Below are positions 1 through 64,000 of a stretch of DNA of 64,000 nt, in pieces (within the stretch, counting starts at the first letter, position 1; every line of letters starts with the position of its first letter). The stretch comes from Nymphaea colorata. Its lineage: Eukaryota; Streptophyta; Magnoliopsida; Nymphaeales; Nymphaeaceae. The notes under the pieces were generated by a model. That model saw nothing but the letters and a program-made list of their open reading frames with translations, had not been told where the DNA came from and ran no database searches. The position numbers were made by a program, and so were the translations under genes. Location of the stretch: the NCBI RefSeq assembly GCF_008831285.2, contig NC_045148.1:9987001-10051000 (forward strand), given 5' to 3'.

Positions 1-2880
1 TATGCCTCTCTTACTGATTGGGAAAAAGGCTTCCAAAGTTGTCCTAGTCTGGATCAGAGAGAGAGAGAGAGAGAGAGGTTGCTGGTCGATCTGAGAAAGG
101 TCCAGATCTGGATTTCCCAAAAGCAAGCATGTTTTGATTCAGTTAGATCTGGGTTCTTTGGATGTATCGATATTGATTTGTATCTGTTCTGGCAACTATT
201 TTCCATGCTTGTTTCGTTTGTGGAGCCTAAAATAGAGTGGGTGGGTTTTGGGCTTATGTGAGCATCCAGTGAATCTTGATTCAGGATTTTGCCTGCGGGC
301 TTTTCTGGATTAAGCCCGACCCACAGAGCGACGGTCCTAAACTTGATCGTGCTCGACTGGGATTGCACACAGAAATTCAATTCAGATGTATTGAATGCAA
401 TACCTAAACAATGTCATATAGGTAGGACCGTGCGGGTACGAGGATTGCAGCGCTACACGACAATCACATAAATGATTGGTACGCGGGTTCTGTTATACAG
501 GTATGGATGGACATAAAAACGCTGAACCAAACGGAATTAAGTTATCAATTATAAACTCATGTGAAATGGATCATTAAGCACTAATTAAAGATGAAATTCT
601 ACCTCAAGACCTGATTAAGCCCGTAGAAGCAGATAAATTTCAAAAAAGAAATTTTGTCCAAAACGTTTGTTCTTGTTGACTCTCAGCGATTCCTTGTGGT
701 GTTCGGCCTCAGTCATCCATGTAGATTTAACGTGCCAAAAATGGGCAGCAGGCAGCTTCGCACGCCCTATCTTCATTAGTAGCCAGGGAACTAAGAACTA
801 CGGGTTTCGCTAGCAAAAGTTCAGCCACTCGCTGGAGTTGAAGCCTTCAAATTGAAGAAAGCCAAGACGGTAACAATCGAGTGCATCTCTGTCAGCTAAA
901 TCTAACGCGTGTGCAGAACCATAACTTGTCAATGAAAATGGAGAAAAATAAGGCAACAAATTTCACTTAACTGCCTATGAACGCCTGGACTTTGAAGTGG
1001 GATCTAGGTCATGTGCAACCGTTTAAAGTGAGTCTGAAAACAAGCAAGTGTGAAACGGGTTCTCCTCACCATGGTTCCGTTTGAGTCACACCAGGATCAG
1101 ATCTATATCTTTGTAAATCGACTTGATTTAGACCGCTACGGATTTTTCAGATGTGACTCCCATCTTGGTCTACTAAAGTTGGGACAGTATGGTCTAATCA
1201 GTTTGAAACGTGAGTCATCATCTCGAATTTGAACATAGTCCACTTTGAGGATCTGCCAAAGGAGTGGAGACGACCGAGTCCCTGTTTGGGCTCCTTCCTT
1301 GCAAGTGAAGCCCCGTGGCTCGTCAAACAAACCAAGCTAGGCCAAGCCCTTCATGAGCCACCACTGACTGACAAGCCTATTACATGCTCTTTTGCTTTCG
1401 TAAAAAGAAAAACCTTTTTATTTTTAAATAATTCTAAAAATTGTTGTTGCTAGACATAATAACTATGTACTCGTGTTTGTGCGAGTATCTTCGTAATCTG
1501 AGCTCAGGCAGGCTGCTGCCATATTGTGTCAACGGATGTACCATTCTCTTGAATTCATTGTGTTGAGTTCTAGACATTAACTTGATCTTTAATGTTTGAA
1601 TTTTTAGCATGTCTGTGTATATCTATGCGTGTGTGTGTTGTGTGCGCGCTCATGTGTGTGTGAAACTGCTGCGTATCCTAAGTTTCAACTTGTATGTGCT
1701 TTCTATATAAAACGGCATGAGTTTTCAACCAATCAATCGATGCATTGAAAATTGGACGCTTTCATATGCTGATTTTCTTTCTCATACCTGATCAAACCAG
1801 GCTTACTTGGCCTTTCTCTCACTCATACAGAAAAAATCCGAGTCTCGATAAAAACTAATTAAAGCATTAAGACACTGCTGGCTACGTCATAGGCAATACT
1901 AAGTGCACTGTGAATTGATTTCTCCATTACCATTCAATATTCGAGTGCTGATCATACTACTCCATCCTCAAAAACGCACATCTATACCATTATGAATAGG
2001 CAGTATCAGAATTCTCCAGAGCATAAGAATAGTGATCAAACATGTTTTTTCCGAGACTTCTTAAACATTATAAAAGAAGACTGCCCAACAATTAATGGAG
2101 TTCATAACTCCACGCATAGATATCATACTTAACGCCTAGTTCTCTCTCGGCAACGGGAACTGCGACCGCAAGCCACCGTAACTCATCCGAGTTGGTCATT
2201 TCGGAGTCATGCAACCGATACTTTCTTCTTGTTAAAATCGTAGTTGACGAAAAAAGAGTGGAAATGACAGCCAAAACAAAGAGAGATTGACACCCAACCT
2301 TTCTAATCAATAAAGAACGGAGGAGACGGCAGGAGGAAAAAGGATAGGTTCATCATGCAGCGCTCGTCATCGACCTGCAGGTCTCTGCAGACCGAGACGC
2401 CCTGAAATGACTTGGACGTACAAGGCCAATCTTTTCACTGTCGGAGCAAATCGGGAAAATCCGATACGGTTCGTTGCCTCGAGATGGACACATGGTGTGT
2501 GTTATCTCGAAGGTCACCCTCCGAATGACACATCTACTCCACTTTCGATTTTTTTTTTTCTTCGTTTCCTTGATCTGATATTGAATTTTTTTTTTCAAGT
2601 ACTGGCCACGACGCATACGTTGTAAAGTGGGTTGTCTGTACTTTATGGACCAGGTTTGATTGCACGAGCTTCTTGGGTACTTCAAGGCGGGTAGAAGAAA
2701 GGATCACCTTTGGATGATGAGATGAATGATCCTGATTGTGGGGTAAAATGGTGCATGTGAGGTTGGTGCTTATGCGTTCGGAACTGTGGTTTTCATTGTC
2801 TGGTAAGGACTTTATGGTGATGGGATCCCATCTGTGAGCCTAGGAAGGTGAGATTCCCCTCCATTTATGCCCATGAATGC
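1..2880. other. Gene-free stretch
   Basis: I found no coding exon with a recognisable family here. The open frames are short, overlap on both strands and lack any conserved motif. A (GA)n run lies at about 57-77 and a (TG)n-rich patch near 1630-1665. The last few hundred bases precede the CT-rich putative leader of the miRNA locus. Confidence 0.5.
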
Positions 2881-2889
2881 AACCTCAGT

Positions 2890-2919
2890 AGACCCCAATT
2901 GCTCTTCAGTCCCCTCCTT

Positions 2920-2969
<50 letters not shown>

Positions 2970-3089
2970 CTTCTATAGCTTCTTGGTTTTCTCTTTTCTC
3001 TTTCTTGTTTTCCGCTTCTTTTGCAACGTCGCGTTCTTAATAGTGTAGTTTCTGAGAGACTCCAGGGCCTACGGCGAAAGAAATTTGAG
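2890..3089 (+). ncRNA. Putative CT-rich leader exon of the miRNA host transcript
   Basis: A long (CT)n run at about 2925-2966 is followed by a pyrimidine-rich stretch and a consensus donor (GAG|GTAAGC at 3089/3090). This is the typical look of a plant 5' untranslated exon with a leader intron. No protein start with conserved coding follows it, and the next supported feature downstream on this strand is the miR5179-like fold-back. The link between the two is inference. A spliced non-coding primary transcript is the simplest reading, but the transcription start and acceptor are not fixed. Confidence 0.3.
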
Positions 3090-3790
3090 GTAAGCTTTGG
3101 GTACTATATCGCCATGGAATGATTAGAGTTTCTAAATATGAAGGGTGTAGGTAAGCCAAAAGCCAATGAAAGAAGAGCATTTGGGTAGTCCCCTCTTATT
3201 TGCCATGGGATTTTGGAGATCTACCATGCCTATAATGGAAGGAGTACTTGCGGATCATTTACCGTGGCACATGCACGATATGCAGGCAGAGACGAGCAGT
3301 ATATAAATGTATATATAATGTATATAACCAATCTTCTTTTACAATGCCTTGATCTTTGAACTTCACAAGCTTCCTTAGTGTTCTTTGGTGCAAGATGGTT
3401 CTCATTTTTCGATTGGCAAAAAGGATTTTCGAGTCTGTAAATCCTTTCCTAACTGTGCAAACCAAAAAAAAAGAAAACCTACTTCGCTTTTTATATATTT
3501 TGTTCCATGGCTTAGATCAAGATAGGATGATTCCCTTTATGTTTTACAGAGGTGTTTGTCTTGATTTCTTTCAACTTTTGGCTTTAAATTTTTTAATTAC
3601 TTTGTGGTCTACTTTGATCGGTGATGGTTTCTCAGCGTATATAGAGGCGAAAATTTTGATATATTCTGATCCCATTTCCTTGTCATCTTCATACTGTTGC
3701 CTGCCATAATATCGTAGACATGGTTCTGTAAGCCTGTTGGATGCTGGCCAAGAACTAAAGAGTACTAATCATGGAGACCGTGGGGGTTGT

Positions 3791-3920
3791 ATCATCTTCT
3801 AGATTTTGCTCAAGACCGTACGGCCTCTTCATTCTTCTGCAAAACGCAGATCGCTCATGGTGGCGTTTCTGGATGTGTGGATGCGCAGGCTGGACAGTCT
3901 TGAGCAAAATTCTAGAAGAG
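3791..3920 (+). ncRNA. MIR5179-like: miR5179-like microRNA precursor hairpin
   Basis: Positions 3795-3826 pair with 3887-3919 to make a stem of about 31 base pairs with one single-base bulge (3911), two mismatches and one G-U pair, closed by a loop of about 60 bases. The 5' arm at 3804-3824 starts TTTTGCTCAAGACCG. As I recall it, these 15 bases equal the 5' part of miR5179 from rice, Brachypodium and orchids. The last six bases differ at four positions. The predicted star strand with 2-base 3' overhangs is 3891-3911. In orchids miR5179 is reported to target DEF/AP3-type class B MADS-box mRNAs, and a role in floral organ identity would be inference here. Small ORFs over this site are shadows of the hairpin. 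The fold is seen directly; the family name rests on memory of the mature sequence. Confidence 0.8.
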
Positions 3921-5856
3921 CTGACCATCTACTTGTTAATGGCTGCCGCTGCAGACGCTTGATGGATCTCGTCCGCAACCATCACTGGAATCTCCCATTA
4001 TTCATGGTAATCAGCACTTATCTTCGGCTCATTAATTTGTCTTCACTGTGAAAATTTGAGTTTTTTGTTGTTGGTAGTGCCTGTAATGTAGAATTCAGAA
4101 TCCTGCTTCCTACAGATCCCATTAATTTCAATATGGCGTTAGCACCTAAAAATGGAGATGTACCAGTTGCATATGCCCGCTTGCAGAGAGAGAGAGAGAG
4201 AGAGAGGTTGAAGTCTGGATATTATGACTTCTGCAGAATCATGTCTGTCATCAACATATATAATCACAGATGTTGTAGATAAACCAAACCACAATCTTAC
4301 TTCAGGGGTGGGAAAAACGGCGAGACAAGTCGATCATTTATTTAAGAAGTATGTTTGGCAGCACAGACGTTAGTGTCTGAACCGCTTTCCTTTATCACTA
4401 AAACAGCGAACGAACCATAAGAATTTATGTATGTCATAATATTTTACACGCATCAGATCTTTCGTGTTTATATATATCTGTTCATATTTTGTAAGTGAAA
4501 GTTGAGATAAAGATATAGCGCGAGCTGTTGAATCACTATTAATTGCAGACATTGCAGCTCTTTTTCCTTGCATCTTTCTTGCTTTTCTACTGTATGACTG
4601 TTTAGGAAAGGTGTATAAAGCTCGTAATAAAAATGTATGAATAGGCGTTTTGTGAACTCTTGTTATATGCTAATGTAATTTGATTGCCATAGTTGCCTCT
4701 CAGAAAAATCATATTCTCACTTCGCTTGGAACTTTGGCATTTTTAGTGCGGTGAAATATATATTTCTCAAATTCTCTGTGTTAATTTGATCTTCAACAGC
4801 TTTTTATGATCATATGCAAAAGTATGTTCTCTATTATCTTTTTAAGAAAAACAAAATTAGAAAATATTAAGAATTTGCATTAGAGAAGGAGATTCTGAAA
4901 TCTGATCACCACCAGCATCATTATTATCATGTGTGTTAGAAAAGCCAAAGCCGTCATCATTATTAGCATTAGCAAATGAGCAACATCATGACCCACCACC
5001 ATCAACATCACATCATATCAACACGACCATGATCATCTATTTGTCTGAGGACACCACACCAACGTTGTCAGGCTTCTCAGGATTCATCGCGTGCCTTGGT
5101 GATATTGCTAGCTCTTTCTTCTGCAGCCATGTGAGCCATCAAATTTTCAGAGATTATATTCAGGTGCTGGACAAAGTTTTGTCTGGTTCCTGATTCTTGG
5201 GTACCTCATGAAGCAACGTATTAAATGTTGATCTTTTGGTCAAGGATGATATTCTCTTGCTTCTTTTTTTCCATTTTCTAAATTGAGCTAATAGTCGAGC
5301 AGAAACAGTATTTCGATTACTCGGTTATGGTAGTTCGATTTAATTCTCTAAGCAGCTGCTTAAAGATACTTTATGCAAGGTTTATGGTGGTTTAGATATA
5401 GCCAGCCTGATTAAATGTTTTCTCAGCTTTGGTCATGGACATGATCGACCAGATTATTTCTGCATTTTTAATCGAGGCCAAACAGTGGGTTTAGGGCTCA
5501 AAGAATTCAATACCAGTACATCTTTTTGTATAACATGATGTCCATTTAAACATGATTAAATCCCAAAAAAAGAGAACTTTAACATTTGATGTCATGGTTT
5601 TCTGGACGAACCTGCAAATATTCAGAGTACGTTGTTCACTAGGAATTCTCAGAAATCCGCTTGGTTAAAATGAGCTTGGTTACTCTAATCATTCGATGAA
5701 TGATGCTTAAGAAGGGTATATATTTTATTACAGGCAATTTAGGGTTCGGCAAATCTCTATTCTTTGATGCCACAGAAAGAGAGAGAGAGTTTTTTTTTCG
5801 AGATTCATCCGGACCTCCAGCCAATGTTTGACCAAATCATCTGTGTCTTCTTATCA

Positions 5857-5962
5857 TTGACAAGATAACACTTACATTTTCTATTGAAAATTCTAAGACA
5901 AGTTCATCCTTGACAAGATAACACTTACATTTTCTATTGAAAGTTCTAAGACAAGTTCATCC
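5857..5962. repeat. Two-copy tandem repeat, 53-bp unit
   Basis: Two adjacent copies (5857-5909 and 5910-5962) are nearly identical and begin TTGACAAGATAACACTTACA. This is a recent local duplication in spacer DNA. Confidence 0.9.
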
Positions 5963-6213
5963 TTTTGTTATTTCAACCTTAGTCATTAGTTGAAGACATC
6001 ATCTACTCGACAAATGAGATTATGTTATTTATCTGAAAAATATCCTTGTGACACTGCAAAATGGGATTATGTTATTTCTCTTACAAATATCTTTGTGACG
6101 TTCTATAACCCATTCCATTATCTGAAGCACTCCGCACTCATTCATTTTACAAAACGAGAAACAATTCCAATTGGCATGACCTAACCCGACAGACCAAATT
6201 CAGAACCTTTTTA

Positions 6214-6449
6214 TGGGGCGTTTGATAGCCTTGGGTTTGAGATCCTCAGTATTTGAAAGTCGTGGATTTAAGATCCAATCTTTTTTCAATGCAGAGAAGT
6301 AAAAATAAAGGTCTTAAATGTGGATCTTAAGTCTGAGATTGGACTCTTGGCTTAATGAACCATGAATTTTACCAGGTTTTGCCAGCTAATGTTTAGTCAG
6401 ATCCATATCAGGCCCGTAGATTTCAAATCTGCAGTAATCAAATGACCTC
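6214..6449. mobile_element. Candidate Tourist-like MITE
   Basis: The left end reads GGGGCGTTTGATAGCC and the reverse complement of the right end reads GAGGTCATTTGATTAC, an imperfect inverted repeat around a shared TTTGAT core. TTA flanks both ends, as expected for a PIF/Harbinger target duplication. The interior is non-coding and full of GATC-type words. Related ends occur at about 21.06 and 46.0 kb. Confidence 0.45.
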
Positions 6450-6786
6450 TTAAGGAGAACGAGGGGATTCAAATGTCAGTACAATTAATGGTAGGATATA
6501 TTGGACGATTTACCTATAGTTTGCTGAAGATTATTCTGAGAGAAACCCCTATATTTGGTCAAGTAAAAGAGATGTCCCCACTTAAGCATGCACCTCATAA
6601 AAAGCTGCTAACGTGACAATACAAACCACAGTTGGTTGTTATATAAATGGTTCCTACCCTCTAAATGGGCCCTTACTCTTTATCTTTCCCCTGTCGCGGG
6701 AGGGCTAAAACTGGTTTTTTCTGCTCTTTCTCTGGCGTTCTCATGAACCGCATTTCTTTTTTTCTCTCCCAGTAGCTAGTTTGTTT

Positions 6787-6893
6787 GGTTAGTTGTTTTA
6801 ACTGGACCCTTTGTCCAATTTGTTTTACTACTTGCTCTAATTGAACCCTTTTTGTCCAATTTGTTTTACCACTTGCTCTAATTGAACCCTTTT
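6787..6893. repeat. Short tandem repeat
   Basis: A unit of about 46 bp containing TTTGTTTTACNACTTGCTCT and the following AATTGAACCC words occurs twice, with a degraded third fragment upstream. Confidence 0.6.
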
Positions 6894-7373
6894 TGTCTTT
6901 CACTTTTCCCCTTCCCTGGGCCATGGCCTTTCACCTGGCTCACATCGACACTGCCCTTCAGGGCGAGCACCCACCTAGCCAACTGTTAGGCCCCCTGCCA
7001 CTCCTCCGTCGCCAAGTCTGCTCAGCGCGCACTTTTCCACTACCTGTCCTTTCTTTTGCCGTCTCTTTGACCATGCTTTGGCTGTTCACGTCATGGTCTT
7101 GCTCAACACCAAAGGTGGGATAGTGGGTTGGAGAAGAACGCAACAACCAAATGTTCAATGTTCAGAGAGCAGCCAACCTCATCGTGTCCATCTGCTACTT
7201 GCTTGAGACCGGCATCACCTTGCCCTCCACATTAATTGCAGGCTTCCTTCCTCCTCTCCCTCACCCTCTACCCCGTACCTTTCTCTTCCTTTTTGGTTTG
7301 GGCTTGTTTTCTTGCCTAACTTTTTATAAAACCGGTGACTTCATGTCACCAAAATTTTTTTTTCTCAATACAT

Positions 7374-7377
<4 letters not shown>

Positions 7378-7406
<29 letters not shown>
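7378..7406. repeat. (CT)n microsatellite
   Basis: A pure CT dinucleotide run lies downstream of the 3' end of the minus-strand C2-domain gene. Confidence 0.9.
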
Positions 7407-7408
<2 letters not shown>

Positions 7409-7775
7409 GGTGGGGCGACCCGAGAAAAGTTTAATGTTAAAACCAAGAAGCACATGATCTTCAGCAAAGGGAGATGCATTGGCAGGAATAACTTACTTTC
7501 GTACACGGTGTCCCAAGGGAAACTTTAGTGACCGACTTATGTGCATGGTCGTATGCGTCCTTTACCTTTGATCTAACCGCGTATAGACAAAACCATGCTC
7601 AAGAATTGAGCAAATAACTTGCACAGGATCGGAGCGAGTAGATCACCCTCAAACGAAGCTAACGTCTCAGCAAGTCCTTGGACTACTAACCACGACTGCA
7701 TCTTTTACAACCACGTTCGTAATGCCCTCAGAAGACTGCCTACCCGAGCCTCCTTTTAACAACTTCATTTCATCG

Positions 7776-10721
7776 CTAACATGAATTCCTGGAAATTGAA
7801 GCATTCCTGCGGAGTCCGCTAGACTCTTCACAAGAACCTACTGACACCCGAGAATTCACAACATGCTCAGGAAGGAGCGGGGACTGTACTGGTGAACCAT
7901 CATGGCCTCTGCTGTTAAAAGGGAAGCACTCCTGCAAAACAGGATCGACAGGAAGGTCCTCTGCTTTCGGGCTATCTCCTTCTAGGCCTGTATTAGATTC
8001 TTCATCAGACAGATTGGACTTATCAGAACCCTCCGGATTCGTGCTCGACCTTGATTTGGAAGATATCTTCTTGCTCAGTCTGTGTTTCAATTGATGTGCA
8101 GATTTCCCGGCGTGCTTGATGATGCTTTTGGCCACGTTCTTTGCATTCTTAGGAGAGCTATCAGCCTCACATTTCTGCGGGGTAGAACCCTCTTTACCTG
8201 TTTTATTTCCTGCCAGCTGTTCTTTGAAGTCTTCAGGAACATCATCCAGAACAAGCACGACGCCGTTGCCCTTTTCACCTTCGGCCTTCAGGTTGGGGCG
8301 TGGAGTTGACAGATCTTCTTTGCTATTCTTCGTATCATCTGTTTTTCTATCCCTAGAGAAAAGTGAAACCATCTTCCTCTTGATTGAATCAATGGGCTTT
8401 TGATTCTGGTTTAGTATCTCTTCTTCCTCGCTACTGTTGTCATTGCGAACTGAACCCGTACAGGCTGGGCTATCTGGAGTGCCTGGACCTTCGCGAGGGA
8501 TCTCAGTTTCCGGGTTTCTACTTCTCCCCTTTCTTGGCTCCCAAGTAGTAGAGACATCACTTCCTGGTTGATGAACCCAGATGCATGAATCACTTTGGCC
8601 TTCTACATTGATTTGCTCAAATTTATCTGCCACTCTACTAAGATATTCTTTAGTCTCAGTTTTACCGGGTTCTTGACGAGCCATGTCTTTATCCACTGGG
8701 ACCCCCTCCCCACTTTGACTCCATGCTTGGTCATTTGCATCTACTTCCTCCTGCTAAAAGGTTTTACGGAGTTAATGCCTGTTGAAGGTTGAATTCCACA
8801 GAAGGTAAGTAGGTAAAGAAAAGGCACCTTCACAGTTGGATCTACTTCAGCTACAGTTATTGCCATATGCAGCCTGCCCATCTTGATGTTTTTCAGAGAC
8901 AGCCATTTGTCGTGCCTCTGTCCACCCCGGAGATCATTGACAATTATAGAGCAGTTGCTGAAGATAAACATACAAAGGGCATACTGCTTCAGAACCATAC
9001 AAAGAAATGCAAGATCATGTGCAGTTCATGGCGAAAAAAAAATTAGGCACATGCATCAGCAAGCACTGATTATCTAAATCCAGTTTCAACACTCCCTAAA
9101 ATCAACCTGTAAAACAGATATGAACAGAGACTAATATAACTAAGACAGAGATCTACTACACATTATCAGAATGAAACACCGAAGAATACAAACCCAAGAG
9201 TGTCATCCAAAAACAGGTCTTTATCCCGGATTTCAAGCTCAAGGACATTAGGAGACTCCCACGTACAAATTGGGATCTTGAACTCTTCCTGCCATTTTGG
9301 AGCTAATGTTTTCCTCTGAATTTTTGTCTTGAACCTGTATGGGCCCATGTGGCCTTTCACATATGGATCGGCTAACCCTGTGAAAAGAAATGCATACTTT
9401 TAATTTTGGAACCAACAGGAGACACGATATAAAGATTTCGAGTACATCTATCTGTGCCGGCATACCATTCGGATCAGATGGCTTCATATTATCTGCTTCT
9501 ATTATTTCAACTTTTGCATAAGCAATAGGCTTTCTTTCATCCACAGAGAACCAACCACCTGTATATATAGCATGGATTAGACTAAGTACCTAATAAGAAA
9601 GGCTGCTTCTTTCATCCACTCCATTAACAATGTTCTGCCAGCTCCTCATCAGTCTTTTATATGATGAGACAAAGAAAGAGGAGTTTGTGCACTCCTTACC
9701 ATCATAAAGAATCAAGACAAGATTATTCTCAGGCGTACCTTCTGGTGTTGATGCACTTTCTGTTGATCCGACAAGTTTCTCCAAGTCAACGACAAGCATA
9801 TTGGGCTGCATAGAAGATAACCATCAGATAACACCCGACTATTTCATTTATAGAACTGAAATCCCTCCCTCGCCTTTAAGGACTATAAGTAAGCTTCAAA
9901 GCAATAACATAATCTAATAAGATGACAGGATACTGTACTACTACCAACCTCCACCAGTGTCTCCTCAAAGGCCATAGCGAGGACTTTATCCTGCCAAAAT
10001 GTATCAGATTGGAAAAGAAAGGCATGAGATCCACGTGGCAAAATCGATCATGCTCAATAATATATGCCTAAGATGTAAAAGAAGCATACTAGCCATCCAG
10101 CAATCCCTGGAACTTCTGTAACGTCAAGGCCATGACTAAAAATAGGTTTGACAATCATCTGAAAGTATGGGGGTTGCACAAAGCATAGCCGTATACGCTG
10201 AAGGAAAGGCCAATTCTGCAGAAATTTTACACCAACCAAAACCTAACAGGAGAAGGAAACTGCTTAAGATTTCACTGTTCTTGCAGTGACAAGGAAAGAA
10301 AATGCAGAGAAAAATAGTGACCAAATCGTATTGTCAAGGACAAGGAAACGACTCCTCAAATGCTTACAGGAAAGTAGTTAATAAATCCTGAAACGTGGTG
10401 CTAAAACAACAATATCAACACAGAGAAAAAAGGAAGATAGAAACCCCCATGCAATATAGAAGATCAGATGTTGATGAATAAATTGGAATTCTTTCATAAC
10501 TAACAAGATAGAATGTTTGCCAAAAGAACAAAGAAGCACAGACTCTCTGATAGTACTTTATGGATGTCCAGTATGCATCTAGAATATCAGAAATGAGCAT
10601 TATATATTATTGAAATGCAGGTCCATAATAACTTGGTATGTATAGAACTAGAAATAACATGCCTTAAAGTTAATACTTAGATGCTTCGTCTGTGCAATGT
10701 AATTCACACAATATGAACACG

Positions 10722-10769
<48 letters not shown>

Positions 10770-12390
10770 GGAGAGAGAGAGACCTTTGCTTCAATATGCA
10801 TGCCAGTCAAATGCAATTTTGTCCACATGCCAAATCCTAATCTTTTCCTTAACTGCACTGCTAGTATTGCACTCATATCATCTGCAGACAGGAAATTTAA
10901 CCCTAGCTCCAAAACCTGTATAATCATTGCCATGTTAAGCTGGAGAGCTTGAATATGCTCCTTTGGGTATGAGAATGAAATCATCCACATCATACCAGAT
11001 GGTCGTCGTCAGCTGACTGTCCAACAACCCTCATTTCAGTGATCAGAGGAGGGTTCCTTCCCAGGTACAATTCTTGCACCACCACCTTCTTCTGCATATA
11101 TCATCCGAATTACCACTAACTCTTGAACAAAAAATGGTAAAGCATGAATTCCAGAAAAAACAAAAAAAACAAAAAGGAAGCCATGACAGCTTGTCAACAA
11201 AGACACACATAAAAAACGTCAAAAAAACGCATATTATACACGTTATTTTTGCATTTTTTTGTACTTTTTATGTTTTTTATTTTTTTATAATTTTCAGGAT
11301 TTATTAAATGTTCAAAATGTTTTAAAAATTTGCCGAGATTTTCCTGTTTTATGCCCGAGATATACAACTTTGCCGTATTATACCCAAGAAATTTCTCGCT
11401 GTATAATACCCATACACGTTTTTTGTGACAATCGTTTCAATAGAAGAATTGCCATTGAAATAACAAACTGGTGAGATGATGAAAAAAGTGCAATACAATG
11501 AGTGGATGCATACTGCTGTCCACGGTTTATACTTCTCCAGGAACCAGGGCACAATAGGCAAGAGTATTTTCTGCGAAGCAATCTGCTCCATGCAGATAGG
11601 CCATACTTTCACGAGCAAATGGTTTAGCCACCGTACTGTTTCTGAATCAGAGAGAATCTGAAACAACAAAAAGGAAAATTACTTCCCTGTTATACATACA
11701 GTTTCATTCCACCATCCATGTTCAGACGGTTATTAGGAGCTATGGAATGAATTTAAAATGAAAAGACAACAAAAAAATGGCAGGTTCATGTTGTGACCAG
11801 TTACCCTTTTCTGATATGCCTGCTTCTTCTCTTCATGGTGTAACCTCTTCCTTAATCTCAAAATATAACGTTCATTAACCTATTAAGGTGGAGAACAAAT
11901 AGAAGAAAAAGAAAAGCTTCATCATCATGTTCGCAGTATGGAAAGGGAATTGCAGTTCAATTAGCAAAAGCAGGACAAAAATTGTTAAATCTATAAAATA
12001 TGGCATTAGAATGTTTGTAAATAACAGAATGCCCACTACAGTGAACCTCTGGGTTTCAGAGAAACCCAGAAAACTTTTTGACTAGTGTGAAAGTTCCAAG
12101 ACTGCTAGATCAGATTCATCGAACTTGCCAATAAACTGAGCAGTACTGAATACTCCCACCCGCTGGTATTTAAAAAAAAAAAAAAAAACCAGAAAAAAAG
12201 TTGGCAGTAAAGTAGGTAACAAGTTCCTTATTTGGTCAAGAAATGAGTGAAATGATTTGTTTACCAGATAGAGGTAAATAAAACTTATAAAGTAAACAAC
12301 TGGGTGGCAGCAATTGAATGAAGAAGATATCCAAAGCACAGCCAGGACCAAGCCAAAGTGATAAACTATTGAAAGTTGAGCTATGTCCAT
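7776..12390 (-). CDS. NTMC2T6: N-terminal-TM, SMP and C2 domain protein (NTMC2 type 6)
   Basis: The protein is a putative ER-anchored lipid-transfer and membrane-tethering protein of the plant synaptotagmin-like group, closest to Arabidopsis At1g53590. Coding exons in transcript order are 12390-12265, 11879-11805, 11657-11514, 11091-10996, 10915-10784, 10242-10090, 9990-9949, 9805-9739, 9558-9466, 9377-9194, 8957-8828 and 8753-7776. All are GT-AG and in frame, giving 739 residues (the family has about 750). Residues 10-45 hold two hydrophobic stretches. Residues 68-256 form the SMP lipid-binding domain (WPICMEQIASQK, PWFLEKYKPWTA, LSADDMSAILAV, GFGMWTKLHLTGMH). Residues 288-414 form a C2 domain that keeps the calcium-loop aspartates (SDPNGLADPY, RDKDLFLDD). 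The last exon encodes a polar, Ser/Glu/Lys-rich tail with the family motif WEPRKGRSR. The start lies 27 bases after a good acceptor (12417), implying a leader intron. Membrane localisation is seen as hydrophobicity; the contact-site role is inference. Confidence 0.95.
10724..10782. repeat. (GA)n/(CT)n microsatellite at a splice donor
   Basis: In the gene's orientation, intron 5 begins GTCTCTCTCTC. The pyrimidine microsatellite therefore starts at the donor dinucleotide itself and continues for about 60 bases with minor interruptions. Confidence 0.9.
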
Positions 12391-12417
12391 CTCAGATGCT
12401 TATTCTTCGATCAAACT

Positions 12418-14215
12418 CTGAAAAAACAAACAAAAGATTGGAAGGATAAGGTTAAAGCAAGTTGCCTCAGAACAACTAGCAGGCTCAAAGAACAAACAAT
12501 TACAGACATTGTAAATATGTGAAACAAACCCATGACAACCATAAATAAGAATTGGATTGAAGGGCACAGATGCTATATCATAAGGCTGCTAACCATGCAA
12601 CTGACAGCACAGCATTTTCATATATGGTCATCAACATCAATCTTGTTCAATCAAATGGAAAACCAAGAGCAGGCAAGGATGGGCTTCTGGTCAGCTTATG
12701 CCGTGTGAAGATACACTTGTTGCTGTTACTTCCTCCTCCCTACTTGTGCATTATGCAGTTGCTTTTAATATTTTTTTTCTTTTCTTTTGGGAAAAGAAGG
12801 AACTCCTAGAGAAAACAATTTGGTTTTTTTTGGATAGGGACTGACACGTATATTATTAATTAAGAAAAATAAATTATTGCTTCAACTTTAAGTTTCAAGG
12901 GATCAAATTCGAACAATAATATTCATAAATAGAAAGAATCTCTTTACCGTGTGGAAGAGATGGCTTAATACAGCTATAGCTATACGAAAACTTTCTTTTC
13001 AATATGATCGGTCTTGGAAGAAACTTAAAGCAACTCTCAAACGTTTCTGCATGTTTCAAGTCCCAAAAATGAATTGGCTGTCAAGCAAAAACTTTTATGT
13101 TTCTTAACTATTAAAGGAATAAGAAATAAGATGCATAGCCACGCAAAATTGCTCAAGAAACACACAAGTCAAAAGGAGACGCTCGTCAACATTGAAACCC
13201 ATAAAAAATTAGAACCAGTTCCCAAAAACGCCACCAAACACCTTCTTAAACGAAGTTCTCGTCATCCCTAACCATGAAAATATATATTCAGGGCTACAAT
13301 AATCACAGTCAAATGCCTTTTTCTTCCTTTGCAATCGCTTAAAAAAATGCTCCAAGTAACTTCGAAACAACAACCATAGAAAAAAGGACTAGAACTTCGG
13401 AAGAAAAAAAAGAATAAAAAGAACCTACATGTCTTCTGTAAAATTGCCATCTCATTACGTCATAAATCAGACACTTCATCGACGCCGAACCGAAGGCAAA
13501 ATATCTGTTTTTTTTTTCTCCTATAATAACTAAAATTCAAACTCAACCTAAAATTCAACTCGACCTCAATCCTCGCAGATCAAAAAATCTCAAATTCATA
13601 CAGAAACAACTCCCATTGGCGCTCTAAAAAGCATGTTTGCCACAAAGGAAAGAACTACCTTATCTGATGCAGAGCAGAAGAAAGGCACAGCGATACCACA
13701 CATCAAAATCAAATAGATCAATAAACTCCCTCAGAACCAAAGCCCTAGCGTCCCCGAAATAAACGCTTCAGGCTTCCTATTTGTAACTTGACGAAGGAAA
13801 AACACTTCACGAGCCGACATGAAGTTCTCCTCTCTCTCAAAATGCGAGAGAGATGGAGAGCGGTTCCTAAACTGACAAACCGCATCCGACGTGGATAACC
13901 ACGTATGTCGCCGGAAAGAGGATAGTGTGAAGGAGACCGACGGTTTCCCGCGAGCACTAGCCCTCCATCCAAATCGGATTCACGGGAGAAGCCAAATCTT
14001 GCAAAAGGAGACACCGGACATCGCTAACCTGGCAGACGACCGCAAAGCGCCGACCGGAGCAAGAAGCTAGCACTTTCCGGCGAAGCTCGCACAGGGGCCG
14101 ACCGGTGAGATCAATCTCGCGTTTACCGCCACGTGGTTCGCCGCGGCGGGAGAGGCAGAGAAAGCCAGAAGAAGAATGGTAGATTTTCAGGGGACGGCTC
14201 GTTAGTGTCAAGAAA
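12418..14215 (-). other. Probable leader intron and 5' UTR of the C2-domain gene
   Basis: An acceptor TTTTTTCAG ends at 12418, 27 bases before the start codon, so the 5' UTR is split. The GC-richer block at about 13740-14210 is the likely leader exon and core promoter. Candidate donors in gene orientation are AAG|GTAGTT near 13665 and CAG|GTTAGC near 14030, and I cannot choose between them. No TATA box or conserved coding frame was found, and the open frames in this block are not conserved in any family I know. Confidence 0.5.
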
Positions 14216-17200
14216 ACGCACCGCAGCCTTTCTTTTTGAATACTAAGAGAATTGAACTCTTCGTTTTACAAAGATATCACCGCGATTTCAATCTAATTCT
14301 CGGAGGGTCCTACTTTTGTTTGGCACTCACGGCATTTTCCTTTTGGAAGATTTTCTGTCAAAGTACCACTTTTTGTTCGTAAATCCAAACACGAGCTTCA
14401 TTTCCACCATTTTCCTGAAATGCGTTCATGATTGGCAATTAAGTAAGTTACGATGAAAATGAGTGATAATAATGTCCTCTTCTTTTCATGTGTAAAACAC
14501 TTTTAACTTGTAAACGCAAAAGCAAAAAGTGTTGAAAATCAGAAACATTCGCATTCTCCAACACCAGATTTGTCCATTTTAAGAATGGAAAGTATCTCAA
14601 ACTATTAATATTCAAAGCTTTTAATTTTTTTTTAAATATCAACATGCATGAATTAACTAAAAAGAATTTCTTTATTGCAGAAAAAAAAAACTTATATTTT
14701 GGGAGTGGAGTTTTCCTAAAAACATCTAACAGCATTGGACTGTAATAACCATTAATAGGACAATACTTTTTCCCAAAGTCCACTTTAGGGTCTCTTTTCA
14801 GTCAGTCGTTCTCCATGGGATACTGGGTCGTTTTGTTGTAGTTATGGAAAGGAACGTCGACCCTTTTCAAAAGACTGCTTATTCCCGGCGGAAGAGACAC
14901 TTTGTCTCGTTCCAGGACGCGTTTGCTCCCGGAAGAGTCACCCACGAACAACGCCGCCCTCGGAGGCTTCTCAAAACGTGTGGGGCACCACGACATTTCG
15001 TAGAGGTAAAGTTACATCCCCAAGTCGCACAAACGCGACAATTTGTACCGGTGAAAATTGATTAGCAGAAAGTTCCCCAGGTTATCGGCAACATATATTT
15101 TCAAAGTGATGATGCAAAGTCTCCGGTGTCCGTTTATCGATATAACGCGAAAATTTTACTAAGTGAAGTGAGGACTAAAAAATCGTGCAGGTTCATGAAA
15201 CATGTTCACGAAACATTTTAAAAAGTGTACCAATAATCGGTTTAGATTCATAAAACAGTAACATTTTGTTCATGTTGTCAAACAACCCTTTGGAAATCAT
15301 TCTCTTTAGAGAGCAATGGTTCTTTTCAAATGCAAGGCCCACTACCATTAATGCATTTAGTTTTATATATGAATTTGATATAGACTTGTTTGTGTATATA
15401 AAAATCGGAGTCAGATTTATATATGAATTTAAAAGTCGAAACGGGATTGGATTCAAATTGTGAACTAAAATTTTGGATTAAAAAATGGTAAAACCTTTTT
15501 CTTCATTCGCATTAAAATCTAAATATGTGAACATCTAATAAAATCAGACATGGTAAAGAATACATCCACTCGAATATGATCTGTTTACATCCCTTTGAAC
15601 AGGAGAGAGTTCATGGAACTGGTGGAATAGTTGAAACGAGTGTTCTATCTTACCAATCAAACGAGGATGTCTCATCGAATGCTAATTCAAGTAACAATAA
15701 TGAAATAGTATCATAAAGTAAATGTTAATTTAAATAATAAGATGCACAAAAATTTGGATATGTGATGAGATCAGACCTAAGCCCGTCGGTCTTTGTCACA
15801 TAAATGCGAATGCTGCTGGAACAAGTAGGACAGCTTATCGCAATGCCCATCCGCCCGCAACGAAAGCAGCATTAAGCCTTTTAGTAGATCGGGTAGCATT
15901 CGGCACAGCTTCCCCACTTACAGGGGTGGAGCCATGAAAAATTCATGAGAAAGACCGAATTATAGTTTTAAAATTTTGACAGATGTTAAAACATCATTTT
16001 TTAAACTTTTTATGTAGTATACCTGAATTTTTTTAAAATTTAGATGTAAATTTTTAAATTTTTTAGGAATTCCGCCCCTACCCACTTAGTAATTGTTCAA
16101 AAAATTGCAGCAATTTCCCACAATTTCCTGTTTTTCTTTTCCTCACTGCAGAATTTTAGGATGCTTATTTGTTTTATATGATCACCACTCTTCCCCCCCA
16201 ACTATCATGTCAGTATCAAAGTAGGTACCACCGTCATCTTTATTTTATCTGATTTCAATAACCATGACTTATTGTCGGCAGAACGGTCAATCATATTACG
16301 AAAATAATACGAAAAATTGAGTTTTACCCTCACTACTATGCTGATGCGAATTGACCTATTTCATTTTTGGTGTTTTAAATATTAAAGAGTCGTTTGATGC
16401 AAAGAATGCTTGTATCAAAAGTCTGTCTCTATGAACTTACAACAAAAAAAAAAAAAACAAATAGATTCATAAAACAAATACATTATAATATTCTATAAAT
16501 CTACCTCAATTTTTAAAACAAGTTCATAAAATAATAATAATTTGCTACTATTGTCAAAGGCTCTTAAAAGATACGCTTAATAGTCTCACATATGCATTCG
16601 ATGGCTGTTTAGGGAAACACTGGACTTCATATCCACGTTAAGTAACAAAAAAACTTCATGTCTCAGGTTTCGAGGTAGGTAAACATATAGGGGCGTAAAC
16701 GAATCACACAAGGATTCAATTTTTCCAAATTGGACTTAAAATGAGACCCACACATAGATACCAAGTTTGAAGTCGATTAAATGTCGAGCTTAGAAGCAGA
16801 CCGATCGGGTGAAATCGATCCTGGATATTTTGAGACGCTCTGTCTCACAAGCACATGGCACCAAACAGACATGAGATATTTATCTCAACATCCCTTTAAA
16901 GTCTTGGCAGTGAGCCTTCACGTTATTCAAAGTTCTAGAATACGCGTTTGTTATATGCTAATAAACTTCGACATGAAATCATCTAAAGCATATGACAATT
17001 AATCTGGAGCACCAAGTCCAAAGCGTGTCTCGTAGTTGCAATAAATGACCAAATTACCCTTTATTTTTTAGAAAAAAAAAAGACCCCCTAAGGCCTCTAC
17101 AAATACAAAAATACTACTTTTTTATACATTAAAAAATTATAAAAGAAAATTTTTTGGTCCCTACAAAAGTTTTGAAAAGATACCGTCGGCACTTGTGAAA

Positions 17201-18900
17201 AATTTTTAGACGACACATACCAAAAAAAAAAAGGGTTTCTCTCCCCTTGCACAAACAATTATTAACTACCAAACTATATTAAAGTGAGTTGACATATAGG
17301 TTTTAAAGTGGCTTAAAGTTAGTGTGTGTGTATATATATATATACATTAAGATCTATAATAAGTTGTTTCTAAAGCACGTTGAACTAAGGAACTTAAGGC
17401 GTATCATAAATTATATGTCCTTCTAACTTGCCAAAACCTCTACATAAATACATAATTTACATATCAGTGCCTCCCCAAGTGTAATTCACATATCTATGCC
17501 TCCTTCATTATGACCATACTTCCTCAGAAAATGTTTAAACCAGTAAATAATTACCGGTAAAAGAAAATTAGAAAAAATAAAGCTTCAGCATGTGAATGCT
17601 TGGTCAAATCATAATTAATCGGCTTATTATATCATATCATTACTTATATATATATATATATATATATAACGGTCTATTCTTTATAATATTTTAGAAATAT
17701 ATATCAATAAGGCACCAAACTTGATGGTTATGGGACTAGATCAAACTGAAGCTTCAATGACATCACATACCGGGCCAGCGGATCCTCAGCAGGTTGCTTG
17801 CAGGATCCAGCATCTCGGCAGAAGCATATGCTTTTAGCCTTTGTTCATTAAAGATGAATAGATGATGCTTGGAGCTCCAAGGCAAACCGGATCTACCACG
17901 CAGGAATATACTTATAGGTCAATCGGGTCCACTCCGTATGGATCCAAATCGGTTCAGATCTGTCCCTGATCCAGACATCACCACAAAACACTCATTAGAA
18001 ATTGGATAACGATCATACCATGCAAGTTCTTGTTTCTGAACCAACTGGATCTGGGCTCGGGTTTGTAACCGAAAAGGGATCCGATCCGCGTTCTACAGTC
18101 TTCTAGCCAGCTGGTTTCATGGAGCACTTATTGTCCACTCTCCAGTGAGATAAGACTAAAAATCCTTCATGGGTCCAATAATGCATAAAAAAAGGGTGAA
18201 TTTTATCCTCAATCAATCAATGGTGAGGGCCCCCTTGAGATTGTTGGAGCAGGTTTAAATTCCCCTATCTATGACGCATTTGATATCTTTTCTTCTTCAT
18301 AAGATAATCTCTTCTTACATGCAGCGGTTGGGATTCTGAATCCATGGTAGAAAAATATTAAAGATTTCATTGTCAGCAACTTAACTCATTCAGGATATAT
18401 ATATATATATATATATATTTCTGACTCCACATTCTTTCCTTGGTCCCTTCGTTTCTTAAAATATTTATTTATTATGAGATCATCTGGCCTCACATGTCCG
18501 TCGCTGTGGGAATTCCATTAGCAGAAGAAAGTATTAATTAATTCTTAGAAGGCGACAACTTCTCTTGGCGCATTCATTAAAGCAATATTAAAATCACGGA
18601 GCATAAGTAAGTTGACACAACGAAGAAATCAATATTTGGTAAGTCTTTAAAAAGTTCATTTTTTATTAATATCTAAAGATGCTTTTAACCTTATAATATG
18701 GGAGGTCACCAAGAAAAATTTTTGAATAGGGAGTCTTTCCCTTTGGGGAGAGGTTTTTTCCAAGTTGCTTACGCAAGTAAAGGAAGAACAGCAGGCAGAA
18801 AGCAACAACGTGGAATGCTTGTTGACCAACGGCACGCATAGGTAGGGTGGGTTCAACGTAAAATTGGATGGTAAGTATTGATATTTACCTCTGTTGCCAC
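14216..18900. other. AT-rich intergenic stretch
   Basis: No recognisable gene was found. It holds (AT)n runs near 17330, 17645 and 18396, a small GC-richer block at 14800-15060 with unconserved frames, and the MITE listed at 15921. The GATCC-rich block 17720-18130 has no coding frame that I recognise. Confidence 0.45.
15913..16088. mobile_element. hAT-type MITE with 8-bp target duplication
   Basis: The element (15921-16080, 160 bp) begins CAGGGGTGGAGCC and, read inward from the right end, TAGGGGCGGAATTCC. It is flanked on both sides by the identical 8-mer CCCACTTA (15913-15920 and 16081-16088). Short inverted ends with an 8-bp duplication are the mark of hAT transposons. The AT-rich interior has no coding capacity, so it is non-autonomous. 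A similar left-end word occurs at about 31155 and 43273. Confidence 0.85.
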
Positions 18901-18911
18901 CTGAGCGCACA

Positions 18912-18971
18912 TGGTGCGGGTGTAGGTGCCGACGTGACACATCTCAAAAAAATTTAGGTGTGGCGAGAGTA

Positions 18972-19025
<54 letters not shown>

Positions 19026-20630
19026 CTTTTATGATTTTACTTTTAAAATTCAAGATAAAAAATTTCAAATATAACAAATTTAAAATTAGGTAGTGTGTAT
19101 AGTTCACTTTTAGTGAATATCGCACAAGTACACATTAATTTAGACAACCTGATTCATATTCGAAAATCAGAATTAACTCAGTTAGTCTCCACCCAATAGT
19201 TTTGAAAGTTTGAAGACCAAGAAAATAAGCATTCCAATAAAATCAAGCTTATGTTCATATTAAGTAGTCCAATCAGTTTCATTTTTAAGGAAAACTAAAA
19301 GAACGTACAAGTTGGCCATTTATTTTAGATTGCATAGCAAGTTAAAAGCAGTTTAAAATTGAGTAACAGGACATGGACAAAATTTTTTAGCATATGTTGC
19401 TAAGCACATCTAAGATGGACGAGGAAGACGCGAGCAAGAGACAAGGGGCAAGGTCGACTTTGTTAAAAATTTTAAAACCTTAAAAATTGAACGAAAAGAT
19501 AACAAATCGCTCAAGTCAAACGCGGGTCAGGTGCGAATCAAAAAAGAACAATTTTAGTTGGGTGCGATCAACCGCACCTGACTCACCATTTAAGTGGTTA
19601 CCAAAAGTGCACCCGCATTGGGTCGATGGGTGCGAGACCAAGAAGGGCGCACCCTGACTTAGATATTTAGAAACTCAGGTCAGCCATTTTTTAATTGTTA
19701 AAAAGATGACTTTACCGTTACCTCGTTAAAATATGGGCCGATGAGATCGAGGCTGAATCGACTGATAGAAGTTGACATTACTCCTTTTGGCCTTAAGGAG
19801 GCAATATAATATATATAGGCTGATGCATACACACATATCTATGACAATTTGAAGTACCATTTTTTTTTTTTTTTTTTTTTTGCTTTCAATTCATTATTGG
19901 TGTATAGGGTATTGATAACTTCATCTCTTAGTTTGGTGATTATGATCGACAAACTCATCCAAAGTCATTTTATTATTTTGATGATGCTTGGCAGTTCATT
20001 ACCTTATGTCGTGAATTGTAATTTTTTTGTACGGTATGTGGCGCTTAAGGAGCTGTTGGTAGGGAGCCAGTCGCTCATTCAAATCTTAAAAGGACATGTT
20101 TTGCAGGAGAGCATAGATTTTTTTTAGGGCGGGTCAAACGATTCAATGAACTTATTCGATTAGAGTCAAACTAAACCTGAATCCAAAAAATGCATTACAC
20201 AACAAAAAATTTTAAATTTTTTTAATGTAATTTTTTTTTTTCCAATTAGCTGAGGTGGGCCACGGCCTAGGCAGGCCCCTGATGCTTTGTATATAACGAA
20301 TGAAGACTACAATCATGGGGCAAAAGAATTGCCTTGGCTATCTTAAGGTTGGTGAAAGCATGGTGGCCTAAAGCTTGGTGAAAACAGTGAAGTCTCTCTG
20401 GCAATGTCACCAGAGTGCGGCAACCCTGGTGATGCACCCATGTCGATGCGACGTGGGTGCTAGTGCGACCCAAATTCGCACCCTATTGATTTAATTTTTT
20501 TTATCAAATTTGATATTATTAATATATTATATTAATAAATTAATAATAATAAAAATTACCTTCGCCGCACCGTAATTTTTTGAGATGTATCGCACCGGCA
20601 CCCGCATCCGCATCCGCACCCGCACCCCGC
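18912..20630. mobile_element. Element with long GC-rich inverted termini (about 1.7 kb)
   Basis: The sequence at 18912-18969 (GGTGCGGGTG, then GGTGCCG, then ACATCTCAAAAAA, ending GGTGTGGCGA) recurs in inverted orientation at 20560-20626, where one arm carries extra GCGGAT-type repeats. The interior holds a (TTA)n run just inside the left end, a matching TTATTA-rich patch inside the right end, and many scattered GTGCGACC/GCACCC words that look like subterminal repeats. No transposase was found, so it would be non-autonomous. No clean target duplication was identified and the superfamily is uncertain (CACTA or hAT are possible). Confidence 0.6.
18970..19026. repeat. (TTA)n microsatellite
   Basis: A trinucleotide run of about 18 units lies immediately inside the left inverted terminus of the 1.7-kb element. 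It translates to poly-Asn on the minus strand, which is not a gene. Confidence 0.95.
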
Positions 20631-20723
20631 ATTCTGGTGACATAGCTCTCTGGTTTCTCCCAAATAAATATTTAGAAAAAAAAAAGTATGGCAGCTCAGT
20701 ATTGACTCTTTTTTTTTTTGAAA

Positions 20724-20970
20724 AAAAAAACTGTTTGTTCATTTTCATTTTTCATTTAATGGTATTTTAGACTTTTCACTAAAAATTTTAGTTGTCCAAT
20801 TTCACCTTTTAAGGCCTAAATGGGTTCATCATCTGTTTATTATTGAAAAAAAACTGTTTGTTCATTTTCATTTTTCATTTAATGGTATTTTAGACTTTTC
20901 ACTAAAAATTTTAGTTGTCCAATTTCACCTTTTAAGGCCTAAATGGGTTCATCATCTGTTTATTATTGAG
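20724..20970. repeat. Two-copy tandem repeat, 123-bp unit
   Basis: Two practically identical copies begin near CTGTTTGTTCATTTTCATTT (20731 and 20854) and lie next to the right end of the inverted-terminus element. Confidence 0.9.
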
Positions 20971-21061
20971 GGATGAATTTGAAACGAAGATATTTTTTAC
21001 TATTACTGTCGTTTAAATACTACCTGAGCTACCTACTAGAAGTAACCTATTAAGAACTAAG

Positions 21062-21338
21062 AGGCCATTTGATTGTCCTTGATCTACTCTAATCTAAAAT
21101 TATGAAGATCCTAAGTTCATGGATCTATAATTAGACCCCATCCCCTTCGATCGTAGATCAATTTTTTTTCTCAACACAAAAGCAAAACGAGTATTCCAAA
21201 TGTGAATCTTAGGTTATGCACTAAGATCCTTAATATGATAAACCGTAGATTTTACGTGTGGATCTTTTGTTTGCACATCAGCAAAAACATGTCATGTCGC
21301 ACTCATGGATCTAAAATCTGAAGTAATCAAATACCCTC
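21062..21338. mobile_element. Candidate Tourist-like MITE
   Basis: The left end GAGGCCATTTGATTG and the inverted right end GAGGGTATTTGATTAC share a core. The interior is rich in AAGATCCT and GGATCT words, as in the elements at 6.2 and 46.0 kb. The target duplication is not clean. Confidence 0.4.
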
Positions 21339-22060
21339 AAGTGTTTATCGGGTCGGATTCGGATTCATATCATGTGCAGAGTATGAAAGCAAACATGCGT
21401 TTTGCATGTTGTTAGGTTATGATGTCCAACAGAACCGATAAAAAGATCTCTACCAAATTAAGTATTAGTAAGATGTATATATGACCGTCTTTTATAGGAT
21501 CAACTAACTGGAATTTGGATCTGCGATGCCGGCCGTAACATATGGATTTGTATCCCCAGACGGCCGGAAAATGTTAGTACCAAGTGAAATCTGCAAAAAG
21601 CTATCTTTCTGATTGGTCAAATTCAATGAGAAAAAGCTGGTCAAATTTGGTTTTTCGTTTTGACCAATACATAAATATCTGATTCAAATTCAAATTCAGA
21701 TATACATAAATTCAAATTCAGATACAGAAAAGTTGGACATTCAATCAGATTCAAATTCTGATATACATAAATATCTTATCAGATTCGGAGTGGGATCAGA
21801 TTTATTTTTATATAAATATCATCTATTTGATGCTCTTATATTTTCAAAGCCGGCCAAATTTAGTTCCAAATTCAGATTTCAATATGAACGGGATTTTAGA
21901 TTTTGAAGCTGGTGATATGACTTTTCTTTGTGTTATTCAAATTCAAATTTAAATATGAATATATGAATATCCATATGATTATTAAAAGTATATTTGATTT
22001 GAATCAGATTTGTAAAGGGCCATATCGCTTTGCCGGTCGGTGCAGCCGATACGCATGGAC

Positions 22061-22207
22061 ATGTAGCAGGATTTAAAAAAAAAAACTTAGAGATTAATTA
22101 ATATTGTAAAATATTTAATTAAACAAAAAAAATGTAGCAGGATTTAAAAAAAAAAGAACTTAGAGATTAATTAATATTGTAAAATATTTAATAAAACAAA
22201 AAAAAAA
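22061..22207. repeat. Two-copy tandem repeat, 71-bp unit
   Basis: Both copies begin ATGTAGCAGGATTTAAAA and differ by small changes in homopolymer length. Confidence 0.9.
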
Positions 22208-22641
22208 GTGCCTGTTATTTCAACTCTCTAGCGTCCAGCCTCAACCATTTCTGTTTGCAGCTGATACGATGCCATGTATATCGGCCAACTGATGGCTGAA
22301 GCTTACACGCAGGCAATATGGACAACACTTCTGTTCTGAATATAATAATTCCCATTACAAGAAAAGTTTCAAACGTTTCCTCCATCAAACAATCACAGCA
22401 GGATTCAACTGCCAGCCTCCTCCTCCTTGTTTAAGGCTTAAGCACAGGACATTGATCACCACATATTTAAGGCCCAAGATCTTTGATTTCCAGAAAGGAT
22501 TTGGAATTTTATGTTGGAAATATGCAGGAATAACACCACCGACTTGTAAACTTCCTTGAAATCCTCTGATCTCAAGTCAGACCTCATCAATCTAAATCAG
22601 ACCCACCCAGATCCAGCGTAATCAAGCTCCCCCAAGAAACC

Positions 22642-23121
22642 TTAACCTGTCTTCAATTCCAAAGCACAAGAGCACCAAGCTTTTACCAAGGAAGCAACCA
22701 CAGCCTCACAGAAAAAGAGAAACATCTCAAAAGCAGAACCGATGAACTGTGCGCTGCAAAATTCAACCAGTTGCTTTCGTCGCGTCACTAAAGAGACGGT
22801 CTTCTCTTGCAGGAAAATAGCGTCTCTGTGCATGCCGAGGAGGTGGCGCATGTCAGCACAAAGAAGGAAACCAGAATGCCAAAAGCGGAGCCATGATGGT
22901 GAAATTTTATTGGTGCTTGTTGACGATGACGCCTGCATTGTCATCAGTGGCGTGCGTAACACCATAAGCCGACGATGGTGGAGAGAGAAATCAAGATCTC
23001 TGAGAAGAAAAGGTGATGGAGGGAGAAAGATGATAATGGCGGTCTCCCTTTTGAGGGCGACTTCTATCACACAAGAAGAAATGGGTCGACCAGTCTGAAG
23101 GTTGCCAAGCATGGAAACCAT
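22642..23121 (-). other. Unrecognised single-exon open frame (159 codons)
   Basis: This is the longest open frame in the spacer. A 118-codon frame on the opposite strand overlaps it. The minus-strand product has hydrophobic segments and a Cys/Phe-rich C-terminal third but no motif I recognise. The block is more GC-rich than its surroundings. Overlapping long frames on both strands argue for composition rather than coding. It may be a lineage-specific gene, a non-coding transcript or nothing. Confidence 0.2.
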
Positions 23122-24288
23122 GTGCGCCGGCCAGCTTTTGTCGCTTTAACATCAGATTAGACGGGTTAATTCGGCAGTGGCCACTATGAAGAGCAATGAC
23201 TTCATTAACTAGAAAGAAAAAAAATCTCGTTCAGGATCAGAAGCACAGTTGCCATGTGTTTAATGCTCGATACTGCTAAATTATATATATATATATATAT
23301 ATTAACGATGACAGAAACAATTTATATCATGATGATCAAATGCTTGAACTATGGCAATCGTATTAGAAAGAAGATGAATAAAAATGCTTAACGATGACAA
23401 ACAATTCATGATCATGATCATCAACTGGTTGAACTACGTATATCTATAGAACGGAGTACTGAGTTGTGTTCCTGTTCCGATGCATCAGCTGATAAGACAT
23501 CAAATCGGACCAAGACCTCAACATGATGAGCCATCATTTGGAAATGCTGGTAAACGACGTCGATGGGACCTTTGAAATACACGCAAGGAATGGGTCAATA
23601 TCGTCTGCTGCGCTATGTTTCGCCTGTGTTCATGCATGTCAGAATCATGAGCGATGAATGTACATAATACAGGAGCCGACGTTGATGATGATGCTGATTA
23701 TGTACATGAACATGAGGATGATTTTGCATGCATAGTCATGACTGCTGAGCGTTAAAACTCATCTTGCTTCTCAAAAAGGAAGAAAGAAAGCCAAAGTTAT
23801 TATTGTTAAATTGGTTAAGCTCGCAAAATTATATATCTAGCAGTCACCTTGATTTGAATCTTCCACCTGCGCAGCCAATCTTTGACTTTACACAGTTGTT
23901 TTGTTCCATAGTGGACTGTGAGCGTCGATTACGGAGCATTAGGAAGACAATACTAACAAGCAAATGGCAGGGTTGAAGCCTCATCTTGGCTTTTCCACTT
24001 GAGAGCCTTCACATTTTCCTACCTAAATAAAAAATCAGTGGGCTATTGTTGTCTTAGTTATATAAGAGTTTATTATTAAGAGGTCGTCTCACAGTTAGAA
24101 CACTTTGTAAGGTTTTACGAATCTAATTCAAAGATTGAAACAGATACAATGAACACTAAAACTAGACGTCCATAAATTTATCTTGATCTTTAGGACATAT
24201 TCTTATAACACTCACAAAATGATTCACTTGTCAAAAGATCCATAAACGTTTAATGTTCATTGGGTATTATATTGATCCCTAGTATTTC

Positions 24289-24362
<74 letters not shown>

Positions 24363-26000
24363 GGTCAAATAATTGGTGGGACTTTTCTAAACACAAGAGT
24401 CCCAGCATGGGTAGCCGCTTCATATTTCCCTCTATATGAAAGTGGAAGACAGGAAACCTCCTTAGATAGCAAAAAAGCAATATTCCAACATGATATATAT
24501 ATACATATGAAATCGTACTTTGCCGATAACATGTAGAAGCGGCATACGAACAAGTGGCAAGGCTCCTACTATTTCTCTTCAAGATAAACCTCTTTTCACC
24601 AAGCTCAAAGAGGGATAATATTACCATTTCTTCAATTGGGTATCTTGTTAAAATTTGAGAGACAGCCTGATTAACCTACTAATTAATAGCCGTCACTCAC
24701 CCTAGATACAATGATGTATTCGACTAGTCCAGTCTTGGCGTTAGGACCGAGCCTTCATGGCTTGACTTGATCAACTAAAAGTTAAACAACCCAGCCTGGG
24801 CTAGCAATCCAGATAATGGAGCCCGATTAAGTCCAATTAAGGTAAACTTGTTAGATTTTAGAAAGGGATGACATAATGACAACAAAACGTATTAACATGG
24901 CATGCTTAATGACAAACATGAAGTATTATTTCCTAATTCGTAAATAGTTGTTTCCTAGACTTTTTGAAAATGAAATTTGTTAAAGTTAAAGGACCCAAAT
25001 TAATCTGAATCAAAAGCTCAACATCAATCAACCAGGTTGGTTGGGGCACAACGACGGATTGGCTCACTAACGTTCATTGGACCACCAGCTTGAACACGGG
25101 GTCAAGCTAGCTTCGTACACACCAAGGTCGGTCCAGGTTTAGACAGGACTAGGCGGTCCAGTCCTGGTTCAAACCCAGGCCATGTGCAGCCTTATCTGCG
25201 CCTATCTATTCGACAATTAGTTAGGCTCTTATATTGGATACAACTGATCATTATGGACCTTTTAAATGTGAATCTTAACTAATTGAGTAAGAGTCTCCGA
25301 GGAGATTAGCACAACTACCTGAAGTGGAGCTTATAGATTACTGGTTTCCATTTCAAGTATTAGGGGTGTCAACTTCTTGTATTGTAAAAAGGCTCTCACA
25401 ATGCGCCAAATTGAAGTGCAGCAGAACAACACTCCAAGGCACCCAAAGTAGGTTTTACATTTTATGAAACAAAGGGTTGAGTTGAAGCTTCCGCTCTCTA
25501 CCAAGTGGTGGGTCTCTCCGGCTCACAGAACTAGTTGTCTAAGAAAGCTTAGTATCATTATCAACCCTATAATCATGCCAATTAGCGTGCAATTGTGTCC
25601 ACAAAGTCCCCATCATCCTCTTGGACCACTCACTTTCTAGGTAACTTTTCACCCAACTTTGTGAAAGCTCTAATTAATCAACATTATGCAGGTATGCTAT
25701 CTTCCAATGGCTAGTTAGCCACCCTCTTCTTTTCTTCTCCACCATTCCTTTTAGGCATATCTCACCTCTTGCATCAGGTGATTGCCTAATCTTTTCCGTT
25801 TTAAGTCAATACCTGAGCTACTTGTTGGCTAGGGTGGGCCGCTGCCCACACCAACCCATTAAAATCGCATTACAATGTCTCAAAATGACACTGTTATGGT
25901 TTAAAATTTATATGCAGTACCCACAGCAAAAGTTGTGTTACCAATGGAAGTTTCTGGACACTAAAAAATCCTCGCTCCGCCATTAGTTTAAGTGAACTAA
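23122..26000. other. Gene-free stretch with repeats
   Basis: It holds (AT)n runs near 23283 and 24291-24359. The part at 24.7-25.2 kb has GGTC/GACC-rich phrases similar in style to 41.7-41.8 kb, possibly transposon debris. No recognisable coding exon was found. Confidence 0.45.
24291..24359. repeat. (AT)n microsatellite
   Basis: A pure AT run of nearly 70 bases in spacer DNA. Confidence 0.95.
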
Positions 26001-26017
26001 AATATTTTCCTTTCTTT

Positions 26018-27002
26018 TTACCTCTCTCTCGAGGATAAAAGATCACTACATCGGAAGAAGTAAAACCTACTGCCCACATTGAATTTATTTTCCGGGAAAG
26101 GAGAGGAAGCAGTAGGATCATGCATTTGGCGGTAATCTGAAATAACCGTTCGGTCTAATGAGAAAAGCTCTAAAGTGGGGAGGCTTGGGCTTGTAGTCAT
26201 GACTGATTTGTCTGTAAAGCTGACTTGTACCAATCCTTGATTTGGAATCGACATTAATGTAATTCTGCCGCTTGCAGAACCCTTGAGTTGCAAAGCCATG
26301 GTGTCATCTTTTGTTTCTTTTTCCGTTGCTCCTTCCTCCCCTTCTTCATCTATAAATGGGGTGAGAATGGAAATCCTGTATTCACCTCTCTATCTCTCTC
26401 TCTCTCTCTCTCTCAGAGAAAAAAACACTTTCATTACAATTTCTTTTCTTCCTTATGGTGGATGTTGGTGTTCACTAAGAACAGGTTTTCTTTGTCTTTG
26501 CAGATGAAGGCGGACGCTGTGTGGGGTTCAAGAACGTGCTCAGGACCGCACAGCCTAGTTATATGCACTGCATCGGGGCCTTGATCTATCTTTTGATTTT
26601 TCTCCTTTGCCCGCTGAAAAAGGAATACAGGTTAGGAGACAGAGAAGCATTGCAGAAGATGAATGTGTTGTGTTCTGGATAGATCTACGCCTTGATGCAC
26701 TGCTTATGGTTGGCTATGCGAAGTCTTGCGCATGTTCTCGAAATCAAGCATCGCGTAATGATCCTCATAAACCAAATGCCTCTTCCCACGCATTTGTTCT
26801 ATGGTGGGCAACAACACGAAAGGAAGTGCAGATGGATTCGATAAATCTGTGTTACATGAACGGAGACGGTGGAAAGGATGGTGCAGATCGCGGATGCCAG
26901 ATGTTGCAATCCCTTGACAAAAATTTGTGCAAGTTAGATGAAGGCATCCGCAGTTTTCTTGAATGTTCTCCATTCTTTCTCTTTTCTTTTCTCATCTTCT
27001 AA
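26018..27002. other. Block of unassigned open frames
   Basis: A 93-codon minus-strand frame (26018-26299, beginning MALQLKGSASG) and plus-strand frames at 26283-26584 and 26607-27002 lie here, with a CT run at about 26391-26414. The sequence is less AT-rich than its surroundings and has splice-like signals. No domain is recognisable in any frame. It could hold a small unknown gene or a non-coding transcript. Confidence 0.2.
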
Positions 27003-27424
27003 TATTGCATCTCAAAGGCTCTTTTGGGTATTGGGCTTTCCTTGATATTGGTGCACTCTTCCGGGAATCAGGAAAACTCTATTAAAATTTTGAGAGATGG
27101 GTTCAACTAAAACTTGATCTTCACTCTTCAAACTGATGGTTGAACGCATAAGAAACTTAGCGGATTCTGTTTCAATATTATTGATCATACAACGGAAAGA
27201 TAGATTTGAGTATGTTCTTTCGAACGATTGAACGAATGATGCCCCTCTCCCTCGCTCGCCCGCATATACCCACACAGTGGCTGTACATTTCTTCATTATT
27301 CTATAGAGCAATGGAAGCATAAATTTCATTCTAACAGCAAAAGGGAAACGAGAAGGCTAACATTAACGCCAAGAAGAAAACGAAGGGAGAGCATACCAGT
27401 GTGTAGAGCGCGCAAACCTGACAG

Positions 27425-27640
27425 GCTCATCCTTTCTGTTTTTCCTGTTCAAGCACGAGGAACTTGTCTGCAGTTCAGCCATCATAGTTGCCTGGTTCTG
27501 AGATGTTCACTTGTTTGAGTTCTACAAAAATATCAACAATAAAATCTGAAAAAGAAGACGACTTATTCTCCCAATGGTTGCTCAAGCCTGATTCACAGAA
27601 AGAAAGAACCTAAAGTGCCTTGGTGAAACTCGGGGTTCAA
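27425..27640 (-). pseudogene. Decayed coding remnant at the start of unit A
   Basis: Read on the minus strand, this matches the open frame at 42391-42624 (shared pieces include KQVNISE, GNYDG and LEQEKQKG). Here the frame is broken by a TGA after GNYDG, another TGA at the end, and a 2-base deletion upstream. The protein family is not recognised. It may be a 3' exon of a gene truncated when the unit was formed. Confidence 0.45.
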
Positions 27641-28625
27641 TATCGGAGTGCTTTCATGGGCCTGCAGTTCGACCCAACCACAATATCAGCGTGCTTTCGA
27701 TGATGAACAGTTCGATAATACCACTTCTTGAGGATTATCCTTAGTGTTCATACTTTCGGCCTGGTCTTGAGTAACGCTCAAACGTAAATTACATGGTCAG
27801 TACGATATCAATATTATGAATGTTCATACTTTTTGCACTGAAAATGCAAGGTCTAAATGTTGACTCTCAGATGCATTAGCCATAAAAATGCAGCCTGATG
27901 GCACTAGATGCAAGTAGTCACCACCAATATAGGATCAAATTAAATTTATGGGACTGTGAGGGCGACTGACCACACGTGGCTCCGCTTGTGTATGTGGGTG
28001 CATGCCCATTACATACATCTTTAGTTTGAGATCGGAGATGGATCATGTGGTTGAAACGGTGATCAGGTGACAATGCAGTTCATGTGGTTGAAGCTCATCC
28101 ACATGCTAACGTGTAAACCAAATCCCAGCCGCTGGGCCTAAAATTGGAACAAAATTTGAACTATGTCATGAATTGATTAAGCAATTTAAGCTCTAGTAAG
28201 TCTAATACTTAGAGTTTTTCATAAAACATCTTTTACTATATACTCATAATTTTATCTGCATGAGTGTGTTCGTGTGACATAAAACTTTCCAGTAAGTTCA
28301 ACAATTTGCCAATTTCGGTTCAGTAATCCAAAAAGTTAGAGATAAGACAAACCTATTCTAACCACCAGAGTTTGTCTTCAAGTGTTGTCAATAATCAAAC
28401 AGACGTGGCAAGTACTATACTTAAGTATTATATTCAATTATTAATGGACCCGTGCTATGGATGAGATGTAATTGAATCTACTTGAAAGATGGTGTTATTA
28501 TCCAATTAAGGACATATAACTATAAGTATATATGATATATCTTTTGTCTTTGGCTTCCATTCTTGTCTACTTTGAAGGGTGGACGTGGGATTTCCTTAGA
28601 CTAAGACATACACCTTGAGTTTATC

Positions 28626-29384
28626 AAGGGGTCATTTGGTAATAGGAACAATAACATATTGTTTCATGTTTCATGTATCGGACTCAAAGATTAGTTTCAT
28701 GTTTCATGTATCGGACTCAAAGATTAGGGCAGATTCACAAAACACTATAATGCAAAAAAACATCAATTTACGTCAAATTTTAGAACAGATACATGAAATA
28801 TGTAGTATGTTATTGTTACCATTGTTAAACGACCCCGTACAGACTTTTGGGGTTCCAAATAATTTGATGTGGTTTCTTCTCAAGATAGATAATGGATTCC
28901 ATTTGAGTAAAAGTGAATCCCATGAACACTGTGTTCATTGTTGGATTGAACTTGACTTTAAATTCATGCATGAAATAATAGTGAGCGTGGCCAGTGAAAA
29001 AAGAAAAAAAAAATAAAACCATGTCCTTAAATCCTCGTTGGAATTCTAATCAAGATGGACTTGAATATGATGATGTTCTGAAAATATTAAACCGACTCCA
29101 ACCATTTGCTATCTAAATATTTGGCCAACCATAGGAATAGATCTTATTTCCAGTTCCTGGGACGCTAGAAACAATAGCATCCCAGGAAAGAGAAGAACAA
29201 ATAAGGGGGCCACATTTACATTCACAGCGGAAAATGGAATATTCATTCTAAGGTATTTTTGAAGACTGTTAGGTACAGGAACACTATCTTCTTTAGAACG
29301 CTCCATGTATTTAATAATGCTTCATGAATATGTTGCAAGGTATTCATGAAGAGATATAGTTTTCCTATTACCAAACACCCTTTT
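28626..29384. mobile_element. Candidate inverted-terminus element in unit A
   Basis: The left end contains GGGGTCATTTGGTAATAGGAA and the reverse complement of 29361-29384 contains AGGGTGTTTGGTAATAGGAA. The interior is non-coding, with repeated GTTTCATG words and a 33-bp tandem duplication at about 28661-28727. The corresponding part of unit B is rearranged, so the true limits are uncertain. Confidence 0.35.
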
Positions 29385-30112
29385 AGGCTAATCTCAAACA
29401 TCGTTGTTTGGCAGAACAGAACACATAAAACAAGCACAAATGTGTTCCTTACTTTTGCTATTTTTGGGTGAACAAAGGAGTCTCACCATCCGGTAAAGAG
29501 CCAAAGCTTCCACTCAACCTTTTGTCTCTTTACGATACACGATATGCTTTTGGTAACTTGGGGTTTGTGACATAAGATGTTGATGTTTGTGACATCCGAA
29601 ATAGAGGGTGATCACCGCCTACCAGCTCCCACTCCACGCCGTCACACCAACCCCTTCTAGACCCTTCTGTTTTTTTTTTATGTATTCCGCCATCTACATA
29701 ATGTACGTATGACAAACATACTTTAGGGGAGACAATAAATAAGAACATTGTATTCATGAAACAAATGTTACGAAACACCAAGAACATAACATGGAATAAT
29801 TATATCCAATCTTTCATTTTAGATTTAGAAACGGCATCCATAATTACACTTTGTTCCATGGAACAAGATCATTGTGCTTTAGAACTTGTATTATAGAATC
29901 ATGTTCTGTAGGAACAACATGTGTTTAAGAAACTTAATATTTTTCTTATTAAATGTCCTCTAAAATCTGTAATTTCCTCTAAAATTGGTGATATTGCTCG
30001 ATGATCAGACTAAGGGACGATGGTCCATCTTCATGTCTGTTTATTTTCTGATCTGACTCAAAATTATAAAGTAGGATTTGATGACCAAGACTACTCTCGC
30101 ACTTTAAGCTTA

Positions 30113-30354
30113 AGGTAGCATTTGGATGATATACTAAAAAAAAAAAAGTTTGGTTTTATAAAAACTAATTGTCTTCAAAAAACAGTTTTAAGCAGGTTCG
30201 AAGGACTGGTTTGTATTTTTTGGATAAAAAGACCAAAATGCAATTTTTTTTGTGAATAACTTGGGGATGATAAGTTATTCACTCCCTTTCGAACAATAGT
30301 TTTTATCAAAAATGAGTTTTTGACAAAACCCATTTTTGTTGTCATCCAAACATA
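30113..30354. mobile_element. Small inverted-terminus element shared by both units
   Basis: The left end (AGCATTTGGATGATATAC) mirrors the right end (reverse complement GTATGTTTGGATGACAAC). A diverged version lies at about 45600-45812 in unit B, so this insertion predates the duplication. Confidence 0.45.
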
Positions 30355-31059
30355 CATGAGAAAGCATTTTGGAAAGAATGACTGATTTGACCGATGACCT
30401 AATCAATTGTTTCGTAGGGCCAAGCTTTGGACACCTTAGCAATGCGGATCCAACTTTGTAAGGATTCAAGAATCAACGGTTAAAGTTTTCTAATTATAAA
30501 ATCTAATTTGTGTGCGGGAGTCATACTTTTTTAAATTATATCTTTTTTGGAAAGTTAAAATATTCATTTACAATAGCTTAATTTATTAACAAATAACGCT
30601 GGACTTTTGTCCAGATGTGATCTGATATATTTCTGGCTCAAAAGCTTTTTTTTTTTTTTTTTTTTTTCTGGATGTGGAGGGGAAAAAAGAGTGATACTTT
30701 AAAAGTGATCGAACTACTCTTTATATTTTGATTTATGAATTTAACTCCGTCTAGATGGAATGTTGGAGATACTATGTTAGTGTTATTTCCAAAAGGTTTG
30801 GACCGTTTGGTGTAATGGGTAAGGTAAGAGTTGGTAGGCAGCCAATCAACTTTTTTTTGTGTGGTAAAAAATGGCAGCGCACTGACACATAAATTGAAGC
30901 GTGGCGAGAGTAACACTTCCAAATAGCAAAAGGAATCTTATATCTTAAGAAGATGAGGGGTTAAGTAGGAGCTTTAACCTTGTACCGAACAGTGAAAACC
31001 CCGACTCACCTTGTCCATGTTAGGGCCATGTATTCTCAAAAGTACCAAAAAAGAATTAT

Positions 31060-34000
31060 CAGGATTTGTTACATTGATGATATGTTGGCGATATTTATAA
31101 CAAGCATCATTTATACCAAACTTACAGCGTAACAAGTAGCCAGGTTATCATGCCAGGGCGGAACCAAGGTGTTCACCTTAATTTTTTTCTAAATTTACAT
31201 GTAAATTTTAAAAAAATTACCTATTTTATATAAAAATTTTGAAAATTGATATTTCCGTTTTAAAAATTTTAATTTGACCCCTTTCAAGAAAACTTTTTTA
31301 CTTTACCCCATGTAATCACATAGAGGGTGATGAGACCACAGTTGATATTGAAATTATTGGCCCATGGATAGACGGGACCCAAAAAAATGTGCTCTTCTTT
31401 TCAATTACAAATGTGAAAGTCTTGTATTTGCATGCTTCTCCTTACAGTTCCCAAAAACTTGCAAAGAAAGTATCATTTATTTACAAAATAGTACCTAAAT
31501 TTTTTAGTTATTACTTTTAACCTCAAACTTTTGCAGCTTAATTCTTCTAAAACATGCTCGTTCTCTCGCCTGTAAGAGCTCCGTGTACCTCGTTTATACC
31601 TAGTGGTTTCATTGTCACCATTAATAAATAACTGAAGAAAAAGATGAAGATAAGTTCGATTCCAAGACTAAAGGTCCGCAATATGTGTTAACTTAATGAA
31701 GGCAGCTAAAGTGGCACATTCTTGCTGGCTTTGTAAGAAAATCAAAAGATGATATCTAGAGAGTTATTTGATCATACCAAGTATTTTGCATTGCCTTTAA
31801 AGAAGCAATCTGATTTTAGATGTAAAATAAGCCATTTAGTTGGCGAGAGGATTGGAACCTGTCTACTTCATTAAATGGTAAACAACAAGCTGCATATTCT
31901 AAACTATTTTTCTTTTCCAGTTCCACCTCATACTTGAGATTTTATAAGACCAACGAGGTTAGGTCTCCAATTATGTCATACGTCTTTCATGTATATGTAT
32001 AAAGAAAGTTTAGATCGTTTTGTCGCGGCTTGCATATGTATGAGTTGGACAAATAAATAGTGACAGACTTTTTCACATAATCAATCTAACTTTAGTGGCC
32101 GCAACCATAACAAATTATTGTTATTGTCTCATGAACTTGTCCCAAAAATCGAGTTAGTTTCATAAAACTGTGCATCGTAAACTATTTTTTTTCCACCTCA
32201 TACTTGGTATTTTATAAGGATAAGGAGGCTAGGTCTCCAATAAATGTCATACATCTTTCATATATATTATATATATATATATATATATAAAGTTTAAATC
32301 GTATTGCCAACATAGATGAATTGGACAATAGATGGAGCAGTGTCAAAAGTGTTTGACATGATGACATAACTATTGGTGAGTATAGATCTGGGTACCCTTC
32401 AAAAAATGTCGAATCCTCCACCCAACCCCTCATTCATAGAGTATATGGCTTGCCTGGGTGCTTCCAGATACCTCCCTTGCCGTGCTTCAATTGCATGTTG
32501 ATGGCTCATCGTTTGCAGCACATAGAGTTGACCTTCTAGAGAATCGAAACGGAAACTCGTCGCCTGCCAGCCCTACGCGATTCAGTTGGACCAACCCCTT
32601 GGAAATTGGTGAGTATAAATAATCCGACAAATAAGTTTTGTAGAAATTCATTTTCAGCAAAAACCTACTTTTTAAAAAGAAAACCTGACACCACCCGTCA
32701 GTTATTCACAAAACGACTGTTTTGGTCACATTATTCAAACACATAAAGTAGTTTTTCAAAACTTATTAAAAACCAAAGTTTTTAGAAAACGCAAAATGAA
32801 TTTCTTTAATGTGTCATAATTTTGGTAGCACTACAGTTGCGTTTCAATATATATACAAGATGGTAAAAATTTCGCTTCGGTGTAAAGCACCTTAGGAAGT
32901 CGCAACTTATGAGTGCAAATTGAGAAATGTCACATCAATCTCTCTCCATTTTAAGAGCAAACTGAACTCCTGCATTTGATTACCTTAGATTTTAGATATG
33001 TGGATATATTTATATATGTCGACGCAAATAGATTCATATCAAAATCGATAGTTCTCTAAATTAAGACTCTTGAGTCAAATTTAAGATTCTCACTTGAGAT
33101 CCTCATTTCATGTTTTTGTATTAGGGAAAAAAAATCTGATGTAAAGCCAGAAGGAAGTGATTATGATTTTAAATGTACAATCAAACACACCAACCGTACC
33201 GAATTGAATACAATTTGTTGCCTTATCGACTATCATATGTACCTTAAAAGTTGTTTGTTAAAAGTAATAGTATGTTCTCATTTTATGAATCTACATAACA
33301 CTTGTATGTTATTATTTCATGCATGTGCCAAGAATAGAACAAAAATGTTCCATGAACCTGTCCTAGTTGTAGGATAGATGCATGAAACACTTTTGCTATC
33401 CCCACACAACCCTTGATACTTTATTTTCATGATTGGCCACATTCAAGAAGACAAATACTTTTTTTTTTCAAAAGTTGCACGAAAAGCAACCTAATTGGCA
33501 TTGCACCATATGGAATTTAGAATCCTCTCAACTTGTAATCATTATTGTTTTCTTTTTCTTTTTATTTTTCTAATTCATGACGCACAATGGGGACATCTTA
33601 AAATAGGAATTACGGCTAAATCGCACTTTTAAATTGATCTAAAATCTCTACCGTCCATTTTGGCAAGAATAATTAAACTATGAATAGCAATGATGTGCTT
33701 CCTTAGCGAATTAGGGTAACTTAAATGTTTGAAAAAAAAAAATCTTAGCGAATTAGGGTGACTTAAATGTTTGAAAAAAAAAATGATGGTCGAGACAAAT
33801 TGAATTCTACGTATTCGTGCCTATTCGAACTGATGGTGATGGGAAAGAAATATAATGGTGATGGCGAAAGGAACATATTGGCGACGTTAAGGTTTTTGTT
33901 GATGCACATGAAAAAGGCGGTTTTGATTGACCATTTTTACCAATCTACCTGGTTATTTGCCTCAATTGATTGAGTATGATCTGATTGATATAGCTGGACC

Positions 34001-34300
34001 TCGTGCTAGTTAATGTGATTTTAAACTGCTCCTTTATACCCAAAAAAAAAAAAAAAAATGGTGCATCGCGAGAATTTTACCCCAGGTTTTCTTTTACACA
34101 TAAAATTTTACTATGTATTTTTCATTGAATTAAAAAAAAATTACTATGTATTTTTCATGGAATTAAAAAAAAAGTCGCGTCAGACTTTTTCCCACGGTGT
34201 AATTTTTGATGGCATGAAAAGTTTGAGCACTTAACCGTAATTAACTGAAATGGGAGGGCAAAAAATTGTAAAATCCTTGATGGGACCCACCCACTCCACT
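31060..34300. other. Unit-A-specific region upstream of the first ETHE1 gene
   Basis: No recognisable gene was found. The region has no counterpart in unit B. It holds an (AT)n run near 32265, a degraded hAT-like fragment starting near 31155, a Tourist-like patch at about 32970-33180, a 42-bp tandem duplication at about 33700-33780 and a 34-bp one at about 34108-34172. Confidence 0.45.
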
Positions 34301-34301
34301 T

Positions 34302-34323
34302 GGCCCATTCGGTTTTTATATAA
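34302..34323 (+). promoter_or_regulatory. Core promoter of ETHE1 copy A
   Basis: A TATATAA box (34317-34323) sits 92 bases before the start codon. A GGCCCA word (34302-34307, the complement of a site II TGGGCC element, common in plant mitochondrial and ribosomal gene promoters) lies just upstream. Transcription would start near 34350, which excludes the in-frame upstream Met at 34250. Confidence 0.6.
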
Positions 34324-34414
34324 GCAAAGTCCCTCCTCCTTCGGCTTCGGGGTCGATCCTTCAAGAGAGCCAACACGGACAGCCTCCCTCCCTCCCCTGG
34401 TCGCGGGGTCAGCC

Positions 34415-37400
34415 ATGATCCGATTCCGGTCTTTGCTTTCTTCCTCCTCTTCCCTCGTCTCCCGCATTGCCTTTCCTGCATCTTCTTCCTCTCGTCTTAC
34501 TTTCCCTGCCTGTGGCCTCGCCGCTTGCCCTAATCCCTCTCAAGGAAGCAGCTTCCTGGCGAGGGCAATGTCTGCAGTAGCGAGATCTCCGGGAGGTTCC
34601 AATCTTCTCCTCAAGCAGCTCTTCGAGAGCAAGTCCTGTACCTACACTTACTTGCTCGCCGACGTCGCTCATCCCGAGAAGCCTGCTGTGGTGAGTGGCT
34701 GCTCTTGTTCTTGCTCTTCTCCACTGGTTGATGCTTTTACGTTCTCGTGTTGATTCCGATCCGATTCTCGCTTTTTCTTGTTCGTTTGGATTTTCATGTT
34801 ATTTTCGAGTTTATGGGGCTTGCAAGGCCTTTTATCAATGTTCGTGGATTGTTGATTCCGTCTTGAAGTTGGTGTTTTCGTCGTTGGTAAGTTTTTGTTG
34901 CTTCTTTTGAATTATGGTGCTTACGAGGTCCCTTTTTTCTGTTTTTTTTTAAATGATTTTTTTTTTTGCTTTCAACACATTTTTGTTAATTAGCTTGATC
35001 ATGTCGATTCAAAGCGCATGATTCTTCTTCTTCTTCTTTTGAATTAATTATTTTTTGTTTTTGTTGAAAATTTTGATTTTCTTTATGAATGAATTTTTGT
35101 GGCAAGCCTCTCTCTCTCTCTCTCTCTCTCTGTTTTTCTTGTTCCTCTTTTGAATTAATTGTTTGTGTCTTTGTTGAAAAATTTTAGTTTGTTTTTATGA
35201 ATTATGCGTGGAGCGTTTTTTGTTCTTATTTACTCCATAATTAGTACGTTGTTTCTGAATTTATTTCTTTATCCACAGCGTATTAAGTTAATTTATTTTA
35301 CTTTTCATATTTTCTGACCGTAGGAAGAACTTTCGACAGTGGGGTAATGCTTTGAGAGTTTTTGCTAATTTTTTAATTCTATATTAATGCCAAATTAGCC
35401 CAAAAGGTTATTTCCTGCTTCCTTAGTTTCCTGAGCTGCGTCCTGTTGTGTAGGTAACACTGGGTAATTTTTTTTTGCACAACAAGGATTATCAAGGCCT
35501 TTTAAATAACTATAACATCCTTTTCCGTTTCCCCTGAAAACTTTTTCAGACGTAGGTCTTGGTTGTTTGCTTATATTGTTCAGAACTGTTAGTTATTTAT
35601 TCATTATTTCCATATAGCTTATCATTTAAGTTCTACTTTGCATTCCCTTATCTCTGAACCTGTGTTTCCTACAATTTTATTTGCATAGTTGATGCTTTTC
35701 CGTTTTTGTCTTTGTTGATGATGCTGCTTTCTTGGTAACAATCATTTGCCTGAAACGTGCTAACCTTAAATGACAAGTTCTTTGTGCCCTGCCTGCTTGT
35801 CTAGTTGATCGATCCAGTTGACCAGACAGTCGACAGAGACCTTAGTCTTATCAACGAATTAGGCTTAAAGTTGATTTATGCTATGAATACCCATTGCCAT
35901 GCTGACCATATCACTGGAACCGGTTTGCTAAAGGTATGCGACTGCCCTGTGTTCTTCCTTGCTAACTTTGCTTGAATTGTCAACTGCAGAGTGTTGAATT
36001 AGTCTTTCTATATTCCTCCTTGGGAAACATAACTTTTTCATGTGACCCAAATACTTTCCTGCAGAAAAAGATGCCTGAGGTGAAGTCAATTATCTCGAAA
36101 GATAGCCAAGCCAAGGCAGATATTTTGATCAATGCTGGTGATAAAATACAGTTTGGGAATTTGTTTCTGGAGGTAATGAGTAGGTATTTACTAATTCTAT
36201 CCAGATGGCTGACTTAATTGATCTATGCAGAGCCTAACAGAAAAATAGTGACAACTTCTTTATTTACATGCCTTTGGTTCTTTGCTGTCAATGAAAAGAT
36301 CCTCTTGTGATTCACTTTTAGTTGCACAGAAAACCAAGGTATTGAACTGAAGACAATGATTGTTCTGTTAGGCCACAACAATCTTAGACTGATTTTTTTT
36401 TTCTTTGGGTTTATATTTTCCTTCATAATTTTGTAAGTATTTCCATGTGATGGGCCCATAACCACAACTACTTCCTAATAAATCCTTCTTTTCATGTGTT
36501 ATACATGTGGCCTATTTCAGTCTTCCTCTTGATTCTAAATGTAGTACTAGAAAGTAATCTTCCACGCCTCGTCGCCTCCTGAGTTTTCTCTGCATACTGA
36601 CATTTTTCTTGTTATAAGCCTCAGTTGCCTATATCCAAAGAAAAGGTTCATGTCCTGGTTTTGTCTCCCACTTCGTGATAAGGCTCAATATCTAGTTGAA
36701 ATATATCTACTGCCCATGCTACAGTAGTGGACTTCTGTCTAGTCTTGAATCTCTTGGTCTAGTCCTTTACATAAGCTCTCATATATGTAAGTTCTGTGGT
36801 ATACATCAACTTATATTTGTTATGCAGGCTCGTGCAACTCCAGGGCATACTGCTGGCTGTGTCACATTTGTGACAGGTGATGGGCCCAATCACCCTAACC
36901 CTAGGATGGCTTTTACAGGTGATACTCTTCTAATACGAGGCTGTGGAAGGACAGACTTCCAGGTTTGTCTATATGTTTCTTTTTTTTGCTACTACAATAA
37001 TTAATAATATGCGTTAAGACGTGAAATGATGTTCATTTTTGGCGATGGTTAGAAAGCTTAAGTTCTAGAAATGATTGGCAATATCAAAATCAATACAATG
37101 GACTTCCCAGTGCTCTTGGATTTTCTCTTCTGGAACATGAACATTTTCTCTTAAAGTTTTTCTGTTGCAAAATGTCTTCTGTGCTAAGTTTCAAATTTTG
37201 ATGGGGGAAACCTTCTTTACATTTGCTTTCTCTTGGCATATCCAATGCCAACTAAGGGTCTGTTTCACTACCATATGATAGAAGAGAATAAAGAGATTGG
37301 GTATTCTAACTCGGTAACACAAATAATTCAAAAAGAAGTTAAGGACTCCTATTGCGATGCTGAATATGACATTGAAAGGCTGATTCATAATTTTGTTGTG

Positions 37401-40400
37401 CTTATCTACTCATTTCTTGCAAATGATTGATCCTGTGATTCATTCTTTTATCAATTTAGAGTACCTGAAATTTAATCTTCAGTTTCCATGTGTTTTTTAG
37501 TTGTTCCATTTGTGTTGTCATCTCTAGTTTCTAAGCGCTTAATGCATGTAATAAGCTGGAAATGAAATCTAGAAAAATAGGAGAATATACTGAAATTGGA
37601 AAACCGCTGTAACCAACTAATGAATTGAAAGTTGAAACTAAGTCAAAATATTGATGGTCTACAATATAGTAATGTAGGATTACATCTTCAGAATAGTTTA
37701 TAGTCAACGCAAATCTAGTTGTTTGGAGTGCATGCAGGGCATAAATTCGTCGACCACAGCAAGTCTTCTTCACCACCATTAAATTGCTCCATGGAGTAAC
37801 TTTTACTATCTCTATTTAGAGCATGATTTGAATTCTGATGCAAACTTATGGTCTCATAAGAAATATTTCAGATCAGATTTTGTGTTCTCAACTAATTTCT
37901 TCGGTGACATTTTCTAGAAGTGAAGATCATAAGGTCAAATTTTAATTGCGATATAGAACCTGTAAGCATAACACTTGAACTGCAGCTAATTTTACTATAC
38001 CTGTAGCTTGGGCAGTGTAACCAAAGTGCCAATTCCAATAGCAGACTTAGGCTACTGGGACGGCATGCAATAGTAAGGAATAAAAAGGCTGTGTGACTTG
38101 CACCCCTACTTGACTTCAAGTGCTCCTTTCTCGTCAGCCTACTTTGCTCTGTTTGTGCTATTTGCCACCATCTCTACATCTGCCATGATTCAGTGATTAC
38201 TGAGCCTTGTTTAAGAGTAATTTAGCCATTGTCATGCTTCATCTAATTCTTTTTCCTCTTTTGTGTGCAGGGAGGAAACTCAACTCAACTTTACAAATCT
38301 GTACATTCTCAGGTATGTATATCATCTGGTCGTGGAAAACGGTTGCCATTTGTTTTTCCTTTTTATCTATGAGACAATGTGACAGTGATACATTATGTGC
38401 TGTGTTTTTTTTCCTTTTTATCTATGAGACAATGTGACAGTGATACATTATGTGATGTGTTCCTCATTCTGAAACTCATTGTCTGTTCAGATATTCTCAC
38501 TTCCAAAGGATACATTGATTTATCCTTGTCATGACTACAAAGGATATACTGTAAGTGCTTATGATTGGAACTTAGAAGTGGTCCTTAGGTAGTCATCTGT
38601 TGTGACTGAGTATTTTGAGTTTCAATTTACAGGTTAGCACAGTGGGTGAGGAGATGCTTTATAACCCTCGATTGTCAAAAGATGAGGTAAGCTGCAAGCT
38701 TCTGGTTTTGTTTTTTGTCTAACTTTGACTATCTTCTCCCTATGAATATTTCTGAAGAAACAAATTATTTGAACACTTGACCAGTTAGGAGCTGACCTCT
38801 ATTGAATTTGAGACTGCCACTAAGCCATCAGGATATCTTATTTGACCCCTTGTTCAAGTTATGTAATCTCAATCAAGTAATAATTCCTCTAGGAAGTAAA
38901 GTGACTTTCCTACAACTGCCTTTACATGCATGAGGGGATATTAGCCAACTCCTGTTAGCACCGACTGATTTTTAACTGAATGTTTGGTCGCCATCACCTG
39001 AAAGTGTGTTCTTTAGCAACGAGTTTTCATTACTTATTTGTTTTTACCTTTATTTAGAAAACAACGTATCAGATGTTGGTATTCCTTGAGCAACTTCCCA
39101 CGAAAGATCTGAGGGCGGGCATCTGCCTTTGCTCTGCAGTTTTGAACTTTCCGTCTATCTTCCGTTCTGAATATATTCCAGCAAATGAAAATGTTTTAAT
39201 TAAGATACCAGATCGGGAATAATAAATTCACAAAGATTGAAGTATGAGAATAATGCAGATGGAAAGATATGATGACACAAGTATGAACACCGTGCTGCTT
39301 GAGAGGCAAACTCTGTCATTCTATTGTTCATATTCAGTGCGCAAAAGACATGGATCCTTTTTCAAGTACCAAAATTGGTCATGTTAACAACCTGTAATAA
39401 TGAAAATAATTCACCACATGGTATGAATGCAAATGTCATTTTTCCTATCATATTCAACGGAATGGAGCAGAACAAGCTCTCCATAGTATAATAGAATGAG
39501 AAATCCAATCCAAAGCCATCCGATGATCAAAACCTCTGTGCCAGACCTGTCCACCATATTTTCCCTTGTGTATAATATCCTGGTCACTTAATTCATTCAT
39601 TTTTTCTTGTTATTCATTTTGTTTTCTGTTGGTTGTATCACTAATAGGTGGACTTTGCATTTCAGTATTTCTATCTGTCAGAATGTCCAATAACTATGAT
39701 TGCTGACATAATCTTCTGAATGGACTCCTACCAGAAGAGGTTCCATTCACCTCACTGAGGGGCTGGACTTGATAACTTCAAGTTCAAGAACATCAAATGC
39801 AACACTAGGTGTCTCTTCGCATAGTTTTGGAAGGGAAGGGATGTACTTAGCACAGCTTACCAATCCGAAACATAAAAAAATATGAAAAGCACATATAAGT
39901 TCAAGTTGCCGGATTATACTTTCAAAGTTTCAATACTAAAGAGGCCTTTTGTCATCATGGTGCATAAAATTCTCTTCTGTCTTGTTCTTAGCTTTTACAT
40001 GTGTCTTGATTCGCTCATTTTTGTCTTTGCAGGCAACATTCCAAAAAATCATGGAAGGTAAGTGCTAGAAAGTGGTCTTTGCCTTATTTAAACTTGTCTT
40101 TTCTAATCTCTAGACTATCCAAACCAAAGGTTGGCTTGTTCAAGCTTTGACAAGATGTCATCTGTTACGGCAAATAAAGCATGTCTGGGCACCAATTCCG
40201 GGCTGGCTTCTCTTTAAGCTTTGGAACTTGGTCCAGTAACTGCACTTGGCGGAGCCCAATTAGAATGAAGTCTATCAGTTTGGCTCTAACCTCACTTGAA
40301 CTTCATCTAGTTTTCTGGGGCCAACCTGAGCTTGACCAACTTGATCGAGGAGTGCCTCAAGCTCGATCTTCTTATCTCCCAGCCAACCCACATTGATTGA

Positions 40401-40553
40401 GTTCCAGAAACGTGCAGCCTTGCGGATACCGTGTCCAACTAATATTGGTGCCTATTTACAGGTTTGAATTTGCCGTACCCAAAAATGATAGACATTGCAG
40501 TGCCTGCAAATCTGGTTTGTGGCTTGCAAGAATCGTCAGTACGGTCTGTTTGA
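34415..40553 (+). CDS. ETHE1: ETHE1 persulfide dioxygenase, copy A
   Basis: This is a mitochondrial non-haem iron enzyme of the metallo-beta-lactamase fold that oxidises glutathione persulfide to sulfite and glutathione (Arabidopsis ETHE1/GLX2-3, At1g53580). The nine exons are 34415-34690, 35805-35933, 36065-36172, 36828-36962, 38271-38312, 38491-38550, 38633-38686, 40033-40057 and 40462-40553, giving 306 residues (family 294). The first 50 or so residues are Ser/Arg-rich and free of acidic residues, a typical mitochondrial presequence; a second Met occurs at 52. The metal motif T-H-C-H-A-D-H is at 121-127. His122, His178 (PGHT) and Asp203 (FTGD) match the iron ligands, and the 56-residue spacing of the first two equals that in the human enzyme. 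GCGRTDFQ and HDYKG are intact. Odd: Cys243 replaces the usual small residue in YP-x-HDYKG. About 37 residues differ from copy B, 15 of them in exon 1. Confidence 0.96.
38352..38461. repeat. 55-bp tandem duplication private to copy A intron 5
   Basis: The phrase TTCCTTTTTATCTATGAGAC, followed by AATGTGACAGTGATAC, occurs twice. The homologous intron of copy B (53232-53346) has one diverged version, so the duplication arose after the genes split. Confidence 0.85.
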
Positions 40554-42395
40554 CAAACCTCCGATTATGAAATAGCATCATCCAGCAGCGGGGAATGTCG
40601 TCCATTCATCAATCTGGTGTTTGGTTTCTAGCTATTCTGTTTCCATGTGAAGCATTTGGCTTGCCCACCACCCCTTATGCAGCTTTTTCCGGTTTGATTA
40701 TTGTCTAAAAATTTATGAAAGATCTTTGTGTTGGTCTGTATATATATTGACCTTATCATCTGGGTTAATGAAGCCAGCCCCGACCTCTTCATTCTTGAGT
40801 TTACCGTGATCAGGGGATAGGCGGGTAGGTTTTCTTTTAGCATCATAAACAGAGGGGGCTGGAAGGTGTCCGCTCTGCTGGGAGGTACAAGCATGGGGAG
40901 AAAGCTTCACGACAATTATCGTCGTCTTCTGGGATGTGTACGTCATGATATCATCAATGAAGACTGCAACTTTAAGAGTGAATGTTTTCTCAAAGCATTG
41001 CCTGTTTGGATAATAATTTGTTCTGCATAAATTTAAAAAATATGTATGTTTTAATTTTTTTAATGTTAGAAATCTTACAAAAGGATGACCAGTCAGCAGC
41101 CTCCCTTCTTTCTCGCCTTCTTTCCCTGTGGTATAGATCCCTACCGCTGTGTTTGAGTCTCGTTCTAAATGTTTGATTCATGTCAAAATTGAGATGGTCA
41201 GAACCCAGGTATGATGAAAGTCATTTCTAAAAGAGTAAAAAAACTCATGTTTACCATATCAAAATTACTTTTTGTTGTTTAAACAAAAACATAGTTTTAA
41301 AAGTGAAAGCATGGATTTGTCATATAAAAAGCTGATTAAAAAACCTAATTTTCACATAGCTATGTTTTTACACAACTTCATTTTTTGAGGGTTCATCAAC
41401 ATACAAAGTGAGCTTTTTGTGCACAGGCCTTGTGACGCTGCCATAACTATATGGCAGGCAGCGATCAAAGGTTTTTAGATTCGATAAAACACAAGCCAAA
41501 TAATTATATCAGTCCGTATATGCATTCGTTGTAACCAATATACTCTTTTGAGTGGCAAAAAAGTATTTTCGTTGGTCAGTCCGACAGGGCCTAATTCGAC
41601 TCGATATATTTTTTAATATTATTTTTATTTTAATAATAACGTATATTTTATTATTAAAATATATTTTACATTAAAAATTTATTTTATATTTATAAAAATA
41701 TTTTTTATTTTAACCGGACCAACTTGGGTGTAGGCCCGGACTTGGGTTTCAGGTGTCGGGTCGGACCGAACCCACTCTTATTGGGTCGGGCCAGCTTGAT
41801 GCCCAGGCCTACCCATCATCGTTGTTATTTCATACATGTCGTCGTTATTTCATACCACCTCTTTATCATTATCTCAAACGTTATGGGTATGAGATAACAT
41901 GAGCTTGAGATAATGATAGTGGTATGAGATAATGGTTATAATGATATTATGATAATGGAGATAGCAAAATAGTATGAGATAACGACATGGTTAAAAATGT
42001 TCATTGTGCATGTGCAATGTTAAGGTATTAAAGTAAATATGTTTGGCAGTAAGGTCTACCTTATGCTTAAGGCCACCTTTGATGGTTTTGGATCTTAGAT
42101 TCAAGACTGTTTTAAAACTTGTGTCAACTAAGATTCTTGGGTTTAAACAAACAAGAGATCTCAATAGCATGAATCTTGAATCTATGTTATATATCAGTGT
42201 CAAACATACCACTAAATTTTTGAAAATCTTGAGATATTTATGAGAAAATTAAATAAATTGAAACAAATGGGAAAAAATTCTCGAGATTTGAAAAATCTCA
42301 TCAAAAATAAAAATGTCATTCATTTTTCATAATTTTTTTCGAGAACAATATTTGTGACAGTGCTATGTACAAAAAACCATAGATTTAAAGTCATA
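40554..42395. other. 3' flank of ETHE1 copy A
   Basis: The 3' UTR and downstream flank are collinear with 55297-56955. An extra block at about 41.4-42.04 kb contains GGGTCGG-rich phrases (41.7-41.82 kb) and repeated ATGAGATAATG words, probably transposon debris. No gene was found. Confidence 0.5.
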
Positions 42396-42624
42396 TGGGA
42401 GTAAGGTCTCGTCCTTTTTGTTTTTCCTGTTCAAGCACAAAAAACTTGCCTGCAGTTGTGCCATCATAGTTGCCTAGTTCTGATATGTTCACTTGTTTGA
42501 GGTCTACAAATGTGTCCAGAGTGAACTCTGAAAAAGAAAAGGACTTCTTCTCCCAATGGTCGCTCACGCCTGATTCATAGAAAGAAAAGAACCCCAAAGT
42601 GCTTTGCTGAAACTTGGTTTTCAA
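42391..42624 (-). pseudogene. Coding remnant at the start of unit B
   Basis: An open 77-codon frame ending GKFFVLEQEKQKGRDLTPI has protein-like composition and is largely conserved in the decayed unit-A copy. A preceding acceptor-like TTTCAG lies at its 5' side. It has no recognised domain. The substitutions between the units fit a once-coding exon, but no complete gene is present. Confidence 0.35.
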
Positions 42625-45600
42625 TATCAGAGTACTCTCAAGAATTACTCGCTTTTGCCTGGTGGAACGCAGAAGTTCTTCTCGAGGATTGAACCTTCTT
42701 GTTCATCTTCCAGATTGGCCCTGTGTGACACTCTCCAAGCGAGGTAAATGGCACAATTGAGTAACTTCGGGGGTCTAATCTCCAAATGGCTTAAGGCTAC
42801 ATGGTTCTCAAAGGAAGCTACAACCAATCCAATCTATGTCCTTACCATCTATTGTTTTCAGTTCCAAACTCATTGTGTCAGTAAGACTGCTCTGATGATC
42901 TCACTACAAGGATAGATAATTAAGAAGCTTTTATTTCAACGTGACGATGAGGCTGTGGTGCAGTTGATGTCAGAAGTTCTATTTGTATATCAACTTATAT
43001 TTTACGTGCTTTAACCCAAAATTTAGTTGCCCAAATGTGAATTACATGGTCAGTACAATATCTAGATGAATGTTGATTTACCTTTAGTTAATTAAAATCT
43101 TTTATCTTTTTCAATGAAAATGCAAGATTCAAATGTTAATCCTCATATGCATCAGCCATAAAAATGTAGCCTGTTGGCACCGGATACAAGTAGTCATGCT
43201 GAACCGCCACTGGAGAACCACTAGCTCTTCTCTTCATGAGTACTTTTTTCCACCAAAATTGTTATGTGGGCAGGGGCGAAACCAGTAGTTTTGGGTTAAA
43301 GGGCACCCACTCAAAACATCTTAGACTCAACAAAATTATCAAGGGGCACTAAGCAAACAATTGAGGGGCACATAGTATATGAATAAACAAGTTGTTGGTA
43401 ACCACCAATATGAAAATAAATAAATTTTGCGGGACTGTGTAGGCGACTGACCACACATGCCATATGTGGGTGCATGCCCATGCATGGTAGCTTTAGTTTG
43501 AGATCAAGAGACGGATCATGTGCTATTTGGTTGAAGCGGTGATCAGGTGACAGTACAGATCTGAAAAGGAAAGTGTAGATGGATTCCTTATCTTTGCAGT
43601 CTAATGTATTAGTTACAAAGCGTGGAGCACAACTATGTGAAAAGTTCACTATGACAGAGTAAATTAATACATAATCCAGTAAAATACAATAACTTAAATA
43701 ACTTGATTTATGCTCAAACCGTTGTTTCATGCTTGTGGTCAGTTTCAGTCACCAACCAATGAAAATGAATTAGATGGATGAAGTTCGAACATGGGGCATG
43801 ATATTGAACTACCACTTGGATTAATTGTCATTTAATCTCTAGTAAGTTTGATATTGAGGATTTTTCATAAAATGTCATTTACTAAGCCCAATCATAAACC
43901 CATAATTTTATATGCATGGGTGTGTTGTCTGACATAAAACTTGCCAGCAAGTTCAACAATTTGCCAATTGCTGCTCAGTAATCCAAAAAGGTAGACATGA
44001 GATAAACCTATTCTAACCACCCAATAATGAGTTTGCCTTCAAGTGATATCAATAATCAAAACATATGTGGCATTTTTACGGGAGCAAGTACTATACTAAG
44101 TGATATATTCAATTATTGATGGATCCATGCTATGGATGAGATCTAATTAAATCAACTTCAAAAATGGTGTTATTATCCAATTAAGGGCATACAGCTATAA
44201 GTATATAGATGATAAATCACTGGGACATGCACCTGAATTGGCTCACTAAGAGAATTTTGAGGTTTCATATAATTTGATCTGGTTTCTGGTGGGATAAATA
44301 GCGTTGGATTGCATGTGAGTAAAATTGGATTCCATGAACATTGAGTTCATTGTTGCATATAACACCCTGCTTTTAGAGTTTAGTCTCATACTGAATATTG
44401 TGAGGAATCTTCATGAACTTGCAAAGGGGTTTGTTAAGCGATTGGTTGTCTTGATTTCTAACCTTTTTTTGGATTAAATCTAAAACTGCTAAGGGGCAAG
44501 TTGGGATCTACTAAGCCAGAGGCCTAAGCCCAGTTTGTGAATCATGAACCGGATCATTACAGTAGTCTTAAAGTAGGTTCAACACTTAGACGAAGGGTCC
44601 CACGTGGGCAGATGATAAAAGATTTGTTTTCCTTGTTTCTATCTTTTTTTGGATTGAAACCGAAACTATTAGGGGATATCTTGGGATCCCCCAAACTAGG
44701 GGCCCAAATGAGGTATGAGATTAATGGGCTGAGACATTACTTATAGAATATGAATTTTAGTTACTGCATGCGATAATAGTGAGCGTGGCCACTGAATTTC
44801 ATAAGCCACACTAGATGTAAAAAATGCACTGAAAATTGATCCTTCATTGGAATTCTAATCAAGACGGACTTGAATATGTTCAAGTTTTGAAAATAAGTAG
44901 TTCATTAACCTACTCTAAACATTTGCAATCTGATGTTTCAAGGACGCTAGAAACAATAGCATCCTAGAAAAGATAAGAGCAAATAAGGAGCCACATTTGC
45001 TTTATTAAAAGCAAAAATGGAACCATTCTAAGGTGTTCTTGAAGGGTGTTTGGTAATCGGAAACACTATGTTCTTCAGAACACTGTCTGTGTTTTATAAT
45101 GTTTCATGAATGTGTTTCATAATGTTTCATGAAAGATTGCAGTCTTCCTGTTCTGCAACGCCCTTCAACATGGATATTTCGCAGAATGCATACAACACGC
45201 ACAAGTTTGTTTTCTGCCTTTATGTTGTTTGATGTGTTCCACTGTCCCAGACTGCACGCGCGAGAAACATACTTTAACAGAAACTTTCAATAAGAACATT
45301 GTGTTCATGCAATAAATGTGCTTAGGAAACACCAAGAACATGGTATAATGCTATCCAATGGTTTCATTTTAGATTTAGAAACAATATCCTTAATTACACC
45401 TTGTTTCATGGAACGAGAACATTGTGCTCCTAGAACTTGTGTTATAAAACTATATTTTATAGGAACAACATGTGTTTCAAAAAAACAATGTTCTTCTTAT
45501 TAAAATGTCCTCTAGAATGTGTGATGCCCTCTAAAATTTGCAGTATTGCCTGATGATAAATTGGGAATTGATGACCAAGATGACTTGCACTTTAAGTTTG

Positions 45601-45990
45601 AGCTATCGTTTGGCTGACACACTCCAAATAAATAACTAGTTTTTTTTTCGTTAAATTTGTCTGTTAAAGCAGTTTTAAAAAGCGAGCTCATGATTTTTTG
45701 GTAATATGACCAAAACACATTTGTTTTGGGAATAACCTGGGGGTGATAGGTTATTTACTTCTTTTCGAAAAACAGTTTCCGTAAAAAATGAGTTTTAGTA
45801 ATTGTCATCCAACATTTTTGAAATTATATTTTAGAAGGAAACCCAACCTTTTCTTTTAAAATTGGCATTAGACGTCACCAAATTTCCCCTGAGAAAAAAA
45901 AAAAAAAAACCCATGTAAACGTTGGCGCAATGAATGAAGTTTTGCTTTAAGAAAACATTGAAAAAAAAATGAAAAAAGAGCTTGATTTCC
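42625..45990. other. Spacer of unit B, collinear with 27.64-30.4 kb
   Basis: No gene was found. Between about 44360 and 44755 unit B holds extra DNA with two related halves (GGATTAAATCTAAAACT and GGATTGAAACCGAAACT, each followed by a GGGATC phrase). This looks like an inserted repeat absent from unit A. A hAT-like left-end word lies near 43273. Confidence 0.45.
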
Positions 45991-45997
45991 CCTCTAA

Positions 45998-46335
45998 GGG
46001 CATGTTTGGTAGCTTCGGATGGGAGATCTGATGCGGGATTTTAAGGTGAGATCCATGGTTTTAAAGTAATAAACTTAGGATCTCAAAATCTTGAACTTAA
46101 AATCCTCTTTGAGAACTAAATCCAGGCATCTCAGATCCACCATCCCGTTTATTTCATCTTTTGAGATCTCGTCCATTCAAGCTCATTCCGGTCAGTGACA
46201 GACAAAGCAAGAGAGAGGTCTTGATGATGTCAAAGTTTTTGAAAACTTAGGTTCTTGAGATTCAATGATCTTAGAATTTTAAATCTTAAATCAATTCAAA
46301 TCTAAATCTAAGATCCAAAGCTATCAAACACTACC
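45998..46335. mobile_element. Tourist-like MITE present only in unit B
   Basis: The left end GGGCATGTTTGGTAGCTTCGG and the inverted right end GGTAGTGTTTGATAGCTTTGG form an imperfect inverted repeat. The interior is filled with GAGATC, TTAAATC and AGATCC words like the elements at 6.2 and 21.1 kb. Unit A lacks it: the flanking sequences meet there at about 30.36-30.43 kb. This gives presence/absence support for a transposition after the duplication. Confidence 0.6.
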
Positions 46336-46989
46336 AACACTTTGGGCGAATGGCCACGTTAACGGTTGGATCCCACAGGAAAAGTTCACACTCCGCCTGC
46401 CAGGAACAGTCCTCGAGATCTTCCCCCAAGCAATGCGGATCGATCTTTATAATGATTTAGGAATCAACGGTATAACATTTTCCAATTAAAAAATCTAATC
46501 TATGTGCGGGAGTTATAATTTCTAAATTGTCTCTTTTCTGGGTAGTTGAAATATTTATTTAATGAAGCTTAAAGAAAACAACGCTGCGCTTTTGTCCGGA
46601 TGTGATCCTATATATTTCTCGCTCTCACCATACAATACAAAAGGGGCATAAAGAGAAAAGAGTGAAGTACATAATCTTGCTTTAAAAGCGATCGAACATC
46701 TTTCAATATTTTGGTTCATGAATTCACGTTTTTCTTCATTAATTGATGTAAGTGTCATCTTCAAGGGAGTTAGCGGCAATTTTTTGTTAAAATTTCCGTC
46801 AAGTCAACTCTTTGTTTTATAAAAAAAAAAAAGGTATTAATAACATAGTATCATGAAAATGGTATCTCAAACCAAAGAAATCTACTTTTAAAAATAAAAA
46901 GTTGGATGAAGGTTTCAACTTTCTACTAATACAAAACTCCAATGTTAACCCCATTATTATAAAAAGCACCAAAAGAATTTACCCAAAAA

Positions 46990-49100
46990 CTTTATATCCC
47001 AACAAGTTGGCACGTGATGATGCCGGTTGTGAACAGGATGATGAGGCCGGACGACAATGAATGGACGCGTCGGCTTTTGTTTTTTTAATTAAAGATGTGG
47101 TGGCCAACTTGTATTTGAATTTTGCCTCCTCCTCCCATCAAACACATCCAAATTCCATTGCTGTTAGGCCCCACCGCCCAACAATGAAGCACTCCATTCC
47201 GCTTATCACCTATGTATGTAAAAAGTAGCGACCTAAAATTCTTACTTATTATATATATATATATAACTATAACTATAACGATTAGGCTGCTGACAAGGCG
47301 AAAGCTTAGGAGCCCGAAGAAACTCGAAACCCGTAATTTTATCAAACAAAACTTGTTTTAGGAACACGATCTTGATCGCACCCCAAACGGAGCCCAAGAA
47401 AAATAAAAAACCGGCCCTTATAATTTACAAACTGGCAGGCAACCCGAAGAAATTGGCATCGCCCAGGGGGCCCCGCAAGCCCCTGTTGGTGGGTCCCACT
47501 GTCTCATCCAATGACGTATCGTCTTATCTGAATGGCGCGCAGCACGAAAGGAGTGGCCTCGCTCACCGGGTCGGGTCCATAGAAAGAGGTCCAAGTAAAC
47601 AGTAGCGTCGGTTTCTATGTAGGTTTGGATTCATAAAATGGGACTGAACATAGTTTAATTAGACAGGTCCGACCCATAATAGGCATCGGTTCCGGTCCTG
47701 GATCCGTATCCGCTTCGGCGAGGACAAGAATTTCATAAGGCAGTCCCGGCACCTGGATGATCACTACGCCAACAACTACGTGCAGCCTAGCTGGCCTCGT
47801 GCAACTTTGTCCATCATGAATAAAAACTTATTATTTAAAGATGCATTATAAGATGAGCTCATAGTCAAACACGAGCATCTCATCTTGGTAGTTATATAGT
47901 AGCAACCTCTTAAGTATATTACAATTATATATTTATGTAAATATATAATTGTAGTATACTTAATATATATAAAAATATATATAATCCAGTATCGGAATTT
48001 TCCGTCGGTCCGGGATCACGTGACTGTGTTGCACGCGACCCGGCCGGGGTCCGGCGGCGACGAATCTGTGGGCGCGCGAAGGAGAGCAGGCGCGTGGGTT
48101 CATCACGCATCCTCTCTTTGTCTTCGCCGAATTTGATAAGTACGCGCCCACGAATGGAGTGACGTCATCAAGCGTTTTTTGGGTGGTGGGGGTGAAAATA
48201 GACCTGGTGATTTCAAGCTCCACTTTTTTGGAGTAGTCAAATAAGTGCGTGCGCTTCAAGGCAGCAAGCGAAGCGCATCAACGCCGCAGTTTTATTTACC
48301 TAATGCTTGCGCTGCGCCTCACTGCATGCATGGTGCCCAAGACGGCTGGAGTGGTCTTGTTTTCCTCTTTAAACCGCAAATGCGTGGGGGAAATGCAACT
48401 TCGATCCTAACCTGTTAGTTGAGAAAAACATCTTCGTTGGGAGCATTTTTCATCTTTGTTGGAGCATTTTCATTTTTATTTTTTTTATGTTCTTGTTGTA
48501 GATGCTCAAAGAATAGAACATCCTTCCAATTGTTTGTTGGAATGTCTACAAGAGCGTTCAGTCAAAGACAATATGTGATGGTAAGAGCGAAAGGCGAGAG
48601 GGGGCCTGCAGCCCTCCTCTTGGCGCAGTCAAGCACTTTGAACTGTTTGAATCACAAGCAAAATTTATGAAAATGAGCCGCCTGTTGAGATTATGGGAGA
48701 CCCACTGCCTTTCCACAATTGGGGATGGCCGTCCGTCGAGCTGCGCAGTGCGCACCTCACCAGTCAGGCAGTCACCTACAAAAAAAGACGCGCAGGTCTT
48801 GTATGAACATGTTGTTAAAGAAATCAAAGCCATTAAGAAACAAGCTAGCAGATTTAAGTGATTAATAAAGAGTTTTTTGTGGGGCTGTATTCACCGGATC
48901 AGAAGATAGAAGGTGGACGGGCTCCATATCGTGATCATCAATTGCTCTACCTATCAAAACTTGTCGGTTTCTGCGAAAGAGAAAAGTGGCAACCTGCAAA
49001 ACCATTCCCCTTGCAACTTCTTTACTGTAACAGTCTCGATGGATGTCCTTATGGTTTGCTGTAACAGCCGTGTTTTTACTCACATACTTGTTATTTTAAT
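46990..49100. other. Unit-B-specific region upstream of the second ETHE1 gene
   Basis: It has no counterpart in unit A. It holds a GC-rich patch (about 47990-48270) with an ATCACGTGAC G-box palindrome at 48015-48024, and a block of medium-length frames on both strands (48419-49064) with no recognised domain. It may be foreign DNA that replaced the original promoter, or a separate small transcript. Confidence 0.4.
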
Positions 49101-49123
49101 AGTTGCTACGCTTTGCCTCGCTT

Positions 49124-49129
49124 CACGTG
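49124..49129 (+). promoter_or_regulatory. G-box (CACGTG) upstream of ETHE1 copy B
   Basis: A palindromic CACGTG core lies 92 bases before the start codon. No TATA box like that of copy A is present. Similarity to copy A resumes only at about 49165, inside the 5' leader. bZIP or bHLH binding is inference. Confidence 0.4.
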
Positions 49130-49220
49130 GTTGGCGCTTCCCTTGGCGTCATCGCATTTAAACGTTGCTTCCGAGAGAGCCAGCATAGACAGACTCCCTC
49201 GCCTGGTCCCGGCGTCAGCC

Positions 49221-52200
49221 ATGCTCCGATTCCGATCTCTTCTTTCTTCCTCCTCCTCCCTTGTCTCCCGCATTGCCTCTCTTGCATCTTCTTCCTCTAG
49301 TCTTACTTTGCCTGCCTATGGCCGGGCCGCTTGCTCTAATCCCTCTCAAGGCAGCAGTTTCCTGGCGAGGGGGATGTCTGCAGTAGCGAGCGCTCCGGGA
49401 GGTTCCAATCTTCTCCTCAGGCAGCTCTTCGAGGACGAGTCCTATACCTACACCTACTTGCTCGCCGACGTCGCTCACCCCGAGAAGCCCGCCGTGGTGG
49501 GTAGCTGCTTTTCTTCTTATTGTCTCCTCTGCTCTATTCCTTTTCGTTTTCAAGTTGATCCCGGTCCGTAGATTCGCGTTTCCCCTTGTTCATTTGGATT
49601 TGCATGATTTTTTCGAGTTTATGGGACTTGGAAGGCCGTTTATGTTCGTGGGTTGTTGATTCCAGGTTGAAGCTGGTGTTTTTGTCGTTGTTCTGTTTGA
49701 TTTTGCATTGGAAGAACCGTTAAAGTTTTTTTTACTTCTTTCGAACTATCGTGCTTAGGACGCGTCTTGTTTTTGCTTTTTTTTTTTTTTGAAACGGCTT
49801 TTTATTTTCAACACATTTTAGTTAATTAGTTTGATCATGTCAATGCAGAGCACATGATTTTTGCTTTTCTTTTTGAAACGGCTTTTTATTTTCAACACAT
49901 TTTAGTTAATTAGTTTGATCATGTCGATGCAAAGCACATGATTCTTCCGCTTCTTCTTCTTCTCTTGAATTAATTGTTTATGTTTTTGTTGAAAGTTTTG
50001 ATTTTTTCTGTGAATGAAATTTCCATTAATTTTTTGTAGCTTAAGCTCTCTGTCTCTGTCTCTCTCTTTCTCTCTGTTCTTCTTCTTCTTTCGCATTAAT
50101 TGTTTATGTCATTGTTAAAAAATTTTATTTTGTTTTTATGAATGATGCGTGGAGCCTTTTTTCTTCTTATTTGCGCCATAATTAGTACGCTTGTTTATAA
50201 ATTTATTTCTTTATCTACCGAGCGGATTAAGTTAATTTTATTTTATTTTTCATATTTCCTGACCATGGGAGGAACTTTCGACAGTGGGGTGATGTTTGAG
50301 AGTTTTTGATATTTTTTTTTTATTAATGTCAAATTAGCCAAAAAATTGATTTCCTGTTTCCTTATTTTCCTGACCGTCTGTAAGTAACACTGGGTAATTT
50401 GTTTTGCCCAACAAGGATTATCAAGATCTTTAAATAACTATGCCATCCTTTTGGTTTTCCCTGAAAATTTTTTCAGACGTAGATCTTGGTTGTTTGCTCA
50501 TATTGTTCAGGCCTGTTAGTTATTTATTCTTTATTTCCATATAGCTTATCATTTAAATTCTAATTTGTTCCCCCAGCTCTGAACTTGTGCTTCCCACAAT
50601 TTTATCTGCATGTTTGATGCTTTTCTGTTTTTGTCTTGTTGATGATACTGCTTTCTGGGTAACAATAATTTGCCTGAAATGTGCTAAGCTTACATGTGAC
50701 AATTGCTCTGTGCCTGCCTAAATCATTTTCTTGTCTAGTTGATCGATCCAGTTGACCGGGCGGTGGACAGAGACCTTAACCTTATCGAGGAATTAGGCTT
50801 AAAGTTGATTTATGCCATGAATACCCATTGCCATGCTGACCATATCACTGGAACTGGCTTGCTAAAGGTATGTGACTGCCCTGTTGTTCTTTCTTGCTAG
50901 ATTTGCTTGAATTGTGAACTGCACTGTGTTGGATTAGTCTTTTTGTATTCCTCCTTGAGAAGCATAACTTTTTTATGTGACCTGAATGCTTTCATGCAGA
51001 AAAAGATGCCTGAGGTGAAGTCAATTATCTCGAAAGATAGCAAGGCCAAGGCAGATATTTTGATCAATGCTGGTGACAAAATACACTTTGGGAATTTGTT
51101 TCTGGAGGTAATGAACTATGTAGAATCGTAGATGGCTGAAATTAGTCGATCTTTGGTTTTTTGCAATCAATGAAAAGATCCCCTTGTGATTCACTGATGG
51201 ATTTGCATGGAAAATCAAGGTATTATTGAACTGAAGCCAATGGATTTTTTCTGTGAGGTTACAACGACCTTAGACTGAAATTTTTTTCTTTGGGTTTATA
51301 TTTTCCTGCATAATTTTGTAATTATTTTAATGTGATGGTGCCATAACCACAAGTACTTCCTCATAAATCATCTTTTCATGTGTTATACATGTGGCATATT
51401 TCAGTCTTCCTCTTCATTCTAAATGTAGTATTAGAAAGTAATGTTCCATGCCTCTGGTGTTTCCTCTGCATACTTGGGATCTTTCTTGTTATAAACCTTG
51501 GAGCCTGAGAGCAGGTTGCCTATATCCAAAGAAAAGGTTCGTGTCCTGCTTTTGTCTCCCTCCTTTGTGATAAGGCTCACATATCTAGTTGAAATCATAT
51601 TGGCTGTGCATACTACGGTAGTGGACTCTCTTGTCTTGAATCTCTTGACCTAGTGCTTTACATAAGCTCTCATGTATGTAAGTTATGTGTTATACATCCA
51701 CTTATATTTGTCATGCAGGCTCGTGCAACTCCAGGGCATACTGTTGGCTGTATCACATATGTGACAGGCGATGGGCCCAATCAGCCTAACCCTAGGATGG
51801 CTTTTACAGGTGATTCCCTTCTAATACGAGGCTGTGGAAGAACAGATTTCCAGGTTTGTTACTGTACATTTCAATTTTTTTTTTTCACTAGTACAATAGT
51901 TAATAAAATGCCTTAGAATGTGAAATAATGTTCATTCTGGCCTTGGTCAGAAAGCTCAAGTTCTAGAGATGGTTGGCAAGCTCAAAATCAATATAATGGA
52001 CCTTCCAGAACTCTTGGATTTTCTCTTCTGGAACATAAGGACTCCTGGGACAGTTTGTCATAAAGCTTTTCTGTTGCAAAATGCTTTCTTCACTAATTTT
52101 CAAATTTTTCGGGTGGAAAACTTCACATTTGCTTTCTCGTGGCATATCAAATGCCACCCAACGGCCTGTCTCACTACCATATGATAGAAGTGAATAAGAA

Positions 52201-55200
52201 GAAATTTGATATTCTAACTCGGTAGCACAAATAATTCAAAAGAAGTTAAGGACTCCTATTGCGATGCTGAATATGAAAGGCAGTTGACTTATAATTTCTT
52301 CATGCTTACCTTACTCCATTACTTACAAATGATTGATCCTGTGATTCAATTTTTTATCAATTTAGAGTACCTGAAATTAAATCTTCAGTTTCCATGTGTT
52401 TTTGAGTAATCCCATTGTCTTGTCATCTCTAGAAATGTTTCTGAATGCTTAATGCATGTAGTAAGCTGGAAATGAAATCTAGAAGAATAAGAGAATATAC
52501 TGAAATTGAAAAACCATCAGATGATTGTCATGTCAAACCAAATAATAAATTAAAACTATAAGTGAAAATACTGATAATCTACAAAATAGTAATGTAGGAT
52601 TACATGTTGAACATATTTATATTCAATCAAACCTAGTTATTTGGAATTTCGGAGTGCATCCAGGGCATAAATTTGACTGCCATGAGTCTTCTTGACCACC
52701 TTTAAACTTTTACTACCTCTATTTAGAGCCTGATTTGAATTCTGATACAAACTTATGGTCTCATATGAAATACTTGGGATCAGATTTCATGTTTTCAGGT
52801 GAACTAATTTTTTCCATGACATTACATAACCTAGAAGTGAAGATTGTAAGGTCAAATGTTAATTGCGATATAGAAAACTGTAAGCATCACACTTAAATCA
52901 CAGCTAATTTTACTATACCTGTAGCTGGCAGTGTAACTGAAGTGCCAGTTCCAATAGCTGGAGATTTAGGCTATTGGGGCAGCATGAAATTATAAGGAAT
53001 AAATTTTTTGTCACTTGTACTCCCAATCGACTTCATATGCCCCCTTTCTCATCAGCCTGCTTCTCTCAATTTGTGCTATTTGCCACCAGCTCTACATCTG
53101 CCATGGTTCAGTGATTACTGAAACCTTGTTTAAGAGTAATTTAGCCATTGTTATGCTTCATTTAATTATTTTTCCTCTTTTGTGTGCAGGGAGGAAGCTC
53201 AACTCAACTTTACAGATCTGTGTATTCTCAGGTATGTATATCATCTGGTCATGGGGTATAGTTGCAATTTGTTTTGCCTTGTTGATCTATTACAGAATGT
53301 GACTTAGGTGATGCGTTCCTCATTCTGAAACTCATTGTCTGTTCAGATATTCTCACTTCCAGAGGACACATTGATCTATCCTGGTCACGACTACAAAGGA
53401 TATACTGTAAGTTCTTATGATTAGAACTTAGAATTGGTCCTTAAGTAGTCGTCTGTTGTGCCTGAGTACTTTGAATTTCAATTTACAGGTCAGCACAGTG
53501 GGTGAGGAGATTCTTTACAATCCTCGATTGTCAAAAGATGAGGTAAGCTGCAAGTTTTGGTTTTGGTTTTTGTCTTCCCCTTTCAAAGACAAGGCAAACT
53601 TTGACTATCTTCTCCCTGGGAATACTTCTGAAGAAAAAAATTATTTAAACACTTGGCCAGTTAGGAGATCAACCCTATTGAATTTGACACTGCCACATAG
53701 CCATCAGGATATCTTATTTGACCCCTTGAAAGGTTATGCAATCTCAAATCAAGTAATAATTCCTCTTAGGAAGTAAAGTGACTTTCCCACAACTGCCTTT
53801 TACATGGTATCAGTCAAATCCTGTCAGCACTGACTGATTTTGAACTGAATGTTTGGTCATCATCACCTGATTCCTGAAAGTGTGTTCTTTAGCATCGTGT
53901 TTGCATTACTTATTTGTTTTTATGTTTATTTAGAAAGCAATGTGCCAGATGTTGGTATTCCTTGTTGAGCAACTTCCCACGAAAGATCACTTTTGCTCTG
54001 CAGTTTTGAACTTATCGTTTATCTTCCTTTGTGAATATGTTCCGGCAAATAAAAAACATTTAACAGATCAGCAATAATAAATTCACAAAGAACAAATTAT
54101 GAAAATAATGCAGATGGAAAGATATGATGACAGAAATATGAAGACCTGCTTAAGAGGCAAGTTCTATGATTCTAATTCTCATGTTCAGTGCACCAAAGAA
54201 ATGGATCTTTTTTCAAGTACCAAAATTGCTCATGTTAACAACCTGTAATAGCGAAAAGTGTGCACCATATGATGTAAAGGCTAATGTCAGTTTTTCAATC
54301 ATATTCAACACAATTTTGCTGGAGTAGATTTTCCATATTAGAATAGAATGAGAAATCCAATCCAAAGACACCGATGGCCAAAACCTCTGTACTAGACCTG
54401 TCCATGATAATTTCTCTTTTGTGTATAATTTCCGTTTCAGTATCTTTATCTGTCAGGACGTCCAATAATTATGGTTGATGACAGAATTCTTTTGGATGTA
54501 CTCCTTCCAGTAAAGTTTCCATTCACCTCACTGAGGGGTTGGACTTAATACCTTCAAGTTCAAGAAGATCAAGTGCGGCACCAGGTGTCCCTTTGCATAA
54601 TTTTGAAGGGGATGTACCTAGCGCAGCTTGCCAATCCAAAACATTAAATATAAAAAAGGAACATATAACTTCAAGTTTCTGGATTATACTTTCGATACTC
54701 AAGAAGCCTTTGTTGTTGTGGTGTATAAAATTATCTTTTCTTTCTTGTCGTTAGGCTTCTTTTTTTTGTGCCTTGATTCGCTCTTTTTTGTATTTGCAGG
54801 CAACATTCCAAAAAATCATGGAAGGTAAGTGCTAGAAAGTGGTCTTTACCATATTGAAACTTGTCTTTTCTAATCTTTAGCCTATCCAAACTAAGGGTTG
54901 GCTTGTTCAAGCTTGACAAGATGTCATGGGGCACCGATTTCAGACTGGCTTCTCTTTAAGCTTATGAAACTTGTCCAGTAACTGCACTTGGTGGAGCCCA
55001 ATTAGAATAAAGGCAATCAGCTTGGCTCTAACCTCACTTGAACTTCATCTGGTCTGACTGGAGCCAAGCTGAGCTTGAGCAACTTTATCCAGGAGTGCCT
55101 CAAGCTCGATCATCTTGTCTCCCAAGCAACCCACATTGTTCGAGTTCCAGAAATCTGCAGCCTTTCGGATGCCTTGTCCAACTAATATTTGTGCCTATTC

Positions 55201-55296
55201 ACAGGTTTGAATTTGCCGTACCCAAGAATGATAGACATTGCGTTGCCTGCAAATCTGATTTGTGGATTGCAAGAAGTGTCCGTACAGTCTGTCTGA
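49221..55296 (+). CDS. ETHE1: ETHE1 persulfide dioxygenase, copy B
   Basis: This is the second intact tandem gene. Its nine exons are 49221-49496, 50739-50867, 51000-51107, 51719-51853, 53190-53231, 53347-53406, 53489-53542, 54800-54824 and 55205-55296. They match copy A exon for exon in length and phase, giving 306 residues. The presequence is Ser/Arg-rich. The T-H-C-H-A-D-H motif (121-127), His178 (PGHT), Asp203 (FTGD), GCGRTDFQ and YPGHDYKG are all kept, so an active mitochondrial persulfide dioxygenase is expected. At residue 243 it has Gly where copy A has Cys. The first donor is the weaker GTGGGT. Introns show the same order of landmarks as copy A, with independent small duplications. 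Differences from copy A concentrate in the presequence and at residues 58-75, while the catalytic core is nearly unchanged. This suggests that both copies have been under constraint. Confidence 0.96.
49791..49948. repeat. 84-bp tandem duplication private to copy B intron 1
   Basis: GAAACGGCTTTTTATTTTCA and what follows occurs at 49791 and again at 49875. Copy A has a single version near 34960-35030. Confidence 0.85.
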
Positions 55297-57560
55297 CAAG
55301 CCTCCGAGTAAGAAATAGCATCATCCAGCAGCCGGGAATGTCGTCGATCCATCAATCTGGTGTTTGGTTTCTAGCTATTCTGGTTCCATGTGAAGAATTT
55401 GGCTTGCCCACACCCTTTATGCAGCTTTTTCTGGTTTTATTATTGTCTCAAAATCTATGAGAGGTCTTTGTGTTTGTTTGTATATACATTATTGACCTTA
55501 TCATCTGTGTTCATGAATGCCAGCCACGACCATTACCGTGAGCAGGAGATGGCAGGGTAGGCGTTCTTTTGAGCCTCATAAACGGAAGGGGCTGGAGGTG
55601 AATGTCGGAGGTGTCCGCTCCCCTCCTTTGCTTCCCATGGGGAGAAATCTCCATGACAATTATCGTTGTCTTCTGCGATGTGCATGTCATGATACTATCA
55701 ATAAAGACTACCATCTTGAGTTAATGTTCTCAAAGCATTGCCTGTTTGGATAATAATTTTGTTGTCATATATATATATATATATATATATATTGGAAATT
55801 TTATAGGGAGATACCCAGTCTCCCCCTTTCCCTTCTTTCCTCTTTCTTTCTCGGGTGTTATAGATCTCTACCGCTGTATTTGAGGTTCGTTCTCCCATGG
55901 GAAAATGAAAAGTTGGATTGCCGCTATGTCAAGTGGTTGACATTTTTTTTAGAGTATTTCGTTTGCAGGAGAGGAGTCATTGGTGTTGATGGTTTGACCG
56001 TGCGATATGTGAGAAATAAAAATGACAAATATCTAAATACATTTCATGAATGGGCAGTGACATAGCTCATACATCATTAACGAAAATTAAATTGGAAAAG
56101 CTATAAGATCGTGATTTGATTTGCTTATATTTGTTTGGTAAAAAGAGTTTGAACAAATCAGGTGGCAGCTTAAGATTGGGCTGTGGAGGTAAAACTGCAT
56201 TTTGCTTCTGAAATGTCGTTTTAGCATACTTCTAAAAGAGCCTCAAAAACTCATATCTACTGTATCAAAATTAAATTTGTTAAGTAAAAAAAAAGTTTAA
56301 AAATGTGAAAACATGGATCTTGTCATCCAAACACATCCAAAAAGTGATTAAAAAGCCTGGTTCTCACCGAACAATGTTTCCACAAAACATCAAGATTCAT
56401 CCAAACGTTACTTAAGATGTTAGGCAGATTCAATGTTTTTCGACTGTCAAGTAAAATGGTTGGAAGTTTTCTTTTGGACAAATAAATGAGACGAACTGTA
56501 TGGTCAAGGCCATGTTTGATAGTCTCGGATCTCAGATCCTAGAACTGTTTTTAAAAGTTATAGCCAAGGTTCTCCAGTTTAAACAAACAGAGGATTTCAA
56601 TAGAATGAATCTTACATACATGTTATATATCAGTGCCATAAATATCATGAGATTTTTTTGAAAATCTCAAGACATTTACGAGAAAATCAAATAAAACAAA
56701 AGTAAAAAATATATCGACATTTTAAAAATCCTGCCAAAATGGATAATATCACGATTCTATCGCAAGTTTTCCTGAAATTTTAATATTTTTAAATTTTTTG
56801 AATTTTTACGGTTTTTTAAAAAAATGCCAAAATTTTTCTAAGATTTACCCGATAAGGACAAGTTTGTCGAAAAATACATGAGAAAAACCTCATTGAGATT
56901 TTCACCAAAATGATACTTTTGACAATACTATACATAAAAAAAAACCATAGATTAATGTCGGATGAATGAAATGATTTAATACAACATAAATAAAGTTTCA
57001 AGAGAAAAACTATAAGAATCTCCTTACTCGAAGGGATAAATTATCCCAACAAGGAGGACACTCCAAAACAATGTTTTGGAATTAAAACAGAGTTTGATAA
57101 CATAAAAACTGAATTTAAAAAAAAAACTTAGTTTTAATAAAACTTGATTTTCAAGAGAGATTCAATAACTTTTCTCCTTCCTTTCAAGGATGGAGGCAGG
57201 ATCTTTTTTGAAAATGTGAAGAAGATCATGATCCCCATTGGCCATGCTCTGCGCTACCTCTCTCACAAAGGTTATTCTTATATTTTATGTGTGTAAATGC
57301 ATACCAGTTTTTGAAAAAATAATTATAAAAATATTGTTTTACAAATCAGATTTTAAAAAACAAAGTATTTTCTCATCCAAAAACGATACGGTGAGATTCG
57401 GACCCACTCGGCGACAAACCTGGCCGAGTTGGCCCTCGACTCGGAGCCGTCCCCTCCATGCTGCCAAGGCCCTGGTGGCCTTGCTGTAAATTCGTGAATA
57501 ATGAAGGGCTTTTTCCTTAACGATTCTCGTATAAAAGCTAAACCTCTTGATGCTCCCGGC
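55297..57560. other. 3' flank of ETHE1 copy B and promoter side of RPL18a
   Basis: This is the 3' UTR and flank homologous to copy A up to about 56955, with an (AT)n run at about 55768. A unique segment of about 600 bp then leads to the RPL18a gene. No other gene was found. Confidence 0.5.
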
Positions 57561-57578
57561 TCCTCCGCCTGGTGATCG

Positions 57579-57587
57579 AAACCCTAA
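57579..57587 (+). promoter_or_regulatory. Telo-box AAACCCTAA in the RPL18a leader
   Basis: The exact element AAACCCTAA lies 28 bases before the start codon. Telo-boxes are characteristic of the 5' regions of plant ribosomal protein genes, where they go with growth-linked expression. Confidence 0.75.
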
Positions 57588-57615
57588 CTCCTTGCCGGAA
57601 GGGCTGCTGAAAACA

Positions 57616-60149
<2,534 letters not shown>

Positions 60150-61893
60150 ATTCACAGGCTGGTCTGAGAAAACATTCTAGGGGTGGAATTATTTTTGTCG
60201 AATTGTTGAATTTTGGAAAAAGCTTGGCTTGAACACTATAATTGGTGAGCAGAGTGGAGTGCCAGTTGGAGCTCCTGGTGGATTTTGAATTTCATATTAT
60301 TTTTGTTTTGATTTGTATTTTTCATGGTCTGGAAGCACACAGCATTTCTCTTCACAATATTTTTCATGTTTTGATCTTTGACATTATCCTTGAAGGGGTT
60401 TCACACTGAAATACTACTAAGGCTTTTATTTATGCAGTGCATTCACCTTATCAATACCGTGATTCTTTGCATTCATCATGGTTCGATGTACGGCTCTTCT
60501 TGCAATTGAGCTAGAGGGTCGTACCGCATGCCGCTTCAGTGTCACCAATGCGCGTTCTTGTATAGCTAATGTTGGTTTCAGCCATGCTCTTGAGTCTTGT
60601 TTCCATGTTGAATCGCATTCCTAGTTAGGAGATTTCACAAAATATTTTCATTGGTTACTAGCTAGTTTTAAGTGAACGTGGCATCTTGGAAACATTTGAG
60701 CGGAAAGTCTCCTGAGCTAATATGACTGTTCCTGAGGCTTAAAATTCTGCCTTTTTTTCTTAGCATGCTTCTTATATGCTTGTTTAATGGAAAATTGAAC
60801 TTAGTTACTTTTGTCGTTGGATGTTTTTCTTTAAAATCTTTTATCACTAAAAGTCATGCATATTCTGTAAGAAAAACTGTGTCCCAGCAATTGGCCATTG
60901 CAAATGCACATTGTGCATCTGTTTTACTGATACAGAACAAAAAAAAAAAACCATCTGACCGTGTACTTTAGTTAGTGCCCATATTTGTCGTTGTGGTGAT
61001 GATGCCTATATTTGTCGTTGTGGTGATGATAGAGATAGCCAATTGGAGTTGCCTTTGTCTTGGCCGTGACGTTGGTTCTTAACCTTCCAAGAGGGTTGCT
61101 CGTTTCGTCTCACCTTGGTTAAAATGCCCCTTTTATTGTAATATAGTGTCATGAATATGCATGCTTTGGAGCAGATTGATGAAATAATAACAACCCCAAA
61201 TGCCTTATTGTACAAAGCCTTCTATTGGGATTCCTCAACCATCTTACTAAAGGCGTAGAAGGCATTGGGACAGGCAAGTGTGGTTCCTATTGCAAGAATG
61301 CTTTCCAAAGTTTTCTCGCTGCAACATGCTTTCCTGTTCTCGTTGATTTCATGTAAGTTTAGATTCTATCCTCCCTTTCTCGTTTTCTGGGATTTACGAT
61401 GCGCCATTCCTCTCTTCTTAAAGCTGCAATGAACTCGATCGAATTCATCTTTAAGCATATAGGAGAACCTCGTTTTCCGCGGTTTAAGATGCGCCATTCC
61501 TATCTTCTTTAAGCTGCAATGAACTCGATGGAATCCCCTTTAACGCTAATGGTTCTGCAACATCTCACAGCAAGAGAAGCTTTGATTCCCCGCTGATCAC
61601 ATTTCTTCCGCAAATAAAAGCTATTTAAAAAGCTGTTTCTGGAATATAATTGCAAAAGTAAACCCTGCAATTGGAGCTAACATTATTGGAAAACAGAGAG
61701 AGGGTTCATATAGATGTACTGATCATTTTAATGTCACAATCACCCCCATCATGAAGAAAAATTTGGAATCAAAACACGATAGTAGATATACACAAATAAT
61801 AAGCGTTCATGGAATAGTCTACAGAATGCAGCTCCACTAGCAAACATGGTGAGAGCGAGGCTACTCCAGTTACATGAGGGCCGAACAATCTTA
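60150..61893. other. Spacer between two convergent genes
   Basis: It holds the RPL18a 3' UTR and the 3' flank of the minus-strand gene. It contains a 29-bp tandem duplication near 60980-61031 and the repeat listed at 61379. No gene was found. Confidence 0.5.
61379..61548. repeat. Imperfect tandem repeat, 90-bp unit
   Basis: Two copies share CTCGTTTTC, GATGCGCCATTCCT and AGCTGCAATGAACTCGAT at a 90-base offset. Confidence 0.8.
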
Positions 61894-62889
61894 TCACCAG
61901 GAATGAGTTCCTTTTGACACTCCAAAAATCACAACAATGATAGCAAGGATCGCCTGAAATTTTGCACTTTCATCAGTCGTCTGATTCAGATTTAAGCTCA
62001 CTAAATTAATGCAGAAAAGTGCACTATTGAAGATGAAAACGGAAGAACTATTGGTTAAAGATAAGAACATTTCCATTTTAAAGATCAATGCTGAACGCAA
62101 ATGGTTGATACTTACAGCAACTGTGCATGCAATGTACCCAGGCTTCTCTCTGTAATCTATCCTTCTAACACAGATTAGAATGAAAGCCCCAATATACCAA
62201 GGTATTGCAGCAAGAAAGAAGCCAATAATAAACCTTAAACAAGGACAGAAGAATTTGTTAGATTCAAAATTACCTTACCTGTGATGATTAATTACTAGAG
62301 TGAAACAAGCATAATATAGTAGACCTGATATCTGCTCATGCACGCGCCCATGATTAAAAAAGACAAGCAAAAAATCTTGAAACAACTACTAGATGGAAAA
62401 ACGGTTAAGCAGAACACTGAAATCTACTTTGATTTTCACACAATTATTTGAGGTCATCTTCTGCAGATAGTGAACTAATCTCACACGATTCCTGTTGACA
62501 CTTGCTATCTGAATTAATTTACGACAAACCAAAAAATGTGCTCAACTCAGTCATGGTTTATCTCATCCTTTCAAACCGTAACGGGGCTAGATATTTTTCC
62601 CTTACGAGGACAACTCCATGAAAAGCTGATCCAACAGATCCAATGGAACAGCACGGAGCTATATATAATAGCATCTCTTTAGAGATGAAAAATTTGCCAC
62701 CATAAGTCGAGTGCCTCAGATTCAATTAAGCCCCTGCTTTTATAAGCACGTAGACCATATGACGCCTTTAACTATTCCGAACTATTCAATTACAGAGAGA
62801 AAATACAACTTACAGAAACCAGCCCAAGCCAATGCCACAGCAAGGAAGACGACGTTCTCTTACAGGTGTCCCCTCTGCAACCGCATAGC
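61894..62889 (-). CDS. 'L18a-like' two-helix membrane protein, C-terminal exons (partial)
   Basis: Three exons in transcript order are 62889-62814, 62233-62116 and 61953-61894. They read GYAVAEGTPVRERRLPCC, then GIGLGWFL, FIIGFFLAAIPWYIGAFIL, then VRRIDYREKPGYIACTVA, AILAIIVVIFGVSKGTHSW and a stop. Despite the database name 'ribosomal protein L18a-like', the fragment has two hydrophobic helices around a basic loop with the family motif DYREKPGYIAC. It shares no sequence with RPL18a, so a membrane protein of unknown function is expected. The first exon starts in phase 1 after CTCAAG, so an upstream exon with the Pro/Tyr-rich N-terminal part must exist. I could not find it in the last kilobase, and it may lie outside the window. 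Confidence 0.85.
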
Positions 62890-64000
62890 CTTGAGATCAC
62901 CAAACAACAAGAAGCACACACCTCTTAGTACATAAATTAACAAGAAATGGCTACTTTTAAAGAAGGAAGAAAGACAATTACATGTGAAGGAAACACAAAA
63001 AGTGAAAAGGAGGACAAAAAGCAATGCATTGTCATGATTGACCCATGAAACTTATAAAATGCTCTGCCACGCAAGACAAACACCATGAGTCCCATCCAGT
63101 GGTGGACTACACCACTCTTTGGAACGCATTGGTATTCAAGAAGGGAGCATGAACGCTACAAGTGCTTTGGGGTTGAATAGGAGTAGATTTATTCTACAGT
63201 TCAAGCTTAGGTTCTAGCAAATTCTAGCCAACTGTTATAGTCTTATCTCGACAAGCCGAAGCCTCAGCTAGCTCAGTTAGTTTCCCACCTCCTAGGTAGC
63301 ATATTTATGATTCCCACCCATATGGATGTAGAAAAATCCTATGTCATTTAGGATAGACAGATGAAGACTATTTGGGAACTCTAGATGGAAGTTTGAGTTT
63401 AAAATCACAAGCACCACAGATCAGAATTTCTTTGGGGAGACCTTGATGGTTGACCGATGTATAAAAATTAGTAGCCTTTTGGGGATCCAAGCAGATTCTA
63501 ACTACTGGATTGATCATCGAGAAAGTCCATTTGGCTTTCCTGATCAAACCAATTAGTAGACTAGAAAAACGAGAGATGAGATCATAGCTATCACAAACTA
63601 CAATTACGCTTTCACCACAGCTCTCTGACAAACACGGAATCACTTCCATATCAGTAGAAGAAAGAGAAGAGGAGCGTTTGAACAAATTCAACGCGTGGTA
63701 ATATCGAAGAAAAAGAAATGGGTACCAAATCAAGGCACTAAAACAAACTTCTTCCTGAAGATTCTTCGCTAAAAGACCTACAGAAGAAGCCCGATCAACT
63801 TAAATAACCAAGAATTGCCGTCAAACCAAAAGAATCACAGGCAGATCTTCAAACTCCATCTTCCACTCCAATTGATACTACAAAACGCCCGACGATAGCT
63901 CAGTAACAACATTTTTCGAGCCAATCACCATAGTAGCACCCTAAATGAGAGATCACACAGTCCTCTATCATTCTCTAAGCGATGATCCCGACAAGGCGAC
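62890..64000. other. Upstream part of the L18a-like gene, unresolved
   Basis: It should hold an intron and possibly leader exons of the minus-strand membrane-protein gene. A 121-codon minus-strand frame at 63368-63733 shows no resemblance to the expected Pro/Tyr-rich N-terminus and is not recognised. Nothing else can be supported. Confidence 0.35.

Follow-up and report, generated by a model that had tools for sequence, protein, structure and literature searches.

The miR5179 family and its cleavage of DEF transcripts are already known from orchids (PMC4022656; PMC4546042). The 21-mer TTTTGCTCAAGACCGCGCAAC has been published identically for Orchis italica (PMC4022656) and Phalaenopsis (PMC3920020), and with the same canonical tail for oil palm (PMC8912876), asparagus (PMC4828810), a barley study (PMC4570814) and rice (PMC4422267). 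Cleavage of DEF has been demonstrated in Orchis, where the figure of the target covers positions 330-410 (PMC4022656), and in Cymbidium, where the cleaved region of CenDEF3 is given as 360 to 380 (PMC4546042). EgDEF1 of oil palm has been named a putative target, and as late as 2022 it was considered that the miR5179-DEF module might be confined to monocots (PMC8912876). For Camellia japonica, cja-miR5179 is cited as having the B-class gene DEF as its target (Ma et al., 2023, cited in PMC13027160), which resembles the AP3 target predicted below. The degradome target of lily miR5179 is an AGL15-type gene, which counts against AP3 as a universal target of the family. In all, miR5179 has been reported in orchids, asparagus, oil palm, lily and grasses, named for wintersweet and cited for Camellia; with a water lily now a probable addition, the label 'lineage-restricted' that a preliminary description of our locus gave to the family looks doubtful.

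The locus lies in a 64,000-nt stretch of DNA of Nymphaea colorata (C11:9987001-10051000), referred to here as the window, whose numbering is used throughout. We consider, with a probability of roughly 0.86, that it is a MIR5179 gene, apparently the sole one in the N. colorata genome, and that its miRNA would cleave AP3/DEF mRNA. The plus strand of the hairpin would be transcribed, DCL1 would release from the fold-back a 21-nt duplex with 2-nt overhangs, and the 5'-arm strand, which begins with U, would be loaded into AGO1. The mRNA of the AP3/DEF class-B MADS gene would then be cleaved opposite miRNA positions 10-11, at a K-box site (CDS 360-380). Cleavage is a prediction for Nymphaea, in contrast to Orchis and Cymbidium.

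The fold-back occupies 3791-3922 on the plus strand. When folded, it reaches -58.6 kcal/mol with a z-score of -6.59, and none of 200 shuffled sequences was equally stable. Arm 3795-3826 pairs with 3887-3919, interrupted by the mismatches C3817.A3896 and A3820.G3893, the wobble G3822-U3891 and a bulge at U3910. Base by base, this is the single bulge, two mismatches and one wobble that the preliminary description had read from the letters, and the folding bears out the fold-back that it had proposed. The lower stem is formed by 3795-3803 and 3911-3919, and base 3911 doubles as the final base of the predicted miRNA star. Plant miRNA precursors are characterised by few mismatches in the duplex, a duplex without a large loop and a length below 300 nt; the present hairpin has two mismatched duplex positions and a precursor of ~130 nt.

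Fold strength alone is not distinctive in the window; the case depends on sequence identity, register and target. Among 120 z-scored candidates, those at 24.3 kb (a TA microsatellite), 41.8 kb and ~47.9 kb reached -6.8 to -7.1, against -6.30 for the plus strand of the hairpin in the same run. A ranking by fold strength, tried as an argument for uniqueness, was dropped, as these other fold-backs score stronger z. No Rfam family matched the window at or above gathering thresholds; the best sub-threshold match near the hairpin was MIR3440 (26.6 of 105 bits, E 0.00085). A scan of the window for bacterial promoters and terminators was uninformative.

The predicted mature miRNA, UUUUGCUCAAGACCGUACGGC, lies at 3804-3824 on the 5' arm of this stable fold-back, given plus-strand transcription, which we infer; the Phalaenopsis guide, named 5p, likewise derives from the 5' arm (PMC3920020). 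Positions 3804-3824 read TTTTGCTCAAGACCGTACGGC. The first 15 bases are those of published miR5179, and the departures from it are at 16, 17, 19 and 20. Compared with UUUUGCUCAAGACCGCGCAAC, 17 of 21 bases are identical, 15 of them contiguous from the 5' end. Bases 1-15 and the length of 21 nt are shared with orchid miR5179 (Orchis italica, Phalaenopsis PA-miR1 and Cymbidium cen-miR5179), and bases 1-15 also with the miRNA of oil palm, asparagus, the barley study and rice, all of which carry the canonical tail instead. Because of its four tail changes (C16U, G17A, A19G and A20G, all transitions) the window 21-mer is a variant of miR5179. The family comparison was made by full-text literature search with the 15-mer TTTTGCTCAAGACCG or its RNA form. 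The window sequence TTGCTCAAGACCGT, or its RNA form, was not found in the article texts searched (supplements lay outside the search), and no paper was found that treats miR5179 and Nymphaea together, most subscription papers and all supplements being outside that search.

The predicted star lies at 3891-3911 on the 3' arm, and the duplex that it forms with the guide has 2-nt 3' overhangs. It shares 14 of 21 bases with the Phalaenopsis star and differs at the other seven; opposite guide bases 1-15, which are unchanged, four of the 15 star bases are different. Relative to the Phalaenopsis duplex, pair 16 is U-A in place of C-G, with a change on each side, pair 19 has gone from A-U to G-U, pair 7 has been gained, and pairs 14 and 17 are broken in the window hairpin. 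The 21-mer is thus as the preliminary description had it, with the first 15 bases of miR5179 and four changes among the last six, and the miR5179-type identity that it suggested for the precursor is supported by the 15-base identity, the duplex register and the fold. On these grounds we regard the hairpin as a likely member of the miR5179 family of plant microRNA genes.

The whole genome (407,766,735 bases in 783 contigs) was searched for further copies and for targets. An exact match to the 15-mer occurs in three places, namely the hairpin, contig C1 and contig C9. The C9 occurrence falls inside a K-box match (C9:23491682-23491780), and the gene in question combines a MADS domain (PF00319, 8.1e-25) with this K-box exon (4.8e-8). 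Its product ends in HPNLHERGYGCHDLSLG followed by a stop, an ending which we take to resemble the paleoAP3 motif. The MADS exon has 79 matches in the genome, the next best of which are 77% and 76% identical and adjoin K-box exons of a different kind; the C9 gene is therefore the single AP3-type gene found.

The site in this gene, GCTGTGCGGTCTTGAGCAAAA, lies in the K-box exon at CDS 360-380, numbered with exon borders set manually from AG/GT and reading frame, and this is also the position of the AP3/DEF site in Cymbidium (PMC4546042). N. colorata thus carries, in its own genome, a site in an AP3/DEF-type gene, the predicted target, to which the window 21-mer is complementary without mismatch, positions 16 and 19 forming G:U pairs (score 1.0; -36.2 kcal/mol out of a maximum of -38.9). 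The target prediction on the plant's own AP3/DEF genes that the preliminary description had proposed accordingly yields a candidate site.

With up to three mismatches to the perfect target allowed, the genome holds only the hairpin (0), the AP3 gene (2) and the 3' arm of the hairpin (3). That a reversed control pattern produced chance matches as well (3 in the reverse direction, 0 in the forward one) counts against the reading preferred here. A wobble-tolerant scan with up to one mismatch returned eight places vs 17 for the reversed control, so that only AP3 and the hairpin stand out. One other wobble-tolerant place without mismatch lies on contig C10, where inspection of 501 bases by eye revealed no obvious gene. 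At the other K-box loci (22 of 23) the best site on the coding strand, over ~3.1 kb, was no better than 8.0.

The 191-base region 3760-3950 has one match in the genome, itself, and a MITE or other dispersed repeat was rejected on this ground. No second MIR5179 copy was found by this search or by a screen of the places matching a 13-mer. Of 20 exact 13-mer places, only the window (both strands counted) and one place on C1 passed the pairing screen, and the C1 place, when folded, shows no stem at the 21-mer. With one mismatch allowed there are 824 places (428 + 396), of which the 20 exact ones and 10 others, less three, were screened, so that a diverged copy is excluded only to the reach of the 191-base search.

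These results also bear on whether the resemblance to miR5179 might be due to chance, the hairpin being an unrelated fold-back, whether a MITE or a new miRNA. The window does hold other fold-backs of similar or stronger z, and the exact 15-mer is present on C1 without a hairpin, some 0.8 chance occurrences being expected in the genome. However, the hairpin is single-copy and therefore belongs to no MITE family, the miR5179 match sits in the duplex register, and its reverse complement lies within the sole AP3-type gene found, at the published target position. Nor is the hairpin a recent copy of that gene: an origin by recent inverted duplication of AP3 was rejected, since the similarity of the arms to AP3 drops, outside this 21-base stretch, to 6-9 of 30 positions on each side. 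We regard a chance resemblance as very improbable.

The changed tail deserves separate consideration, as it was thought at the outset that it may alter the targets of the miRNA. On the AP3 site, canonical miR5179 would wobble at 17 and be mismatched at 20 (score 1.5; -33.5 kcal/mol), and the window tail therefore pairs slightly better than the canonical one, a small gain of 0.5 in score and 2.7 kcal/mol which indicates that AP3 is retained as a target. An altered target was rejected once the real AP3 site (1.0 vs 1.5 for the canonical miRNA) had replaced the canonical complement, which had served as a stand-in (2.5). In the canonical complement the two codons concerned are Leu TTG and Arg CGC; in the AP3 site they are Leu CTG and Cys TGC. 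With these Cys and Leu codons G17A and A20G re-establish Watson-Crick pairing, whereas C16U and A19G convert pairs to wobbles.

Of the 81 variants at positions 16, 17, 19 and 20, only the observed tail scores 1.0; six of the 1,215 variants of any four among the six tail bases do so. The fit is, however, far less striking when it is considered that all four changes are transitions (rough estimate 0.2). Transitions are the type that drift favours, and they would suit a relic, i.e. a MIR5179 locus that has fallen silent and is left with a drifting tail, as would the two duplex mismatches and the presence of four changes in a 21-mer that is constant across Orchis, asparagus, oil palm, Phalaenopsis, the barley study and rice. 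Against this, the stem is almost intact, no other copy was found for region 3760-3950 in the genome, the tail still pairs with AP3 without mismatch, and, transition bias notwithstanding, only one of the 81 variants does as well. A relic thus seems improbable, and a gene that would still act on AP3 is the reading preferred here.

The strand from which the miRNA would be made is a further point on which this reading could be mistaken. Because the stem is nearly symmetric, a feature that the preliminary description does not mention, the 21-mer of the minus strand is also miR5179-like: it reads TTTTGCTCAAGACTGTCCAGC and has four differences from miR5179 (at 14, 16, 17 and 20). The locus could therefore belong to the same family and be transcribed from the minus strand or from both, with UUUUGCUCAAGACUGUCCAGC as the working miRNA. 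This 21-mer is no more distant from miR5179 than that of the plus strand and scores 2.0 on AP3, which counts against the preferred reading, and its star is equally far from that of Phalaenopsis (7/21). The minus strand folds well too (-53.2 kcal/mol), with a z of -6.93 vs -6.30 for the plus strand in the 120-candidate run. TATA-like motifs, which are motif matches only, are present on either side of the hairpin: on the plus strand a weak one at 3638-3643, ~150 bases 5' of the hairpin, with others at 3300-3321 and 3492, and on the opposite strand at 4257 and 4467-4471. On the other hand, the contiguous identity with miR5179 is shorter on the minus strand (13 bases vs 15), and the plus-strand fold is 5.4 kcal/mol more stable, though its z is no better. 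Against the AP3 site, position 17 of the minus-strand 21-mer is mismatched and positions 14 and 16 form wobble pairs, for an energy of -30.3 kcal/mol as compared with -36.2 for the plus-strand 21-mer. The AP3 pairing favours the plus strand as the probable source of the guide, and a minus-strand miRNA, although the strongest of the alternatives, is unlikely.

The nearest recognised gene to the hairpin, ~3.9 kb away, lies on the minus strand at 7779-10242, with more exons upstream. It has C2 and SMP-like exons (PF00168, 8e-13, at 9169-9399; PF25669, 5.9e-6, below the curated cut-off, at 10057-10242) and is presumably of the NTMC2T6 type. PDB searches with two of its ORFs were uninformative, and several ORFs of the window had no Pfam match. 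Further along are two copies of ETHE1 (best PDB match 2gcu) and RPL18a. In Arabidopsis, NTMC2T6.1 (AT1G53590) and ETHE1 (AT1G53580) have consecutive locus numbers, and the neighbourhood therefore looks old. A conserved gene block near the hairpin had been claimed from the letters and is supported by this pair of genes; the accompanying idea, that a locus beside such a block would help to date its origin, is a fair one.

Several other features of the region may be recorded here. The two ETHE1 (persulfide dioxygenase) copies, at 34241-37004 and 49065-51916 on the plus strand, are ~15 kb apart with similar first exons, and represent a duplication, either tandem or segmental. The interval that separates the hairpin from the NTMC2T6-type gene contains a 53-nt tandem duplication (5853-5958, 96% alike) and one of ~41 nt (6771-6891, the last two copies 98% alike). 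Several long CT/GA microsatellites surround the miRNA locus or lie within the NTMC2T6-type gene (2923-2967, 4184-4206, 7377-7406 and 10723-10789), and a long self-folding TA microsatellite occupies 24277-24408. The fold-backs at about 41809-41952 and 47833-48048, with z about -6 to -7, are possibly MITEs. Elsewhere in the genome there are at least 182 terpene-synthase exon matches, a number of them with internal stops, with a cluster at C11:8.60-8.94 Mb, and of 46 exon matches to the SABATH domain 22 are on C11; both figures count exons rather than genes. The published account of the N. colorata genome lists 70 MADS-box genes, 13 SABATH genes (among them NC11G0120830) and more than 80 TPS-b genes (among them NC11G0123420), the prefix NC11G presumably denoting chromosome 11, although contig and chromosome numbering may differ.

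What appears to be new here, judged from sequence comparison, is a probable, apparently single-copy MIR5179 locus, found in a water lily, whose altered tail suits the AP3-type gene of the same genome. Nymphaea colorata belongs to Nymphaeales, an ANA-grade order, and if our reading is right the miR5179-AP3 pair was in place before water lilies diverged from most other flowering plants. It can be suggested, tentatively and at slightly less than even odds, that water lilies and mesangiosperms inherited the module from their common ancestor and that guide tail and AP3 site changed together in the Nymphaea lineage. This would be a case in which a miRNA and its target have apparently changed together, with A20G and G17A matching the Leu CTG and Cys TGC codons of AP3. 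The miR5179-AP3 flower-control pair would then be older than is often assumed, and control of class-B floral identity by miR5179 would be placed near the base of the living angiosperms.
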